NCBI GenBank assembly: GCA_017531485.1
Contig: JAFXKY010000001.1
Location: 1-64,000 of the forward strand
Reading direction: 5' to 3'
DNA from: Eubacteriaceae bacterium
GTDB taxonomy: Bacteria > Bacillota > Clostridia > Eubacteriales > Anaerofustaceae
Length of the DNA stretch: 64,000 nt
Part shown: positions 1-64,000 of the stretch, one piece after another
Layout of the letters: each line of letters starts with the position of its first letter
Position numbering within the stretch: the first letter of the stretch is position 1
The notes under the pieces: model-generated
The model's database searches: none
Seen by the model: the letters and a program-made list of their open reading frames with translations, nothing else
What the model was told of the DNA's origin: nothing
Made by a program: the position numbers and the translations under genes

Positions 1-56
1 GATTGATTTTATTACCGCCAAATAGGGATTGGTTTTCTGTACAAGAATAAAAACTA

Positions 57-104
57 AATTGCCATATCATAACGCACCTACGTCATGGTATGGCAATTAT
101 TTTT
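57..104 (+). terminator. Hairpin terminator at left edge
   Basis: The 10-bp arms AATTGCCATA and TATGGCAATT enclose a 22-nt loop and are followed by ATTTTT on the plus strand. It probably ends a gene lying left of the window. No gene could be supported in the first 377 bases: the short open frames there lack a convincing ribosome site and overlap this hairpin and the one near 300. Confidence 0.5.
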
Positions 105-293
105 ACTGATATATGTTTATATTTGTTGACAATGTTAATACTATGTGGTACTTGCATTCCCATTGTGTGTGCCAAACTATTGTCGGATGACTTATTACTC
201 ATCTATTTACCTCCTGTTTTTCCACTTGGTATGGCTGTCGAACCTGCTCAAGTTTACCATAGGAGGTTTTGTTTATCTGCCTGAAGCTGAAGC

Positions 294-336
294 GCTTTTC
301 TCCCCCTGCATAGCAGGGGGGATTTTTGATGTTACA
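294..336 (-). repeat. Short hairpin resembling the RHS cassette-border elements
   Basis: The stem CCCCCTGC / GCAGGGGG is flanked by TTTTCT on one side and GGATTTTTGAT on the other. This is the same layout as the border elements at 37.2 and 38.9 kb, which read CTCCCCC, a loop, GGGGGGATTTTAAGTGT. Here the outer GATTTTTGATGTTA only partly matches. It may be a diverged copy or an unrelated second terminator behind the pilus operon. Confidence 0.35.
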
Positions 337-346
337 CAAATAAACA

Positions 347-370
347 GGAAGCGCCGCATCCGGCACTTCC
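347..370 (-). terminator. Terminator of the pilus operon
   Basis: On the minus strand GGAAGTGCCG and CGGCGCTTCC pair through 10 bp (one G-T pair) around GATG, followed by a T-rich stretch. It begins 7 bases after the stop codon of the last pilus-operon gene. Confidence 0.6.
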
Positions 371-377
371 GTCAACC

Positions 378-953
378 TTATTTCAATTCACATCGGACGA
401 GGATGTATTCAAGCAGCTGAGCATCCCTGACGAACAGCGTCATGTCCGCTTCTTCCGCAAGGACTCTTTCTTCCGCAGTTTCGGAACGGTCCGTGCGGTA
501 TGTCCTGTAAGTAAAGACATTGCCGGACATATCAGTTATGATCACATCCGTTCCGTCATCTATCCTGTCAAAAAAATCGAATTGCCCTTTCTGATCATAT
601 CCCCCGATTATAAGTGTCCCGTTGTATGCTGTCCCGCTGAATCGACACGGGCGGCGTGTAACCTCCCATTTATCCCATGAACTATATACGGGAAGCTTTA
701 ATCCGTAACCGGGAATTTCAAGCAGTGCGATAAAGTCCTTTCCGCCGATTTCAAGTGAAGGCATCTCTGCGTTATACATGGGATCGAAAAACCCTTCCCG
801 TCTGTCAGTAATGACAGTTTCCATCTTCTGTACGATATCTTCATTATCCCTGCCTGCCTGATCTGCACGCAGGAACATAATTCCGAGAAGGAATAGTCCC
901 AGAACGATCAGAAGAGTTCCTGCAATAACAATTATCCTACTGCTATTTCTCAT
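378..953 (-). CDS. Sortase homologue lacking catalytic His and Cys
   Basis: A 191-residue protein with one N-terminal membrane segment (residues 7-28) and a sortase-type fold signature: the stretch at 97-118 (RPCRFSGTAYNGTLIIGG) and ITDMSGNVFTY (139-149) are typical of small clostridial sortases. The usual GH(N) catalytic histidine is Tyr119 (GGYD), and the TLxTC cysteine motif reads TLFVRD, with Arg176 where Cys should be. The catalytic arginine position is kept (Arg187, in YILVRC). The frame is intact and the gene is the last of the pilus operon, overlapping its upstream neighbour by 11 bp. It is therefore unlikely to be a working transpeptidase. A scaffold, assembly-gating or substrate-binding role is inference. 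Alternatively it is a recently decayed second sortase. Confidence 0.7.
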   Translation of the reverse strand: MRNSSRIIVIAGTLLIVLGLFLLGIMFLRADQAGRDNEDIVQKMETVITDRREGFFDPMYNAEMPSLEIGGKDFIALLEIPGYGLKLPVYSSWDKWEVTRRPCRFSGTAYNGTLIIGGYDQKGQFDFFDRIDDGTDVIITDMSGNVFTYRTYRTDRSETAEERVLAEEADMTLFVRDAQLLEYILVRCELK

Positions 954-1866
954 CGTGTCTTTCCTTCATTCTCAGAAGTCCCACAATTATAAGCCCCATT
1001 CCCGAAATGCAGAATGTAAGCACATACATAAACAACGGTGCAGTTTCACCCGTTTCAGGAGAACCGGGTTCATCGGGAATATCAGGCTGTTTTGTATTCT
1101 TGATAATAAACGATGTTTCGTTGTTTACTATCAGAACCTCATATCCTTCCGGAACATCTTTCTCCATGACACTCCATACATCATCACTCTTCTCAGCTTC
1201 CCAGCTGTATGACCAGTCGTTGGTGCCATCAAGAACGATGCTTCTGTCGACTTCGCCGTTTCGGAGGATATCCACGCTGACGCTCTCAGGGCGCTCATCC
1301 GCAGATTCTCCGTCATTCCATAGTTTTACGACCGTATATTTCTCCGGACGCGTATAGTATGCGGATTTCGGAACAGCCTTCATGTCATAATCATATCCGC
1401 TTTCCGTCGGTGCAGGAAGATATATCATGAAATCGCGGAAGATAAAGGTTCCGGATTCATTTTCCGCCGTAACCCCCTTCACCATATAAAGCCCCGTTTC
1501 CAGGTCGGTAAAGAAGACTTTTCCGTCACTTCCCGTTTTCAGGCTTCTGTATGCGGATACATGCTCTGCAGTAACATAGCTTTTTATAGTCTGTGCCGTT
1601 TCCGTCCACTCCTGCTGAGATGTTATTCCGTGTATTTTTATCGGATAGCCCGAATAAGGCTCCAGAAGCTCATATTCGCCTTCATCCGTAAGCTTTGCAA
1701 CGCGGTAAATATCTATTTTCAGATCTTCAAATGAGATCCCTTCCTTTGAATATGATATTTCAAGGCTGCACATGCGGGAAGGATCATATCCGGATGCAAG
1801 ACACACCGAGGGCAGCATAAAACAGATCATGAATACGCATAATACAGAAACTATTCTCTTTATCAT
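943..1866 (-). CDS. Minor (basal or tip) pilin with SPETG sorting signal
   Basis: A 307-residue secreted protein with a signal peptide (residues 1-24, ending near CLASG), a pilin-like N-terminal domain starting around SLEISYSKEG, and a Cna-B-like domain (about 170-255, containing VKLWNDGE, W-YSWEAEK and YEVLIVNNE). It ends with a sorting signal: SPETG at 269-273, a hydrophobic stretch, and the charged tail RMKERHDEK. The canonical first Leu of LPXTG is Ser here, so recognition by the adjacent class C sortase may differ. Its start overlaps the sortase stop by 4 bp (ATGA), indicating coupled translation. A cell-wall-proximal or tip pilin is the likely role, from family size and operon position. 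Confidence 0.8.
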   Translation of the reverse strand: MIKRIVSVLCVFMICFMLPSVCLASGYDPSRMCSLEISYSKEGISFEDLKIDIYRVAKLTDEGEYELLEPYSGYPIKIHGITSQQEWTETAQTIKSYVTAEHVSAYRSLKTGSDGKVFFTDLETGLYMVKGVTAENESGTFIFRDFMIYLPAPTESGYDYDMKAVPKSAYYTRPEKYTVVKLWNDGESADERPESVSVDILRNGEVDRSIVLDGTNDWSYSWEAEKSDDVWSVMEKDVPEGYEVLIVNNETSFIIKNTKQPDIPDEPGSPETGETAPLFMYVLTFCISGMGLIIVGLLRMKERHDEK

Positions 1867-2699
1867 AAATCTTCCTCTCCCAATGTTTCTTTTTTTACGG
1901 GAACAAACATCACATATATAAGCAGAACAAATATTATCGGAAGCGCCACAACGGGCATTACGATCAACGGCTCTACTCTGTACGCTTCATTGGCAATGTA
2001 AATGTTGCTCTTCTGGGAAGCATCCGTCTGATGCGCCCTTATGAGGAGCCTCTGGGTGTTGATGCCGTAAGGGGTACATGTAAGAAGGGTGCAGTACGAC
2101 TTCGAATCCTCTATCTTAATGAGGCTCACATCACTCGGTTCAACGATCCTTATCTGGTCCACTTCGTATGTTATCTTGCGGTCAAGGATGGTGAAATAGA
2201 ATGTATCGCCTATCTCCATCCTGTCAAGATGCGTGAAAAGCACCGCTGTGGGAAGTCCTCTGTGTGCGGAAACTACCGTATGCGTGTTTTCTCCTCCCAC
2301 AGGAAGGCTCGTCCCCTGAATATGCCCTGCGGCGACGCTGAGTACCGCATCGCTCGTTCCGTGATATACGGGAAGCTCCTGATTTATCTTCGGAACAGTC
2401 AGATACCCCATCATCCCGGTGGAACTTATATCCAGCGTCTTCCAGTATTTCGCTTCGATCTTCTTATATTCTATCAGAGGAACTTCAAGGGAATAAAGGG
2501 TGCGGTTGTATTCATCGGCGGCATTGAATATCTCCGAATAGTCTTCCGGTTTATATGCGGCCAGCATTGCTTCGTAATTGACGATAGCCTTACTCTGCGT
2601 CTTTGAGTTCCAGTAGCTGCTGACAGCGGGATATAACAGCACGGACAGGCCTATAAAAAATGAGACGAGAAGAATAATTGTGGATTTTCTGCTTTGCAT
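1863..2699 (-). CDS. srtC: Class C (pilin-polymerising) sortase
   Basis: A 278-residue sortase with an N-terminal membrane segment (about 7-27), the catalytic His in VVSAHRGLP, the catalytic Cys in TLLTCTPYGIN and the Arg in QRLLIRAH. A C-terminal membrane segment (about 248-268) is typical of class C. These enzymes sit on the outer face of the membrane and link pilin subunits through isopeptide bonds. The preceding GGGAG ribosome site supports the start. The gene lies between the backbone pilin and the minor pilin, as in known clostridial pilus islands. Confidence 0.93.
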   Translation of the reverse strand: MQSRKSTIILLVSFFIGLSVLLYPAVSSYWNSKTQSKAIVNYEAMLAAYKPEDYSEIFNAADEYNRTLYSLEVPLIEYKKIEAKYWKTLDISSTGMMGYLTVPKINQELPVYHGTSDAVLSVAAGHIQGTSLPVGGENTHTVVSAHRGLPTAVLFTHLDRMEIGDTFYFTILDRKITYEVDQIRIVEPSDVSLIKIEDSKSYCTLLTCTPYGINTQRLLIRAHQTDASQKSNIYIANEAYRVEPLIVMPVVALPIIFVLLIYVMFVPVKKETLGEEDL

Positions 2700-2726
2700 A
2701 GGCTTCTCCCTGATGTTACAGATTTC

Positions 2727-2747
2727 CGGCGGGGCTGTGCCCCGCCG
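2727..2747 (-). promoter_or_regulatory. Intercistronic GC hairpin between pilin and sortase
   Basis: A perfect 9-bp stem, CGGCGGGGC / GCCCCGCCG, with a 3-nt loop and no U-run behind it. It could attenuate transcription or stabilise the upstream pilin mRNA so that the backbone pilin is made in excess over the sortase. The regulatory role is inference. Confidence 0.5.
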
Positions 2748-2768
2748 ATAAATGTATAGTAAATCAAA

Positions 2769-4253
2769 TTAGTCGTCGATCATGCTCATACGTCTCTTTG
2801 TTACGAGAAGAACACCTGCTGCGAGTGTTACGAGCATACCGAATGTGATGAACATTACAGTACCTGTGCCGCCGGTTTCCGGAAGCATTGTGCCGGATTT
2901 GTTTACGACATGAACACCTGAACCTGTTGAGAAAACACCATCATTAAAGATAGCATCGAGATTCTTATCGGAGATAGTAAATTTCTGGCGGGCTGCGAGC
3001 TGATTGTAACCATTCGGAGTTACAGTTTCTTCGAGGTAATATATACCGTTATCAAAACCTACTACGCGGACTTTACCGTCTTTAACTACGATAGAAACGC
3101 CTTCTTCATCTGCTTTTGCCCTGCGGTATGTAACTCCGTCATCCATAAGAACAACTGCTACTTCATTTCCGCCTTTTTCAGCATCATAAATCTTAAATTC
3201 AGCACCGTCGATGAGTTTGTTCTGGCTGTCTGTTTTCACGAGATCAAATGCGAATGTGTATGTCGTTGTTTCATCCGTGTTTGATTCGTGGCTGCTGTTT
3301 TCGCCATAATTAAGTTTTGCTTCGTTGGGGTTTCCTTCTCCTGCTATTACGGCATTTCTGTTGACCATTGCTTCGTAGTACACGATGATTTCATCATTGG
3401 TTGCGAGCTTTTCACAAAGTTCATTTGAAAAAACAACTTCGAATGTGCAACCATCTTTTGAACCGGGAACTTCCACATTATAATCCGTTGTCGGTGTTGT
3501 GTGAGTTCCAGTACTGGTTACATGTTCAATCTTTGAAACCTGTAAGAATGTCAGACCTGCAGACATTGTGTCGTGGAGAATATAGTTTTCCGCACCTGCA
3601 TGAACTTTAATTATTGTACGGAACTCTACAGTCTGTCCGATATCGGCTGTATTTTTTTCTCCCCATGTTTCACCCAGGTCCTCTTTAACCTGTTTAACAA
3701 CTGTCGGTGAACCGTTCTTTGCGTTGATTGATGCATCGGGGTTTGTTGTTGTAAGACCACAAAGAGCACCCATTGTTGAGTCGATAAGGTAGTAACCGAG
3801 TTCGAGACCTGAGAATTTTCCTGAAGTTATCTCAGTTTCTTGATCTGTGGTAATCACAAATTCTCCATCATTTTTAGAAGATTTAACGGGAGCGATTTCG
3901 TTAGCTTCAACTTTCGCATAAGCAAGAGCCAATTTCGCAAATGCCGCAACTGTATCATCATCTTCTGTAGCTTTCCATGTCGCATAACCCTGTTCATCTA
4001 CAGTAAAATATGCCTTTGCCTCATCTGTCGCAAAGAAACCTGTCCATGCACTGTTTACTTTGTAGGAATACGCTCCTGTATCTGTGTCATAACTTTCGAG
4101 ATCGAGGAGTTTGTAGATTGTGTAAGTGTTGCCTTCGCTGACGCCGTTGATAGTGATTGATCCTGTTTCATCAGCAGCAAAAACTGTTGCGCTCATTGAG
4201 AGAGCCATGAGGAGTACCAGCATGAAGCTGATCACTTTTTTCATGTTTTTCAT
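2769..4253 (-). CDS. Major (backbone) pilin, LPETG-anchored
   Basis: A 494-residue fimbrial backbone subunit. It has a signal peptide (1-26, ending SATVFA), an N-terminal pilin domain, and a Lys-bearing pilin-motif region near VVKQVK (185-190), where the next subunit would be joined. A middle isopeptide domain carries the FRTIIKVHAG region, and a Cna-B-type domain carries the E-box-like YYLEETVTPNGY. The sorting signal is LPETG (457-461), then a membrane segment and KRR. The AAAGGA ribosome site precedes the ATG. It stands between the adhesin and the class C sortase. The D4/E-box pattern implies internal Lys-Asn crosslinks, from family knowledge. Confidence 0.9.
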   Translation of the reverse strand: MKNMKKVISFMLVLLMALSMSATVFAADETGSITINGVSEGNTYTIYKLLDLESYDTDTGAYSYKVNSAWTGFFATDEAKAYFTVDEQGYATWKATEDDDTVAAFAKLALAYAKVEANEIAPVKSSKNDGEFVITTDQETEITSGKFSGLELGYYLIDSTMGALCGLTTTNPDASINAKNGSPTVVKQVKEDLGETWGEKNTADIGQTVEFRTIIKVHAGAENYILHDTMSAGLTFLQVSKIEHVTSTGTHTTPTTDYNVEVPGSKDGCTFEVVFSNELCEKLATNDEIIVYYEAMVNRNAVIAGEGNPNEAKLNYGENSSHESNTDETTTYTFAFDLVKTDSQNKLIDGAEFKIYDAEKGGNEVAVVLMDDGVTYRRAKADEEGVSIVVKDGKVRVVGFDNGIYYLEETVTPNGYNQLAARQKFTISDKNLDAIFNDGVFSTGSGVHVVNKSGTMLPETGGTGTVMFITFGMLVTLAAGVLLVTKRRMSMIDD

Positions 4254-4333
4254 TTTTTAATTCCTTTCTTATTATTTATTTGTTTTTTTCGGGCGGCGCA
4301 AGATAAAGTATTTTGAGCACCCGGAGAGGCGTA

Positions 4334-7300
4334 CTATTTTTCTCTACACTCCCTCCTTTCGCTTTTGCGCCTCTGCCCATAGTACCAACCCAGTGAGCCG
4401 AGCATTATCGACAGACCGAGGATTATGTGTCCATACGGACCGATTCCGCCCGTAGACGGGAGGATCACATTCATATGGTACACGTTGGTAACTGTTATTT
4501 CATAAGCGGTTTCCGAACCGTTCACCGACCCGACTGTGCCGTATTCCGCATGCCAGCCGTCGGGCGGATTCGTTTCTTTCACCGAATATGCAATTTCTTT
4601 ATCATTGCTGTCATATTTCGGCAATGATTCAAATGTATAGCTCCAGCCGTTTCTCAGGCTGAGAGTTCCGCTGAGCCCTGCTTCCGCTCCGTTTTCAAGG
4701 AGAACGACTTCAATCGTCTTGTCGTTGTATATAGCGGAACCGCCGAGTTCGCCCGGATCCCATAATTTGTTTACTTTCAGCGAGATCGTCGCATCTTTTG
4801 CGGGGATGTTCGTGATCCTGTACTCATAATAAAGCTCTGTATCCGGTTCTTCCGGCTCCTCAGGTTCCGGATCCGGTTCAGGCTCCGGTACTCCGATCTG
4901 AAGAGGTGTGACCGTGAATGATTCACTGCTGTTTGTCGTCGTGTAGAATACGTGATTATGTATCACATTACTTTCCATATTTTCTTCTTTCGGATACTGG
5001 GTTTCGTTCCAGTTCCCGTGATCAATATAACAGGAAAGCTTTCCGCCGGAGAAATTCAGGTTTTTGTATTGTCCCGGACCTGACGATATTTTATACATGT
5101 AATTATCATAGAACAGTGTCTTTCCGTCTTTATTGGTAAAGGTGTATGTTCCGTTACTGTTAACCGTTACCACCCACTGAGTATCCAACGAATTCTCAGC
5201 TGTGCTCAGGTTTTTCTCAAGCCTGATCCCGGCACTGTCAGAGCCGATATATCCGTATTGCGTCTGCAAGAGATATGTCTTGCCGTCTGCAAAGCCTTCC
5301 GAAGGAGTCGTTACCGTATTTCCGCCGGATGAACTGCCGGCATTTCCCTTTACCGGCTCGATATGTCCCACATATCCCGGAATCGTCGCTTCCCTGACCG
5401 TATAACTTACGGGATTTCCGTCCCTGTCCGTCTTCGGCAGGTTTGTCCATGTGTGCGTCCAGTTGTTTTCTTTGCTGAGCGTCGCGGACTGTATCCTCGT
5501 GCCGTTTGCATGCAGATAAGCGGTTACGGAATCTCTGTCGTGATTAACATCATCCTGCCATACCTTTGAAACGGTTACTTCCGTCGGTTCGCTGTCCGTG
5601 GCGTCGGTATTTGTAATTGTGAGGTATGCTTCCTGCTGATCTTCGCTTACCTTATATCCATGGACCGTATATCCAACAGTCAGATTGCCGTCTTTGTCTT
5701 CCAGCACATCATAATCCGGAAGTCCGCTGTTGTTAAGACGCATGCGGATGATACCTTTCGACGGCACATTGCTCATAGAATCCGGACCGAGAGTTTCCAC
5801 GAGATAATATGTATTGCCTGCAGCAAGTCCCCACATTGAAGCAACGCCGTTTCTGACGGTGAATTCATTGGTTGAAGCTGCTCCGCTTTCGTGTTCTTCG
5901 CGGCTGTTCCAGAGCTGTGCGGGTTTTGAGCAGCCTGAGTCAGTATAAACAGCAAATCTTGCACCATTGAGAAGGTGCGCATTAAGCGTATCTTCCTTTC
6001 TCAGAGTCATTGCGTATCGCGTCGTAAGGTTGAAACGCAGCTTGAAGTTCGAGAGTGAGGAACCACGCTCGAGGTAATACATCGTAAGTTTGTGCGAACC
6101 ACCCTGAAGCGTCTTCAGGTATGCGGATTTCTCCTGATCCACAACTCCGTTGTTTGTAACTACCCCCGTTGAAAAGTCAATAGAACCCGTTTCAACGCCA
6201 TGGATACCGCCGATATCAAGGGCGAGCTTACCATCTATCAGAACCCATACGTCATCGTCTCCGGAGAATTCAAAGACCATGTCGTCCCCGACGATACTCT
6301 GGTTCCCCCAGACTCCGTCGCCATCCTGAGTTCCGGGAACTGCCGGCAGATAAAAATCCATTTCCATAGACATACCGAACAGGTAGTTTGTAATCACGCG
6401 GTTCGTTGAGTTATTTTCCGTATTGTATTTTGAGTCATAAGAGATATGCGAAGTTCCCACATATTCATTATGAACTCCGTTGTAAGTGTAACTTCCCGTA
6501 GCCTTTCCGTTTGTGTTTGCATAAGGAGAGTTAAACGGAAGGAAGTCCGAATATGAAGGAGGATCCTGCTTTTCTGCGTCTGAAGTGCGTTCGAGATAAT
6601 CGTAAACATAAAATCTTCCGTCTGTCTGATTATATGATGCCGCATTCAGCGTCGAATCGTAGTAATAATATCCATAAAATTCCTCATCATCCGGATCGTG
6701 TCCGTACTGGAACAGATGATCCCCTGTTCCGACATAGTGCTTGCCTATGACTTCTGTTTCGGTATTATACAGAAGGTCGGCAAGTTTTTCATTGTAAAGA
6801 CCGTAGCTTACATTCTGATACTGCGCGCCATTCTCGTCGTTAAGATTATTAGGATGAGAAAAATATCCCCTGTCGTACGGATCATGGTCGATGAAGACAA
6901 AGTTTAGCGTTTTTCCTCCGCCATACTGAACATTTTCCGTTTCAGCCAATGTCCAAGAAGCCGAACTTCCGTTTTCGTAATCCCTGTTCATTGACATTAC
7001 ATTGAACAGCGTGTTGTAGTCAAAGACATGCGTGGTAATGAAACTGTTCGTGCTGACCGTATCCGTAACAAGGCTGTTCAGTTTTCCTATATCGTAGGAA
7101 GATGCTATCCAGTCTGCATAAAAGAGTGTCGTTCCGGTAACTTCATACGTTGCCCCTGCAGGATAATATTTTGAATTTCCCACATCATACCACCCCTTGA
7201 GAGTGTAGCTGTATTTTTCCGGAGATTTCCATGTAGAAGGAAGCGTGATGATACTTCCCATTTCCACGGTTCTGCTCTGAGTTGATGAACCGCCGTAGCT

Positions 7301-8704
7301 CATAAGACCGCCGTTGGTTCCGTCGAAATGAAGAAAACAAGTCTCTGCATATGCAAGATAGAATGTTGTTCTCGAATTATAATTTGTAGTCGTCCATATT
7401 CTCGAAGTTCCGTCGAGATATGCGTATGAGTAATTTGTCGTATTGCGGCGGAAGACGACGCCGGAACCGGACTGAAGCAGAGTAGTCTGCCAGCTGTTGG
7501 ATGTGATGATACCTTCATTGTACGGATGCATGACAAGCCCGGTACCGATATTTCTTATGACATAGTTTGATCCCGCCTGCGTGAAAGTCCACAAAAGCAT
7601 GTCCGGATTTGCAATGTCCGAATATACTTTCCCGTCGCGGACTTCGACCGGTACTGCGTTTCCGTTTCCGTCAATGGCATAATATTTGCCATATCTCTGG
7701 GCATATATAACAAAGCTTCTTGTGTTGGTAAATATACCCGTGCCGTAATTTATGGTCGTTGCAATTTCCTGCATTCCATCGTCTGTGGCCGCCAGCATCA
7801 TTACCGGTTCAGGTCGCTGTATAATTCCGTAGCCGAGGATTACGGATGCATCTGTAATCATGTATTCCACGACGGAGTCATCTACATTTCCCTGTATTAC
7901 ACTGATCCCCTCTTCCGAAACTCCGCTTACGATCGCAACCGTTCCGGCAACATCGCCGTTACTTTCCGAAGAAAGAAAAACGACATTTCCTTCCGAAGGT
8001 TCCCACACAGAAACATCCCTGTAAAGCCCTTCATCCATCCATTCAAGGCGCATTGATTCCGCCCCTGCATTTGCGGGAAGATTTTCCGCACCGGAATAAT
8101 GGAGGCAGAAAGATACGAACATCGCCGACCAGTCTCCATACGGGTTTCCGTACCACTGTCCGTATCTCGTGATGCCACGGCGTGTACCGTGAAGATCCAC
8201 TTCAAAATTGGCGGTGCTTTCCGTATAACCTATCTGGGAACGGGCAACTGAAACGAGCATTTTTTCCAAAGATTCCTCTTGTGCAACTCCTGAAATGCTG
8301 TTCAGCCGGTCTTCTTCCGTTTCGATATCCGCATCAATATTGCTGTAACAGCTGTCCGTATGGATATGCTCCTGAATACTGCACTCCGTAATTACTCCGT
8401 AACACTGCTCAGTATGAACATGCTCTCCTGAAGTTTCTGCGCAAATCAGTTCCTTTAAAAGACAGCTTTCGCCGTGAACATGTCCTTCATCTGTATTTTC
8501 ACATACGATATTCGTGCATGCTTCGCCATGACGGTGTTCCTGATATCCGCAGAATGCATCTCCGGCCATGGTGATACCCGTAAGCTTCAGACTCCAGAAC
8601 ACTCCCATGATGACAAAAAAAGAAAGGAGCACTATGATCCGCCGCTTAATGCCGCGAAGCGTATCAGTATTCGGTTGTACTGCGTTTACATTTTTACGCT
8701 CCAT
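4334..8704 (-). CDS. Large LPSTG-anchored pilus adhesin with CHAP-like, fibro-slime and Cna-B domains
   Basis: About 1,456 residues from the ATG that follows AAGGAG; an ATG 15 bp upstream lacks spacing. In order: an N-terminal membrane/signal segment; a His/Cys-rich stretch with repeated H-x-H and C motifs (HTEQCY, HTDSCY) around 55-120; a CHAP/NlpC-like domain near 150-300; beta-rich InlB-like repeats (KGWYD); a fibro-slime domain (FEFSGDDDVWVLIDGK); and at least two Cna-B domains (VSKVWQDD, VNKLWDPG). The C-terminus has LPSTG near 1415, a membrane helix and a basic tail. The CHAP catalytic position, normally WCAMFVS, reads WSAMFVS, so Cys is replaced by Ser near residue 193. It is most likely the tip adhesin of the pilus. 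Confidence 0.87.
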   Translation of the reverse strand: MERKNVNAVQPNTDTLRGIKRRIIVLLSFFVIMGVFWSLKLTGITMAGDAFCGYQEHRHGEACTNIVCENTDEGHVHGESCLLKELICAETSGEHVHTEQCYGVITECSIQEHIHTDSCYSNIDADIETEEDRLNSISGVAQEESLEKMLVSVARSQIGYTESTANFEVDLHGTRRGITRYGQWYGNPYGDWSAMFVSFCLHYSGAENLPANAGAESMRLEWMDEGLYRDVSVWEPSEGNVVFLSSESNGDVAGTVAIVSGVSEEGISVIQGNVDDSVVEYMITDASVILGYGIIQRPEPVMMLAATDDGMQEIATTINYGTGIFTNTRSFVIYAQRYGKYYAIDGNGNAVPVEVRDGKVYSDIANPDMLLWTFTQAGSNYVIRNIGTGLVMHPYNEGIITSNSWQTTLLQSGSGVVFRRNTTNYSYAYLDGTSRIWTTTNYNSRTTFYLAYAETCFLHFDGTNGGLMSYGGSSTQSRTVEMGSIITLPSTWKSPEKYSYTLKGWYDVGNSKYYPAGATYEVTGTTLFYADWIASSYDIGKLNSLVTDTVSTNSFITTHVFDYNTLFNVMSMNRDYENGSSASWTLAETENVQYGGGKTLNFVFIDHDPYDRGYFSHPNNLNDENGAQYQNVSYGLYNEKLADLLYNTETEVIGKHYVGTGDHLFQYGHDPDDEEFYGYYYYDSTLNAASYNQTDGRFYVYDYLERTSDAEKQDPPSYSDFLPFNSPYANTNGKATGSYTYNGVHNEYVGTSHISYDSKYNTENNSTNRVITNYLFGMSMEMDFYLPAVPGTQDGDGVWGNQSIVGDDMVFEFSGDDDVWVLIDGKLALDIGGIHGVETGSIDFSTGVVTNNGVVDQEKSAYLKTLQGGSHKLTMYYLERGSSLSNFKLRFNLTTRYAMTLRKEDTLNAHLLNGARFAVYTDSGCSKPAQLWNSREEHESGAASTNEFTVRNGVASMWGLAAGNTYYLVETLGPDSMSNVPSKGIIRMRLNNSGLPDYDVLEDKDGNLTVGYTVHGYKVSEDQQEAYLTITNTDATDSEPTEVTVSKVWQDDVNHDRDSVTAYLHANGTRIQSATLSKENNWTHTWTNLPKTDRDGNPVSYTVREATIPGYVGHIEPVKGNAGSSSGGNTVTTPSEGFADGKTYLLQTQYGYIGSDSAGIRLEKNLSTAENSLDTQWVVTVNSNGTYTFTNKDGKTLFYDNYMYKISSGPGQYKNLNFSGGKLSCYIDHGNWNETQYPKEENMESNVIHNHVFYTTTNSSESFTVTPLQIGVPEPEPDPEPEEPEEPDTELYYEYRITNIPAKDATISLKVNKLWDPGELGGSAIYNDKTIEVVLLENGAEAGLSGTLSLRNGWSYTFESLPKYDSNDKEIAYSVKETNPPDGWHAEYGTVGSVNGSETAYEITVTNVYHMNVILPSTGGIGPYGHIILGLSIMLGSLGWYYGQRRKSERRECREK

Positions 8705-8736
8705 AAATTGCTCCTTCATTCCATTTATTTATAAGC

Positions 8737-9351
8737 CTATCCCAGCCACTCAAATTCGGACAGCGGCCAGAATTTAAAAAGTATTTTTCCTATTACATGG
8801 TCTGCCGGCACACATCCTATAACGCTGCTGCGGCTGTCGATGGAAGTTTCTCGCTGGTCTCCCATCATGAAGAATGCATTCTCCGGCACCTGATAAGGAA
8901 ATTCAATATCACATTCGCCGAGAGCCTTGTTCTGAACATACGGTTCAACGAGCTCCACAGCGTTTACGAACACTGTTCCGTCGGGCTCGATCCACAGATA
9001 ATCTCCGGGAGTGGCGATGACCCGCTTTATCAGTATCTTATTCGAATAATAAAATGCACACAGATCTCCCGTCTCAAGTTTGTCCGTCTTCGCAAGGATG
9101 ACTATATCACCATCATTAAGGTTCGGCTCCATGCTTGTCCCTGCGATCTGCAGAACGGGAAGAACGAGCGTCGCTACGATGGCAGCGACGGCGGCAACGA
9201 CTATGAGTGCATCGATTGTACTCCTCAGGACCCTTCTGAAACGGCGTTTATATCGCTCGCGGCGCAGTTCCTGCCTCAGCTCATCTATTTTCGGAAGCTC
9301 AGCTGTCCGGAGCGCGCTTTTGTTGTCATGTTTCTTCCTGGATTGTTTCAT
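8737..9351 (-). CDS. Type I signal peptidase of the pilus locus
   Basis: An S26-family peptidase. After a membrane anchor (VVAAVAAIVATLVLPVL) it shows box B with the catalytic Ser in AGTSMEPNL, box C (GDIVIL), box D with the catalytic Lys in ILIKRVIATPGD, and box E (GDQRETSIDSR). The ATG at 9351 follows AGGA at a good distance; longer upstream starts have no ribosome site. It overlaps the preceding gene by 26 bp. Dedicated signal peptidases in pilus islands are thought to process or assist assembly of the large pilins. Confidence 0.9.
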   Translation of the reverse strand: MKQSRKKHDNKSALRTAELPKIDELRQELRRERYKRRFRRVLRSTIDALIVVAAVAAIVATLVLPVLQIAGTSMEPNLNDGDIVILAKTDKLETGDLCAFYYSNKILIKRVIATPGDYLWIEPDGTVFVNAVELVEPYVQNKALGECDIEFPYQVPENAFFMMGDQRETSIDSRSSVIGCVPADHVIGKILFKFWPLSEFEWLG

Positions 9352-9694
9352 TATTTTCCTCTTGCTGAACATCTGTAATGATCGCAGCTTTCTTTTCCGC
9401 AACGGCAATTATCTCATCGGCTTTTCTCCTTGCATAAACGAGCATCTCTTCAGCTTCTTTCTTCACCGATTCGAGATACAGCTCTGCGGCATTTTGTGCC
9501 GCCTCAAAAACTCCCGAGATCTGCACGGCCGCTTCTGCCACGGATCCGAGCCTTGAAAAATTGAGTTCTCTCTCTTCGAGGCGCTTTTCGAGCTCTTCCA
9601 CCTTCTTTTCCAGTTCGTCAGCCCTTTCCGTCTGCGCAACAAGGAGTTGAAGAAGCTGATATCTGTTCAGTTTTTTCAAATCATTTCCTGCCAA
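9326..9694 (-). CDS. Coiled-coil protein heading the pilus operon
   Basis: About 122 residues, highly charged, with a heptad-like stretch (ERADELEKKVEELEKRLEER) followed by a second helical region (AAELYLESVKKEAEEM). There is no signal peptide or membrane segment, so it is likely cytoplasmic. A TTG at 9694 is 7 bases from GGAGG, while the GTG at 9700 is too close. Short coiled-coil proteins in this position accompany pilus signal peptidases in other clostridia. The function is unknown; it could couple the secretion machinery to the locus. Confidence 0.7.
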   Translation of the reverse strand: MAGNDLKKLNRYQLLQLLVAQTERADELEKKVEELEKRLEERELNFSRLGSVAEAAVQISGVFEAAQNAAELYLESVKKEAEEMLVYARRKADEIIAVAEKKAAIITDVQQEENNETIQEET

Positions 9695-9737
9695 AACCAC
9701 GCCTCCGGATATAAATAGTTTATTTTAAAGAGGGATC

Positions 9738-9780
9738 CTTATTGGTTTATATATAAACCAATAAGGGGGATATCCCCCTT
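9738..9780. promoter_or_regulatory. Two adjacent perfect palindromes in the pilus operon leader
   Basis: CTTATTGGTTTATA is immediately followed by its reverse complement, forming a 28-bp perfect palindrome. Next to it is GGGGGATATCCCCC. Both lie between the predicted promoter (9809-9837, minus strand) and the first gene. They could be an operator for a dimeric regulator or an mRNA leader hairpin. Confidence 0.55.
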
Positions 9781-9808
9781 GCGTATTTTTACTCACTATC
9801 CATCTGTT

Positions 9809-9837
9809 ATGCTAACACATAATACATAAATTGTCAA
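9809..9837 (-). promoter_or_regulatory. Predicted promoter of the pilus operon
   Basis: On the minus strand TTGACA (9832-9837) and TAGCAT (9809-9814) are separated by exactly 17 bp. The start point would be about 105 bases upstream of the first gene, with the two palindromes in the leader. Confidence 0.55.
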
Positions 9838-9985
9838 TAATAGAACAAATTTTCACACCTTTTTACAATTCCCAAAATCAACTTACACCAAATCTTATAT
9901 TTTGGCTATTTCATAGCAATATAATTATAAGCTCATAATCGTATCAATATAAAATAGACTGTGGTTTCCCACAGTCTTTAATTTT

Positions 9986-10498
9986 TTACATCCTGTCGAA
10001 AAGAGATGTCTTTCCGTTTATGTATCTCAGGATCCGGGTTGCATCCTTTGCATCCACATCACCGCTGCCGTCAACATCCGCAGCTTTTAACAGCTTTTCG
10101 GTGTCGGCGCCTTCCTGCGTGAATATGCATGCCTTGCCGTTGATATAACGAAGGATCTGCGTTGCGTCCTTCGCATCAACGCTTCCGTTTCCGTCAGCAT
10201 CGCCCGGGATTAACTCTTCTGCCGTAAGCTCATCATCCGTCTTCACGGCTTCAAGCCTGGCTTTTGTTTCTGAAACGATCTTTTCGACTTCTTCCTGCGA
10301 TTCCGCTGCACTTATCGCTTCACTTGCTTCTTTCCTGATAGCATCAATTTCTGCCTTCTGGGCCGGTCTGTATTCTTCCGGATCTACCATATCCGCAATA
10401 GTTTCCGCAGCTTCTTCCTTCGCTTTTACGAGTTCTTCGGCTTTGAGTTCCGAATCTGTCTTTAATGTATCAAGCTTAGCCTTCGTTTCTTCTCTTTC
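9986..10498 (-). pseudogene. 5'-truncated FIVAR/dockerin protein fragment
   Basis: The open frame encodes the end of a secreted protein. Helical FIVAR-like repeats (KAKLDTLKTDSELKAEEL, VDPEEYR) lead into a type I dockerin with two calcium-binding repeats (DADGNGSVDAKDATQILRY and DVDGSGDVDAKDATRILRY). The same arrangement closes the 59.3-64 kb protein. The frame starts after a stop at 10499 with no signal peptide, so the N-terminus is missing. Just upstream, an AAAGGATG stretch and the start of a frame encoding MRKRRNEG lie out of frame, as if a gene start had been fused to the wrong phase. It is unlikely to be secreted as it stands. Confidence 0.7.
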
Positions 10499-10650
10499 TC
10501 ATTTTTCATCCTTTCTTCGGGGGGTTAAGGGGTGTCCCCTGAGTTTAATTCTGCGTATGGGGAACCATACGCGATGCTTGCAGGAAAAGTCGCGATGCGA
10601 CTTGATTCAGGCGGAAAACAAACTATCAACTATTTCAAATCGACTACACA

Positions 10651-11028
10651 TCATCTTTCACAATCTCTCCCACCAACCACCATCTGAAGCATCTCATTAT
10701 AATCCTTCCCCCTCTTCGGAAACGCATAATGAACTTCATACTTCCCTTCAAGCGCCTTCCCGTAGCATTCCGCAGCATCCTTGCCTGCCTTATCATTATC
10801 AAGACAGAGACAAATCCTGCTCACATCATATTCCGCAAGAAAATTTTCGAGAGCAAGTGGAATTGTACCTTCACGAGCGTTGCTCGATCTGTACACTCCC
10901 GCAAGTGACAGCAGGTGATGCTTCCGCCACGGTCTGCCATTTTGTTTCTGCAGTGTCGCAAACGAGAGCAGATCAATAGCACTTTCAAATACATAAAGAG
11001 CCCCACTCTCCTTGATATGAGAATGGGG
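10651..11028 (-). pseudogene. 3' fragment of a Toprim/DUF3991-type mobile-element gene
   Basis: The frame encodes ESGALYVFESAIDLLSF, then LCLDNDKAGKDAAE (a Toprim-like DxD motif), and ends PKRGKDYNEMLQMVVGG. This matches the C-terminal half of DUF3991/Toprim proteins carried by conjugative elements. There is no start codon or N-terminal half: the coding sequence begins inside the hairpin element at 10.99-11.04 kb. It is a remnant showing that a conjugative element once reached this locus. Confidence 0.7.
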
Positions 11029-11040
11029 GATTTTAAGTGT
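10988..11040 (-). repeat. RHS cassette-border hairpin element (copy E)
   Basis: GAGCCCCACTCTC pairs imperfectly with GAGAATGGGGG and is followed on the plus strand by the shared tail GGGGGATTTTAAGTGT. In minus orientation it comes after an immunity gene and runs straight into the Toprim fragment. Other copies are at 12.0, 35.5, 37.2 and 38.9 kb. Confidence 0.6.
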
Positions 11041-11180
11041 GGTAGTAAAATTAAACTTAGTAATTTTCTATTCACTTTTAATATTGTATTACTAGCTGAC
11101 ACACGCACAACAAGGAATATATTCATATTTGTATCACAAATTAGTTACTACCCACATGGTACGACAATAACTATACACAT

Positions 11181-11681
11181 CTATTTATTATCGACGATAC
11201 GATCACAAGGAATAAACTTCCTCAGAACATGTTCATCAACACTATTCACCAATATACGACAATTTCCACCATGTTTTTCGCAATATTCATTATCAATAAC
11301 ATTTTTGAACTTGATGCTGTATATTTCTCTTCGTCCACTAAATTCAAATTGATGATAAATCGTATCTACATCATCCCACGCAAATTCAAAATGATAATTT
11401 GTTTTATGATTAGAAATACTTACACCTTTATATGACACAATTATCTCCGTATACATTATTTTACTCAAAAATATATATACTCTCCAAGAAACCACAAAAA
11501 TTACAACTGCATATATAACAAAAAGTAATAGTGATCTCATATCAGCAGAATACATACTCATGGTAAGTATAATGTTCATAAAAGAAAACAATATCAACAA
11601 TTTTTTACATACATTACCTGCAACATAGTGTGGATAATAAACAACATAGTCACAGAAGTACTTTGGTTTAAAATTTTGCAT
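11181..11681 (-). CDS. Immunity-candidate membrane protein, TM-TM-PH-like
   Basis: A 166-residue protein: a short N-terminal segment (FKPKYFCDYVVYYPHY), two hydrophobic helices (about 28-47 and 50-70), then a beta-rich domain resembling a bacterial PH domain (EIIVSYKGVSISNH, FEFAWDDVDTIYHQFEF). Layout and motifs match the protein at 36.3 kb (KIVVSTEGILYFKY, ISWENVSAVYF). The upstream toxin-tail remnants of the two loci also match each other. The start has a GAGGA site. The expected role is to protect the producer from the cognate RHS toxin tip at the membrane, inferred from position. Confidence 0.65.
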   Translation of the reverse strand: MQNFKPKYFCDYVVYYPHYVAGNVCKKLLILFSFMNIILTMSMYSADMRSLLLFVIYAVVIFVVSWRVYIFLSKIMYTEIIVSYKGVSISNHKTNYHFEFAWDDVDTIYHQFEFSGRREIYSIKFKNVIDNEYCEKHGGNCRILVNSVDEHVLRKFIPCDRIVDNK

Positions 11682-11696
11682 ATCACTTATTCCTCA

Positions 11697-12008
11697 CTAT
11701 TTCTTTTTGAATATGTTGGTAAATATTACCTCAATCGCTGAATTTATAAACGAGGCATCTAATCCAATAATTGCAGATCCAACAGCATTCAACATACTAT
11801 CTGCCGGTTTACCAAATGTTGGAACTATGCCCCCTAAACCCGTTGTAAATCACGTTTTTTCACATCATACGTGTTTGCAACTTCATATGATGTATTACAT
11901 ATAGTATAAACAGTCTTCGGGGTTCTGTCAATCTTATCATACGTATATTCGGACCTTGACATCGCCCATTTCGACCTTGATGAGTCTGTCGGCGAGGTCG
12001 TAGGTGCA
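11697..12008 (-). pseudogene. Deleted RHS cassette: core scrap fused to toxin tail
   Basis: The first part (about 12008-11850) reads as RHS core (TYDLADRLIKVEMGDVKV, then YDKIDRTPKTVYTICNTSYE) with frame damage. It jumps directly into a toxin C-terminus containing AVGSAIIGLDASFINSAIEV and ending NIFKKK with a stop at 11697. The rest of the RHS hallmark and toxin is missing. The tail matches the remnant at 36.8 kb (CSLIIGFDASFFNTAAEI). The immunity candidate follows after 15 bp. Confidence 0.7.
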
Positions 12009-12011
12009 TAG

Positions 12012-12093
12012 AAAATCCCCCTTTCCGATGTTTATAGATTAAGGAGATGTTCTCCTCTGTCTATAGCACCGAGAAAGGGGGGATTTTAAGTGT
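12012..12093 (-). repeat. RHS cassette-border hairpin element, long form (copy A)
   Basis: Outer arms AAAATCCCCCTTTC and GAAAGGGGGGATTTT enclose a second inverted repeat (AAGGAGA and TCTCCTCT, with flanking TATAGA and TCTATA), so about 80 bp can fold into one long cruciform. It is clearly homologous to the copy at 35.5 kb, including the inner GTTCTCCTCT and GCACCGAGAAAGGGG and the outer AAGTGT. It lies between an immunity gene and an RHS core fragment. Confidence 0.65.
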
Positions 12094-12106
12094 AGTTTAG
12101 CATTTT

Positions 12107-12580
12107 TTATTTCGAATACCTTTTTTTCTCTGAAGGCAACCATATAAGATGTGGAACAAACTCTATAGATGTAGTAACAAAAACACCACAAATTTCTGAA
12201 AGCAACAACAAACACCAAGGCCAACCAGAATCAAATATATAACAGCATACATATCCGACAAAACAGTGCCCAAATGCTACTATATTCAATATATGACAAA
12301 ACATGTTTATATATAGCATCGGTCCTCTGTTCGGTGCTTCTATAGCCAACTTAATCAATGTGATTTTCTGAAGAAAATTATATTCCGAAATTTTCTTCTT
12401 AATTAACTTCTTCTTTTTATTGTTGTAGCCATATTCAATAATTACTTCCTTGTGAAGATACCATACCGCTAGAAATATAATAAGGTCCATAATCAGTAAT
12501 ATTGATGCTGCCAGCAATGTTTGAAAAAATGAAAACTCGACATTTTCATACCATAACCTTACAATCCAATCAAGATCCAT
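12107..12580 (-). CDS. Immunity-candidate polytopic membrane protein
   Basis: A 157-residue protein with about four hydrophobic segments (near 19-44, 84-105, 108-120 and 121-142) and a lysine-rich cytoplasmic loop (NNKKKKLIKKKISEY). It begins 13 bp after the stop of the RHS fragment, the usual position for an RHS immunity gene. No family was recognised, and it does not share the PH-like domain of its neighbours. The ribosome site is weak (AGGG, 12-nt spacing). Confidence 0.6.
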   Translation of the reverse strand: MDLDWIVRLWYENVEFSFFQTLLAASILLIMDLIIFLAVWYLHKEVIIEYGYNNKKKKLIKKKISEYNFLQKITLIKLAIEAPNRGPMLYINMFCHILNIVAFGHCFVGYVCCYIFDSGWPWCLLLLSEICGVFVTTSIEFVPHLIWLPSEKKRYSK

Positions 12581-12593
12581 ATAACGCCGAGCC

Positions 12594-13701
12594 CTATCTA
12601 TTCAATACTGCACTCGAGGCTTTTCCGCCTAACCAACCTTTAAAGATTCCCCAAAGCGTTGGCTTTATGTATTTTTTCGAATAATTTGCTGTCATTTTAT
12701 AATATAACGTCCCAGCTTTAACTATTCCGTCTTTATAGATGTGATTATTTAATCGAGATATATGTCTAGCCATATTTTTATCCCCTCTTACAGCACCATT
12801 ACCGCCGGCGAGACCTCCAAAAAATCCTGTTAATGTATCCATTCCAACTGCTACCCAATTTTCTTTCTTCATATTTCTATTAGTATCTATACATTCATGC
12901 GCAAGAGACTCTATACCTCCAGTTACGGCACCTATTGTCCCACCAGTTAAATAATGGGCTCCCGATGCTGCTACCGCCCCGTTTATTGCACCACACACTG
13001 CAGATACACCTACTTTAATCCAGGCATTTTTTGATGAAAACGCAGATGCACCCTCTTTCTCTGCAATATCTATTGCTGTTGTTATTGCACTAATAGCTGC
13101 TCCAACTACTGCTCCAACCACATAATTCCAGAAAAAACCATTACCATCTTTTCTTGCAATTGGATTATTTCCACAGTAGTTAAAAAGATTATACCCTGCA
13201 AAATCTCCGTTTGCGCCTAACAAACCTACATCATCCGCATTCACAAACCTACCGGTCTCAGGATCATAGTATCTTGAATTCAGATAGTAGAGACTTGATT
13301 CTGTATCGTAATAATATCCACGATATCTGAACGGGTTCAGCTGACCAACAGCCGTAAGTGAACTTTCTGATGTTGTGAGTTTTCCCCAGTCATCGTATTC
13401 GTATGTCGCAACAAACGTCTTATTCGTATCAATTATCTTGACGATATCGCCCTGAAGATTTTTCAGATAGAAATAGTCTTTGTCCGTTGACTTATCTTTG
13501 AATCCGATGAGACTTCCGTTTCCATCATACAGGAAGACGAGGGTCTGAGAACCCTTCGTCTGAGAAAGGATCGTTGAACCGACGAGGTTGAAGGTGGTTG
13601 TCGCACCGTTGACAGTCTTGGACTTTCTTATACCTTCTGCATTATAAGTATATGACGCACTCGTTCCATACGTCATCAGCTGACGACCGTTCCATGTGAG
13701 G
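12594..13701 (-). CDS. 5'-truncated RHS C-terminal cassette with Gly/Ala-rich toxin tip
   Basis: The frame begins inside the RHS core at TWNGRQL, without start or secretion signal, and reads through YD repeats to the hallmark region (RYYDPETGRFVNADD). From about residue 175 it becomes a unique tip: FWNYVVGAVVGAAISA, a glycine/alanine-rich hydrophobic region (GGTIGAVTGG), and a basic end. RHS proteins are toxin carriers cleaved near the hallmark to release such tips. Hydrophobic helix-forming tips suggest a membrane-active toxin, but no known toxin domain was recognised. Probably an unexpressed donor cassette. Confidence 0.75.
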
Positions 13702-13719
13702 AAAATACCTCACATGGAA
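13690..13719. repeat. Perfect 12-bp inverted repeat at RHS cassette joint
   Basis: TTCCATGTGAGG and CCTCACATGGAA surround a 6-nt loop. One arm is the RHS core itself (codons for TWN); the other is an inverted copy of the same bases, placed directly after the stop codon of the 13.7-kb immunity gene. Its sequence differs from the GGGGGATTTT border elements but it sits at the same kind of junction. Confidence 0.6.
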
Positions 13720-13721
13720 TA

Positions 13722-13949
13722 CTAAATTCTTTCTTTTAGAAAATATGTACCAATCAATACAATCATCATAACATAACCAATCTTGCAGAACATTTCGAAT
13801 GTTAATGAAGTACTAATCACATGTAATACAGCCTCAAATCTTACTGGACCAATGACTTCACATATCACCCCAGATACTCCCCATATTAGGACAAAAATTA
13901 ATGAAATAATATTCAAAATCTCGATTAGTTTCCTAATTAACTCTATCAT
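13722..13949 (-). CDS. Small two-helix immunity-candidate membrane protein
   Basis: A 75-residue protein that is almost all membrane: helices near 12-33 and 53-70, ending FLKERI. The start overlaps the RHS stop by 4 bp (ATGA), so translation is coupled to the upstream toxin gene, the tightest pairing in the locus. No family was recognised. A membrane-embedded antitoxin against a membrane-active RHS tip is the likely role. Confidence 0.65.
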   Translation of the reverse strand: MIELIRKLIEILNIISLIFVLIWGVSGVICEVIGPVRFEAVLHVISTSLTFEMFCKIGYVMMIVLIGTYFLKERI

Positions 13950-15787
13950 CTTAAATCATACCTTCTTTCTGTAGCTCGTTCTGCGGGATTTTCACAAAAA
14001 ACTGAAATGGTTGTATTTAGCCACGCATAAGCAGCAAATCCATACGCAACAACTTTTCCTCCTGTCATTGAAAACGTATCTCTTAATTTCACTGTTTCCT
14101 TAAAGATGGATGAAACTTGGACATTCAAAATATGATTAAATGATAATCCAGCAGTTTTAATGAATGGAGTGCTCCCAATAATTTTCCCACCATTGTCATA
14201 AATAGACTCTATAACGTTGCGGGCCACGTACTCATTGCTCCCTCCTTCATTTTTACTTTTTTTAAACTGCAGAACCGCAACCTCAGCTGTTTTAGCAGTA
14301 ACTGTCGCAGCTGCTGTTATGGCAGCTACCCCAGCCAATGATCCAGCACCAAAGGTAACTACTGTTGCTACAACCATAGCAACCATAGCTACGGCTGCAG
14401 TTGCGACCGCAACTGCTTTTTTGACCCATGTCGGCCAATTTCCATTTGGATCACTCATATTAACTGGATTATTAAAGCAATAAGAATATAGATTATACCC
14501 TCTTATATCTTCACCGCTACCAGAAATTTCTTTATCCGCATTTATAAACCTACAAACCTCAGGGTCATAATATCTGGAATTCAGATAATAAAATCCTGAC
14601 TCATCATCGTAATAGTATCCCCTGTATCTGAACGGGTTTTCTTTTCCGATCGTATCTTTGAGCGAACCGGAAATGCTGAGAATTTTACCCCATGCGTCGT
14701 ATTCATAGGTTACAACAACTGCTCCCGTTGAATCTATGATCTGAACGATATCTCCCTGCAAGTTTTTCAGATAATAGTAGCTCGCTGTGCCTTTTCTGAA
14801 GCCGACAAGATCGCCGTTTCCGTCGTAAAGGAACACAAGGGTATTCGTTCCCGTTGTTTGAGAAAGGATCGTACTGCCGACAACTTCATATGTAGTTGTG
14901 GTTCCGTTGTGTGTTTTTGATGTACGAATACCTTCGGCATTATAGGTATAAGACGTCACTTTACCGCTTGCCGTATGTGTATTAAGCTGTCTTCCGGTCC
15001 ATGTCAGGGTCTTTCCGTCACGATATGTCAGCGGATTGCCGATGTTGTCATACGTGATATTCTGACCGTTATAGTTTTTCAGAAGGTCTTTCCATGTCGA
15101 ATCAGTATAGCTGAATGACTTGGAGTAATCCGTGCCATACGATGAAGAATAATATGTGCGTGATACACCCGTGATATTTGATCCGTTGTCATACGTGTAT
15201 GTCGTGTATCCCTTATTATCTTCCTGATATGTCAGACGGTTCAGTTTATCATACTGATACTCGGAAATGAGCTGATTATGAGCACTGTCTGCATAAATGC
15301 CCGTTATATTTCCGTTGTTGTCATATGTGTAATAGTACGATGAAACAACTGCGGCATTATCATCCGTATTCTTTTTATTGACGTACGATTCAACAAGCAT
15401 CGAACTCTGTTTTCCGCTTACAGTCTTGAACGCGATGTCCGTATCATTTATGACAGTGCCGTTTACTTTCAGGTTCATAGATTTCAGGCGGTCGATTCCG
15501 TCGTATGCGTAATCAACAGATATTTCATCTGTTCCATAGGTAATGTCAGATAATTCGAGAACGTTGTTATCGCCGTACGTGTTTTCAACTGCATACGATG
15601 TATTACCTATAGTATAAACAGCCTTCGGATTTCTGTCAATCTTGTCGTAGGTATATTCTACCGTAACATCGCCCATTTCGACCTTGATGAGTCTGTCGGC
15701 GAGGTCATATGTATACGTTGCTGTGACATTGTTTCCTTCTTTGATCTTTGCAAGGTTGCCGCGGGCGTCGTATACATACGTTATCAC
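13946..15787 (-). CDS. RHS-repeat protein fragment with C-terminal toxin tip
   Basis: 613 residues, the longest RHS segment here. It carries many YD repeats (YTYDKIDRNPK, YTYDNNGNITGIYAD, YTYDNGSNITGV) and the hallmark RYYDPEVCRFINADKE, with the usual ETG altered to EVC. The following tip (about 445-613) has a long Ala/Val-rich hydrophobic stretch (VAVATAAVAMVAMVVATVV) and ends RRYDLR. The frame opens at YVYDARGNL with a GTG and no ribosome site, signal or N-terminal shell, so the front of the gene is missing. The immunity gene follows with ATGA overlap. Either a silent reservoir cassette or a decayed gene. Confidence 0.8.
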   Translation of the reverse strand: MITYVYDARGNLAKIKEGNNVTATYTYDLADRLIKVEMGDVTVEYTYDKIDRNPKAVYTIGNTSYAVENTYGDNNVLELSDITYGTDEISVDYAYDGIDRLKSMNLKVNGTVINDTDIAFKTVSGKQSSMLVESYVNKKNTDDNAAVVSSYYYTYDNNGNITGIYADSAHNQLISEYQYDKLNRLTYQEDNKGYTTYTYDNGSNITGVSRTYYSSSYGTDYSKSFSYTDSTWKDLLKNYNGQNITYDNIGNPLTYRDGKTLTWTGRQLNTHTASGKVTSYTYNAEGIRTSKTHNGTTTTYEVVGSTILSQTTGTNTLVFLYDGNGDLVGFRKGTASYYYLKNLQGDIVQIIDSTGAVVVTYEYDAWGKILSISGSLKDTIGKENPFRYRGYYYDDESGFYYLNSRYYDPEVCRFINADKEISGSGEDIRGYNLYSYCFNNPVNMSDPNGNWPTWVKKAVAVATAAVAMVAMVVATVVTFGAGSLAGVAAITAAATVTAKTAEVAVLQFKKSKNEGGSNEYVARNVIESIYDNGGKIIGSTPFIKTAGLSFNHILNVQVSSIFKETVKLRDTFSMTGGKVVAYGFAAYAWLNTTISVFCENPAERATERRYDLR

Positions 15788-15818
15788 GCTTTCGCATGGG
15801 ATAGTATATTAAAAAACA

Positions 15819-16169
15819 TTACTCACTGTACACTTCCAGATACTCAAGCATCATTCCGAGAAATTCCGTATTGGAGGGTCTTCCTTTCATGATACTCACC
15901 GTATTGCCGAAATACTTTCTGAGAATTTTCATATCACACACCAGCCATGTCTTCTCAATCGCCGTGCGGATTGCCCGTGAAACAGACTCACAACTTACGG
16001 CGTGTGCTTCCGCGATCATATTGTATACATCAAGTGCATGTCCGTATCTCAGGACAGGATAAGTATGTACATACAACAAATACTCGCAGATGTATTCATA
16101 CCCCTTCAGGTTAGCACTGATACCTACGTTATTCATCAACTTCATTATTCTCAGCTTCGTTTTTCTCAT
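15819..16169 (-). CDS. Stand-alone Spo0A C-terminal-type DNA-binding protein
   Basis: 116 residues matching the Spo0A effector domain (Spo0A_C) almost end to end. The opening is NNVGISANLKGYEYI. The helix-turn-helix region is YNMIAEAHAVSCESVSRAIR, and it closes with IMKGRPSNTEFLGMMLEYL, equivalent to the TKAKPTNSEFIAM of Spo0A. There is no receiver domain, so it is not controlled by phosphorylation of its own chain. It stands 31 bp before the RHS fragment on the same strand. It might regulate the RHS cassettes or be a leftover of the element that brought them. 0A-box binding is expected from the family. Confidence 0.8.
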   Translation of the reverse strand: MRKTKLRIMKLMNNVGISANLKGYEYICEYLLYVHTYPVLRYGHALDVYNMIAEAHAVSCESVSRAIRTAIEKTWLVCDMKILRKYFGNTVSIMKGRPSNTEFLGMMLEYLEVYSE

Positions 16170-16378
16170 CGACTTACCACTTTTACATCCGGCATCATTT
16201 TTATCAGAACATTATCTCTTGCTCCTAACGAAACAGCCTGATTTTGTCAATTATTGTAATATTTTAATTAAAATTCATCTACCAATAATCCGTTAGAAAT
16301 TATTTAATTTCTGTTAGGATTTAAACTGAATTATTTGCAGTCACAAAAATAAGCACGACGTATCCGTTACAAAAAAGC

Positions 16379-16403
16379 AAAACAGCCTTTTTACGGCTGT
16401 TTT
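16379..16403. terminator. Bidirectional terminator
   Basis: AAAACAGCC and GGCTGTTTT enclose a T-rich loop, with T-rich or A-rich flanks in both directions. It lies downstream of the gene ending at 16468. The rest of 16170-16467 shows only AT-rich sequence with no supported gene. Confidence 0.6.
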
Positions 16404-16467
16404 ACTTAATAAAGTGAAGTTATAAATATGATAATAGTTATTGAAGAAGTGATTTGGAATATGATAT

Positions 16468-17184
16468 TTACGCTATGTTCCCTGTCTCATTTCTGTCCCT
16501 GTCCGGAGATTCTTTGGAATAATGTTCGGCAACAAACAAATACAGCGTTTTGTTTTCTTCATCAACCCATTTTCTGAAAGTGATCTCGTTCGTTGTGTAT
16601 CCGGCTTTGAGGTATTCCTCTTCCTGAATCTCGAAATCATCATAGTACTCCTCTGTCTTTACTGTCTCCATTTTCTCAATGCCAACAGAGTCCATGAATG
16701 TCGCCTGCATCTCCTGAGACAGAATAATGAAATCCGCATATGACGGATTCGTGACATCATACTCATGTCTGATCGTGACGGATACGACTTCCCCATTCAG
16801 CACATTGATAACGTATCGGATAATGTCTTTAGAAGGAGAATATAATGTACCTGTCACGAAATAACTATGGTAAGATTCTTGTTCAATTATTTTTTTATAT
16901 ACATGCTCCTGCCATGGATTTTCGTATGAAGCAGATAATAAATTTTCTACCCGCACTTCTAAATCCACTGCATTTATATAATCATAATCCTTTTCATCAA
17001 AACTCACCCTTTTCTCCGGCGGTTCGCTAGTCAGGGAAGAAGTAAATAACTCATCAGCGTAGTTATAAACCACATTACTCTCACGGCTTTTGCCTGCATT
17101 ACAATTATAAGTATTCTCAAAGCAAAGCATTATCAGGAAGAAAATCGCTGACCATATGGAGAGTATGATAATTTTATTTTTCAT
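16468..17184 (-). CDS. Secreted or membrane-anchored protein of unknown function
   Basis: 238 residues with an N-terminal hydrophobic segment (about 4-22: IIILSIWSAIFFLIMLCF) that could be a signal anchor. The rest is an acidic, soluble domain with no recognised motif. The end (RKWVDEENKTLYLFVAEHYS) looks like a beta-rich fold. It starts 7 bp after the stop of the secreted protein encoded just before it on the same strand, so the two are probably co-transcribed and may work together. The adjacent two-component system is divergent and could regulate them. Confidence 0.6.
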   Translation of the reverse strand: MKNKIIILSIWSAIFFLIMLCFENTYNCNAGKSRESNVVYNYADELFTSSLTSEPPEKRVSFDEKDYDYINAVDLEVRVENLLSASYENPWQEHVYKKIIEQESYHSYFVTGTLYSPSKDIIRYVINVLNGEVVSVTIRHEYDVTNPSYADFIILSQEMQATFMDSVGIEKMETVKTEEYYDDFEIQEEEYLKAGYTTNEITFRKWVDEENKTLYLFVAEHYSKESPDRDRNETGNIA

Positions 17185-17191
17185 TACAACA

Positions 17192-17842
17192 TTATCTCAG
17201 GCCAATTGTCTGCAGTGATGAATCCCATATTAAAGTAGCAGTATGCTTTACTGTAGCAGTTTCAACAACCTCTCCCGTACTGACATCCGTTGATACTCTT
17301 TCTACCTTACGCCATGCTTTTGTCGCTGATGCAATTCCAACAGCTCCCGGTGTATATGTATCTCTTATTCCATTAATCACGGCAACTCCCGTTGTACCAC
17401 CATTTTTAGCCACGCTTGAGATTCTGTAATCTCCTGTCATCTCATTGACCGTATATCGGACAGTAATTCCCATTGTACCATTTCCGCCAATATTGCTCCA
17501 GAACTTATGTAATTCACCGGAAGTGTTGACTCTCATCGTCGGATGTTCTATTGTGGATACGGTAGTTCCATAACTTCCGTCTGCATAAACATAAAGCTGA
17601 TATTCCGCAGAACCTACGACCTTGCAGTCTGTATACACAGGTTCAGCTTCCGGATCCCATGCGAGCTGAGTTTCTGATGATGCAGAGAATTCAGAAGGGG
17701 CATAACTGAATATCTCTCTTGCAATGGACTCGTTGTCATACAATACTGTTGAAACAGCTTTTTCTTCCGCATAAACGGAACCGGCAAATGCAGATGCTAT
17801 AAGAAGAGCAGCAAGCATTGTTGAAATGATTTTTCTTTTCAT
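17192..17842 (-). CDS. Secreted protein of unknown function
   Basis: About 216 residues from the ATG that follows AAAGGA. The signal peptide (MKRKIISTMLAALLIASAFAG, cleavage after VYA) is clear. The mature part is rich in Ser, Thr, Gly and Val and looks beta-stranded (YQLYVYADGSYGTT, MGITVRYTVNEMTGDYRISS). No catalytic motif was seen. The first gene of a two-gene minus-strand unit, divergent from the response regulator. A TATAAT box lies about 40 bases upstream of this start. Confidence 0.7.
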   Translation of the reverse strand: MKRKIISTMLAALLIASAFAGSVYAEEKAVSTVLYDNESIAREIFSYAPSEFSASSETQLAWDPEAEPVYTDCKVVGSAEYQLYVYADGSYGTTVSTIEHPTMRVNTSGELHKFWSNIGGNGTMGITVRYTVNEMTGDYRISSVAKNGGTTGVAVINGIRDTYTPGAVGIASATKAWRKVERVSTDVSTGEVVETATVKHTATLIWDSSLQTIGLR

Positions 17843-18183
17843 GTTTTTGTTCCTTTCTTTGATCATGAAGTTCTTTTTCATTATATACTAATGTAAAGCA
17901 AAATTCGACTGGGAATTCATTTATTTTTCGTTAGCTTTCAGTTATATGAGTTATTTGCATGTTAAATATTGTTTTAATTTTGTCGCATAATACTTGATTA
18001 TCCAACATTAATAACACAAAAATATCTGTAAATACGAAAAATACATCAAATATTTTGTCTGTTTTACATATATTTCCATTCTCCTGCTCCTCCCCGGGAT
18101 CCGACACTCCATTACGCATCAATTGCAATACATTGACAAAATAAGGCAATAAATAGTATCATGTAAAAAAAAACGAGGTCATT
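17843..18183. promoter_or_regulatory. Divergent intergenic region with two-component promoter
   Basis: On the plus strand TTGACA (18133-18138) and TATCAT (18157-18162) are 18 bp apart, about 20 bases before the response-regulator start, with ACGAGG as ribosome site. A short minus-strand frame here (17931-18149) has no ribosome site and covers this promoter, so it was not called. Otherwise the stretch is AT-rich without recognisable structure. Confidence 0.5.
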
Positions 18184-18864
18184 ATGATATACATACTTGA
18201 TGATGAAGAATATACCTGTGAAATCGTAAGCTATCTGTTCACAAACTCCGGAATACGTAACAAATTCTTTACTTCCCCATCAGAATTCTGGGAAGAAATG
18301 AAAGTCGACATTCCGGATCTGATAATTCTCGACGTGATGATTCCCGAAGAAGACGGCCTTACGATCATCAAAAAAATAAGAACAAATGACGATACCTGTA
18401 ATATCCCTGTGATAATGTTATCAGCAAAAGATCAGGAACTCGATATAGTCAAAGGTTTTGATCTTGGGGCCGACGATTATGTCCGAAAGCCCTTCAGCTC
18501 AATGGAACTACTCGCAAGAGTAAAGGCATTGCTAAGACGGACTTCTGCAAATGCGCCGGAAATCCTGACATACGAAGGGATAACTGTTGAACCGTCGAAA
18601 TATCGCACTTATGTCGGAGGAGAACGTGTCAGTCTGACACAACGAGAGTTTGAACTTCTGGTATACCTCATCAGAAACAAAGAAACTGTACTGACGAGAG
18701 ATAAAATATATACGGATGTATGGGGAGCAAAATGCCTGAACGAAAGCCGTCCTGTGGATTTCCAGATTCACAACCTGAGAGAAAAACTCGGTGATGCAGG
18801 AACTCTTATCACTACTGTCCGCGGAGTTGGATATTATATGGGAGATAACATGAAAAATGAATAA
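18184..18864 (+). CDS. OmpR-family response regulator
   Basis: 226 residues: a receiver domain (1-120) with acidic pair DDEE (6-9), the phosphoacceptor Asp in LIILDVMIPEEDG, and the Lys of VRKPF, then a winged-helix DNA-binding domain (about 128-222) with LTQREFELLVYL and TTVRGVGYYM. It partners the sensor kinase whose gene overlaps its end by 8 bp. The divergent secreted-protein operon is a likely target, from position only. Confidence 0.93.
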   Translation: MIYILDDEEYTCEIVSYLFTNSGIRNKFFTSPSEFWEEMKVDIPDLIILDVMIPEEDGLTIIKKIRTNDDTCNIPVIMLSAKDQELDIVKGFDLGADDYVRKPFSSMELLARVKALLRRTSANAPEILTYEGITVEPSKYRTYVGGERVSLTQREFELLVYLIRNKETVLTRDKIYTDVWGAKCLNESRPVDFQIHNLREKLGDAGTLITTVRGVGYYMGDNMKNE

Positions 18865-20527
18865 AAAAATATTTAACAGCATCTTCTCGATCTCTCTTAC
18901 AATAGTCCTTGTATCATTACTCTTGTTTGCCGAAGTCTTTCATGCCCACTCCACTGCAGAGATTGACAAACAATTAAAATACGAAGCAACGATCATCAGG
19001 ATCGGGCTGGAGAAATTCGGAACGGATTTTTTTGAACAACTCGTTGACACACCGATAATATACGCCAACATCACTTATATAGACGAGTACGGAAATGTAC
19101 TTTTCAGTACCTCTGAGTCACACGACTTCAAAGAGAGATTTTATATGAGTAAAGACGTTCAGCGCGCACTGCAGACCGGTGAAGGATACACGAGCAAAAG
19201 AGGAGATTCGGTTTGTGAATCCATACGATATTTCTCCATTTTCATACCCGAATACAATATCCTCCGCATTTCCGCACCATACCCTTCTTTATTGGGGATA
19301 TTAAAGAATAATTCTGTGTACCTCATATTCATCTCAGGATTACTCGCCGCCCTGACTTTTATTGTATCAAAAGACAAGGCCCGAAAGATTACTGTTCCTA
19401 TAAACAATATCAACTTATCCAAACCGACGATCCCTGACGGCTATGATGAAATATCTCCGTTAGTCGAAAGGATAAATGAGCAGAATGACAAAATAAAAAA
19501 ACAGATTGAAGAAATAAAGTACAGACAAGAGCAATTCGATATCATTGCGGACAGCATGCAGGAAGGCATCATAATCGTGAACGCTGATATGAGTATACTC
19601 AGCATAAATAAAAGCGCAAGGATAATATTCAATACATGTGAAGGCAATGTTTCCCGTATTAAAAATGCGTATGATTTTCCTGAAGTTGTCCTGAACAACA
19701 TAAAGAAGAGCTTATCGGGAGAAGTATATAACGACATCATAAAAATAAATAATATTTACTATGAGATCATTTCCTGCCCTGTTTATAAAGACGATGGTAC
19801 TGTTGCGGGGATAGCCACGATAATGCTGAATGTAATGCAGCGCATCGAAAATGAACGGATAAGACGTGAATTCACATCAAACGTATCTCACGAACTTAAA
19901 ACCCCCCTGACTCACATTTACAGCATTGCCGAAATGATTACTAACAACGTGATCAAAACGGAAGATATTCCCCACTTTGTTGAAATAATACAAAACGAAT
20001 CAAACAGAATGATCCGGCTTATAAAAAACATAATGCATCTTTCGAGGCTTGATGAAGGACAGGTCAAGAATGACCGCATTCCCGTAGATCTTTTCGGTGT
20101 TGCGGACAATGTCGTGCGCAGATACTCTGCTCTGGCATCCGAAAGAAACATCTCCATTAAATTAAACGGAGATTCAATAATAATATCCGGCGTTCTTTCA
20201 TTTATCGAAGAAATAATCGCAAATATTATCGAAAATGCGATTAAATATAACAAAGATAACGGTGACATAATTGTCGATATATCTTCCGACGAAGAAAATG
20301 CATGTATAAAAGTTTCAGATACGGGAATAGGAATTCCTGATACAGAGACAAAGCGGATATTTGAACGCTTCTACCGCGTGGATAAAAGCCACTCGCGGAT
20401 CGTTTCAGGAAACGGACTCGGTCTTTCAATAGTCAAACATGCCGTGGAATTCCATCATGGAACAATAAATATTGACAGCACATACGGCAAGGGAACAACG
20501 ATTACGGTTACACTGCCGATAAAATAA
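18857..20527 (+). CDS. PhoR-type sensor histidine kinase
   Basis: 556 residues. Two membrane segments (about 8-26 and 154-172) enclose an extracellular sensing region. Then come a linker coiled coil, a PAS domain (about 225-330: DSMQEGIIIVNADMSILSINKSARIIF), the H-box VSHELKTPLTH, the N-box NIIENAIKYNKDNG, and the ATP-lid motifs DTGIGIP, FERFYRV and GNGLGLSIVKH. All catalytic motifs are intact. Its start overlaps the regulator gene, so the pair is translationally coupled. The ligand is unknown. Confidence 0.92.
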   Translation: MNKKIFNSIFSISLTIVLVSLLLFAEVFHAHSTAEIDKQLKYEATIIRIGLEKFGTDFFEQLVDTPIIYANITYIDEYGNVLFSTSESHDFKERFYMSKDVQRALQTGEGYTSKRGDSVCESIRYFSIFIPEYNILRISAPYPSLLGILKNNSVYLIFISGLLAALTFIVSKDKARKITVPINNINLSKPTIPDGYDEISPLVERINEQNDKIKKQIEEIKYRQEQFDIIADSMQEGIIIVNADMSILSINKSARIIFNTCEGNVSRIKNAYDFPEVVLNNIKKSLSGEVYNDIIKINNIYYEIISCPVYKDDGTVAGIATIMLNVMQRIENERIRREFTSNVSHELKTPLTHIYSIAEMITNNVIKTEDIPHFVEIIQNESNRMIRLIKNIMHLSRLDEGQVKNDRIPVDLFGVADNVVRRYSALASERNISIKLNGDSIIISGVLSFIEEIIANIIENAIKYNKDNGDIIVDISSDEENACIKVSDTGIGIPDTETKRIFERFYRVDKSHSRIVSGNGLGLSIVKHAVEFHHGTINIDSTYGKGTTITVTLPIK

Positions 20528-20558
20528 ATGACCTTTACACGAAGCAAAATACTTTATT

Positions 20559-20583
20559 CCCGCAGTCGACTGTGGGATTTTTC
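20559..20583 (+). terminator. Terminator of the two-component operon
   Basis: CCCGCAG and CTGTGGG pair around TCGA, followed by ATTTTT, 32 bases after the kinase stop. Confidence 0.75.
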
Positions 20584-21511
20584 ATTTGACACTGACCGCC
20601 AGTTCCGAAATTCCGTTAAGCGCATCGCTGAACCAAGAGAAGCTTCCGCCCATTCCCTCCTCTCCGAGAGATGTGATGAGGTTCATGACAGCATCCGTAA
20701 CCGGTGCGAATGCTTCCGTTATCTGTGTCCAGACTTCGTCAACCGCAGCTCCGAATTCTTCGTTTGTTGACATCAGGTTCGAGAACATTTCAACGATTGT
20801 TCCCAGAACACCTGCCGCAAGGGCAAAGCCTCCGCCGAATGAAAGTGCTTTTTCTCCGAATGAGCTTTCCATGTCATCTCCGAGATCTCTCATCATATCT
20901 GTAACATCATCGCTGCCTTCCTTGATTCCGTCTACGAGACCTTCTGTTATGTACTCGCCGTATTTCTTAAACACTTTTGAAGGAGATTGGATTTTTTCTT
21001 TATCCTTAAAAGCATCCTCCATTGTTTTCCCGAGATCTACCATGGTCTTTTCAAGACTATTAAAAGTATCTTTTACACCGGCATTGATCCCTTCGCCCAG
21101 AGCTTTGCCGACTTCTTTGAATTTTTTATTCAGATTTTTTGTATGTCCCTGAGCCTTGAATGCGCTGTCTCCGACAGCTTTTAATGCTCCGTCAAGTGTT
21201 TCAAGGGCTTTTCGGTATTCTCCCAACGATGACTTTGAGTTTTTGCACAGCTTATTTAATTCTTCAATCTCTTTAGTTGCAGATTTAGATTTTAACAATC
21301 CTGCAAAATCAAAAGCACCACTGAACAATGTAAAAATCTCACTCGAAATTGAAAGTGCTTTTTCCCAAAATGATTCTTCAAATTTAGGAGTGATTGTAAT
21401 ACTCTGCAATTTAACAGACAAAGATGAATAAATACTTTCTACTGCTGCAACGTCTAATTGGGGTATTATAGTTACTTCACAAGTATTTTCTATTATAGTT
21501 TCTTTAGTCAT
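20582..21511 (-). CDS. Short phage tail tape-measure-like protein
   Basis: 309 residues from the ATG that follows AAAGGAG. The middle carries SPSKVFKKYGEYITEGLV, a motif near the end of many siphophage tape-measure proteins, followed by a glycine-rich hydrophobic stretch (FGGGFALAAGVLGTIVEMF). Tape-measure proteins are normally far longer and set tail length, so this is an internally deleted or hybrid remnant. The N-terminal 45 residues are duplicated at 22.1-22.2 kb. It lies downstream of the tail chaperone genes in the normal phage order, but seven opposing small genes now separate them. Confidence 0.65.
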   Translation of the reverse strand: MTKETIIENTCEVTIIPQLDVAAVESIYSSLSVKLQSITITPKFEESFWEKALSISSEIFTLFSGAFDFAGLLKSKSATKEIEELNKLCKNSKSSLGEYRKALETLDGALKAVGDSAFKAQGHTKNLNKKFKEVGKALGEGINAGVKDTFNSLEKTMVDLGKTMEDAFKDKEKIQSPSKVFKKYGEYITEGLVDGIKEGSDDVTDMMRDLGDDMESSFGEKALSFGGGFALAAGVLGTIVEMFSNLMSTNEEFGAAVDEVWTQITEAFAPVTDAVMNLITSLGEEGMGGSFSWFSDALNGISELAVSVK

Positions 21512-21524
21512 TTCTACTCCTTTC

Positions 21525-21553
21525 TTGACTTTAAATTTTCTCCATGTTATACT
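21525..21553 (+). promoter_or_regulatory. Promoter of small membrane genes A and B
   Basis: TTGACT (21525-21530) and TATACT (21548-21553) are separated by 17 bp. The -35 box overlaps the ribosome site region of the divergent tape-measure gene. Confidence 0.65.
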
Positions 21554-21575
21554 TAATAAAAACGCGGAGAATAAT

Positions 21576-21740
21576 ATGTTTTTCAAAATTACACTTATTG
21601 CATTTTCATACGCAAAGTGGATTCCCGTATTAAACAAGGTATTAGATACTATTAAACACATACAGGATTGGGCTGGTATGTTGTTAGTATGTTCTGTTTT
21701 GTCTGTAATTATAGTTACTGTATACAGCTCAACAAGATAA
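21576..21740 (+). CDS. Small single-pass membrane protein A (54 aa)
   Basis: 54 residues: an N-terminal aromatic/basic segment (MFFKITLIAFSYAKW), an amphipathic middle (VLNKVLDTIKHIQDW), a membrane helix (about 34-49) and YSSTR. GCGGAG precedes the ATG. First of seven small plus-strand genes of the same layout. The sequence shares FSY with protein C in the same position. No family was recognised. A holin-like, toxin-like or superinfection-type role is possible but unproven. Confidence 0.65.
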   Translation: MFFKITLIAFSYAKWIPVLNKVLDTIKHIQDWAGMLLVCSVLSVIIVTVYSSTR

Positions 21741-21760
21741 ATGCTGTCAGGAGATTCACG

Positions 21761-21928
21761 ATGAATTTTGACTTTTATTCATACACAATTACATTTCCCG
21801 GTATGTCTGAAAAGGAAATATTCAGGGAGCTATTAATAAAGATTTCACAGGAGTCACTGATACTAATCCTATTACTTGTAGCGAGTGTTGCAATGTTACT
21901 TGTTGCATTCAGACAACTAAAAAGATAG
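21761..21928 (+). CDS. Small single-pass membrane protein B (55 aa)
   Basis: 55 residues with a polar N-terminal half (FPGMSEKEIFRELLIKISQE) and a C-terminal membrane helix (LILILLLVASVAMLLVAF) ending RQLKR. The strong AGGAG site supports the start. It is 20 bp behind gene A under the same promoter. The stop falls at the edge of the duplicated tape-measure scrap on the other strand. Confidence 0.65.
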   Translation: MNFDFYSYTITFPGMSEKEIFRELLIKISQESLILILLLVASVAMLLVAFRQLKR

Positions 21929-22238
21929 TTTTTTTATTTACTACAAACGCTTCCGTTATCTGCGTCCAGACTTCGTCAACCGCAGCTCCGAATTCTTCGT
22001 TTGTTGACATCAGGTTCGAGAACATCTCGACGACCGTTCCCAGAACACCTGCGGCAAGGGCAAAGCCTCCGCCGAATGAAAGCGCTTTTTCCAAAAATGA
22101 TTCTTCAAATTTAGGAGTGATTGTAATACTCTGCAATTTAACAGACAAAGATGAATAAATACTTTCTACTGCTGCAACGTCTAATTGGGGTATTATAGTT
22201 ACTTCACAAGTATTATCTATTGTAGTTTCTTTAGTCAT
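21909..22238 (-). pseudogene. Internally deleted duplicate of the tape-measure gene
   Basis: The first 45 codons and the segment EKALSFGGGFALAAGVLGT to WTQITEAF match the gene at 20.6-21.5 kb almost exactly, but the roughly 180 codons between are gone. The join falls at GAAAGTGCTTTTTC (minus-strand complement), a sequence present twice in the parent copy, so recombination between short direct repeats explains it. After ITEAF it runs into unrelated residues and stops. The copied block includes the start region and the divergent promoter area. Confidence 0.8.
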
Positions 22239-22251
22239 TTCTACTCCTTTC

Positions 22252-22280
22252 TTGATATTTCCTCCCCAATATTATATAAT
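22252..22280 (+). promoter_or_regulatory. Promoter of small membrane genes C-E
   Basis: TTGATA (22252-22257) and a perfect TATAAT (22275-22280) with a 17-bp spacer. As at 21.5 kb, the -35 box touches the start region of the opposing tape-measure copy, so this divergent arrangement has been duplicated. Confidence 0.7.
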
Positions 22281-22310
22281 TATAAAAATGTTTTTTTGGG
22301 GGATAGCATT

Positions 22311-22493
22311 ATGTTATTCTTTATGAATCCTATAGTTGCTTTTTCTTACAGAAAAGGAATTGAAGTACTTATCAATATAGCTCCTTATGCTGAACTTTTT
22401 TTTACTATAGGTGGTTTTACTTTTGTAGCTTTCATTGCTATTTATTTCGTCATAGGGGCATTTAAGCTTGTTAAACAAACTTTTTCGAGGTGA
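22311..22493 (+). CDS. Small single-pass membrane protein C (60 aa)
   Basis: 60 residues: MLFFMNPIVAFSYRKG, an amphipathic part, a membrane helix (about 31-50) and the basic end KLVKQTFSR. GGGGGA lies upstream of the ATG. The N-terminus resembles protein A (both MxFF...AFSY). First gene of the second block of the array. Confidence 0.65.
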   Translation: MLFFMNPIVAFSYRKGIEVLINIAPYAELFFTIGGFTFVAFIAIYFVIGAFKLVKQTFSR

Positions 22494-22500
22494 GTGATAT

Positions 22501-22674
22501 ATGCATACAACGGTAGCAACAATATATGATTTAATTCAGACCACCGGTGGAGAAAAAGACTTGTTCTTTTTCTTGCTTCAGACCGTCCTCGCAGATGTAC
22601 TATTAGGAGTCCTTTGTTGGTCTTTAGCTACTATAGTTTTTGCGAGACTTGTAAGCCTGATAAGAGACGAATGA
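22501..22674 (+). CDS. Small single-pass membrane protein D (57 aa)
   Basis: 57 residues: a polar start (MHTTVATIYDLIQTTGGEKD), a long hydrophobic helix (about 21-47) and SLIRDE. GAGGTGAGTGAT precedes the ATG, and the gene follows C after 7 bp, so the two are co-translated. The C-terminus is less basic than in its neighbours. Confidence 0.6.
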   Translation: MHTTVATIYDLIQTTGGEKDLFFFLLQTVLADVLLGVLCWSLATIVFARLVSLIRDE

Positions 22675-22717
22675 ACAATCAAATCCTTCATCGCATTGAT
22701 ATTTGGAGGTGTATAGT

Positions 22718-22885
22718 ATGTTTGATTTTGTGATAAGTACGTATTTTCTGACCGTAATAAGTACATTGAGAGACTTTACTGACAAGATGATAAATGTCGG
22801 ATATTTGTTTATGTTTCTTGGAGCTATCATAATTACTGTTTGTACAGTAATAGACACTTATCTTGAACATTTTAAAAGGCGATGA
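22718..22885 (+). CDS. Small single-pass membrane protein E (55 aa)
   Basis: 55 residues: MFDFVISTYFLTVIS, a short amphipathic part (TLRDFTDKMIN), a membrane helix (about 28-47) and the basic end EHFKRR. TTTGGAGG lies 8 bases before the ATG, a strong site. Third gene of the second block. Confidence 0.65.
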   Translation: MFDFVISTYFLTVISTLRDFTDKMINVGYLFMFLGAIIITVCTVIDTYLEHFKRR

Positions 22886-22892
22886 TATTATA

Positions 22893-23016
22893 ATTATCCC
22901 CTTCCAAACTCCCGATTAAACCTTATAGCATACGCCTCAAACAGCTTTGAATCCGTGTCTGCCGTATCTTCATCTTCTCCGCTGAGATCAACCGGTCTCT
23001 TTTTCTTCCTTTCTTT
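22893..23016 (-). pseudogene. Duplicated 3' end of the tail chaperone gene
   Basis: The minus strand encodes RPVDLSGEDEDTADTDSKLF, then EAYAIRFNRE, nearly identical to the last 35 residues of the chaperone at 23.5-23.8 kb, then diverges (FGRG and a stop). There is no start. It separates small genes E and F, so each block of small genes abuts a copied scrap of the neighbouring tail gene. Confidence 0.75.
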
Positions 23017-23061
23017 ATAATATTGTGTTATAATGTAGCAAACATTATCTTGGAGGGGAAT

Positions 23062-23250
23062 ATGTCACTTCAAACGTTTCCGTTGTCCGTCTGTACATTT
23101 TTTAATGTCATCGCATCAACAACAGATGCCCAGATTGCAAAGTATAAAAGAATTGCTGACATACTCTATTACATCGGTTGGACCGAAGTTGTTATTGTTG
23201 GATTGATCATGCTTGCCATTCTCAGAGTCATCTATGTTGACAAGGCTTAA
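23062..23250 (+). CDS. Small single-pass membrane protein F (62 aa)
   Basis: 62 residues: MSLQTFPLSVCTFFNVIAST, a polar linker (DAQIAKYKRIADIL), a membrane helix (about 36-57) and VDKA. TTGGAGG precedes the ATG at good spacing, and a TATAAT box lies at 23039-23044, 18 bases upstream. First gene of the third block. Confidence 0.65.
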   Translation: MSLQTFPLSVCTFFNVIASTTDAQIAKYKRIADILYYIGWTEVVIVGLIMLAILRVIYVDKA

Positions 23251-23266
23251 TATTACGGAGGTAAAT

Positions 23267-23452
23267 ATGCAGTCTTTTTCATTATATTTCATAGTTGCAA
23301 GTGTCTCTTATTACAAATCACTCATTAAGAGATACTTAATAGAAGATATTGCTGCATTTTTTGTCATAATAATTATGTCTTTTGCTCTTATTATGGCAAA
23401 GAAGCTTAAAAAGAAATACAAAGCTATGCGCAACAAATCAGATTCTGAATAA
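23267..23452 (+). CDS. Small single-pass membrane protein G (61 aa)
   Basis: 61 residues: MQSFSLYFIVASVSYYKS, a membrane helix (about 25-43: EDIAAFFVIIIMSFALIMA) and a strongly basic tail (KKLKKKYKAMRNK). ACGGAGG lies 6 bases before the ATG. Last gene of the array; a terminator follows at 23.5 kb. Confidence 0.68.
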   Translation: MQSFSLYFIVASVSYYKSLIKRYLIEDIAAFFVIIIMSFALIMAKKLKKKYKAMRNKSDSE

Positions 23453-23494
23453 GTATACAGCATACATAAAGTACCGTTAAATCGACATTCCCCC

Positions 23495-23518
23495 GCCTGT
23501 CCACCCGACAGGCTTTTT
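23495..23518 (+). terminator. Terminator of the small membrane gene array
   Basis: GCCTGTC and GACAGGC pair around a 5-nt loop, followed by TTTTT. It ends the plus-strand array just at the 3' end of the opposing tail chaperone gene. Confidence 0.75.
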
Positions 23519-23846
23519 ACATAGGCATATTATTCTTCATTTCCCGATTAAACCTTATAGCATACGCTTCAAACAGCTTTGAATCCGTATCTGCCGTATC
23601 TTCTTCACCGCTGAGATCGATCGGCTTCTGCGGATAGCTGTGCTTGTCTGAAAGACAAGCAGATATTGCATGAGCATTGTACATACCGTTCAACCATGCC
23701 TGGAGATTGATATGTTGTTGCTTTTCTTCAAGCTTTTTTCTGTATGCCTCGATGAATGCATTCAGTTTATTCGGATTCAATCTCCAGAACAGTTCATAAT
23801 CAACACCTATGTATATCCCTTCCGGAAGATAGACTTTTTCGATCAT
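23517..23846 (-). CDS. Phage tail assembly chaperone, T-type part
   Basis: 109 residues, alpha-helical (LFWRLNPNKLNAFIEAYRKK, then a C-terminal KLFEAYAIRFNRE). An ATG at 23846 has a GGGAG site. The same frame is open further upstream through the end of the preceding gene, allowing a -1 frameshift fusion from it. In siphophages the G and G-T products assist tail polymerisation around the tape measure. The short minus-strand tail module here has no capsid, lysis or integrase genes. Confidence 0.65.
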   Translation of the reverse strand: MIEKVYLPEGIYIGVDYELFWRLNPNKLNAFIEAYRKKLEEKQQHINLQAWLNGMYNAHAISACLSDKHSYPQKPIDLSGEEDTADTDSKLFEAYAIRFNREMKNNMPM

Positions 23847-23887
23847 CTCCCGGAAGTTTTTATATTCACCTCTTTTTGTTCCTCTTT

Positions 23888-24172
23888 CTACGCTCCCGCT
23901 TTCTGTGCGAGTGCGAGAAAAAAACCGCTGTTCACCAATGCTTCTTCGATCTCTCTGAGCACTTCCTCAAGACCACCGCCGTTTACGAGATGTTCCTCGA
24001 GGATTCTTCCTGCTTCTTCAAGGTCGCCGTCAACTGCAAGTGCGATAAATCCTCTTACTGTGGAGAGTGTCTTGTTTTTGATGTTCGCGAGTTCAACTCC
24101 CATTTCCTCAAGATCACAGATTGTGTTAAATGTGATTTCCGGGATCTTGTATTCCTTGTTATTAAGTTTCAT
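23888..24172 (-). CDS. Phage tail assembly chaperone, G-type part
   Basis: 94 residues starting MKLNNKEYKIPEITFNTICD after AAAGGA. The size and the opening (LNNKEY, then a helical domain) fit siphophage gpG-like tail chaperones. Near the end the codons GGT TTT TTT CTC contain a T7 run at which ribosomes could slip to the T frame. It follows the tail-tube fragment and precedes the T-type gene, the canonical order. Confidence 0.65.
   Translation of the reverse strand: MKLNNKEYKIPEITFNTICDLEEMGVELANIKNKTLSTVRGFIALAVDGDLEEAGRILEEHLVNGGGLEEVLREIEEALVNSGFFLALAQKAGA
23918..23924 (-). promoter_or_regulatory. T7 slippery site for -1 frameshift (G to G-T)
   Basis: In the zero frame the minus strand reads GGT TTT TTT CTC. 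A -1 slip continues as SRTRTESGSVERGTKRGEY and then joins the T-type frame at MIEKVYLPEG without any stop. This matches the X XXY YYZ rule and the conserved programmed frameshift of siphophage tail chaperones. Confidence 0.65.
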
Positions 24173-24224
24173 TGTTTTTTCCTTTCTTTTTACCTTCGGG
24201 ATGCCCGAAGGCATCCCGTTTGTT

Positions 24225-24452
24225 TTAGGCTTCCATTGTTGTTTCTTCGTTTGCCTTGATTTCTGTTTCCGGCATTACGGAGATCTTCATATCAACAACC
24301 GCGTTCACACCGCCGCCTACAACGATAGCTTTGTGTTTGCCTGCCCATGTGAACTTGTCGCCGTTTCCGAATGCAAGCTCATATGTAGCTGCGGCTTTGA
24401 TTGCTGTGATTTCAGCAAATTTGTCTGCATCATAGTTTGCTGTGAATTCCAT
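24225..24452 (-). CDS. Fragment of a phage tail-tube-like protein
   Basis: 75 residues (MEFTANYDADKFAEITAIK, ending KISVMPETEIKANEETTMEA). The beta-rich C-terminal part and its place directly before the tail chaperones suggest the end of a major tail protein. It is about half the length expected or less. An AAGGA site precedes the ATG at 9 bases, so it could still be translated. The identity is weak. Confidence 0.4.
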   Translation of the reverse strand: MEFTANYDADKFAEITAIKAAATYELAFGNGDKFTWAGKHKAIVVGGGVNAVVDMKISVMPETEIKANEETTMEA

Positions 24453-24770
24453 TGCAGTATATCCTTACGTACATTCCACGAAATAGTTTCATCATGCAAT
24501 AAACGCTATATATCTCCCAACCTTTGGGATATCAGCTTTGCTTTCTATACAATATTTAAGCTATACAAAAATTGTAACTATACTAAAAGAGCCTATGGAA
24601 AATAACCCTAGACTCTTTATTTTTAAATGAGATATTCCATCAAAAACAGTGAATAAAAAGCAGACTCCTCAAACTATCCGGAGCCTGCTTCGACTTAATG
24701 CTAATATTGTATGTATTATTGTCACGTGATGCACATCCGGACAACAGTTGGCTGATTTTACAGTTAATTG
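24453..24770. other. Intergenic stretch with two hairpins
   Basis: AAAGAGCCTA and TAGACTCTTT (24586-24618), flanked by T and A runs, form a bidirectional terminator. AGCAGACTCC and GGAGCCTGCT (24659-24689) form a second that fits as terminator for the giant gene ending at 24771, since T-runs follow on the minus strand. No gene was seen. Confidence 0.5.
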
Positions 24771-27700
24771 CTATTTGCTCAGCGCCGACGGCTTATTATT
24801 CGCAAATCTCAAAATCTGTGTCGCATCAAGTGCGTTGATCTTGCCGTCACCCGTCACATCTGCCGCTTTGAAAGGCGCAGTGCCTTCTTCGCATCCTGAC
24901 AGTGACGATGCCTTGTTGTTTGCATATCTCAGGATCTGTGTAGCGTCGAGTGCGTTGACCTTGCCGTCACCGTTTACATCACCGAGAACGTACTCAACAT
25001 ACTCAATAATTTCCTGCTCTTCTGCTGCGCAAACCGTGCATATTCTGTGTCTGAGGCCGTCTTCCGCTTCTGACGCTTCTCTGTCCGTTATCCACTCCCC
25101 GTAAGTGTGGTCCGTAACAGGAATTTCTGTCTGCGCCAATGTCACGGCTCCACATATCATGCAGTGCTTTCCTTCTGTAAGTCCGACACTAGTACACGTT
25201 GCTTCGACAGCCTTATCAACGACTTCAACATGCTCTCCTGCTTTGACAGTAACAGCTTTTTCATCTTTGAATACTGTTCCGTCAAGCTCTGCAGTTGCAT
25301 AATACGTCACGGCCCCGCCAACCGTGCAGTCGCCTTTTATCTGCATTTCAATTTCAGTATCGGACTCATGAACATGAGTTTCGTCATTCTTACATTTCAC
25401 GGTCACTTTACAACTGATGTAATCCATACTCCACTCAAATGTCGCTTTATAATCATGTCCGATTGCCTGAACATACTCTCTGTTACTTACAGTTCCACAC
25501 ACATTGCATGTATATGCAGTATATCCCTGTTCGGTACATGTCGGAAGGACTTTTGACGTTTCTTTATAGTCATGGCTCTTTCCTTCTCCAAGGTCGGTGA
25601 CCTTCGCATCCGTTGCCTTTCCGCAAAGAGCACAGATCTTCCACATGACTTCCGGACTTCCGCATGTCGCTTCCATAGCAACTGTCCACTCAGCATCCGT
25701 ATGCGTACAAGCGGCCCCCGCAACGCTTGACTGTGCTGACACAATTCCTTCCTCCGTCTGAATATCACCGCACACATCGCAGATAAGATAATATCCGTTT
25801 TCGCTGCCAATTCCATACAGCATATCTGGCATTGTATCGTCAAGCTGTCTGAGCACATCTTCAGATACCGCCTGCTTGCTGTATGCGTGATCAGTCTTCG
25901 GAATCGTTTCCGTAAACTCATGTCCGCAGTCCTTGCAGATGCCTTTCATCTCACCTACCTCAAGGCATGTAGCTTCCTTCGTTACAGTAAATGTACCTTC
26001 ATGTCCTTTCGGAGATACTCTTTCCGTTTCGATCTTAGCACATCCTGCCTTGCAATAACGCGTTTGTTCGCCTTCTTCGCTGCATGTGGGATCTTTTGTG
26101 ATTACCCACTCTGTAAATTCATGAGCGATCTTCGGCGTGTAGTTATCTCTGTACTCATCGCCGCAGGTTTCACATGTATGCTTATCATATCCGCGTTCAT
26201 TGCATTTCGCTGCGATCGTTTCGACTTTATAGCTGTGACCTTTTGCGGTGGTATATCCCGTGCCGTACCATTCGTCACAGACCGTACATGAGTGCCTGTA
26301 ATATCCTGCAGAATCACATGTCGCATCTACCCATACTCCGTCGCCTGAGTAAACGTGACCTTCTCCGTCATGAGTCCATGATGAATATATCTTCACATCA
26401 CCGTCGACTGTCATTCCTTCCGTGAATCCTGCCCAGCCGCTGAAAGTATAACCTTTCTTCGCGGGAGTAATGTCCGGAAGAGTCACCGTATCGCCATAGA
26501 ATTTTTCTGACTTGCTGAGTTCTGTCACGCCGTCCTTGTCGTAGAACACCACATTATACATCCTCAGCTTCTTTTCGAATACAGGCTTCGCAGAAATGTC
26601 AACAGACGATGTTGCAGGGATCCTGTCTACCTTGCCGTCGCCGTCAGTATCCCAGCCAACAAGCTCGTATTCGTACTGCGCATCCGCTTTCTTCGAAACG
26701 TGTGGCTGCCTTATAACCTGAGCATTCGTGTAATATTCTCTGCTGAATAACTCTCCGTCCGCATCATAGAAACAAGCCGTGATCCACTCATCCCCGTAAT
26801 ATACCTTGTTGCCGTTGTTCCAGCCGGGGTAAAGATTGTCCCAATGAGCAACATCGATCTGTTCATCTTCCACAAATATTGTTATGTCACTGATGTCCTT
26901 AAACGCATCTGCACGGTTAATTTCAGTACCTTTTTTAATTATAACAGTGTCAAGGGTGACGGGAACTTTACCATTCCATCCATCAGTGAAATATTCCGTA
27001 ACGGTGTGGGAGGGCATTTCTGAAATAAGCAACGCATCTAAGTTTATTGCAGGATACAGCTTGAGATACAAATTTCCACCTACTGATAACTGTTTTAGAG
27101 CATATGCTTCCGACACAGCTCCGTCAGCAATAGTACCTTTACCATTCCAATCACATATCACAGCCGAATTTGAGAATTTTATCACATTATTTCCTGCATA
27201 CAACACTCCATTATCATAGTTCTCTAAGTCAGTGATATATGAAGAATGCAAAAATGCATCATTTGCAATATATTCAATGGATTGCGGCAATATCACATTC
27301 TCAAGATTAGTACACCAATAGAACACCCCGTGATTCAACAATTTCAATTCACCATTTATAACCGCCGATTTCAAATTAATGCAATTACTAAAACAGTATT
27401 CTCCAATATCGCATGAACTATTTATCGTCACATTCTCAAGCATATAGTCAGATGAAAATACTCTGTCATATATTTTTAATATCCCATCAGGTATTGTTAA
27501 ATTTCTGATGCCTCGAATTGATAAAATCTCATATGGATTACCATTAATCTGTGATGGCAAAATGACTGAGTCTGAATTTCCAAAATATCCAATCAATTTA
27601 TATACTTCACCGTCTTTTATAAAACGGAATCCATCCTCCGTATCAATAAAGTCAAATTCTTCACATCCTGCAGCAAATAACTTTTCCCCGTTTGCTCTCA

Positions 27701-30700
27701 CAACAACTTTAGCATTCAATGCGACTCCTCCATTGCGAGAGTCTCCACATGTTATATTTAATAGACTATTATCATATACTTTGAACAATCTGTCACAACC
27801 TGCAAATGCTCCGTCAGCGATTGACGTTATATTTTCGCCTATCGTAATTTCACTTAAATACGAACAATTGTAAAATGTTTCTGTGGATATTTCTTTAACC
27901 CCTTTACCAATTGTCACTTCTCTGAGTGATCCACAGAAACTAAATATTCCTGTACCAATGAATGATACTGAATCCGGAATCTTTATATCTGTAAGATTAT
28001 TGCAAGACCAAAAAGCATTATGGCCAATACTTGTAACAGTTCCCGGAATATCGATCATGCTTAGCGAATCACATGATGAAAACATCGCATTACTAATGGA
28101 CTCCAAGTCCACAGGTAATTCTACGATTTCCAAACTCACACAGTTCGAAAACGCACTACTTCCAATACTCCTTACACTATCGGGAATTTTTATGCTTTTT
28201 AAATTCGAACAGTATGAAAACGCTTGATCTCCAATCATTGTCACACTATCAGGGATAACAATGGATTCCATAGCTGTTTCATAAAATGCAAGCATACCAA
28301 TATTTACCAACCCGTCTGATAAAATAATAGTTTTTAAGTTTTCACAAAACGAGAACGGTCCATAACTCAATTCTTTAACACCTCCAGGAATAACAATGGA
28401 GGTTAATCCGGTGCAATTTTTAAAAGCATATTGATCAATATTTGTGAGGCTTGAAGGAAGCTTTATTTCTGATAAACCTGTACACCCTTCAAACGCAAAA
28501 CCACATATTGTTGTTAAACCATCAGGAAGAACAATATTTGTCATTCCTGTACGATTCTGGAATGCATTTGCCTCTATTATTTTTACTGTTTCCGGAATAA
28601 CGATTTTACCACTAATCCCCGGAGACGCAACTATTGCCCTTGTTAAAGCAAAATCATAAATGACGCCATCAATTGATTTGTAGTACTGATTGCCGGGTTC
28701 AATATTGATTTGTTCAAGATTAATACATCTACTAAACGAATCACCATTTATCGTTCTTACACTATTAGGCAGATTTATTTCTGTTAAAGATAAACAGCCG
28801 TTAAACGCACCCATCGATATATATTCTACACCATCTGATATGGTAACTTGTTCCAAGGATGAACAACCTGAAAAACATGAAACGTCAATCGATTTTACAC
28901 TTGAAGGAATATAAATACTCCTCAATGTTTTACAATCAGCAAACGCCTCGTAGCCGAGAGCTGTTATTCCGTCAGGAACCACTACATTTACCACACCTTG
29001 CATTCTTTTAATTTTATAAGAATACCCATTAACATTTAGAGGTAACGTAACAGTTTCATCATCTCCCAGATAAGACACCAACGTATACTCACCATTTTCG
29101 ATTAAAAACATAAACCCATCAGCTGTTTCCAGGTATGACAACGTATAGCCATTGAGTTCTCCAGACTCAAAATATCCTTCTCCGTATAATACTTCACCAG
29201 TCTTGTTTGTTATCTTTCTCGCATATAATGCAATTTCGCCATAATCATTACTGCCAGGTATCAGAATGAGATTGCTATGGTTGTTTATCACATATGGACC
29301 ACTTGCATACCTGAATACATAATCACCAATTTCACACAGATTTGAGCCTAAAGTAATTTCCTTTAAACTTATACAACTATCAAATGCAGATAAACCAATC
29401 GTTTTTACACTATCTGGAAGTACAATTGATTTAAGATTTGTACAACTACTAAATGCATAATCTCCAATAGATTCAATACTATTAGGCATTTCTACATCTA
29501 ATAATCCACTGCACTGTGCAAACATCCAATTAGGTATGTACGGCACTTTGCTGGGCCATTTTACACTTCGCAAACTTGAACATCCAGACAGAACACTTTC
29601 CTTAATGACTTCTACACTTTCAGGAATTGAAATATTTTTTAGCCTAGAGCAACCGCTAAAACAATTCTCGGATAAAATTCGTAAGCCATGCGACAATTCC
29701 ATTTTTTCCATTTTACTACAATTTACAAATGCAGATCCGCCAATTGATGAAACAGTATCCGGAATACTGAGCGATTCCATTCCCCAACCAGCAAAAGCAT
29801 ATTCTGGAATTTCGTTTGTTCCCGATGCAATTGACAAGTGTCCATAATATCCTGTTGCAGATGAATATGTCACTGTTAAATCATTTACTGAATATTCATC
29901 ATTTTTCCCATAGAAATACACATCATTTGTCAAAGTAAACTTCGCGGTAACTCCATCAAAAACATTTAACTCCACAGCTACAATACTATGTGGAAGATTA
30001 ATCTCCGTAAGATTGTCGAGACCGTAGAAGACACCCTTTTCCAATTCAGTTTCACCCTCATCAATATTGATCGTCTTCAGGCTCTGGGGCACATACGTTC
30101 TGTTTGCCTCATATCCGCCGGCGCCGAACACCCAGCCGATCCAGTTATAATCAGGATCTTCGAATGACAGACCAATAAACGGGAGAGTGATCTCTTCGAG
30201 GTTTCCGCAGTCAGCGAATGCGCCGAGTTCGATGAAGAGTTCCATCTGATTGTCGCTCGGAACTACGATATTCTTCGCCCTGATACCTGCGAATGAATAT
30301 GATCCGATATCTGAAAGGGTTCCCGGAAGGGTAATGTCACCGATTCCCGAATACGCAAACGCATAATCATATATTCCCTTTATCTCACTCGTTTCGCTTA
30401 CAGGAATATGGTCAAGTGACGTACAGCCGTAGAATGAGAACTCGGAGATCTCAATGATCGTATCCGGAAGTGCGATTTCGCTGAGGGATGTGCAGTTATA
30501 GAACGCACCTTCATAAATACCCGTAAGGCGGTTTCCTTCCGCAAATGTCACTTTCTTCAGGTTATGACATTCCGCAAACGCATAGTAATCAATGGATACA
30601 ACGCTCGCAGGAATTGTTATCTCCGCAATGTTCTTCGCATTATAGAATGCCCTGTATCCGAGGGTAAGGATGTTGGCATCTGACGGGAAGTTCACTGCCG

Positions 30701-33700
30701 TAAGTGCCGTGTTTTCGAACGCACCGAAGCCTATCACTTCCACGCTTGACGGCACACTAAGCACACCTTCCATCTTTGCAGGAACAGCAATGAGTTTTCT
30801 GCCGTCCTTGCTCATAAGAAGGCCGTTTTGTGATGAATACCACGCGTTGTCCGCGCTTACTTCAAATTTATCAAGGCTTTCAAGTCCTACAAATGCGTAT
30901 TCACCGATATATCCTACATTTGCGGGAATATATACGCTTGTCAGTCCTGTGTTATAAAATACGTTGCTTCCTATATACAGATCTTCTCCCGCACCTAAGC
31001 TCATGCTTGTCAATGACGAGATATCCCTGAACGCGTTATGATTTATGAGTTTTACGCTGTCGGGGATCGTCACACCTGTAAGCTTACTGCCTGCAAACGC
31101 CTGTTCGGGGATCTCTTTAAGTAAGATACCGTCTTCAAACGTCACATTAATAAGTCCGCTTTCATAGAATACCCTGCTTCCCATCGTCGTAAGTGACTTC
31201 GGAAGTGTAATTGACGCGAGGGATTTAGTCCGTGCAAAAGCGCTCTGTTCGAGCACCTTCAGGTTACTTCCGGGCGCAAACGAAATGCTGTTAAGCGGAG
31301 TATCGGAAAAAGCTTCCCTTCCGATAAATGTGACAGATGCAGGAATCGCGATGCTTTCAAGTTTACTCGTACTGAATGTATACGCCTGAATGCTCGTAAG
31401 TGTATCGGGAAGAATTATGTTCCTCACACTGGTTCCATAGAATGCATGTCCACCGATACCTACAATATCAGCACCGAAGCTGAGGCTTGTAAGGTCCACA
31501 TTTTCAGCACTTCCCGTATATTTTATTACAGATACTTTTCCGCTGTTAAGCTTCGCGTACTGCCAGTCGCCTTCTGTATGTACAGACTGAACGCCTACGT
31601 AGTATCCGGACAGACCTTCATCCCAGTTTTCGTCAAGATACATGGGAAGGAAGTCTCCTGTAAAGTACAGTTTCAGGTTTTCAGCACCGTGGAAAGCAAA
31701 GCTTCCTATATGTTCCGTTCCAACAGGGAGAGTAAGATTGTCGAGAGATTTACATCCGTAAAATGCAGATCTTCCGATATCAACAAGAGTTTCGGGAACA
31801 GAAATCGTTGCAAGATTTTCACAGAACCGGAATGCATAATTACCGATACTTGTTATCTTCGCATCTGCAAAATCTATACGCTGAAGTTTTCTCATACCTT
31901 CAAATCCGTGAGCCGAAATGCTTGTAAGTGCTGTTCCCTGCTCAAATGTAATACTTGTTATACTACTACAGCCATCAAACAGATAAGCGGGGATAATATC
32001 AAGCTTGCTGTTACGGGCAAACGTTACATTTGTGAGGTTTTCACATCCCTCGAACACTCCCTGAGCCATAGTGGATACATTCGACGGGATACGGAATGAT
32101 GTGAGTCCCGAATTGGTGAAAGCAGCATAGCTGAGTCTCGGAAGTGCCGCATTGTCGCTGATATTTACACTTGTCATACTGTAATCCCCTGAGAATGAGT
32201 ATCTTCCGATCTGCATGATGCTGTCGGGGAATGAGAAATATGTAAGGCGGATGTTCTGAGCAAAACCGTAGTCCTTGATCTCAACAAGGCCGTTTGCGGT
32301 ATTGTATGAATTCACGTTCTGACAATCATAAAAGCCGTATGCTTCAACGAATTCAACAGATGAAGGAATTGTGATATTTGTCAGTTTATATGATCCGTAG
32401 AACGATGCTTCACCGACTGTCCTGACCGTATCGGGAATATTGAACGCTGTCATCTCTTTGCCCGCAGGATATGCAACGATCATATCTTTTGAAGCACTAT
32501 AAACAACACCGTCCGTTGAAACATAATTTTTGTTTCCTTCGCTGACAGTTATTCCAATAAGGTTATGTGATGACGCAAACGCCCCACCACCTAAGTATTC
32601 TACTGACGCAGGAATATTTACATCCGTAAGTCCGCTGTTGCGGAACGCATAGCTTCCGATAGTCCTGAGATTGTCGGGGAGAGTGATCTTTGTAAGGGAT
32701 GAAACTGCCCTATGCAATATTCCGTCATCAAGAGCAAATGCCTTTGAACCGATGCTGTCAAGACTGCTGTTTTCACCGAAAGTTACGCTCTTGAGATTAT
32801 ACGTCTGCTTAAACGCCTCATCGCCGATTATCATTACCGATGACGGTATATCAATACTTTCAATGGGAGTATTGAAAAACGCCTCGCGCCCGATAACCGT
32901 AAGCTTGCTGTTTTCTTCAAATTCAACAGTGGCAATGCCTGACATGGCGAATGCTGATGCATCGATGTTTGAGATATTATCGGGAATGACTATCTCTGTA
33001 AGCGAATGATCCAATGCAAACGCAGATCCGCTTATAGTCGTGAGACCATCTCCGATAGTGACATCTTTCAGTATTTCACAGCTTGAAAACGCGGATATAC
33101 CTATGCTCGTTACTGTATCCGGAATATTTAACTTTTCCAACATACTGCTTTGGAAAGCATTATTTCCGATAGTCACTACCTTATTAAGGTTTACTGATGA
33201 ATTCCTCGTATACCCAAACGCACAGTTTCCCACGGTTCGCACTGAATCAGGCACTGTATATGTTCCTTTCAGACCCGCAGGATATGCAACAAGTGTCGTG
33301 CCTGTTTTATTAAACAATACTCCGTCTTTCGACGCGAAATGATCGTTTCCGCCTCTGACGGTAATTGCTGTAAGCGATGTGGTTCCGAAAAGTGCTGATC
33401 CGTTCATTGAACGGAGATTTTTCGGCACTTCAAATCGCATAAGTCTGCTGCATCCTGTAAATGCATAATCTCCTACTGTCGTAAGTTTGCTGTCGCCGTC
33501 GAACAATACTGCAGAAAGCCTTGCATTCTGCGCAAAAGCATTCTTTCCTATTGTCGTTACAGTTTCCGGAATGCGAATCTCAAGAAGATTTGTACATCCC
33601 GAAAAAGCATTTTCGTTTATTACCTTCAGTTTCTGCGGAAGGTTGATATTTCTCAGGCGGCTTTCTCCGGAAAACGCTCCGACACCTATTGAACTGACCA

Positions 33701-35348
33701 CCTTTCCGTCGATCTTATCGGGGATAGTAATGAATCTGCGGTGTCCCGTATATGAACGGATCTCTACGCTTCCGTCATCAAGTGTCACACATGTATACGG
33801 CACGCTGTCATCTTCATTCGCCCATTTTGCATAAAGCGTCAGGTCCGTTGAGAATACGTCTTCGCACCACTGAAGTTCTTCAGTACACTGCTCATCATAA
33901 TACCATCCGTCAAACACCGCATAAAGTCTTTCAGGCTCAGGAATGTCCTGAAGGGTATGTTCCCTGATAAATATCTGCTTGGTATTTTCGAGTTCGTCCG
34001 TCTGCATGTTGAACGTAACGGTTCCCTTTTCTTCTATAAGAAGTGCACTTGCATCGATGGCTCCGTAACCGTACATCCAGTCTTCACCGGGGCTTCCGAT
34101 GTCATATGCAGATGCATACAATACTTCCTTTACATAATCAACAGTCACATACTTATTCTGCTGTTCCATAAGCGCAAGTGTACCGGCAACTGCAGGAGAA
34201 GCGAGAGATGTTCCGTGCATATTGCCGTAAACACCGTCTTTGAGTGTGGTATATGTAGTTCCGGGGGCCACGATCTGAACGTTGTCACCGTAGTTTGAGT
34301 AATCCGCAAGCTCCCAGCTATCCTGTTTAAGTGCACCGACGCCGATTACGTTTTCATCAGCTGCCGGCCACGTAAGCCTTGTTGACGCTTCGTTTCCTGC
34401 CGCCGCAACCATAATAATATCGTTGTCGATTCCGAGGTGTGTCGCTTCCGCAAACGGGTTAACCGGTTCAGTAGTTCCGAATGACATATTTACTACATCT
34501 GCCTGCCTTTCAATGGCATAATAAAGCCCGAACACGAGGTCTGACGTTCTTGCAAATGTTCCGTTAGCATCACACTCTGCCTTGATTACAAGAAGCTGTG
34601 CATTCGGTGCAATACCCGTAATGCCGCTTCCGTTCATTCCTGCTGCAATAACGCCCGCAACTGCAGTACCATGCCCTTGCTCGTCCTCAATAAGAGAATA
34701 ATCGTATGTTCCGTTTTCCGTCGTATAGTCTTTCAGGACCTTATCTTCCGTTGCGTTGTATGAATATTCGCTGATTTTTCCCGCAAACTCCGGATGATCC
34801 GTGTCAATACCCGTATCGATAACGGCTACCGTCACGTTATTACCCATATAGTTCGACCATACCGTATCCATATTCATATAATTGAGGTATGTCTGCATCG
34901 GGTACAGTTCATCCGAAACCGTATATCTCGATGCCTGCGGAAGTCTTTCCGAAATGATCTCGTCAGAAATCTCATCAACATCAGCTATATCTGCCTTATA
35001 GTCGATGGAGAATTCCGAAAGCATTTTCTTGTTGTTTTCGTCCTCATAAATGTCATGTACAGTCAGACCGTCTTTGAGAGTAAGAGTTGCAAAACTTCCG
35101 TCATCAGTAATTCGGAGCGTTGCATCCAGCTTTCTTGCAAGGCTTTCCGCCCTGCCTTTTGACGTGCGATATAAAACAATGGTGCTTTCGTCGTAATCTC
35201 CCGCACGCGTGTCAAGCTCCGTAAGAGCTGACTCACGAATTCCGTCAAGCCTTATGTCGTTGATGACATATGCTCCGAACAGGAGAGTACATAAAAGCAC
35301 CACCGTGAATATAAAACCTATTTTCTTTACCGATCTCTTGTCTGTCAT
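24771..35348 (-). CDS. Giant secreted subtilase with BspA-type LRR array and dockerin
   Basis: 3,525 residues from the ATG that follows GCGGAGG; an upstream TTG has no spacing. An N-terminal membrane/signal segment (9-29) and a propeptide-like region are followed by an S8 subtilase domain (about 165-450): Asp178 (VIDTGIDTDH), His226 (GHGTAVAG), Asn319 (AAAGNE) and Ser381 (GTSLASP), all intact. Then come an InlB-like repeat (LYAKW), more than 2,000 residues of LRR_5/BspA repeats (LPDTITxIGxxAF type), two further InlB-like units, a Cys/His-rich region with many CxxC pairs (TCETCGDEY), and a C-terminal type I dockerin (DVNGDGKVNALDATQILRY, DVTGDGKINALDATQILRF). Likely a surface or cohesin-docked protease that binds host or food protein. 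AT-richness rises between about 27 and 30 kb, inside the LRR array. Confidence 0.92.
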   Translation of the reverse strand: MTDKRSVKKIGFIFTVVLLCTLLFGAYVINDIRLDGIRESALTELDTRAGDYDESTIVLYRTSKGRAESLARKLDATLRITDDGSFATLTLKDGLTVHDIYEDENNKKMLSEFSIDYKADIADVDEISDEIISERLPQASRYTVSDELYPMQTYLNYMNMDTVWSNYMGNNVTVAVIDTGIDTDHPEFAGKISEYSYNATEDKVLKDYTTENGTYDYSLIEDEQGHGTAVAGVIAAGMNGSGITGIAPNAQLLVIKAECDANGTFARTSDLVFGLYYAIERQADVVNMSFGTTEPVNPFAEATHLGIDNDIIMVAAAGNEASTRLTWPAADENVIGVGALKQDSWELADYSNYGDNVQIVAPGTTYTTLKDGVYGNMHGTSLASPAVAGTLALMEQQNKYVTVDYVKEVLYASAYDIGSPGEDWMYGYGAIDASALLIEEKGTVTFNMQTDELENTKQIFIREHTLQDIPEPERLYAVFDGWYYDEQCTEELQWCEDVFSTDLTLYAKWANEDDSVPYTCVTLDDGSVEIRSYTGHRRFITIPDKIDGKVVSSIGVGAFSGESRLRNINLPQKLKVINENAFSGCTNLLEIRIPETVTTIGKNAFAQNARLSAVLFDGDSKLTTVGDYAFTGCSRLMRFEVPKNLRSMNGSALFGTTSLTAITVRGGNDHFASKDGVLFNKTGTTLVAYPAGLKGTYTVPDSVRTVGNCAFGYTRNSSVNLNKVVTIGNNAFQSSMLEKLNIPDTVTSIGISAFSSCEILKDVTIGDGLTTISGSAFALDHSLTEIVIPDNISNIDASAFAMSGIATVEFEENSKLTVIGREAFFNTPIESIDIPSSVMIIGDEAFKQTYNLKSVTFGENSSLDSIGSKAFALDDGILHRAVSSLTKITLPDNLRTIGSYAFRNSGLTDVNIPASVEYLGGGAFASSHNLIGITVSEGNKNYVSTDGVVYSASKDMIVAYPAGKEMTAFNIPDTVRTVGEASFYGSYKLTNITIPSSVEFVEAYGFYDCQNVNSYNTANGLVEIKDYGFAQNIRLTYFSFPDSIMQIGRYSFSGDYSMTSVNISDNAALPRLSYAAFTNSGLTSFRIPSNVSTMAQGVFEGCENLTNVTFARNSKLDIIPAYLFDGCSSITSITFEQGTALTSISAHGFEGMRKLQRIDFADAKITSIGNYAFRFCENLATISVPETLVDIGRSAFYGCKSLDNLTLPVGTEHIGSFAFHGAENLKLYFTGDFLPMYLDENWDEGLSGYYVGVQSVHTEGDWQYAKLNSGKVSVIKYTGSAENVDLTSLSFGADIVGIGGHAFYGTSVRNIILPDTLTSIQAYTFSTSKLESIAIPASVTFIGREAFSDTPLNSISFAPGSNLKVLEQSAFARTKSLASITLPKSLTTMGSRVFYESGLINVTFEDGILLKEIPEQAFAGSKLTGVTIPDSVKLINHNAFRDISSLTSMSLGAGEDLYIGSNVFYNTGLTSVYIPANVGYIGEYAFVGLESLDKFEVSADNAWYSSQNGLLMSKDGRKLIAVPAKMEGVLSVPSSVEVIGFGAFENTALTAVNFPSDANILTLGYRAFYNAKNIAEITIPASVVSIDYYAFAECHNLKKVTFAEGNRLTGIYEGAFYNCTSLSEIALPDTIIEISEFSFYGCTSLDHIPVSETSEIKGIYDYAFAYSGIGDITLPGTLSDIGSYSFAGIRAKNIVVPSDNQMELFIELGAFADCGNLEEITLPFIGLSFEDPDYNWIGWVFGAGGYEANRTYVPQSLKTINIDEGETELEKGVFYGLDNLTEINLPHSIVAVELNVFDGVTAKFTLTNDVYFYGKNDEYSVNDLTVTYSSATGYYGHLSIASGTNEIPEYAFAGWGMESLSIPDTVSSIGGSAFVNCSKMEKMELSHGLRILSENCFSGCSRLKNISIPESVEVIKESVLSGCSSLRSVKWPSKVPYIPNWMFAQCSGLLDVEMPNSIESIGDYAFSSCTNLKSIVLPDSVKTIGLSAFDSCISLKEITLGSNLCEIGDYVFRYASGPYVINNHSNLILIPGSNDYGEIALYARKITNKTGEVLYGEGYFESGELNGYTLSYLETADGFMFLIENGEYTLVSYLGDDETVTLPLNVNGYSYKIKRMQGVVNVVVPDGITALGYEAFADCKTLRSIYIPSSVKSIDVSCFSGCSSLEQVTISDGVEYISMGAFNGCLSLTEINLPNSVRTINGDSFSRCINLEQINIEPGNQYYKSIDGVIYDFALTRAIVASPGISGKIVIPETVKIIEANAFQNRTGMTNIVLPDGLTTICGFAFEGCTGLSEIKLPSSLTNIDQYAFKNCTGLTSIVIPGGVKELSYGPFSFCENLKTIILSDGLVNIGMLAFYETAMESIVIPDSVTMIGDQAFSYCSNLKSIKIPDSVRSIGSSAFSNCVSLEIVELPVDLESISNAMFSSCDSLSMIDIPGTVTSIGHNAFWSCNNLTDIKIPDSVSFIGTGIFSFCGSLREVTIGKGVKEISTETFYNCSYLSEITIGENITSIADGAFAGCDRLFKVYDNSLLNITCGDSRNGGVALNAKVVVRANGEKLFAAGCEEFDFIDTEDGFRFIKDGEVYKLIGYFGNSDSVILPSQINGNPYEILSIRGIRNLTIPDGILKIYDRVFSSDYMLENVTINSSCDIGEYCFSNCINLKSAVINGELKLLNHGVFYWCTNLENVILPQSIEYIANDAFLHSSYITDLENYDNGVLYAGNNVIKFSNSAVICDWNGKGTIADGAVSEAYALKQLSVGGNLYLKLYPAINLDALLISEMPSHTVTEYFTDGWNGKVPVTLDTVIIKKGTEINRADAFKDISDITIFVEDEQIDVAHWDNLYPGWNNGNKVYYGDEWITACFYDADGELFSREYYTNAQVIRQPHVSKKADAQYEYELVGWDTDGDGKVDRIPATSSVDISAKPVFEKKLRMYNVVFYDKDGVTELSKSEKFYGDTVTLPDITPAKKGYTFSGWAGFTEGMTVDGDVKIYSSWTHDGEGHVYSGDGVWVDATCDSAGYYRHSCTVCDEWYGTGYTTAKGHSYKVETIAAKCNERGYDKHTCETCGDEYRDNYTPKIAHEFTEWVITKDPTCSEEGEQTRYCKAGCAKIETERVSPKGHEGTFTVTKEATCLEVGEMKGICKDCGHEFTETIPKTDHAYSKQAVSEDVLRQLDDTMPDMLYGIGSENGYYLICDVCGDIQTEEGIVSAQSSVAGAACTHTDAEWTVAMEATCGSPEVMWKICALCGKATDAKVTDLGEGKSHDYKETSKVLPTCTEQGYTAYTCNVCGTVSNREYVQAIGHDYKATFEWSMDYISCKVTVKCKNDETHVHESDTEIEMQIKGDCTVGGAVTYYATAELDGTVFKDEKAVTVKAGEHVEVVDKAVEATCTSVGLTEGKHCMICGAVTLAQTEIPVTDHTYGEWITDREASEAEDGLRHRICTVCAAEEQEIIEYVEYVLGDVNGDGKVNALDATQILRYANNKASSLSGCEEGTAPFKAADVTGDGKINALDATQILRFANNKPSALSK

Positions 35349-35418
35349 TTTATCCTCCGCTTGATTCAAGTAATTAACACATCATTATATTGCTAAAATT
35401 ATTATATCTGTAAATTGG

Positions 35419-35448
35419 ATTATACACCCGCCTTCACTTTAATTGCAA
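35419..35448 (-). promoter_or_regulatory. Promoter of the giant subtilase gene
   Basis: On the minus strand TTGCAA (35443-35448) and TATAAT (35419-35424) are separated by 18 bp, about 70 bases before the ATG. Confidence 0.5.
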
Positions 35449-35515
35449 CAATAAATGTATATTTTGCGAATATTTTGTAAATATCCCATATGTTAATCAA
35501 CTTTTGAAGGAATAC

Positions 35516-35594
35516 AAAAAAATCCCCCTTTCTCGTTTTCAAGGAGTTGTTCTCCTCTAATATAAGCACCGAGAAAGGGGAGATTTTAAGTGTT
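35516..35594 (-). repeat. RHS cassette-border hairpin element, long form (copy B)
   Basis: Arms AAAATCCCCCTTTCTCG and CGAGAAAGGGGAGATTTT enclose the inner repeat AAGGAG / CTCCT. Much of the copy at 12.0 kb is matched, including GTTCTCCTCT, GCACCGAGAAAGGGG and the outer AAGTGT. It lies after the immunity gene that closes the right-hand RHS region, with no RHS core beyond it. On the minus strand it could also act as a terminator (T-run after the stem). Confidence 0.65.
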
Positions 35595-35655
35595 AATACA
35601 TTTAAAATGTAAATTGAAATAATGATTTTTTAAACAAAGATTTTTCCAAGAAGAT

Positions 35656-36183
35656 TCACCTTTTCCATACTCTGTCTGATCCCGACTGAATAGCATTGTT
35701 TAATCTATACCACATATCTTCCGGCATAAACTTTCTCATTTCAGACCAATTTTTGGCAGAATACTGAAACACGACTCTATTTTTGTTAATCTCCTGAAAC
35801 AACTCCCTGAATTTCTTCTGTTCATTTTGAATCGTGCTAATAAAAATCAGCGGTTCCGTAAAGTACTTAGTTGAAACTCCATACTTTCTAATCGATTTCC
35901 ACGAAATCTCATACTCTTGAATAAAAAGGCCATAACAAGTTACTCCGCGTTCAGTCATCTTGATCTTCAAAAATAATTGTGTATATAAACCATTTTTGAG
36001 TGATACCACATCAAGCGAAATAATCATAGCCGAAACAAATGCAATTAGAAAAAAACCACCCGAATCTTTACGCAAAAAAACAAAATAATCCAAGAAATAA
36101 AAGATCAAGTACAAATACAAAGCATGAAAAAATAATAAACTAATTATCATGTGCACTGCTACTTTTCTATCAAATGCTCTCAT
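35656..36183 (-). CDS. Immunity-candidate membrane protein, TM-TM-PH-like
   Basis: About 175 residues; the start with GGAG at 9-nt spacing was chosen over two earlier ATGs. Two hydrophobic helices (about 10-35 and 40-60) precede a PH-like domain (KMTERGVTCYGLFIQEYEISWKSIRKYG). The same layout, with ISW at the equivalent place, is seen at 36.3 kb. It has no toxin of its own directly upstream: it follows the other immunity gene after a 90-bp gap, so it is an orphan or a second antitoxin. Confidence 0.6.
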   Translation of the reverse strand: MRAFDRKVAVHMIISLLFFHALYLYLIFYFLDYFVFLRKDSGGFFLIAFVSAMIISLDVVSLKNGLYTQLFLKIKMTERGVTCYGLFIQEYEISWKSIRKYGVSTKYFTEPLIFISTIQNEQKKFRELFQEINKNRVVFQYSAKNWSEMRKFMPEDMWYRLNNAIQSGSDRVWKR

Positions 36184-36275
36184 AAGTTTCATCTCCATTT
36201 ACCTAAGATTTTCCGTACGGTAATAGTTATGCGTTGTAGCACGTATTGTCATAGTGGTAGTCTTTCTCGAGCAGA

Positions 36276-36782
36276 TTAACTATACCATGGTTTATTTTTC
36301 CATAGATGAGCAGGAATGAGTTGTAAAAGCTTTTTTTCATCAACAGCATATACAGGGAGCACAAAATCACAAATATCTTTTTCATTATGCTTTTCGCCAT
36401 CTAAAAAGATTCTACATGACTTTGTGCCATGCCAAATATCTTTACTAAAATATACTGCAGAGACATTTTCCCAACTGATTTGCTTTTCAATTAAACCGTC
36501 GTATTTAAAATACAGAATTCCTTCTGTTGAAACAACAATCTTAGCGTGCATTATACGGAACATAAAACTAATTACAACATATAACGCAACGACGGCTAAA
36601 GGAAGAGCAATCAAAAATTGCAAGAACGTTTTTTTTGAAGAATTATCTAACAATACCCATAGGGCTAATGCAACAAACAAAGAGCCCAGTATCACAAAAA
36701 ATATTATCCCTATTTTTCCGACTTCGTAAGTGGGCCAGTATGTAATACTGTTTTCAGTATATTTTGCTTGAAACCTCTTCAT
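36276..36782 (-). CDS. Immunity-candidate membrane protein, TM-TM-PH-like
   Basis: 168 residues from MKRFQAKYTENSITYW, with GGGAG upstream; a GTG further up lacks support. Two membrane helices (about 19-40 and 46-69) and a PH-like domain (AKIVVSTEGILYFKY, KQISWENVSAVYFSKD). It aligns by eye along its length with the protein at 11.2-11.7 kb, and the toxin tails upstream of both also match. The toxin family and antitoxin family are therefore linked. Confidence 0.65.
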   Translation of the reverse strand: MKRFQAKYTENSITYWPTYEVGKIGIIFFVILGSLFVALALWVLLDNSSKKTFLQFLIALPLAVVALYVVISFMFRIMHAKIVVSTEGILYFKYDGLIEKQISWENVSAVYFSKDIWHGTKSCRIFLDGEKHNEKDICDFVLPVYAVDEKKLLQLIPAHLWKNKPWYS

Positions 36783-36802
36783 AGTTAAAATCTCCCTAAA
36801 CT

Positions 36803-37226
36803 TCACTTTAAAAAGTATGTCATTACAATCTCGGCCGCTGTATTAAAAAACGATGCATCAAAACCAATAATAAGCGAGCAGATAGAGTCAAAAACGTAAC
36901 TTCCGATATCCCAATATGTCAGTCATACGCACTTATAAACCTACCGGTCTCCGGATCATAATACCTTGAATTGAGATAATATAATCCACTTTCACTATCG
37001 TAGTAGTATCCCCTGTAACGGAACGGATTCAGCTGTCCAACAGCCGTAAGTGAACTTTCTGCTGTTGTGAGTTTTCCCCAGTCATCATACTCATAGGTTG
37101 CAACAACCGTCTTGTTCGTATCAATTATCTTGACGATGTCTCCCTGCAAGTTTTTGAGGTAGAAATAATCCTTGTTCGTTGCCTTATCTTTAAAGCCGAT
37201 GAGGGATCCATTACCGTCATATCAGG
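36803..37226 (-). pseudogene. RHS cassette remnant: core, hallmark and toxin tail
   Basis: It begins at YDGNGSLIGFKD directly after the border hairpin and reads through to the hallmark YYLNSRYYDPETGRFISAYD, where a stop falls. In another frame the last 34 codons (YVFDSICSLIIGFDASFFNTAAEI, then MTYFLK and a stop at 36803) match the toxin tail at 11.7 kb. The toxin body has been deleted. There is no start codon. Confidence 0.75.
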
Positions 37227-37275
37227 ATTTCTCCCCCTCTCCGACAAAGGCTGAGAAAGGGGGGATTTTAAGTCT
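37222..37275 (-). repeat. RHS cassette-border hairpin element, short form (copy C)
   Basis: On the plus strand CTCCCCCTCTC, a short loop, and GAGAAAGGGGGGATTTTAAG. It differs from the copy at 38.9 kb at only a few bases, and both join RHS core at the same codon (tyrosine of YDGNG) through TCCTGATATGACGG, which carries the same extra base and breaks the frame. Confidence 0.7.
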
Positions 37276-37347
37276 TTTACTGGAACATTATGAAAGAAAT
37301 ATTTTAATACATTTCTATTACATAATATAGTTCACTACATAAAAAAT

Positions 37348-38019
37348 TTACGCAATATACAAAACCTTGCATATTTCATATAAAGTGTATTCAGTCGTAT
37401 CATTCATTTGAACTTGGCATTGAACTTCAACATTTACTTTTATTTCACGCGTATCTATAAGCTTCACTATCGCTATCTTTCTCTTACCTTTTTTATTAAC
37501 TTTTATAATTCTGCATTTTCCAACTACCACAGGTAGTGGTTCATCATTAGGCGAAAGATAATACTTGATATTGTGTTGGTTTATTTTTTTATATTTTGCT
37601 TTGAAGCTTTTTGTTTTTACAAAGAAAAAACAAAACACAGTAATTGCCATGTAAAAAATAACATGAATAACACCACACGCAATTGATAGATTTTCATCAA
37701 TGAGATATGTTGGAATCCACAGGAGTGAATACAGCACAAAGCCTGAAAACTTCAGTTTTTCACAAAGAAACATTTCCTTCGGAATACCTTTTTCATTTAT
37801 ATTTTCAAGATTTTTAAATAAAAAACTATATTTTTCAAATTTCAGGCAATCCTCCTCCGGATAATCTTTTATTACCTCCCTGTAATTATCCACATTTCCA
37901 TATTCATATGACATATGAAACATCATAACAGAAATCATCCATAGAATATGGGCTAAAAGCCGTTTAGACAACAAGAACATCATGAATAATGCTTCTAATA
38001 CAAACAGTACATCTTTCAT
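37348..38019 (-). CDS. Immunity-candidate multi-pass membrane protein
   Basis: 223 residues from the ATG that overlaps the toxin stop (ATGA). Hydrophobic segments near 3-30, 90-105 and 112-135 are followed by a lysine-rich beta-stranded C-terminal part (VVVGKCRIIKVNKKGKRKIA). No family was recognised. Coupling to the RHS tip gene marks it as the antitoxin of that cassette. Confidence 0.6.
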   Translation of the reverse strand: MKDVLFVLEALFMMFLLSKRLLAHILWMISVMMFHMSYEYGNVDNYREVIKDYPEEDCLKFEKYSFLFKNLENINEKGIPKEMFLCEKLKFSGFVLYSLLWIPTYLIDENLSIACGVIHVIFYMAITVFCFFFVKTKSFKAKYKKINQHNIKYYLSPNDEPLPVVVGKCRIIKVNKKGKRKIAIVKLIDTREIKVNVEVQCQVQMNDTTEYTLYEICKVLYIA

Positions 38020-38935
38020 TTGACTAACCACCGTCTAAAATTATTTTTCACACGACATATAAAATTTGATAAAAAGTTAGATACTCCAAAACTAATAGTT
38101 GTAGATTTAACTTCACTTCTTGTTATAAAACGAAGATTATTTATTGCGGTATTCAGTTCGTTGATAAATCCTTTTGGATTAGACACGGCTTTCGTGTAAT
38201 TACCTTTTAAAGTATTTAGGGTATCAAGTCCCTCTCTGTATGGAGTACCTTCAGCTCGAATGCCTTTCCCTCCGATAATTACGCTCGCAGCTCCTGTTGC
38301 TGCCATTACACCTGCATTGTAAAGAATACTTCCCAAATCCCTATTTCCATTCTTAATTTGGGATATAGTCTCAGATACGCCACTTATCACTGCATTTCCA
38401 ATTGCTTGTCCTGTGCGCCCAAGACCAGTAGCCGATAATGCACCGCCAGCAGCTCCGCTTAATGCAGCTAAACCAACATCAAATACATCTATCTGTCCAG
38501 TATCGGCTAATTGCATACAAACCTCAACAGCTGCACTAATCACACCGCCTATAACTGCACCTGCTGCACATTCCAGAATGCACCACCATTATCAGCACGC
38601 ATTACAGGATTATTATCACAGTATGCATAGAGATTCTTATCAAAAGTAGCAGTCGGAGATACGAGGGTCAATGCCGGATCATCCGCATTCACAAACCTAC
38701 CCGTCTCCGGATCATAATAGTATCCACAATATCTGATCGGGTTAAGCTGCCCTACAGCAGTAAGTGAGCTTTCAGCAGTTGTAAGTTTGCCCCAATCATC
38801 ATACTCATACATAGCAACTACCGTCTTGTTCGTGTCAATGATCTTGACGATATCTCCCTGCAAGTTCTTGAGGTAGAAATAATCTTTGTTTGCTGAGAGA
38901 TCCTTGAATCAGATTAAGCTTCCGTTGCCGTCATA
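38016..38935 (-). pseudogene. Frameshifted RHS cassette with Gly/Ala-rich tip
   Basis: RHS core from YDGNG (with a stop where Gly is expected, SLI-stop-FKD) to the hallmark PETGRFVNADD. The frame shifts by one base near 38575, at FWNV. The toxin frame then runs AAGAVIGGVISAAVEVCMQL through a glycine-rich hydrophobic region (ALSGAAGGALSATGLG) to NNFRRWLVK. The tip opening (FWN, VGAVxG, ISA) matches that of the 12.6-kb cassette, so both tips share an N-terminal module. The internal stop and the frameshift make it inactive. Confidence 0.75.
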
Positions 38936-38989
38936 TCAGGATTTCTCCCCCTCTCCCGCAAAGCCTGAGAAAGGGGGGATTTTAAGTGT
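38934..38989 (-). repeat. RHS cassette-border hairpin element, short form (copy D)
   Basis: Near-identical to copy C: CTCCCCCTCTCCC, loop, GAGAAAGGGGGGATTTTAAGTGTT on the plus strand. The immunity gene of the preceding cassette ends about 30 bases beyond it. Confidence 0.7.
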
Positions 38990-39018
38990 TGATATTAAAT
39001 TTGCTTACAAAATTGCAA

Positions 39019-39573
39019 TCACAATTTATAGCGAGTTGTTTTTCTCAGATCAACAACATCGTAAGGGCAATATTTTTTCAATTCTGTCAGTATTTCATCC
39101 GAATAGTATATCGTTATGACATTTTTGTAATGAAACGTATTCCACCTGTATAAATGATTCTTTTTTTCGCCATTCTTTACAAGGCAGATTACTGAAAATG
39201 CTTTACGTTCACCTCTTGTGGTTGAACCGTTATAACATATACATATCTGCTGAAACTCATCCCATTCAATCACCTGTATTTTTTTCAATGGATACTTGAT
39301 TCTTATCCCTTCCCGAATGAATTCAAACGAAAACAGCTCCATTGAAATAGTTACCCAACCTATTTTTATACAGATAGCAGACCAAACATATCCCACTATT
39401 CCACACAAAACATCATCAAACGATAAGATGAGATATGTCGACAGAAACAGTGATAATATTCCCACACATAACACAAACACATACATCCATATATCTATCG
39501 GACACGACTTTTTTACAGAAACATTACCATCAGCATTCTCTATAATTCTTGATAACTTATGATTATAATGCAT
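39019..39573 (-). CDS. Immunity-candidate membrane protein, TM-TM-PH-like
   Basis: 184 residues, start at MHYNHKL with AGGTGA upstream. Two hydrophobic helices (about 27-50 and 57-77) then FIREGIRIKYPLKKIQVIEW, the same PH-like pattern (EGIxxKY, then an acidic W motif) as the proteins at 36.3 and 11.2 kb. The toxin that should precede it is reduced to a degenerate RHS scrap. Confidence 0.6.
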   Translation of the reverse strand: MHYNHKLSRIIENADGNVSVKKSCPIDIWMYVFVLCVGILSLFLSTYLILSFDDVLCGIVGYVWSAICIKIGWVTISMELFSFEFIREGIRIKYPLKKIQVIEWDEFQQICICYNGSTTRGERKAFSVICLVKNGEKKNHLYRWNTFHYKNVITIYYSDEILTELKKYCPYDVVDLRKTTRYKL

Positions 39574-39596
39574 TTTAATCACCTGCCATTCTCCCG

Positions 39597-39715
39597 ATCT
39601 GATTCATGAATATCGTACGCATTAATGTATCTGCCATCTCCGGAGCGTAGTAGCATCCTCTATTTAATCCGAGCCATAATTCGATACAGTAATAATACCA
39701 CACCCCGACACGTAT
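39597..39715 (-). pseudogene. Degenerate RHS hallmark remnant
   Basis: The minus strand reads WYYYCIELWLGLNRGCYY, APEMADTLMRT, recognisable as a worn copy of YYYDTESSLYYLNSRYYDPETGRFVNA at both DNA and protein level. It lies directly before the immunity gene at 39.0-39.6 kb. Confidence 0.6.
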
Positions 39716-39751
39716 TTCAACCATTCCGCACATATCCCGGACAGGAAAGAA

Positions 39752-39782
39752 AAACAGCACCACCCTGTGTGATGCTGTCGGA
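39752..39782 (-). terminator. Terminator behind the Imm26-like gene
   Basis: On the minus strand GACAGCATCACA pairs with GGTGGTGCTGT followed by TTTTTT. A nearly identical hairpin is at 40906-40936. Confidence 0.65.
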
Positions 39783-39800
39783 ATATTATTTCATTCTATT

Positions 39801-40363
39801 CTACGAATTTTTCGCCTCATTGACCATATCAATATACTCTTTCATTACAACTTCATGGTCTCCCGGTGGAGAAAAAATATCCAGTTTCGACAAATCAAAA
39901 TCCACATCAAACAAATACAACAAATACGGTACTCCGACATGGGCATTGATAAGTTTTTCCCCCTGATGCTTCGGTGGCAGATCAGACATGCGACTCACAT
40001 CAAACGTTTCGCAATAATCAAAGGTTGAAAACACATTCATAACTTCGATCGCTGTTGTTTTTTTTGTTTTCGCATCTCGCCAGAACCAAAGCATATTCTC
40101 GGGAAACGGGTATTCTTCCGGAATTTTATAGTTACCGATCAATTTTGAAATACCAATCTGATACATTTTTTTGTATAAGACGGAATAATATAACTATGTG
40201 GTCCTTGCACTATTTCTTCTATTTCATTGGGAACATCTGCATATAATCCTTCAAATACTCGAATATAATCCCCTTGTTTCGGAATACTGTATGCCCATTG
40301 ATAAATCTTATATCCGTTCGGAACTTTCACGTAATATACGTCACCTACTTTTGCCCGTTTCAT
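39801..40363 (-). pseudogene. Imm26-like immunity gene split at a poly-A tract
   Basis: Two frames together make one protein. The first (MKRAKVGDVYYVKVPNGYKI to SYIIPSYTKK) carries the Imm26-type opening. The second (YQIGISKLIGNYKIPEEYPFPENMLWFW onward) gives the remaining two thirds. They join at an A7 tract (40166-40172) where one base would restore the frame. Imm26 proteins are antitoxins of polymorphic toxin systems. The join could be slippage-based phase variation, a real lesion, or a sequencing error. Confidence 0.6.
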
Positions 40364-40725
40364 TCTTTATCTCTCTCCTTTTGCGTTTCATATACCTGCC
40401 ACCATCCGTATGTTTTAAACTCATGCGGAATACTGTCAATATCATCAAGCGGCGCATCAAATCCAAGTGCTTCAAGGCGGTCAAACCATTCTTCACGTCT
40501 GCTTTCAGGAAGTTTTGCTCCGCACCACGGGCAATACCCTATTAAAATATATGAAGTCGCCTCGCCATTTTCCCCATCATATACCGGAAGACCGTATTCA
40601 TTGAATTTCGAAGAAAAATAAACCGGCTTATCTTCCGCCCCATTTTCATTTGCGGCACTGTTTTCATCAACGCAATATGCATTCGCCTTCATTTCATCGC
40701 AACACATTTTCACCATCAAATCCAT
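40360..40725 (-). CDS. DUF6980-like zinc-ribbon protein of immunity type
   Basis: About 121 residues from MDLMVKMCCDEM, with AAAGG upstream. CC and CPWCGAKLP give possible metal ligands, followed by WFDRLEALGF, a pattern of DUF6980 proteins found beside polymorphic-toxin immunity genes. The stop overlaps the start of the Imm26-like gene (ATGA), so the pair is coupled. The direct function is unknown. Confidence 0.6.
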   Translation of the reverse strand: MDLMVKMCCDEMKANAYCVDENSAANENGAEDKPVYFSSKFNEYGLPVYDGENGEATSYILIGYCPWCGAKLPESRREEWFDRLEALGFDAPLDDIDSIPHEFKTYGWWQVYETQKERDKE

Positions 40726-40905
40726 ACATGCACCTTTCCACATTCTGCAATGACTGCAATCTGATTCCTGATTTTTCTTTATTATAAATGTTTTGCCGGA
40801 TACTTACAACCTGTTATATTCTTATTTCCCCATCCTCAAACAATTTTATGCATTTTCACATCCTGCGACATAAAAACCGCATCGGATCGAGGTACTGTCA
40901 ATAAA

Positions 40906-40936
40906 AAACAGCACCACCATATATGTGATGCTGTCG
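40906..40936 (-). terminator. Terminator of the MoaD/ThiF operon
   Basis: On the minus strand GACAGCATCACATA pairs with TATGGTGGTGCTGT, then TTTTTTATT. It starts 4 bases after the ThiF-type stop. Same hairpin family as at 39752-39782. Confidence 0.65.
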
Positions 40937-40939
40937 GTT

Positions 40940-41605
40940 TTAAAAATCTATACATTCCGTTTCGCTAAACAAAAGATCCACGTAATATACCCTCGAAGGC
41001 TCAACTTCCCTTCCGAGAAGAACTTTCAACCCGAGGGACACCTGAAATGATGCGCACATTGAAGGCGTAAACGCAAGAACGCTTTTGTCGGTTATCTCCA
41101 CGTGCTCCGGAAAGAGCTTTTCTATAAGCCCGCTTCCGGGAAGACATACTGCTGCCTGAAAAGCCCAGCCGCTGATTGCGCCGTAAATATACGGGACATT
41201 ATATCTTTCGCATGCTTTCGCAAGTATCTTCCTTGCGCTGATATCATCAAGCGCGTCGAATACTATATCGCATCCGGAAATGATCTCCGATACGTTCTCA
41301 TTTGTCATAAACTCATCAAAGCACCCAACTTCAACACCGCTGTTTACGGACATTATCCTGTCTGCCGCCTGCAAAGCCTTGCTTTTTCCAAGATCATCTT
41401 CCGTACAGAGGATCTGCCTGTTTAAATTTGACACGCCAAAAACATCGCCGTCACATACCGTGATCTTTCCCACTCCAATGCGCGCAAGAAGCTCGATGAT
41501 ATATCCGCCGAGCCCTCCGCAACCAATGACAGCGACATGTTTTGTCTTTAATTTTTCACATTCTTCGGTGGATATTGCGGGGATATTTCTTTCATACCTT
41601 TCCAT
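40940..41605 (-). CDS. ThiF/MoeB-family adenylyltransferase
   Basis: About 221 residues from an ATG one base after the MoaD stop. VAVIGCGGLGGYIIELLARIGVG is the nucleotide-binding loop. SNLNRQILCTEDDLG carries the Arg finger, and DIVFDALDDISAR the Asp that binds the metal. It adenylates the C-terminal glycine of the partner carrier so that sulfur can be loaded for dithiolene formation. The paired CxxC zinc motifs of many MoeB proteins are not evident. In this context it serves the MoaD-like protein encoded just before it. Confidence 0.88.
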   Translation of the reverse strand: MERYERNIPAISTEECEKLKTKHVAVIGCGGLGGYIIELLARIGVGKITVCDGDVFGVSNLNRQILCTEDDLGKSKALQAADRIMSVNSGVEVGCFDEFMTNENVSEIISGCDIVFDALDDISARKILAKACERYNVPYIYGAISGWAFQAAVCLPGSGLIEKLFPEHVEITDKSVLAFTPSMCASFQVSLGLKVLLGREVEPSRVYYVDLLFSETECIDF

Positions 41606-41606
41606 A

Positions 41607-41828
41607 TCAGCCGCCACCTACCGCAGGGAAGAGGGAAACAACATCACCATCTTTCACTTCCGTTTCGGGCTTCTGGTGAAAGCCGTTGATGAGGAGGATA
41701 TTGACTTCCTTGACTTCAATGTCAAGAGCATCCATTATATCCTTCACAGTCTTTACGGAAGCGCTTTCCATCTGATAAACCTTCTGTCTTCCTTTGCGGA
41801 GTCCTGCAAAAAGACGTACTTCTACCAT
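41607..41828 (-). CDS. moaD: MoaD-like sulfur carrier protein
   Basis: 73 residues with the beta-grasp fold pattern (MVEVRLFAGLRKGRQ, INGFHQ, GDVVSLFPAVGGG). The C-terminal glycine tail is the site of adenylation and thiocarboxylation; it ends GGG rather than GG. Directly followed by the ThiF-type activating enzyme. As the small subunit of molybdopterin synthase it would donate sulfur to precursor Z with the MoaE-like protein at 54.8 kb. Confidence 0.88.
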   Translation of the reverse strand: MVEVRLFAGLRKGRQKVYQMESASVKTVKDIMDALDIEVKEVNILLINGFHQKPETEVKDGDVVSLFPAVGGG

Positions 41829-41848
41829 AAATACTCCTTACTGAACAA

Positions 41849-41873
41849 AATAGGGAAGCATTGCTTCCCTATT
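41849..41873 (-). terminator. Terminator or attenuator after the oxidoreductase gene
   Basis: AATAGGGAAGCA and TGCTTCCCTATT form a perfect 12-bp stem with a 1-base centre, followed by TTTTGTT on the minus strand. Read-through would feed the MoaD and ThiF genes at lower level than the oxidoreductase. Confidence 0.65.
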
Positions 41874-41905
41874 ATAATATCTTCTTGATTTTCATCCGTC
41901 AAGAA

Positions 41906-43726
41906 TTATCTTCCGATATATTCTCCGAGACCAAGTCTTTCAAGTGTTTCATCTGTCGGGAATGCATCTACCCAGCCGCGTTCCTTATAATATTCGGGAA
42001 GTGTTACGTTGAGTTTTGATGTCATGCCTTTTGACGGACCTTCTTTAACCGGTTCTTCGAGAAGTCTCTTCGGGAGACGGTCATCTTCCGGTTTCATGCC
42101 TGCTGCTTTGTTGAAGAGTCTTTCGATGTTGTAGATTCTTTCGCCGAGAAGGAGAACTTCTTCCGGAGTATATTCTGTTCCGCAAGCTGCATTGATGAGT
42201 TTTGTGTATTCCGGAGCGCCGAGAGCGAATGATGTGAAGAGGCAAAGACCCATAGAGTCGATTACTGCTGTGAGATCCTGGAATGTCTTAGCCCAGAATG
42301 CCTTTTCGTTTGTAACTGTTCTGTCGAGCTGTACGGGAAGACCAACAACTTCCGGAGCGATCGTATATCCACGAACGTGGCAGCCGCCGCGGTTTGATGT
42401 AGCGTATGTGATACCGATACCCTGAACCCCACGTGCGTCATAAGCGGGCATTTCCTGCTTTTTAACTGACATTGAAACTTCCGGCATACCGTAGTGTTCA
42501 CAAAGTCTTGCTGAACCTGAAGACATGAGCCAGTCAAGTTCTGTTTCCGGGTTTCCGATGCGTTTTGTCCATTCGATGAGAGCTTCTGTGCTTCCCCATA
42601 CGAGCGGAACGCCTGCACATTCTTCTTCTTTGATTGCGCCTTTTTCATAAAGTTCCATAGCTGCAGCGATAGTGCAGGGAACTGAGATAGCGTCAAGACC
42701 GTATTCGTTGCAGAGCATGTTTGCTTTGTTGATAGCAGCGAGATCGCTGTTACCCATGTTTGCGCCATAAGCCCAGAGCGGTTCATATTCCGGTCCGCCA
42801 ACAACTTTGTCGTCAACTTTTACCACACGACCGCAAGCGATCGGGCAACGGTGGCATGCACTTGCCTTAACGAGGAATTTTTCTGCGAGAGCTTCGCCTG
42901 AAACATCTTCAGCTTTTTCATAGTAAGATTCCTGCCAGTTCTTTGTGGGGAGTGAACCTACGCTGTTGATTACGTTTACGAGTGATGCAGTACCGAGAGC
43001 TCTGAGTCCTCCGCCTGTGAGGCCGTTTTCGCGGATGTTTACCATAACTTCCTTGTTTGCTGCCTTAAGAGCTTCTTCGGAAGCGATTACGTCATTGGGG
43101 TTCGTTCTTGTAGCTTTTACCACGATACCCTTGAGTTTTTTGGATCCCATAACAGCACCTACGCCGGAACGTCCTGCCGCACGGTCTTTGTCGTTCATGA
43201 TAGCAGCCATAAGAACCTGCTTTTCACCTGCGATACCGATTGAAAGAACTGAAGCTTCTTTGCCGTGTTTTTCTTTGAGTTTGTCGTCGAGTTCTTCTGA
43301 GAACATTCCGAGATATTCATCTGCGTCGAGAAGTTCGATCTTGTCATCAACGATGTTTAAGTATTTCCATGTTTCACTCATACCTTCAACGATGATAGCA
43401 TCCCAGCCGGCATATTTGAGTTTAGCACCCCATTTGCCGCCTGAGTTTGAGCATGCGATCATGCCTGTGAGGGGGGATTTTGTTACTACCATGTATCTTC
43501 CTGAAGAAGGAGCTGCGGCACCTGTGAGGGGACCTGTGATGTAGATAAGTTTATTGCCTTCGCCAAGCGGATCGCTTGTAGCGCAGCCTTCGTCGTAAGC
43601 GATCTTTGTTCCGAGACCGCGTCCGCCGATGTATTTTTTAGCAACTTCAACGTCAAGAGCTTCAACTGTGATCTCACCTGTTGTAAGGTTGACGCGAGCA
43701 ATTTTTTCATAATAAGCGTTAGCCAT
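41906..43726 (-). CDS. aor: Aldehyde ferredoxin oxidoreductase (tungsten-type)
   Basis: 606 residues, the usual length. An N-terminal AOR domain (YIGGRGLGTKIAYDEG, FTPLTGA-like ITGPLTGAAAP, GGKWGAKLKYAGWDAI) binds the bis-pterin cofactor. The [4Fe-4S] ligands are Cys291, Cys294 and Cys298 (CHRCPIAC), plus a Cys near 498 (SMGLCLF). It oxidises aldehydes to carboxylic acids with ferredoxin as acceptor, in the cytoplasm. The tungstate importer and the radical SAM protein nearby favour tungsten over molybdenum. The substrate is unknown. It lies divergent from the regulator, with its own promoter. Confidence 0.95.
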   Translation of the reverse strand: MANAYYEKIARVNLTTGEITVEALDVEVAKKYIGGRGLGTKIAYDEGCATSDPLGEGNKLIYITGPLTGAAAPSSGRYMVVTKSPLTGMIACSNSGGKWGAKLKYAGWDAIIVEGMSETWKYLNIVDDKIELLDADEYLGMFSEELDDKLKEKHGKEASVLSIGIAGEKQVLMAAIMNDKDRAAGRSGVGAVMGSKKLKGIVVKATRTNPNDVIASEEALKAANKEVMVNIRENGLTGGGLRALGTASLVNVINSVGSLPTKNWQESYYEKAEDVSGEALAEKFLVKASACHRCPIACGRVVKVDDKVVGGPEYEPLWAYGANMGNSDLAAINKANMLCNEYGLDAISVPCTIAAAMELYEKGAIKEEECAGVPLVWGSTEALIEWTKRIGNPETELDWLMSSGSARLCEHYGMPEVSMSVKKQEMPAYDARGVQGIGITYATSNRGGCHVRGYTIAPEVVGLPVQLDRTVTNEKAFWAKTFQDLTAVIDSMGLCLFTSFALGAPEYTKLINAACGTEYTPEEVLLLGERIYNIERLFNKAAGMKPEDDRLPKRLLEEPVKEGPSKGMTSKLNVTLPEYYKERGWVDAFPTDETLERLGLGEYIGR

Positions 43727-43777
43727 TATTTACCTCCGTAATTTAAGCGCGACACTTCGTCGCAGTAAGTTGAGCTT

Positions 43778-43806
43778 ATTATATAATACGGTATTTTTTC
43801 GCGCAA
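43778..43806 (-). promoter_or_regulatory. Promoter of the oxidoreductase operon
   Basis: Minus strand TTGCGC (43801-43806) and TATAAT (43778-43783) with a 17-bp spacer. The -35 box overlaps a GCGAAAAAA sequence of the repeated CGAAA type. Confidence 0.6.
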
Positions 43807-43827
43807 TACTGCCGGACACGCTTTGTG

Positions 43828-43925
43828 CGAAACAATACGAAAACACATCTTTCTGTGCGAATTTTTTTTCGTGCAGACATAGGCGAAAATAAAGATTGTG
43901 CGAAATTACACGAAAATGTACGAAA
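43828..43925. promoter_or_regulatory. Direct CGAAA repeats, probable operator array
   Basis: The motif TGTRCGAAA or close variants has its CG at 43828, 43838, 43858, 43884, 43901, 43911 and 43921. Three are exactly 10 bp apart at 43901-43921, and 43828, 43838 and 43858 follow a 10/20-bp phase, so sites lie on one face of the helix. They lie between the two divergent promoters. The adjacent HTH/metal-sensing regulator is the obvious binder. Confidence 0.6.
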
Positions 43926-43952
43926 TGGACTGTACATACATAATCGCGGCTA

Positions 43953-43981
43953 TTGTGGAAAGAATAGAATTACGGTATAAT
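43953..43981 (+). promoter_or_regulatory. Promoter of the cofactor-biosynthesis operon
   Basis: TTGTGG (43953-43958) and TATAAT (43976-43981), 17 bp apart. AGGAGG precedes the regulator ATG. Confidence 0.6.
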
Positions 43982-44024
43982 ATAATAAGCAAATTATGGC
44001 TATTTTAAGCCAAAGGAGGCTTTT

Positions 44025-44960
44025 ATGGTCCAGGAAAAATCACTCTCAACACAACAGGTCGCAGACATACTCCACGTGTCACGGTCCACCATATATGAAC
44101 TCATAAAGAAAGGCGAGATCCAGTCCTACAAGATAGGCAGAAAAGTCCGCTTCACACAGGATGACGTCGATGCGTACATCTCCCGCAGCCGTCATCAGCA
44201 CTCCACAAAGCCCGTAAAAAAAATAGAGACCCACTCTACTCTTCTCGTTCCGGAAGAGCGCACAGAGCCGGAATTCATTCTCTCGGGACAGGATGTGGTA
44301 CTCGATATTCTCGCCAATTACCTTCAGGATGCGGATGTAAACGTTATCAGAACATACCTTTCGGGATTTGAAGGATTATTATCATTATATCAGGATAATA
44401 TTCACGCTGCAGCATGCCACCTTTACGACGGAGAGCAGTATAACACTTCATTCGTAAAGAGCCTCATGCCCGGAGTCAGCGCAGTCCTTGTCAATGTAAG
44501 TTACAGAAAGCAGGGATTTTATGTCCGTTCGGGAAACCCAAAGAGAATAACCGGCTGGCAGGATCTGAAAAGAAAAGACATCAGGATCATCAACCGCAGA
44601 GTCGGTTCGTCCGCAAGGATCCTTCTTGACACAAATCTCAAGAGCCTCGGGATCTCACCTGCAAACGTAAAAGGATACGACAATATAATGAAATCTCACC
44701 TCACCGTCGCCTCTGCCATCGCTTCGGGAGAAGCTGATCTGGCGCTCGGAACGGAAAGGATCTCAAAGCAGATAGATGAGATAGACTTCATCCCTCTCAT
44801 GGAAGAGAGATTCGATCTCGTGATCAAAAAAGATATGCTCGAAGATGAATCCGTGCAGAAGCTTCTCAGAATTCTCCGCAGCAAGGAATTCAGAAGAGAG
44901 GTTTCAAGATTCACTGATAATGATTACAGAGATCTCGGAAAGATAATATCGGAGGTATAA
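44025..44960 (+). CDS. HTH plus PBP-like oxyanion-responsive regulator
   Basis: 311 residues: an excisionase-type helix-turn-helix (1-60: LSTQQVADILHVSRSTIYELIKKGEI, VRFTQDDVDAYI) joined to a COG1910-type periplasmic-binding-like domain (about 95-305: AAACHLYDGEQYN, SGEADLALGTERI, IDFIPLMEERFDLVI). Such proteins sense molybdate/tungstate or the cofactor. It opens a plus-strand operon of moeA, a moeA fusion, two FAD enzymes and moaA-moaC-mogA. Its binding domain matches the tail of the MoeA fusion two genes on. Likely regulator of the divergent promoters. Confidence 0.85.
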   Translation: MVQEKSLSTQQVADILHVSRSTIYELIKKGEIQSYKIGRKVRFTQDDVDAYISRSRHQHSTKPVKKIETHSTLLVPEERTEPEFILSGQDVVLDILANYLQDADVNVIRTYLSGFEGLLSLYQDNIHAAACHLYDGEQYNTSFVKSLMPGVSAVLVNVSYRKQGFYVRSGNPKRITGWQDLKRKDIRIINRRVGSSARILLDTNLKSLGISPANVKGYDNIMKSHLTVASAIASGEADLALGTERISKQIDEIDFIPLMEERFDLVIKKDMLEDESVQKLLRILRSKEFRREVSRFTDNDYRDLGKIISEV

Positions 44961-46184
44961 ATGTTAAGTGTAAAAAGACCCGAAGAGGTCATTGAAATAA
45001 TCAACACGGAATTCTCCCACATCGCCGGCGAAGAATTCGTTCCCCTGACAAAATCCCTCGGCAGAGTCCTCGCAAGGGACATTACCGCCGACGAATACGT
45101 TCCCGACTTTGACCGTTCTACAGTCGACGGATATGCCGTCTTTTCACGCGACACATTCGGTTGCACGGAAGCGATCCCCGCGATCCTGCCTGTTGTCGGA
45201 GAGATTCTCATGGGACAGGCGGCAGAAAAAGATCTCAATCCCGGAGAATGTTACGCAATTCCCACAGGTGGCGCCGTACCCAAAGGAGCAGACAGCGTCG
45301 TGATGATAGAATACACCGAAGATTACGGCGACGGAACCATCGGAATAATGAAATCCACAGCTCCCGGAATGAATATGATCTTCCGCGGCGATGACGTATA
45401 TCCGGGAAAGACAGTCCTGAAAAAAGGAAGGATCATCTCCTCTCAGGACATCGGCGCAATGGCATCCATGGGCATCACGGAAGTCCCCGTAACAAAGAAG
45501 CTCACCGTCGGAATAATCTCAACAGGTGATGAACTCATTCATCATTCACAAAAGCCCATCGGCGGACAGATCAGGGACGTCAACAGCCCGATGCTTGAGA
45601 GTATGCTCGAAGCATTCGGAGTAAATACGGTAAATTACGGCATCATAATCGATGATGAAGAACTGCTTGAAAAGAAAGTGAATGAGGCTGTCAGTGAATG
45701 TGACGTCGTCATCCTTTCAGGCGGAAGCAGCGTCGGGGTGAAGGATGCGGCATGCAGAATAATTGAATCCTTCGGCACGATCCTCCTTCACGGAATCGCC
45801 ATCAAGCCGGGAAAACCGACGATCCTCGGAAAGACGAATGACCAGAAAGCTCTCGTCGGTCTTCCGGGACACCCCGTTGCAGCATATTTCATCACAAAAC
45901 TCTTTGTCCTTCCCCTCCTCGCGAAGCTGGAAACGAGAGAGATGAAGACATACACCATCAGCGCGAAAGTAACGGAAAACATCAGCGCAAACCACGGCAG
46001 GGCACAGTATCAGGCATGCCACTTCTTTGAAAAGGACGGAGAGCTCTTCGCACAGCCCATCCGCGGCAAATCCGGACTCATCACATCCCTTGCAGGAGCA
46101 GACGGATATTTCGAGATCCCCCGCGACTGTGAAGGATTAAGACAATATGAAACAATTCAGATCATCGTAAGTACAGGAGAGTAA
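44961..46184 (+). CDS. moeA: Molybdopterin molybdotransferase MoeA
   Basis: 407 residues with the MoeA domains in order: N-terminal part with DFDRSTVDGYAVFS, the MPT-binding domain (GIISTGDELI, DVVILSGGSSVGVKD, GLPGHPVAA) and a C-terminal beta-barrel. It inserts molybdate or tungstate into adenylylated molybdopterin. It follows the regulator without a gap. A second MoeA is encoded next; having two is common where both metals or two acceptors exist. Confidence 0.94.
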   Translation: MLSVKRPEEVIEIINTEFSHIAGEEFVPLTKSLGRVLARDITADEYVPDFDRSTVDGYAVFSRDTFGCTEAIPAILPVVGEILMGQAAEKDLNPGECYAIPTGGAVPKGADSVVMIEYTEDYGDGTIGIMKSTAPGMNMIFRGDDVYPGKTVLKKGRIISSQDIGAMASMGITEVPVTKKLTVGIISTGDELIHHSQKPIGGQIRDVNSPMLESMLEAFGVNTVNYGIIIDDEELLEKKVNEAVSECDVVILSGGSSVGVKDAACRIIESFGTILLHGIAIKPGKPTILGKTNDQKALVGLPGHPVAAYFITKLFVLPLLAKLETREMKTYTISAKVTENISANHGRAQYQACHFFEKDGELFAQPIRGKSGLITSLAGADGYFEIPRDCEGLRQYETIQIIVSTGE

Positions 46185-46185
46185 C

Positions 46186-48096
46186 ATGAGTTTTGAATAT
46201 CTTACAAACGTGCCTCTTTATAAGGCAAAAGAAGACTATATTGAATTTCTGACTAAAAAAGGCTTTACTCACGAGGCGGAAACAATCCCCGTTTTTGAAG
46301 CCGCAGGCAGAATCACTGCAGAGGCAATTTATGCACACATCTGCGCGCCGCATTATGCCGCAAGCGCTATGGACGGCGTGGCAGTAAATGCGAAAGATAC
46401 TTTCGGAGCAACAGAAACCACACCGAAAGTCCTTCCGCAGGATAAATACATCGTCGTTGACACAGGCGATCCGATTCCAGACGGATGCGACGCTGTAATC
46501 ATGGTCGAAGACATCGTAAAGACAGAAGACGGCTGCATCACTATCCATGAATCCGCATCACCCTGGCAGCATATCCGTCAGATCGGCGAAGACATCTGCG
46601 CAGGAGAAATGATCCTTCCGTCATTCATGCCCGTTTCGCCTTCCGCTATCGGTGCGATGATCGCAGGAGGAGTTCTCGAGATAAGTGTCATCAGAAAACC
46701 CGTCGTCGGAATTATTCCCACAGGCGATGAGATCATCCCGCCCTGCACAGACCCGAAAGAAGGCGACATCCTCGAATTCAACGCATCCATCTTCTCATCA
46801 ATGGTCAAAAACTGGGGCGCGGATGCGAAGATATACCCCATCGTTCCGGACAAATTTGATGAAATAAGGGATATGGTGAAAAAAGCGTCCGAAGAATGTG
46901 ACATGGTCATCCTCAACGCAGGTTCTTCAGCAGGCAGAGAAGACTATTCCGTAAGTGTTATCCGTCAGCTCGGTGAAGTCCTTTATCACGGCATCGCAAT
47001 GAAGCCCGGAAAGCCCGCTATCCTCGGATGTGTCGGAAGCGTTCCCGTTTTAGGCGTTCCCGGATATCCCGTATCGGGCATCATCGTCGTGGAAGAACTC
47101 TTAAAACCCATTATCGAAAAGTGGCTCAAAGTGTCTGCAGACGAAAGAATTTACGAAAAAGCAACTCTCACACGCCCTGTCGTTTCAGGACTCAAATATG
47201 AAGAATTCGTAAGAGTCAGAATGGGATATGTCGGCGGCAAGCTCATGGCATCTCCCCTTTCGAGAGGAAGCGGCGTAGTATCTTCATTCATGAAAGCCGA
47301 CGGTATCCTTGAAATCTCTCAGGAAACAGAAGGTTATGAAGCGGGAAAAGAAGTCACAGTACGTCTTTTAAGTAAAAAAGAAAAGCTTGAAAACACCCTC
47401 GTCGTCATCGGAAGTCACGATCCTCTCCTTGACGAACTTGCGGATATGATGCATATCGACAACAACGACATTTATATGTCAAGTTCACACGTCGGCTCAA
47501 TGGGCGGCATTATGGCAATCAGACGCGGCGAAGCTCATGCGGCAGGATGCCACCTTCTGGATACGGTAACGGGAGAATACAACATCTCCTTCATGAAGAA
47601 ATATTTCCCCGCAGGCGGAGCAAAGCTCATCCGCTGTGTCGGACGTCAGCAGGGACTTATGGTTGCGAAAGACAATCCTCTCGGAATCACAAAATTCGCC
47701 GACATCAAAAATGAAGGCGTAAGATACGTCAACCGCCAGAAAGGCTCCGGAACAAGGATCCTCGCAGATTATCTCTGCGAAAAAGAAGGCATTGAACAAT
47801 CAGAAATATACGGATATGACCGCGAAGAACTCACCCACACATCCGTTGCCGCACAGATCGCTTCGGGAAGTGCTGATGCAGGTATGGGAATCTATTCCGC
47901 GGCAAAACTGTATGACCTTGATTTCATCCCCATCTGCATTGAAGAATATGACCTCATTATCCCCGACCACGCATGGGACAGCCCGATGGTGAAACAGCTC
48001 ATCGAAACGTTAAAGAGCGACACATTCAAAGAAAAGATCCTCTCCATGGGCGGCTACACCATCGAAAATGCGGGAGAAGAGATAATAATAAAATAA
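46186..48096 (+). CDS. MoeA fused to a PBP-like oxyanion-binding domain
   Basis: 636 residues. The MoeA part (about 1-395) has YAASAMDGVAVNA, GIIPTGDEIIP, MVILNAGSSAGRED and GVPGYPVSG. The second half (about 410-630) is a COG1910-type binding domain (AHAAGCHLLDTVTGEYN, RYVNRQKGSGTRILAD, GSADAGMGIYSAAK) like that of the regulator. The fusion may hand the bound oxyanion to the transferase site or sense it, which is inference. The start is one base after the upstream stop (TAACATG). Confidence 0.93.
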   Translation: MSFEYLTNVPLYKAKEDYIEFLTKKGFTHEAETIPVFEAAGRITAEAIYAHICAPHYAASAMDGVAVNAKDTFGATETTPKVLPQDKYIVVDTGDPIPDGCDAVIMVEDIVKTEDGCITIHESASPWQHIRQIGEDICAGEMILPSFMPVSPSAIGAMIAGGVLEISVIRKPVVGIIPTGDEIIPPCTDPKEGDILEFNASIFSSMVKNWGADAKIYPIVPDKFDEIRDMVKKASEECDMVILNAGSSAGREDYSVSVIRQLGEVLYHGIAMKPGKPAILGCVGSVPVLGVPGYPVSGIIVVEELLKPIIEKWLKVSADERIYEKATLTRPVVSGLKYEEFVRVRMGYVGGKLMASPLSRGSGVVSSFMKADGILEISQETEGYEAGKEVTVRLLSKKEKLENTLVVIGSHDPLLDELADMMHIDNNDIYMSSSHVGSMGGIMAIRRGEAHAAGCHLLDTVTGEYNISFMKKYFPAGGAKLIRCVGRQQGLMVAKDNPLGITKFADIKNEGVRYVNRQKGSGTRILADYLCEKEGIEQSEIYGYDREELTHTSVAAQIASGSADAGMGIYSAAKLYDLDFIPICIEEYDLIIPDHAWDSPMVKQLIETLKSDTFKEKILSMGGYTIENAGEEIIIK

Positions 48097-48097
48097 T

Positions 48098-49417
48098 ATG
48101 AAAAAATATGACTCTGTCGTCATCGGTGGAGGTGTTCTCGGAGCATTCGTCCTTCGCAGTCTCCGCCGTTACGACATATCATGCATACTCCTTGAAGCTT
48201 CCGGCGACATCGCAGGCGGCATCACAAGGGCAAACACCGCAATAGTTTACACAGCTTCTGACAACCGCCCCGGAAGCCTGAAAGCGGAAATGGCGAAGAG
48301 AGCGAATGAAAATTTTCATGAGCTTTGTAACGACCTCGGAGTTCGGTTCTCCCGATGTGGCTCCCTTATGGTATCTTTCGGAGAAAAGGGTGATGAAGTT
48401 TTAAGAAAAAAACTCATTCAGGGAGAAGAAAACGGCGTCAGGGGCATGAAGATAATAAGCGGAAGCGAAGCGAAAATGCTTCAGCCACTTCTTTCCGAAA
48501 ATGTCACAACAGCACTTTATTCCCCCATGACAGGAACGGTGAATCCGTGGGAGCTGACTATCGCCGCTTTCGAAAACGCAGTCCAAAACGGCGCACAGGC
48601 TAAGATGAACGCAAAAGTCATCGACATAATCCCCACAGACGAAGGTTATGAAGTCAAGACCGAAAATGACGTTTTTTTCGCAAAGACCGTCTTTAACTGC
48701 GCAGGTCTTGAAGCGGACAAGATCCACAGCCTTGTCAGTAATGACGGGATCAGACTCAGCATCGACGGCGCGGATTTTATAGTATTTGACAAATACGCTC
48801 CAAAGCCTGATATGATAATTTTCCACGAAACGGAAAACGGCAAAGGAATAACCGCCGTCCCCACCGTCGAAGGCAACCTCATCGTGGATTCTCCACCGAG
48901 AGAGGCGGATAATTCCTTTGATACCACGTCAGAGGGACTTGACTACATCATTGAAAACTTAAACAAGGTACTGCCGGAGCTTGATACCAAGCGCATTATC
49001 CGCTCATTCGGCGCTCTCCGCCCGAATCCTCACAAGCCCGACGGCAGAAGCATCCACTCGTTCTGCATCGAAAATCCTTCCCCGGGATTTTACAGCCTTA
49101 TCGGAATAAAAACTCCGGGACTTACCTGCGCAGACGAGATCGGAAAATATCTCGCAGGCTTTGCCGTAGAATATCTTTCTGCGAAAATAAATGAGGATTT
49201 CGACCCTGTAAGAAAGACAGGTGATCACATCGGAGGAGAGATCATCTGCCTTTGTGAGAATATCACGAAAGGCGAAATAATCTCAGCAATAAAGCGCGGC
49301 GCAAAAGACATCCACGGCATAAAACGGCGCACAGGCGCCTTAATGGGAAAATGTCAGGGGTCAAGATGCAGTATTAAGATAAAGAAGATACTGGAGGAAT
49401 ATAATGAAACATTATGA
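48098..49417 (+). CDS. FAD-dependent oxidoreductase with BFD-like [2Fe-2S] domain
   Basis: 439 residues of the GlpA/DAO type. FAD-binding VIGGGVLGAFVLRSLRRYD is at the N-terminus, a DAO fold follows, and a C-terminal BFD-like domain holds IICLCENITKGEI and GKCQGSRC (CxC and Cx4C ligands). It overlaps the next FAD enzyme by 14 bp and sits between the MoeA and MoaA genes. The pair resembles the two flavoprotein subunits of GlpABC-type dehydrogenases. An electron-transfer or redox role in the aldehyde/tungsten pathway is inferred from position. Confidence 0.8.
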   Translation: MKKYDSVVIGGGVLGAFVLRSLRRYDISCILLEASGDIAGGITRANTAIVYTASDNRPGSLKAEMAKRANENFHELCNDLGVRFSRCGSLMVSFGEKGDEVLRKKLIQGEENGVRGMKIISGSEAKMLQPLLSENVTTALYSPMTGTVNPWELTIAAFENAVQNGAQAKMNAKVIDIIPTDEGYEVKTENDVFFAKTVFNCAGLEADKIHSLVSNDGIRLSIDGADFIVFDKYAPKPDMIIFHETENGKGITAVPTVEGNLIVDSPPREADNSFDTTSEGLDYIIENLNKVLPELDTKRIIRSFGALRPNPHKPDGRSIHSFCIENPSPGFYSLIGIKTPGLTCADEIGKYLAGFAVEYLSAKINEDFDPVRKTGDHIGGEIICLCENITKGEIISAIKRGAKDIHGIKRRTGALMGKCQGSRCSIKIKKILEEYNETL

Positions 49418-50264
49418 CGTCCTCGTCATCGGCGGCGGGATCGCAGGGATCTCAGCGGCAAAAGCCCTCGACGGACTGAAGGTGCTGCTCGTGGAGAAAA
49501 GTGACCGCCTCGGCGGAATTCTGAATCAATGTCTGCATCGCGGATTCGGCAAAGACATGACCGGCCCGGAATACATTTCGGGAATACTTTCCGATTTTCC
49601 GGAAAATATAAATGTAGCACTGAAAACTGCCGTAACCGACATCACTCCCCAAAAGACAGCGACTCTCCGTCATGAAAATTCCACAGAAGAAATATCATTT
49701 TCAGAACTCATCCTTGCGACAGGATGCATGGAACGCCCGACGGGGCATATGCTTATTGCAGGAAGCAGACCCGAAGGGGTATATACCGCAGGTCAGGTGC
49801 AGGAGATGATCAATATCCACGGAATCATTCCCCCGTCCCCTGCTGTCATCCTCGGAAGCGGAGATATCGGACTTATCGTCGCAAAACATCTTTTTGAAAA
49901 CAACGTTGAAGTCACGATCGTCGAGATAAAAGATCAGCTCGGCGGCCTTGCGAGAAACAGAATGTGGCTTGAAGGGTATGATGTAAAGATAATGATTAAT
50001 ACTACCGTAAAAAAGATCCTCGGTGAAGAAAGTATAAATGGCGTCGTCCTTACTGACGGCACACACATCCCTGCAAAAACACTCATTGCCGCAACGGGGC
50101 TCATTCCCGACAGAGAGATCCTTAAATATAAAAACTACCCTTTTGAAATCCACATCTGCGGAAACTGCAAAGAAGTCTTTCCCATGGTCGAAGGCGTGGC
50201 AAGAGACGCCGAAAGAGCCGCAAATGCAGCTATTGAAAATATAAGGAGAAACAATGATAGATAA
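49404..50264 (+). CDS. FAD/NAD-binding oxidoreductase, partner flavoprotein
   Basis: 286 residues: DVLVIGGGIAGISAAKALDG (FAD site), ATGCMERPTG, a second nucleotide site AVILGSGDIGLIVAKHL and AATGLIPDREILK. The CGNCKE near the end gives a CxxC. It overlaps its upstream neighbour by 14 bp and MoaA by 11 bp, so translation of the three is tightly coupled. It likely moves electrons between NAD(P)H and the partner flavoprotein. The physiological substrate is unknown. Confidence 0.8.
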   Translation: MKHYDVLVIGGGIAGISAAKALDGLKVLLVEKSDRLGGILNQCLHRGFGKDMTGPEYISGILSDFPENINVALKTAVTDITPQKTATLRHENSTEEISFSELILATGCMERPTGHMLIAGSRPEGVYTAGQVQEMINIHGIIPPSPAVILGSGDIGLIVAKHLFENNVEVTIVEIKDQLGGLARNRMWLEGYDVKIMINTTVKKILGEESINGVVLTDGTHIPAKTLIAATGLIPDREILKYKNYPFEIHICGNCKEVFPMVEGVARDAERAANAAIENIRRNNDR

Positions 50265-51207
50265 ACACGGCAGAAAAATAAATTATATGCGCATATCCCT
50301 CACAGAGCGCTGCAACCTGCGCTGTCGTTATTGTATGCCGGAAGACGGCATTGTAAAGAAATCCCATGACGATATGCTAACGGAAGATGAAGTGATAAAC
50401 GCAGTAAAAGCCGCATCGTCGCTCGGGATAACAAAGATAAGATATACCGGTGGCGAACCGCTTATCAAGAAAAATATCGTCAATATCTGCGAACGCACAT
50501 CAGAAATCGACGGCATTGAAGAGATCTGCATCACAACAAACGGAATAATGCTTCCGACTCTCGCAAAGCCATTAAGGGAAGCGGGAGTAAGCAGGCTGAA
50601 CCTCAGCCTTGACAGCCTGAACGAAGAAAAATATTCTTACATCACAAGAACAGGCAAGCTCTCAGGTTTTATGGACGGATTTCACGCAGCTCTTGATGCA
50701 GGGTTTGAGAAGATTAAGATAAATGCGGTCCTCATCGGCGGATTTAATGATGATGAGATAGAATCTCTCGCAGAACTTACGATGAAATATCCCGTAGATA
50801 TGCGGTTTATTGAAATGATGCCTATGTACGACAGCGGAGACTTTGACGAAAACGCGTTTATTTCCTACAAAAAAGTCCTTGAAGTTCTCCCTCAGCTCTC
50901 TCCCGTCGAAAAAGACGGAGGAGTTGCAAAGCTTTACAGGCTTCCCGGCGCTCTCGGAAACATTGGTCTTATCAGCCCCATAAGCGCACACTTCTGCTTT
51001 GACTGCAACCGCATCCGTCTCACCGCAGACGGAAAAGTCAAACCGTGCCTGCATTCCGATGATGAATATTCCCTCAAAGGGCTCGACCTTGACGGAATGA
51101 CGGAAGTATTAAAGGAAGCTATCTGGCACAAGCCTTCATGGCACGGAGAACTCGATGCGAAACACAGAAGCAAAGCCGGCAGGAACATGAATCAGATCGG
51201 AGGATAA
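50254..51207 (+). CDS. moaA: GTP 3',8-cyclase MoaA
   Basis: 317 residues. The N-terminal radical-SAM cluster is Cys20, Cys24 and Cys27 (CNLRCRYC). The second cluster motif is CFDCNRIRLTADGKVKPC, and the C-terminal GG (NQIGG) is kept. TGGEPL is present. It converts GTP to the 3',8-cyclo intermediate, the first step of molybdopterin synthesis. It is followed immediately by moaC. Confidence 0.96.
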   Translation: MIDKHGRKINYMRISLTERCNLRCRYCMPEDGIVKKSHDDMLTEDEVINAVKAASSLGITKIRYTGGEPLIKKNIVNICERTSEIDGIEEICITTNGIMLPTLAKPLREAGVSRLNLSLDSLNEEKYSYITRTGKLSGFMDGFHAALDAGFEKIKINAVLIGGFNDDEIESLAELTMKYPVDMRFIEMMPMYDSGDFDENAFISYKKVLEVLPQLSPVEKDGGVAKLYRLPGALGNIGLISPISAHFCFDCNRIRLTADGKVKPCLHSDDEYSLKGLDLDGMTEVLKEAIWHKPSWHGELDAKHRSKAGRNMNQIGG

Positions 51208-51208
51208 T

Positions 51209-51688
51209 ATGACGGACTTTACACACTTCAACGACAAAGGCTACGCAAAAATGGTTGACGTCGGAGAGAAGAATATAACAAAGAGAACAGCAACTGCAGG
51301 CGCAAGGGTGAAAGTAAACGAGAACACCTTCGCCCTCATCAAAAGCGGCGGAATGAAAAAAGGCGATGTGCTGACAGTAGCGCAGATCGCGGGAGTAATG
51401 GGCGCGAAGAAAACCCCTGAGATCATCCCCATGTGTCACCCTATCCTTATGGACGGCATCGATCTTGACATCACTCTTTCGGAAGAAACCCTCACAGTTG
51501 AGATCAGAGCGACTGTAAGCTGTGACGGAAGGACGGGAGTTGAAATGGAAGCCCTCAGCGCTGCGACGATCGCTTCGCTCACGGTTTATGATATGTGCAA
51601 GGCAGTGCAGAAAGATATTGAAATTACCGACATCCGCCTTATCTCAAAAACAGGCGGAGTTCACGGAGATTTTTTCAGGGAGGAATAA
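51209..51688 (+). CDS. moaC: Cyclic pyranopterin monophosphate synthase MoaC
   Basis: 159 residues, usual length. Motifs MVDVGEKNITKRTATA, IIPMCHPILM, DGRTGVEMEAL and YDMCKAVQKD cover the substrate pocket and catalytic His/Lys. It converts the MoaA product to cyclic pyranopterin monophosphate. One base separates it from moaA. Confidence 0.96.
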   Translation: MTDFTHFNDKGYAKMVDVGEKNITKRTATAGARVKVNENTFALIKSGGMKKGDVLTVAQIAGVMGAKKTPEIIPMCHPILMDGIDLDITLSEETLTVEIRATVSCDGRTGVEMEALSAATIASLTVYDMCKAVQKDIEITDIRLISKTGGVHGDFFREE

Positions 51689-52183
51689 ATGACTTATACA
51701 GCAGCAGTAATAACCATCAGCGACAAAGGTTCTCAGGGTCTCAGAGAAGACACAAGCGGACCGAACCTTGTAAGGATATTAAAAGAAAAAGGATATGAAG
51801 TGACTTATACTTCCATTATTCCCGACGATTTCGTAAAGATCAAGGAAGAACTTATAAAGTGTGCGGACGAACTGAAAGTATCCCTCGTTCTCACAACAGG
51901 CGGCACAGGCTTCTCTCCGAGAGACATTACTCCGGAAGCAACTATGGCTGTGGTTGAACGACCGACGCCGGGAATCCCCGAAGCCATGCGTGCAGAATCA
52001 ATGAAGATAACTCCGAAAGGCTGCCTCTCACGCTCACAGGCAGGCATCAGAGGCCGCACCCTCATCATCAACCTTCCGGGCAGCAAGAAAGCTTCAGAAG
52101 AAAATATCCTCGCAGTCATCGACCCTGTCGGACACGGACTTGATATGCTCAATTCCGAAGGCAGCGCCGACTGCGCGAAATAA
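51689..52183 (+). CDS. mogA: MogA/MoaB-family molybdopterin adenylyltransferase
   Basis: 164 residues: AAVITISDKGSQGLREDTSG, LVLTTGGTGFSPRDITPEAT and NLPGSKKASEENI are the MPT-binding and GTGG-type motifs. It activates molybdopterin with ATP before MoeA. The last gene of this plus-strand operon, with a terminator 12 bases on. MogA and MoaB cannot be told apart from sequence alone here. Confidence 0.92.
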   Translation: MTYTAAVITISDKGSQGLREDTSGPNLVRILKEKGYEVTYTSIIPDDFVKIKEELIKCADELKVSLVLTTGGTGFSPRDITPEATMAVVERPTPGIPEAMRAESMKITPKGCLSRSQAGIRGRTLIINLPGSKKASEENILAVIDPVGHGLDMLNSEGSADCAK

Positions 52184-52194
52184 TCACTCCACCC

Positions 52195-52216
52195 GCACGG
52201 CTTACGCCGTGCTTTT
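52195..52216. terminator. Terminator between mogA and the LysR gene
   Basis: GCACGGC and GCCGTGC with a TTAC loop, followed by TTTTGTT. Placed between two converging genes. Confidence 0.75.
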
Positions 52217-52230
52217 GTTGTATGAATCCG

Positions 52231-53106
52231 TTATTGTTCCGGATTATATGGCAGATATTCGATGAATTTCTTCACTGCAAGTGATGCTGTTTTTCTGTCA
52301 CGAAGTACAAATCCGATATCTCTGTACGCAGGGACGTCAAGAGGCTTCGCAAGTATCCTGTACGATATCCGTTGCAGAATCAGTTCCGGCAATATTGCAA
52401 TCCCCAGTCCGCTCTCCACCATAGACATGACTGCATAATCGTCCCATGTGGTAAACTTCACATTCGGGGTCAGGTTGTTACGTTCAAATATCTCGGATAT
52501 TTCAGCCTTCGCACCTTTTTCAAGGAGCATAAACGGTTCGTCGCAAAGAGCGGTTACAGGAAAATACTCAAGATCCTTCAGCGGGTGATCCTGAGGAATA
52601 ACGACCATGAGTCTGTCACGTTCAAGAAACAATGTTTCAAAATCCGGATGAGCCGGCAGTCTCAGAAAACCGCAGTCGACTCTGCCTGTATGAATCCATG
52701 CTTCGATCTCCGTATAATCCCCGAGCAGTAATTCATAATCAATATCCGGATAATCTTTCTGAAATTCTTTAATAATATTCGGCAGACGGTGAGTAGCAAC
52801 GCTCGAGAAAGTTCCTATGCGTATCAGTCCGGACTGCAGACCGTTCAGTTCATCGACCTTTATTTTCAGCTTGTCAAAATCATTGCACAATTCCCGCACA
52901 CAAGGCATGAGCTTCATTCCGTCGCTTGTCAGTTTCACACCGCTTTTGTTTCTTTCAAGCACTGCCACACCCCATTCTCTTTCAAGATCGGCTATCATCC
53001 TGCTGACGCCTGACTGAGTGTAGTTCAGGATTTCCGCCGCTTTCGTAAAACTTCCGTATTCCACAGTCTTTAAAAGGGCAATGTATTTTTGCATATTCAT
53101 ATCCAT
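52231..53106 (-). CDS. LysR-family transcriptional regulator
   Basis: About 291 residues from MDMNMQKYIALLKTVEYGSF. Several in-frame ATGs precede it, and this one has GGA at plausible spacing. The winged HTH (FTKAAEILNYTQSGVSRMIADLE) is at the N-terminus and the effector-binding domain follows (RIGTFSSVATHRLPNII, DCGFLRLP). It is divergent from an EamA transporter, the usual pairing for control of an efflux or uptake gene. The effector is unknown. It interrupts the tungsten locus without a clear tie to it. Confidence 0.9.
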   Translation of the reverse strand: MDMNMQKYIALLKTVEYGSFTKAAEILNYTQSGVSRMIADLEREWGVAVLERNKSGVKLTSDGMKLMPCVRELCNDFDKLKIKVDELNGLQSGLIRIGTFSSVATHRLPNIIKEFQKDYPDIDYELLLGDYTEIEAWIHTGRVDCGFLRLPAHPDFETLFLERDRLMVVIPQDHPLKDLEYFPVTALCDEPFMLLEKGAKAEISEIFERNNLTPNVKFTTWDDYAVMSMVESGLGIAILPELILQRISYRILAKPLDVPAYRDIGFVLRDRKTASLAVKKFIEYLPYNPEQ

Positions 53107-53155
53107 GGCATATCCATTCCGTTTTGCAATCATAAACATTACAAACATTCTCTTT

Positions 53156-53177
53156 AATCATACTTTGTCTTATGATA
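53156..53177. promoter_or_regulatory. Probable LysR operator
   Basis: AATCATA and TATGATA form an inverted repeat around CTTTGTCT in the divergent region, the T-N11-A type expected for LysR regulators. Confidence 0.5.
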
Positions 53178-53212
53178 CAATATTTTCATAAAAAAAACAA
53201 GGGGATAAATAA

Positions 53213-54073
53213 ATGGATACAAAGGCATTTGTAAAATATCTGTCGTCATTATTATTGTTTGGTCTTAACGGAATAGTAGCAAGCCATATACCATTGGACA
53301 GTTACGAAATTGTGTTTTTGCGAACGCTGATCGGAAGCTCTCTGTTGATTGTTTTATTTTTACTTGGAAAAAATAAATTTCATATTAAAACACACAAAAA
53401 AGATACTATCTTTATTGTTCTGTCAGGCATGGCAATGGGGACAAGCTGGATGTTCCTGTACGAAGCATACCAGCAGATCGGAGTGAGCTTGTCGTCTCTG
53501 CTGTATTACTGCGGTCCCGTTATTGTAATGATACTTTCACCGATTATCTTTCGTGAAAAACTGACACTGCCCAAATTATTGGGTTTTGCAACGGTGCTTG
53601 TCGGAATTTTCCTCGTAAACGGAAATGCTGTTGAAAAAAGCAATCCATGGGGATTGTTCTGCGGTGCAATGTCGGCTGTGATGTACTTTTTCATGGTAAC
53701 ACTCAACAAGCAATCCAAAAACATCAGTGGCATGGAAAACTCCGTAATTCAGCTTGTTGTCAGCTTTCTGACTGTAGCTGTATTTGTGGGGATCAGGCAA
53801 GGATTTATCATCAATGTTCCTGCGACCGCATGGGGCTGGATCCTGATGCTCGGCATCCTGAACACCGGCCTCGGTTGCTATCTTTATTTTTCTCCACTTG
53901 CAAAACTCCCTGTGCAGACAGTAGCTGTATGTGGTTATCTCGAACCTTTGTCTGCTGTTGTCTTCGCATCTGTATTGCTCGGAGAAAAAATGACATCAAT
54001 ACAGATCATCGGTGCGGTATGCATTATCGGAGGAGCAATGATAGGCGAATTGCTAAAAACAAAGAATGCATAA
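53213..54073 (+). CDS. EamA/DMT-superfamily transporter
   Basis: 286 residues with about ten hydrophobic helices and two EamA halves. The second half begins NPWGLFCGAMSAVMYFFM. The end (AVFASVLLGEKMTSIQIIGAVCIIGGAMIGE) is typical of the family. Such proteins export or import small metabolites. The GGGG start site and divergent LysR gene suggest control by that regulator. The substrate is not predictable. Confidence 0.9.
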   Translation: MDTKAFVKYLSSLLLFGLNGIVASHIPLDSYEIVFLRTLIGSSLLIVLFLLGKNKFHIKTHKKDTIFIVLSGMAMGTSWMFLYEAYQQIGVSLSSLLYYCGPVIVMILSPIIFREKLTLPKLLGFATVLVGIFLVNGNAVEKSNPWGLFCGAMSAVMYFFMVTLNKQSKNISGMENSVIQLVVSFLTVAVFVGIRQGFIINVPATAWGWILMLGILNTGLGCYLYFSPLAKLPVQTVAVCGYLEPLSAVVFASVLLGEKMTSIQIIGAVCIIGGAMIGELLKTKNA

Positions 54074-54109
54074 ATCCCGATTCATCCAACACATAAAAAG
54101 CCGTGCTTT
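54073..54109. repeat. 37-bp direct repeat, left copy
   Basis: AATCCCGATTCATCCAACAC, then ATAAAAAGCCGTGCTTT recurs at 54714-54750 with one mismatch (G/A). The two copies bracket the 54.2-kb gene exactly, stop to stop. The left copy lacks the second arm of the terminator hairpin that the right copy retains. Confidence 0.75.
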
Positions 54110-54188
54110 TTATTGCAAATAAGAAAATGCTGTAGTAGTATTATTCATACAGATATTACAATAAACATACTTCAAAAGAGGCAATAAT

Positions 54189-54713
54189 GTGAACAATAAT
54201 AACGAAACCATATTATTTGATGACCGACGGGTGAGAACAGCTGGTGCTTTTGAGCGCCGTAAACGTGATTACAGAATTTGCCAGACAAGCTTATTTATAT
54301 TAATTGTTATCTCCGCTGTCTGTGCTTTTTTGGATCCCTATGCAGCAATATTTTTGCTTCCATTTGCATTGTTTAGTTACCTCAGTGTTTTTTTAGAATG
54401 GCTGAAAGTAAAAAACAATCATTTAATTATCAGAAGTGACCGGATTGAAATCACCGACCGGTTCAATAAAACTACTACCTGCAAAATAAACTTAGAAGAG
54501 CTTATTTTGGAACTTCAGCAGCCGAATGCACGTGGACGAGGAATACTTATGAAGTTTTATGATTCAAAACACAATCTGATCTGTCAATACGAAGACATGC
54601 TGAATTTTGCAGCACCTTACGGGCAGGAAAAAACAGCCTGGGAAAGAAGCATTGAAGATTCCGGAATCAAGATCATTGACAATGGATATGTCATTAAGAA
54701 TAAGAGCAGTTAA
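54189..54713 (+). CDS. Two-helix membrane protein with PH-like domain
   Basis: 174 residues from a GTG (GAGG upstream). Two helices (about 29-46 and 47-68) are followed by a beta-rich part (NNHLIIRSDRIEITDRFNKTTTCKINLEELI). The layout is the same as the RHS immunity candidates at 11.2, 36.3 and 39.0 kb, though there is no toxin nearby. The flanking 37-bp repeat suggests insertion or duplication. A relation to the immunity family is inference. Confidence 0.6.
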   Translation: MNNNNETILFDDRRVRTAGAFERRKRDYRICQTSLFILIVISAVCAFLDPYAAIFLLPFALFSYLSVFLEWLKVKNNHLIIRSDRIEITDRFNKTTTCKINLEELILELQQPNARGRGILMKFYDSKHNLICQYEDMLNFAAPYGQEKTAWERSIEDSGIKIIDNGYVIKNKSS

Positions 54714-54750
54714 AATCCCAATTCATCCAACACATAAAAAGCCGTGCTTT
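54714..54750. repeat. 37-bp direct repeat, right copy
   Basis: Second copy of the repeat at 54073-54109. It continues into the intact hairpin that terminates here. Confidence 0.75.
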
Positions 54751-54765
54751 GCACGGCTTTGTTTT
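54738..54765. terminator. Bidirectional terminator
   Basis: AAAGCCGTGC and GCACGGCTTT around TTT, followed by GTTTT. It serves the 54.2-kb gene and the converging MoaE-like operon. Confidence 0.75.
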
Positions 54766-55150
54766 ACAATTCCTTTTCAATAACACATTCGTCCTTGATC
54801 CTGCCGACAAGATAATTAAGGCAGTCCACAACTCTCGGGCGGATGTCGCCGCCGATGAGGACATACATAATGTCATCCCCTACATCAAGAGTACCTTCGT
54901 TGAGCCATACTCTGATATAGTGGATCCCATCGAGCTTATATGCATCCTCAATAACTTTATTTACCTTTTCTTCGTCATAGGAAAAGTCCATTCCCTTGAC
55001 GTCGGCAACATCTTCTCCGTATCTCGCCTTTGCCTTGGCTGTCTGACGGACTGTACCGTTATGAGTGAGATACATTCCCACTTTCGGTGCAGATTCGTGT
55101 TCTTTGGCTTCTCTGAGCCATGTGTCTATTGACGGGGGTGTTTTTTTCAT
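54764..55150 (-). CDS. moaE: MoaE-like molybdopterin synthase catalytic subunit
   Basis: About 128 residues from the ATG that follows AGGAGG; a longer frame upstream is not needed. YLTHNGTVRQTAKAKARYGE, GIHYIRVWLNEGTLDVGDD, MYVLIGGDIRPRVVDCLNYL and the end IKDECVIEKEL correspond to MoaE, in a lineage with a shortened front. MoaE with MoaD converts cPMP to molybdopterin. It closes the pathway encoded around it and is co-transcribed with the small gene one base upstream. Confidence 0.82.
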   Translation of the reverse strand: MKKTPPSIDTWLREAKEHESAPKVGMYLTHNGTVRQTAKAKARYGEDVADVKGMDFSYDEEKVNKVIEDAYKLDGIHYIRVWLNEGTLDVGDDIMYVLIGGDIRPRVVDCLNYLVGRIKDECVIEKEL

Positions 55151-55151
55151 A

Positions 55152-55406
55152 TCAGCCTCCTGTAGATAAGAATTGAATGAAGAAACGATGATAAACAGCT
55201 TCGGTATCTTCATCATTCCCTTCAATATGCAGTTTTATTCTCTTCGCCGCCCATATCCCCATGCCTTTGGGTTTGAGTTCCGTAAGGCGGATAACAGCAG
55301 AGAGGTATCTGTATTCATTTTCATTCGTCTTTTCAACGTCTTCAAGGGAGTCGAAAAACCTGACTGCCCGATCAAGGGACACGCTCCACACTTCGTCTTT
55401 TATCAT
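55152..55406 (-). CDS. Small protein linked to MoaE, unknown function
   Basis: 84 residues from MIKDEVWSVSLDRAVRFFDS, with GAGGTGA upstream. Mixed helix and strand; RLTELKPKGMGIWAAKRIKL is the most conserved-looking part. There is no signal or membrane segment. One base separates it from moaE (TGATATG), so a role in molybdopterin synthesis is plausible. No family was recognised. Confidence 0.65.
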   Translation of the reverse strand: MIKDEVWSVSLDRAVRFFDSLEDVEKTNENEYRYLSAVIRLTELKPKGMGIWAAKRIKLHIEGNDEDTEAVYHRFFIQFLSTGG

Positions 55407-55473
55407 TGTTTCACCTCTTTTTGCCTTTATTAATATAATAACCCATATGCATATAAAAATAAAGAAAAAAGTC

Positions 55474-55502
55474 TTGAAATAAGCGATTTTTTGTGATATA
55501 CT
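55474..55502 (+). promoter_or_regulatory. Promoter of the tungstate-uptake operon
   Basis: TTGAAA (55474-55479) and TATACT (55497-55502) with a 17-bp spacer, a near-consensus housekeeping promoter. The transcript would carry a leader of about 185 bases. Confidence 0.7.
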
Positions 55503-55508
55503 GCATGA

Positions 55509-55690
55509 GGTAAAAGAAGGCATCCCCAAAGCTGGGGTATAAAGTTTTGAAAAAAGGTGGACGAGCCCTTTTCGAAACAAGGATACATATCAACCGATGT
55601 ACCCATATTGTTTTGAGAGGATCGTCATTTTTTATGTTCACAATTTTGTGAAAACTATGGCTGACGCCACAATATTTCAGGAGGAAAAAA
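55509..55690 (+). ncRNA. Structured 5' leader of tupA, riboswitch candidate
   Basis: The leader can fold into several stems: CCCC/GGGG around AAAGCT; AAAAGG and CCCTTTT; TACAT and ATGTA; AACAA and TTGTT; and GGC near its start with GCC near its end. GGATCGTC followed by ATTTTTT could pair with the earlier GACGAGCC, offering a terminator-like alternative. The Moco/Tuco RNA class is expected before such genes, but the consensus could not be confirmed by eye. Confidence 0.4.
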
Positions 55691-55693
55691 GAA

Positions 55694-56668
55694 ATGAAAA
55701 AATTACTTGCTCTTCTTCTTGCAGTTATGATGATCGTATCATTCGCTGCTTGCGGAAGCAAAGACGACGACAAACAGAACGAAGTTGTCGTAAACACAAC
55801 AATTCTCAAAGAAGCTGATGACAAGATGCTCAACACATACTCAGTCATCGCTGTAAACCCGGAAGCACCGTTTGAAGATGCTGACAAAAATCCGGTAACA
55901 GACGTTATCATCAACACTGCAGGCGCAGAAGCTCTCTATCAGTGGCTCGTATCTAAAGAAGCTCTCGATATGGCTGGCAAATACGGCGTTGAAGAATACG
56001 GATCAAACCTCTTCTATGTAAAAGAAGATGCTCCCGTTTATGAAGGCGAAATCGCTCAGGCAACAGAAGAAACAAAAGCTATCCGTCTTTCAACAACAAC
56101 ATCAGTTAAAGACTCAGGTCTTCTCGGAAAATTACTTCCGGAATTCGAAAACAAATACGGATACAAAGTAGAAGTTTACTCAGCAGGCACAGGCAAATCA
56201 ATTGCAAACGCTAAGATGGGTAACGCTGACATCATCCTCGTTCACTCAAAGAGCCAGGAAGAAGCTTTCATCAACGCAGGTTTTGCAAAAGTTGTTAACG
56301 GCTTCACAGCTGAAAGAACATCCTTCATCTACAACTACTACGTTCTCTGCGGTCCGTCTGAAGACCCGGCAGGCGTTAAGAATGCTGCAACAGTAACAGA
56401 TGCTTTCAAACTCATCGCTGACGGAAAACACAAATTCATCTCTCGTGGTGACGCATCAGGCACACACACAAAAGAAATCTCACTCTGGCCGGCTGAACTC
56501 GGAATCACAGCAGATGCAGCAAGCTTTGCTAACTACACAGAATGGTACACATCTGCTAACACAGGCATGGGCGCTTGCCTCGTAATGGCTGAAGAATCAG
56601 ATGCTTACATCCTCACAGACAAAGCTACATTCCTTACATTCGTTTCCAACGACGGAGTTATGAACTAA
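55694..56668 (+). CDS. tupA: Tungstate-binding lipoprotein TupA, circularly permuted
   Basis: 324 residues: a lipoprotein signal with lipobox FAAC (Cys20), then residues 31-112 (MLNTYSVIAVNPE, WLVSKEALDMAGKYGVEEYG, NLFYVK). In TupA proteins this segment forms the C-terminal end (LLNPYxxIAVNPE, FGxxxFGxPLF). Only after it come the usual N-terminal parts: LSTTTSVKDSGLL (132-144), GNADIILVHSKSQEE, and RGDASGTHTKE (251-261). The protein stops at DAYILTDKATFLTF, where the missing segment would normally follow. The oxyanion motifs TTTS and RGDxSGTH are intact. It delivers tungstate to TupBC. Confidence 0.88.
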   Translation: MKKLLALLLAVMMIVSFAACGSKDDDKQNEVVVNTTILKEADDKMLNTYSVIAVNPEAPFEDADKNPVTDVIINTAGAEALYQWLVSKEALDMAGKYGVEEYGSNLFYVKEDAPVYEGEIAQATEETKAIRLSTTTSVKDSGLLGKLLPEFENKYGYKVEVYSAGTGKSIANAKMGNADIILVHSKSQEEAFINAGFAKVVNGFTAERTSFIYNYYVLCGPSEDPAGVKNAATVTDAFKLIADGKHKFISRGDASGTHTKEISLWPAELGITADAASFANYTEWYTSANTGMGACLVMAEESDAYILTDKATFLTFVSNDGVMN

Positions 56669-56700
56669 TTATTGCTTTTACAACCAATTTAATATACAAT

Positions 56701-56729
56701 AATCCCGTGGGCTATCCCACGGGATTTTA
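56701..56729 (+). terminator. Terminator or attenuator between tupA and tupB
   Basis: AATCCCGTGGG and CCCACGGGATT form a perfect 11-bp stem around CTAT, then TTT. Partial read-through would make the binding protein in excess over the permease. Confidence 0.7.
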
Positions 56730-56761
56730 CTACACAAAGTTACTCACGAAAGAGGCTTATT

Positions 56762-57448
56762 ATGAAAACCTCAATACTCAAAGCCATTGAACTCATATTG
56801 TCAATGGATGCGGAACTCATAGACATTTTGTCCGTAACGGCAAAAATGTCCATACAAAGTTCTCTCATCGCCCTTTTGATAGGTCTTCCCATCGGAATAA
56901 TCCTCGGCGGATATGAATTCCCCGGAAAGAATATACTCCTTATCCTCAACCGCACCTTAATGGGCACACCGCCTGTCGTATGCGGGCTGATATTTTATAT
57001 GCTTTTTTCAGGCGTCGGACCGTTTCGCCACTTAAAGCTGTTATTCACCGTTGAGATAATGGTCCTCGCGCAGGTATTTCTCATCACTCCGATAATTATC
57101 GGCAACGTGGAAAGCTTTATTTCCACCATCGCGCCGAATGTAAAAGAAACGGCAAAAGGCCTTGGATTCTCTCACATAAAGACGCTGTTTCTTATTATAA
57201 ACGAATCTGTCTATCAGATATTCTCCGCATACCTCCTCGCCTTCTCCCGTTCAATCGCGGAAGTCGGCGCCGTATCTATGGTCGGAGGTGCAATATCATG
57301 GAAGACGAATGTAATGACCACGGCAATCATGCAATACACTAACCGCGGAAACTTCACACTCGGCGTTGCGCTGGGAATGATCCTGCTTAGTGTATCGCTT
57401 ATAGTCAATATAATCATTTCGATAATGCAGAGGAGGCTTTCAAAATGA
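56762..57448 (+). CDS. tupB: Tungstate ABC transporter permease TupB
   Basis: 228 residues with about five to six membrane helices. The family signature EETAKGLGFSHIKTLFLI-like loop (NVKETAKGLGFSHIKTLF) contacts the ATPase, and FSRSIAEVGAVSMVGGAI is typical of TupB/ModB-like permeases. It lies between TupA and TupC, and overlaps tupC by 4 bp. Confidence 0.9.
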   Translation: MKTSILKAIELILSMDAELIDILSVTAKMSIQSSLIALLIGLPIGIILGGYEFPGKNILLILNRTLMGTPPVVCGLIFYMLFSGVGPFRHLKLLFTVEIMVLAQVFLITPIIIGNVESFISTIAPNVKETAKGLGFSHIKTLFLIINESVYQIFSAYLLAFSRSIAEVGAVSMVGGAISWKTNVMTTAIMQYTNRGNFTLGVALGMILLSVSLIVNIIISIMQRRLSK

Positions 57449-58101
57449 TAAAAATACCTCCCCTGAAAAAAACTTACTCCTCCCGCACAGTCCTCGACTT
57501 CCCCGGAACGGACCTTGAAAAAGGCAGGATATATGCCGTTATCGGCTCCAACGGAAGCGGTAAATCCACTTTTGCGAAGATCCTCTCCGGAATGATAAAG
57601 GATGATGACAAACAAAAACTCTTTAAGGATATCGCTGTGGGATATATGCCGCAAAGGAATTATTCCTTCCGTATGAGCGTCGTCAGAAACATCCTTCTCG
57701 GCGGAAAAGACCCTTCCCTTGCAAATGAACTTATGGAAAGGCTGAAAATATCTCATCTGAAAGATAAAAGGGCAAAATCTCTCTCCGGCGGAGAAACGGC
57801 AAGAATGGCGCTGGCAAGGCTTATGATGGGAAAATATGATATCGTAATCCTCGATGAACCCACTTCCGCTATGGATATGGAAAGCTCCCTTCTTACAGAA
57901 GAACTCATAAAGGAATACGTAAAAAATACAAACTGCGCCCTTATCCTCATTACCCACAGCCTTCAACAGGCGAAGCGGATCGCAGACGATGTGCTGTTTT
58001 TCCACAAAGGCAGTCTTCTTGAATACGGGAGCGCCGAAAAAGTGCTTTACGAACCTGAAAACGCAGAAACGAAGAAATTTCTTGAATTCTATGGATCATA
58101 G
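57445..58101 (+). CDS. tupC: Tungstate ABC transporter ATPase TupC
   Basis: 218 residues: Walker A GSNGSGKSTFAKIL, Q-loop region GYMPQRNYSFRMS, signature LSGGETARMALARLMMG, Walker B IVILDEPTSAMD and the His of ITHSLQQAK. It powers TupB. Shorter than many import ATPases, with no C-terminal regulatory domain. ATGA overlap with tupB. Confidence 0.93.
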   Translation: MIKIPPLKKTYSSRTVLDFPGTDLEKGRIYAVIGSNGSGKSTFAKILSGMIKDDDKQKLFKDIAVGYMPQRNYSFRMSVVRNILLGGKDPSLANELMERLKISHLKDKRAKSLSGGETARMALARLMMGKYDIVILDEPTSAMDMESSLLTEELIKEYVKNTNCALILITHSLQQAKRIADDVLFFHKGSLLEYGSAEKVLYEPENAETKKFLEFYGS

Positions 58102-58109
58102 GAGAAAAT

Positions 58110-59213
58110 ATGCTCAGAAAGCTATATATAGAACCGACAAATAAATGTAATCTCAACTGTAAGATGTGCTTCAGAAACACATGGTTTGACGAAGCAATCT
58201 GCGAAATGACCCTTGAGGAATATAAATATGTCCTTGAGAGTATGCCCCACACCGTTGAAAAGATCTTCTTCGGCGGAATGGGAGAACCGATGGTTCATAA
58301 GGATATTTTCGAGATGATATCCCTCGCTTCCCATAAATGCGAGGAAGTCGAGCTTATAACAAACGGAACCCTTCTGAATGAACAGACGATAACGTCCCTC
58401 ATTGATTCGGGACTGACGAAACTCTGGATCTCCATAGACGATCTTGATACGGAAAATCCGACCCTATATTCAGGGCACGACAACTCATCGTCGGTCTTAA
58501 ACGGAATAAGGCTGTTCAACCGTATCCGACAGATAAAAATGACGGGAGTCGGGCTCGGAATAACGTTCGTTGCCACTCGCTCAAACGTTCATCAGCTCGC
58601 AAAGCTCCCGTTTTTCACAGCTCAATACCTCATCGACGAAGTCAATATCTCCAACATCTCCCCGACAGATGAAGATTCCAAAGACGAAATGCTTTACAGG
58701 AATATGGTGAATATGTTCACAGGCCCCGCAAAAGGCAACGTTCTTCCGAAAGTCAACATTCCCTATTTTGACATGAGCATCCCGGAAGCCGCAGACGGAA
58801 TAAGGGAACTGATGATAAAGCAGAATTTCGAGATGTTTTTCAATGATCAGAGAGTGATGCGCAGAACTTCTTACTGCAAATTCGTCAGCGAGGGAATGTG
58901 CTTTGTCCGCAGCGACGGAAACGTTTCGCCGTGCATGGCGCTGTTGCATAACGGATATACGTACTTAAACGACGTAAAGCGCACCATTCACTACGCCACC
59001 TTCGGTAATGCCAAAGAAACTCCCCTCTCCGACATCTGGAACTCCGAAGAATACCGCGCTTTCCGAAAGAAAGTCATAGATTTTGATTTCTCACCGTGTA
59101 TTTACTGCGGTCATTGCGATCTTTTTGAAGAAAACAACGAAGACTGCATCGGTAACACCCACCCCACCTGCGGCGGATGCCTCTGGGCGGAGGGAGTTCT
59201 GAGTTGTCCTTAA
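58110..59213 (+). CDS. Radical SAM/SPASM protein of the tungsten-oxidoreductase type
   Basis: 367 residues. The N-terminal [4Fe-4S] motif is CNLNCKMCF (Cx3Cx2C); GGMGEPMVHKD follows. The C-terminal SPASM region has many cysteines (CKFVSEGMC, CIYCGHCDLF, CIGNTHPTCGGC). It resembles the radical SAM maturases found beside aldehyde ferredoxin oxidoreductases. A maturation step for the tungsten enzyme is expected from that family. Last gene of the tup operon, 8 bp after tupC. Confidence 0.88.
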   Translation: MLRKLYIEPTNKCNLNCKMCFRNTWFDEAICEMTLEEYKYVLESMPHTVEKIFFGGMGEPMVHKDIFEMISLASHKCEEVELITNGTLLNEQTITSLIDSGLTKLWISIDDLDTENPTLYSGHDNSSSVLNGIRLFNRIRQIKMTGVGLGITFVATRSNVHQLAKLPFFTAQYLIDEVNISNISPTDEDSKDEMLYRNMVNMFTGPAKGNVLPKVNIPYFDMSIPEAADGIRELMIKQNFEMFFNDQRVMRRTSYCKFVSEGMCFVRSDGNVSPCMALLHNGYTYLNDVKRTIHYATFGNAKETPLSDIWNSEEYRAFRKKVIDFDFSPCIYCGHCDLFEENNEDCIGNTHPTCGGCLWAEGVLSCP

Positions 59214-59221
59214 TAAAAAAC

Positions 59222-59250
59222 ACAGGCTACATTTCGTAGCCTGTATTTTA
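59222..59250. terminator. Bidirectional terminator
   Basis: ACAGGCTAC and GTAGCCTGT around ATTTC, with T-rich sequence on the right and A-rich on the left. It lies between converging genes. Confidence 0.75.
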
Positions 59251-59266
59251 TTTGTTCCGGTCTGTT

Positions 59267-61294
59267 TTATTTCGTCAAAACCGATGATTTGTTGTTTGCA
59301 TAACGCAGGATCTGTGTTGCATCAAGCGCGTTTACTTTGCCGTTTCCGTCAACATCCGCCGCCTTGAACATAGCTGAGCCTTCTTCTCCCGTCAGTGAAG
59401 ATGACTTGTTGTTTGCGAATCTGAGGATCTGTGTTGCGTCAAGTGCGTTTACTTTGCCGTCACCGTTAGCATCCCCAAGCTCATATTTTTCATCAGCTAC
59501 TACTAAGTCAATCTCAGCCTTCGCATCAGAGATTATCTTCGCAACTTCTTCGACAGTCGCAGCCTTTTCAATATCTGCCTCAGCGTCTGCAATGATCTTT
59601 GCGATCTCTTCTTTCAGAACATCTTCGTAATCCTCAGGATCCACATAATTTCCAAGTTCTTCAGCAGCATCTTCTTTAGCTTTTGCAAGTTCTTCGGCTT
59701 TCAACTGTTCATCTGTCTTCAGCGCATCAAGCTTCGATTTTGCTTCCGTTACGATAAGAATAATCTCTTCAGGAGTCTTAGCTTCCATAAGTTTATTCTG
59801 AGCATCAATAACGATCTGTGCGATCCGGGATTTTTCCGCATCGCGGTAATCTTCAACCGCTACATAATCCGTTATTGCATCCATAGCAGATTCAATAATA
59901 TCCATTTCGTCTTTTGTTGGAACCGTATCAAGCTTCGCTTTCATTTCTGTCACGATCGCCGCTACTTCTTCCTGAGACTTCGCACCTGCTATTGCTGCAT
60001 CTGCGGCCCGAACGATCTGAGAAATCTGTTCTTTCTGCTCTTCGCGATATTCTTCCGTGTCGAGATATCCGCCTACTGTTTCCACAGCCGCTTCTTTGAT
60101 TTCCTCAAGAACTTTTGCCTCTTCTTCCACAGTAAGTTCAGCATCTGTCTTGACTGCATCAAGCTTGGATTTTGCTTCTTCTGCAATCTTGGCTGCTTCA
60201 TCTTTGGTCGTTGCCGCATCAAGTTTATCCTGAGCATCTTTTACGATCTGAGAAATTTCGGCCTGCTGTTCTTCTCTGTAATTGTCATATCCCAGAGTTT
60301 CGGCAAAATCAGCCACTTCTTCTTTTGCATTGGTTATGGCCTTCTGAATTTCTTCGATCTCCTTGATAAGCTCTTCGCATTTTTCCTTGATTTCCTGAAG
60401 TTCTTTCTTCGTTTCTTCACTTACACCTGTAAGATCTACATTTTCGATAGATTCGATAATGGCTTTGATGTTTTCTTCATTTGCAACTGTTACGTTTTCC
60501 TTTGTAATACTTTCGATAAGCCCGCTGTCGGGAAGGATCATGAAGTATGCAGAAACACTTCCTACAGCGGAAGAATTTTCCGCCGGTGTTACGACAACCT
60601 TATATGATCCGACATTTACAAATCCGCCTTCGTATGATACGTTGTAAAGCTCTTCATCAAGGGTAAGTCCGCCGAATAATACTGACAAGGCAGGTTTATG
60701 TTCGTTTCCGTCGCAGATAGCATCTTCGCTTGCAAGTTTGATTTTTGCATGAGAAAAATCGAAAGTCTTTGTAATGAGGTTTCCTTTGATATCCTCAGGA
60801 TTTGTACCCATATCCGCAGGAAGAGAGGTCTGAGTATCGTAAAGTGCATATCCGTCATTGATCATTCCGGCGATGACTGAATCAGCTCCCTGATATCCTT
60901 CCGGGAATTTTACATTTTCTCCTACATTGATTTTTGCAGAGCCGTTTTCTTCTACTGCGCCGTAAACAGTGCAGCCTGAAAGATTTACAGTTGTTCCTGC
61001 CTGTTCATCGGAGAATACATAAAATGCGCTATCGCCGCTGATGGTTCCGCCGTTTATATTCAGTGTTCCACCGTCTACCATTACGGCAATTTTATTTCCG
61101 CTTCCATCACCGGAGATTTCCGTTACGTCAGTATCTTTTAATGTAACCGTTCCGCTGCCGATATACACAGCTTCGTATGTTCCTTCAAGTGTGCAGTCTG
61201 TAAATTCAGCGTTGCCGTAAGAACACAAAGCTTCCGATGCGGAATTGATCACAACATTTTTCGCCTTGAATATGCCGCCGTTTTCAACAGACAC
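59267..61294 (-). CDS. FIVAR/dockerin part of a surface protein (downstream of a frameshift)
   Basis: 675 residues. The first 280 continue a beta-helix/carbohydrate-recognition-like region (INGGTISGDSAFYVFSDEQ, ILPDSGLIESITKENV). Then come helical FIVAR-like units (YREEQQAEISQIVKDAQDKL, AKSKLDAVKTDAELT; about four), and a C-terminal type I dockerin (DANGDGKVNALDATQILRF, DVDGNGKVNALDATQILRY). The frame should be joined to the one upstream: SVENGG continues the NGITIEYADGG of the previous frame after a one-base shift near 61300-61306, so a protein over 1,570 residues is likely or was once made. The dockerin would bind a cohesin partner. Confidence 0.85.
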   Translation of the reverse strand: MSVENGGIFKAKNVVINSASEALCSYGNAEFTDCTLEGTYEAVYIGSGTVTLKDTDVTEISGDGSGNKIAVMVDGGTLNINGGTISGDSAFYVFSDEQAGTTVNLSGCTVYGAVEENGSAKINVGENVKFPEGYQGADSVIAGMINDGYALYDTQTSLPADMGTNPEDIKGNLITKTFDFSHAKIKLASEDAICDGNEHKPALSVLFGGLTLDEELYNVSYEGGFVNVGSYKVVVTPAENSSAVGSVSAYFMILPDSGLIESITKENVTVANEENIKAIIESIENVDLTGVSEETKKELQEIKEKCEELIKEIEEIQKAITNAKEEVADFAETLGYDNYREEQQAEISQIVKDAQDKLDAATTKDEAAKIAEEAKSKLDAVKTDAELTVEEEAKVLEEIKEAAVETVGGYLDTEEYREEQKEQISQIVRAADAAIAGAKSQEEVAAIVTEMKAKLDTVPTKDEMDIIESAMDAITDYVAVEDYRDAEKSRIAQIVIDAQNKLMEAKTPEEIILIVTEAKSKLDALKTDEQLKAEELAKAKEDAAEELGNYVDPEDYEDVLKEEIAKIIADAEADIEKAATVEEVAKIISDAKAEIDLVVADEKYELGDANGDGKVNALDATQILRFANNKSSSLTGEEGSAMFKAADVDGNGKVNALDATQILRYANNKSSVLTK

Positions 61295-64000
61295 AGCTTT
61301 CCGCCATCGGCATACTCTATCGTTATGCCGTTGAGTTCTGCCGTCGCTCCTTCCGTTACTTCCACAGCAACCGGCTCAGCATCTTCGTCGTCAGGCACTA
61401 TAACGGTTCCGCTTCCGTTTATTACGAGAGAACATTCCGGCATTACAGCGAATACTGAAACACTGCCGCCGGTAATCTTATGTCCGTTGAGGTTAAGAAC
61501 GATATCACTGATTCCGCCGTATCTTCCGTCAACCCACAGTCCGATTCCGTCGAGAACAATATCGGAAATAAGTGTAACTTCTGCTTTTCCTGTACGGTCG
61601 CTTATAAAAACATCGCTGTTCAGGTCAGAAACAAGCTGTTCTTCCCCGCCGTTGAAGGATACTTTTGCAACATAAACCTGAAGGTTACATCCGCCGCATA
61701 TTCCCGTTTCCTGATTTATCCTTTCATCCGGATGCAGGCATGTTGCCTTGACTGTAATATTTCCTTCGAGAAGAGTTTCCGTGTCGTCAAGGTCAATCAT
61801 CTTTTCTCCCTGCCAGAAGCTTGATCCGTATGTAAGGAAACTGCCAAGCGTAGTGTGTCTTGCGCAGATGCCCTGCGGGAATGACGGGCCGTTTCCATCT
61901 TCGTCAAGACTGATAGTGATCTTATGACTTAACGGAGCTGATGCTGTCAGTGAGAATGGTGCACTGATAGCGCAATTATCAATTTTAAATGTTCCGCCAT
62001 TGATATTAACAACAGTGTCGCTGAGTCCCACACTGAGTCCGACATTATCAGCCCCCGGTGAGCCGTAAAACTCGCCGCCGTTGATCGTAAGATGTCCGCT
62101 TTCCGCACGGATCGTCGTATCTACGCCGGTAAATGTTCCGCCGGTGATGACAGTTTCACCATAGCTTTCTACTGCATGATATCCGAATCCTGTAATTTTT
62201 CCACCATTGATTGCAACATCCGCCTGCGATCCGATGCCGGTGCCGGTAAAGCCGGTAATATTTCCGCCGTTTACGGTAAGAGTTCCGTAACGGATGTTTA
62301 TTCCGTATCCGCCGCTTACTTCTGTAGTCGATGTGATCTTGCCTGAACCGTCACCTGAATCTTCAATGATCACATCTCCACCTTCGATAAGGATGCCATA
62401 ATCTCCGCCTTTGATCTCATGTCCGTTAAGATCTATTGTCAGAATTTTGCCCGAACCGGAAATATAGAAATGATCTCTTCCTTCTGTCTTTTCCGAATAA
62501 TCAGCATCTTTATAAAGCGTGATCTTCGATTCCTCAGCCTCTGAAGCTATCACTGCGGCTGAATCCAGGTCCGCATAATACGTCGTCGCTCCATCGGCAG
62601 TAACGCTTGCCGCGAACTGCGTCTGACAATCTCCGCAGATTCCCGTATCATAGCTGATTTTTTCTGCCGGATGTGTGCAGCTCGTCCTGACAATTATCTT
62701 GCCTTCGATTGTCATCGCATCATCGGACGGAGCAAGCATTGTTTCAAACTTGCCGTCGCCGTCTTTGTCCGTCCAGAAAGAAGTTCCTTCTGCGAGGAGA
62801 TCATTTGCCGTAACTTTAATTTCCGGATTATCATGGGGAATGATATTGACTTCATCCGTAAATACTGCTCCTGATGCGTCTGAACCTACGCAAAAGACAC
62901 CTTTAACCGGCTCGTCTCCATATACACTTCCCGTAAATTCACCGCCCGTAACCGTTACTTCTCCAAGTTGGATATATAACGCTACACCTTTGGAAGAGAA
63001 TTTTCCTCCTGTGATCGTTGTCGTATCAGCCATACTGTTTACAGCCGTATATTCGGAAGAAATGTCTCCGCCCGTAATCGTAAGAGTTCCACCGAACGCA
63101 TCAACACCCCTCTCCAATCCGGATATCTTTCCACCGTTTATCGTTGTAGAAACCCTGTCGCCACCGTTTACACCAATCGAACTTCCGATGATCGTTCCGC
63201 CGTTGATCGTCAGGTTACACGTATTCACAATGTTTATACCTGCATATGCCCCGCCCGGGTTCTCCGGAAGATCTCCGTTCATGATCACACCTTTTTCATC
63301 TGACTCATCGGAATCTTCAAGAATAAGTACGCAACTGTCAAGAGCAATTCCGAATTGTTCGCCTTTCAGCGTCTTTCCGTTAAGATCAAGTGTCAGAACA
63401 GTGTCTGTGCCTGCGGGTTTTTTATCTTTGATATATAAATATTTTCTCCCTTCTGTCTTCGTCGAATAATCAACGTCCGCCAGGAGAGTGATCTTTGCCG
63501 CCTCAGCCGTCAAGGCTGCAGCAACAGCTGAATCGAGGTCATCATAATATGACGTCGCCCCATCGGCAGTAACGCTTGCAACAAACTGCTTTCCGCAATA
63601 ATCGCATTTACCGTTGTCGTCAACGATGTGAGCTATAACTTCCACACCGCAAACAACGCCTTCTTCATGTTCAACATCGCAGATGTGGTCATTTCCGATT
63701 GAATCAATATGGACAATTGTTTCTGAATCGACATATTTTCCGACAAAGCATGTTCCTGCATCATATTCTTTGCCGTTATATTTCAGTTTGCTGTTTGATA
63801 TGAACGCTGAATGTCTATTTATATCAGCTTCAAATTCATTACTTTCTTCATTCAGAACTGCAGTAGCATACTTGCCTGACAGCGCTGTGAGTGAATAATC
63901 TTTACCGTTATGTGAAAACTCAACAGTTCCCGGTCCATCGCCTGCACCTATATGAACTTTTCCGATTGTAACACTAGCGTATGTTACATCTTTTACCGTT
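61249..64000 (-). CDS. Beta-helix surface protein, 5' part, runs off the window
   Basis: The frame is open to the right edge, so start and signal lie outside. It contains repeated NGGTI-type short strands (INGGTIIGSSIGVNGGD, ITGGDISSEY, VNGGNITGFTGTG, INGGEFYGSPG), typical of right-handed parallel beta-helices, and Cys-rich ribbons (GICGDCQTQFAASVTADGAT, KCDYCGKQFVASVTADGAT) that recur about every 300 residues. The frame ends at 61249 a few codons after the shift point. It joins the FIVAR/dockerin frame. A sequencing error is as likely as a real lesion. Confidence 0.8.
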   Translation of the reverse strand, partial: TVKDVTYASVTIGKVHIGAGDGPGTVEFSHNGKDYSLTALSGKYATAVLNEESNEFEADINRHSAFISNSKLKYNGKEYDAGTCFVGKYVDSETIVHIDSIGNDHICDVEHEEGVVCGVEVIAHIVDDNGKCDYCGKQFVASVTADGATSYYDDLDSAVAAALTAEAAKITLLADVDYSTKTEGRKYLYIKDKKPAGTDTVLTLDLNGKTLKGEQFGIALDSCVLILEDSDESDEKGVIMNGDLPENPGGAYAGINIVNTCNLTINGGTIIGSSIGVNGGDRVSTTINGGKISGLERGVDAFGGTLTITGGDISSEYTAVNSMADTTTITGGKFSSKGVALYIQLGEVTVTGGEFTGSVYGDEPVKGVFCVGSDASGAVFTDEVNIIPHDNPEIKVTANDLLAEGTSFWTDKDGDGKFETMLAPSDDAMTIEGKIIVRTSCTHPAEKISYDTGICGDCQTQFAASVTADGATTYYADLDSAAVIASEAEESKITLYKDADYSEKTEGRDHFYISGSGKILTIDLNGHEIKGGDYGILIEGGDVIIEDSGDGSGKITSTTEVSGGYGINIRYGTLTVNGGNITGFTGTGIGSQADVAINGGKITGFGYHAVESYGETVITGGTFTGVDTTIRAESGHLTINGGEFYGSPGADNVGLSVGLSDTVVNINGGTFKIDNCAISAPFSLTASAPLSHKITISLDEDGNGPSFPQGICARHTTLGSFLTYGSSFWQGEKMIDLDDTETLLEGNITVKATCLHPDERINQETGICGGCNLQVYVAKVSFNGGEEQLVSDLNSDVFISDRTGKAEVTLISDIVLDGIGLWVDGRYGGISDIVLNLNGHKITGGSVSVFAVMPECSLVINGSGTVIVPDDEDAEPVAVEVTEGATAELNGITIEYADGGKLCLLKTAAYSRRKML

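Follow-up and report, generated by a model that had tools for sequence, protein, structure and literature searches.

A naturally circularly permuted TupA, putative tungstate-binding lipoprotein of a TupABC importer

TpMglB-2 (Tp0684) of Treponema is a circularly permuted glucose-binding lipoprotein with a type I fold, for which a type Ic / cluster Bc has been proposed (PMC4990184). In the literature found, in which subscription journals are thinly covered, it is the one natural permutation described for a binding protein; none was seen in TupA or in a type II binding protein, and natural circular permutation is apparently rare among substrate-binding proteins. In Desulfovibrio TupA, lobe A comprises residues 2-76 and 201-251 and lobe B residues 91-200; the pseudo-symmetry of TupA's two lobes has been noted, and the oxyanion-site residues are TTTS, His59, Arg118, Thr124, and Asp170 (PMC5517513). 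Here we describe a TupA with its two segments in swapped order, encoded in a 64,000-nt stretch of DNA from a Eubacteriaceae bacterium (the whole of which is referred to as the window). We are highly confident that this protein is a naturally circularly permuted TupA that serves a TupABC importer as its tungstate-binding lipoprotein; tungstate binding, docking, the route of origin, and the cause of the permutation are the parts that we infer.

Order of the TupA segments

The permuted tupA gene occupies positions 55694-56668 of the plus strand and encodes 324 aa in one stop-free frame from an ATG start; an AGGAGG Shine-Dalgarno sequence was read on the same strand at about 55679 (55679-55684). 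The protein starts with a lipoprotein signal, MKKLLALLLAVMMIVSFAAC, whose signal peptide and lipobox (FAAC, Cys20) span 55694-55753 and include a modeled helix at residues 2-18. Three parts follow on the plus strand: a C-part (residues 33-111, 55790-56026), which corresponds to the usual end of TupA; a linker (residues 112-123, 56027-56062), which fills the gap between the two profile matches and bridges what used to be the C- and N-termini; and an N-part (residues 124-316, 56063-56641), recognized as TupA's usual beginning by the canonical profile, the fit to 3lr1, and the conserved site residues.

The protein belongs to PF12849 (PBP_like_2, 4.7e-26) and to the TupA sequence family, and it is homologous to TupA over both segments but does not have the canonical segment order. 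Positions 14-197 of the TupA profile NF041772 match 56072-56665, and positions 197-245 match upstream of them, at 55790-55969. The NF041772 score of 131.7 bits lies under the curated 400-bit cut-off, as do the scores of canonical TupAs from the same bacterial order, the best of which reaches 290. The same segment swap was returned by phmmer against 3lr1, 3muq, and 5my5; for example, residues 128-316 align with 5-178 of 3lr1 (E 3.7e-41) and residues 36-58 with 186-208, and residues 35-88 align with 184-226 of 3muq. A canonical profile built from 76 canonical TupAs of other genomes matched residues 124-316 with its positions 2-179 (219.9 bits) and residues 33-111 with its positions 183-250 (46.8 bits, E 9e-17); doubled head to tail, it gave a single unbroken match of positions 183-431 to residues 33-316 (273.7 bits). 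Residues 31-112 alone scored 50.7 bits against the canonical profile, compared with 11.9 bits for the best of 1633 scored shuffles. The C-part stands after the N-part in all 75 testable canonical TupAs, where 3-7 residues separate the positions equivalent to 316 and 33, so that the opening of new ends cost almost no sequence. No second C-terminal segment was found 3' of residue 324, where tupB follows as the next gene, at 56762, and an NF041772 profile search of the whole genome revealed no TupA matches beyond these two pieces. These results bear out the preliminary description, which had read residues 31-112 as the usual end of TupA, had placed this segment before the N-part, and had the protein stop where the C-terminal segment should follow. 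Neither outcome that it had named as speaking against this reading was observed: residues 31-112 do match the TupA C-terminal segment, and there is no missed segment after residue 316. The alignment to a doubled TupA and the search for homologues of the same order, which it had put forward as checks, both support the permutation.

When one genome of each species was scanned for homologues, at least 80 loci were obtained. Most are colinear with residues 1-323 and 57-80% identical to them; the assemblies bear the names Oscillospiraceae, Lachnospiraceae, Clostridia, and Coriobacteriales, and the majority come from the guts of ruminants and other hosts. A set of 80 distinct full-length permuted proteins includes the window protein and some relatives from genome searches; in 80/80, the C-part precedes the N-part, and in 80/80 the doubled profile outscores the single one. 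At permuted loci with enough sequence, tupA is always followed by tupB and then tupC. The window genome is a draft of 81 contigs, and the swap could be put down to a frameshift, a misassembly, or a local rearrangement of a canonical TupA in this one draft; however, we give that explanation next to no probability, because the gene is a single stop-free frame and about 80 relatives in independent assemblies, many of them from guts, share the order, the identity range, and the tupA-tupB-tupC operon.

In whole-genome samples, the permuted TupA is patchy. Among genomes with TupA, it was found in 3 of the 46 that made up the class sample, in 5/30 of family f6 (in one case spread over more than one contig), in 3/6 of family f31, and, within the window's own family, in genomes G013 and G015. 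Across the phylum, 187 TupA-bearing genomes were sampled, and apart from the window itself the matches listed were canonical. G013 carries both forms, a permuted tupA (L186, C36:2690-3652) and a divergent canonical tupA (L120, C220). In the permuted TupA of L078 (4521-5879), the lipobox region is separated from the C-part by about 110 additional residues, which have no Pfam match and are possibly an added small domain. An ordinary signal peptide with no lipobox cysteine is present in the permuted TupAs of L010, L012, L021, L023, L026, L027, L030-L032, L036, L038, L040, L048, L049, L055, L066, and L068, which is unusual for binding proteins in bacteria of the Gram-positive type.

Fold, lobes, and lipid anchor

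An AlphaFold2 model of the window protein was obtained from 56 permuted relatives, and its secondary structure was assigned by DSSP. The model has a mean pLDDT of 90.1 and a pTM of 0.79; the anchor linker (residues 20-31) is poorly defined and of low confidence. The N-part superimposes on 3lr1 over 181 residues (2.4 Å, Z 16.2) and on 5my5 over 180 residues (2.2 Å, Z 15.9), and the C-part was left unaligned by structure aligners working in sequence order, which is what a permutation predicts. The structural row of 4h1x (model residues 32-248) gives a hint of a lobe-shifted register.

In the alignment through 5my5, window residue 318 corresponds to chain residue 202 and window residue 37 to chain residue 212, both to be reduced by 23 tag residues; the break hence falls at about residues 180-188 of Desulfovibrio TupA, within lobe B. 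The modeled chain opens in lobe B with strand 35-39, passes into lobe A (strand 46-54; helices 75-85 and 88-102), runs through the whole of lobe A uninterrupted, crosses back at 208-221, and ends in lobe B. Mapped in this way through the published lobe limits, lobe A is predicted to be contiguous and lobe B split, the reverse of the canonical arrangement, with both lobe crossovers retained in the predicted path. The new termini map to lobe B and not lobe A, which supports the prediction that the lipid anchor has left lobe A for lobe B and agrees with the earlier claim that the anchor sits at a different edge of the fold.

Lipid anchoring is one idea offered for the permutation of TpMglB-2 (PMC4990184). 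Selection for a better placed anchor would fit the predicted move between lobes, and TpMglB-2 relatives are also known from Gram-positive gut bacteria (PMC4990184). However, the lipobox cysteine is missing in about 17 of the 76 permuted relatives with a readable N-terminus, and the anchor linker of the permuted relatives can be as short as 10 or as long as 138 residues, which argues against any strict requirement on anchor position; anchoring therefore cannot explain the permutation in general, and we consider such selection rather unlikely. We favor a permutation that was near neutral and was then fixed. Given the pseudo-symmetric lobes and a single tupB gene, whose product is presumed to form a homodimeric permease, moving the anchor would cost little. 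We tentatively suggest, as a possibility short of a probability, that a type II (ModA/TupA-type) substrate-binding protein is seen here for the first time with a natural circular permutation, which swaps the contiguous lobe and the anchor lobe and may have been tolerated or favored as the pseudo-symmetric protein docks on a homodimeric permease either way.

Tungsten neighborhood and oxyanion site

Downstream of tupA, the plus strand encodes a TupB-like permease of 228 aa (56762-57448; NF038017 3e-52, NF041773 TupB 5.1e-44) and a TupC-like ATPase of 218 aa (57445-58101; PF00005 4.2e-23, NF041774 3.3e-26). The gap between tupA and tupB contains a hairpin of 11 pairs (56701-56726) with a terminator score on the minus strand only. 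The best stretch of the ATPase corresponds to positions 1-211 of 319 in the NF041774 profile, and the C-terminal part of the TupC model is absent. Directly 3' of tupC, on the plus strand, is a gene for a radical SAM maturase of tungsten oxidoreductases (58110-59213; TIGR04317 5.2e-79, below the model cut-off). A member of the tungsten-containing aldehyde ferredoxin oxidoreductase family (WOR) is encoded on the minus strand at 41906-43726 (PF01314 6.5e-139; NF007354 5.6e-63) and is the sole PF01314 match in the window genome. Pyranopterin cofactor genes occupy 44025-51688 on the plus strand and encode an HTH-PBP protein, MoeA, MoeA-PBP, two flavoenzymes, MoaA, and MoaC; this tungsten-cofactor region also holds a ThiF/MoeB-like gene. 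No Rfam elements were found in the 64,000-nt window.

The cofactor operon is headed by a gene (44025-44960) whose product fuses an excisionase-type HTH to a PBP-like domain known from MoeA ends and is probably a ligand-sensing regulator. At 46186-48096, MoeA is fused to a PBP-like domain, and a separate MoeA gene adjoins it, an arrangement consistent with separate tungsten and molybdenum handling. A large minus-strand ORF at 59267-61294, unrelated to the transporter, ends in two dockerin-like repeats (GDANGDGKVNALDATQILRFANNK).

All TupA site residues are present in the window protein, as TTTS 134-137, H184, R251, T257, and D309, and the preliminary statement that the oxyanion motifs are kept thus holds; the same residues stand in 56/56 permuted rows, with a single T-to-S at 134 as the exception. 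TupABC is present in virtually all microbes that have class I-IV WORs (PMC13328260). A WOR was detected in each of the 10 permuted-TupA genomes tested, and a congener without permuted TupA (G001) is also without a WOR. Tungstate uptake is the best reading of these sequence data, and the permuted TupA would be expected to close on tungstate and hand it over to TupB/TupC like canonical TupA. Binding of another oxyanion, e.g., molybdate, is by our estimate very unlikely: specificity is undecided by sequence alone, molybdopterin genes are general, so that the cofactor genes could serve molybdenum too, and the ATPase is shorter than TupC, but the TTTS and Arg118 equivalents among the site residues, the pairing of a WOR with a tungsten radical SAM maturase at the locus, and the WOR in every permuted genome tested all point to tungstate.

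Origin of the permutation and comparison with known binding proteins

A tree was built from the 80 permuted and 76 canonical TupAs, with the permuted rows restored to canonical order. The permuted TupAs form one clade (100% SH-aLRT) among the canonical rows, on a stem branch of 0.78 changes per column. In separate trees of the N-part and the C-part, the neighbors of this clade are ten canonical rows, the same ten each time (support 97 and 91, respectively), so the two parts stem from one TupA lineage and no other family contributed the first piece. A fusion, considered possible for TpMglB-2 (PMC4990184), would mean that the first segment came from another binding-protein gene and merely resembles the TupA C-terminal segment; the long stem and a C-part about 11 residues longer than in canonical TupA would suit it, but it is extremely unlikely in view of the 46.8 bits that the C-part scores with a TupA-only profile and its placement beside the same relatives as the N-part. 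Collectively, the doubled-profile alignment, the same-order homologues, and the tree agree on a true circular permutation, as the preliminary description had proposed, and on this comparison of sequences one TupA lineage was permuted once. ModA, WtpA, and canonical TupA have one segment order in common; the permuted order is therefore derived.

Probably, an ancestral tupA was duplicated in tandem, the copies fused, and the outer pieces were then lost, which would have linked the original termini to each other and opened new ends in a lobe-B loop, at about residues 180-188 of Desulfovibrio TupA. Adjacent canonical tupA pairs occur at L127, L158, and L164, and G723, among the closest canonical relatives, has two canonical copies about 2.5 kb apart; such neighboring pairs could be the starting point of a route through duplication, fusion, and truncation. 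The ORFs of 182 loci included no C-N-C or N-C-N intermediate. A candidate trace of duplication in L079 and L082, the earliest-branching permuted loci, where profile positions 165-184 match at both ends, was rejected because the N-terminal copy is too weak.

The permuted TupA appears to be a transporter part that was re-wired with its metal-site residues and presumed job kept. Its single origin, canonical relatives, conserved site, and unchanged operon partners offer a direct test of where chain order matters in ABC importers, be it for the closing of the lobes, for anchoring, or for docking. Surveys of tungsten use by collinear TupA profiles detect the permuted proteins only partially.

With canonical TupA (NF041772; 3LR1, 5MY5), the permuted form shares both homologous segments, the site residues, the operon partners, and the fold elements, but its segments are swapped, its termini are predicted to lie in lobe B, and lobe A rather than lobe B would be contiguous. 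ModA and WtpA have a similar bilobed fold (Z about 9-11 against the N-part), but they have the canonical order and about 10% sequence identity. Like TpMglB-2, the window protein is a circularly permuted substrate-binding lipoprotein of natural origin, and both belong to clades of tethered proteins that include gut Gram-positives. However, TpMglB-2 has a type I fold to which a fourth lobe crossover was added, and its permuted part is 13% identical to the expected segment, whereas the window protein is not related to the type I sugar-binding proteins but belongs to the PF12849 PBP_like_2/TupA family, has a TupA/ModA-type fold with apparently no added crossover, and is clearly TupA in both parts.
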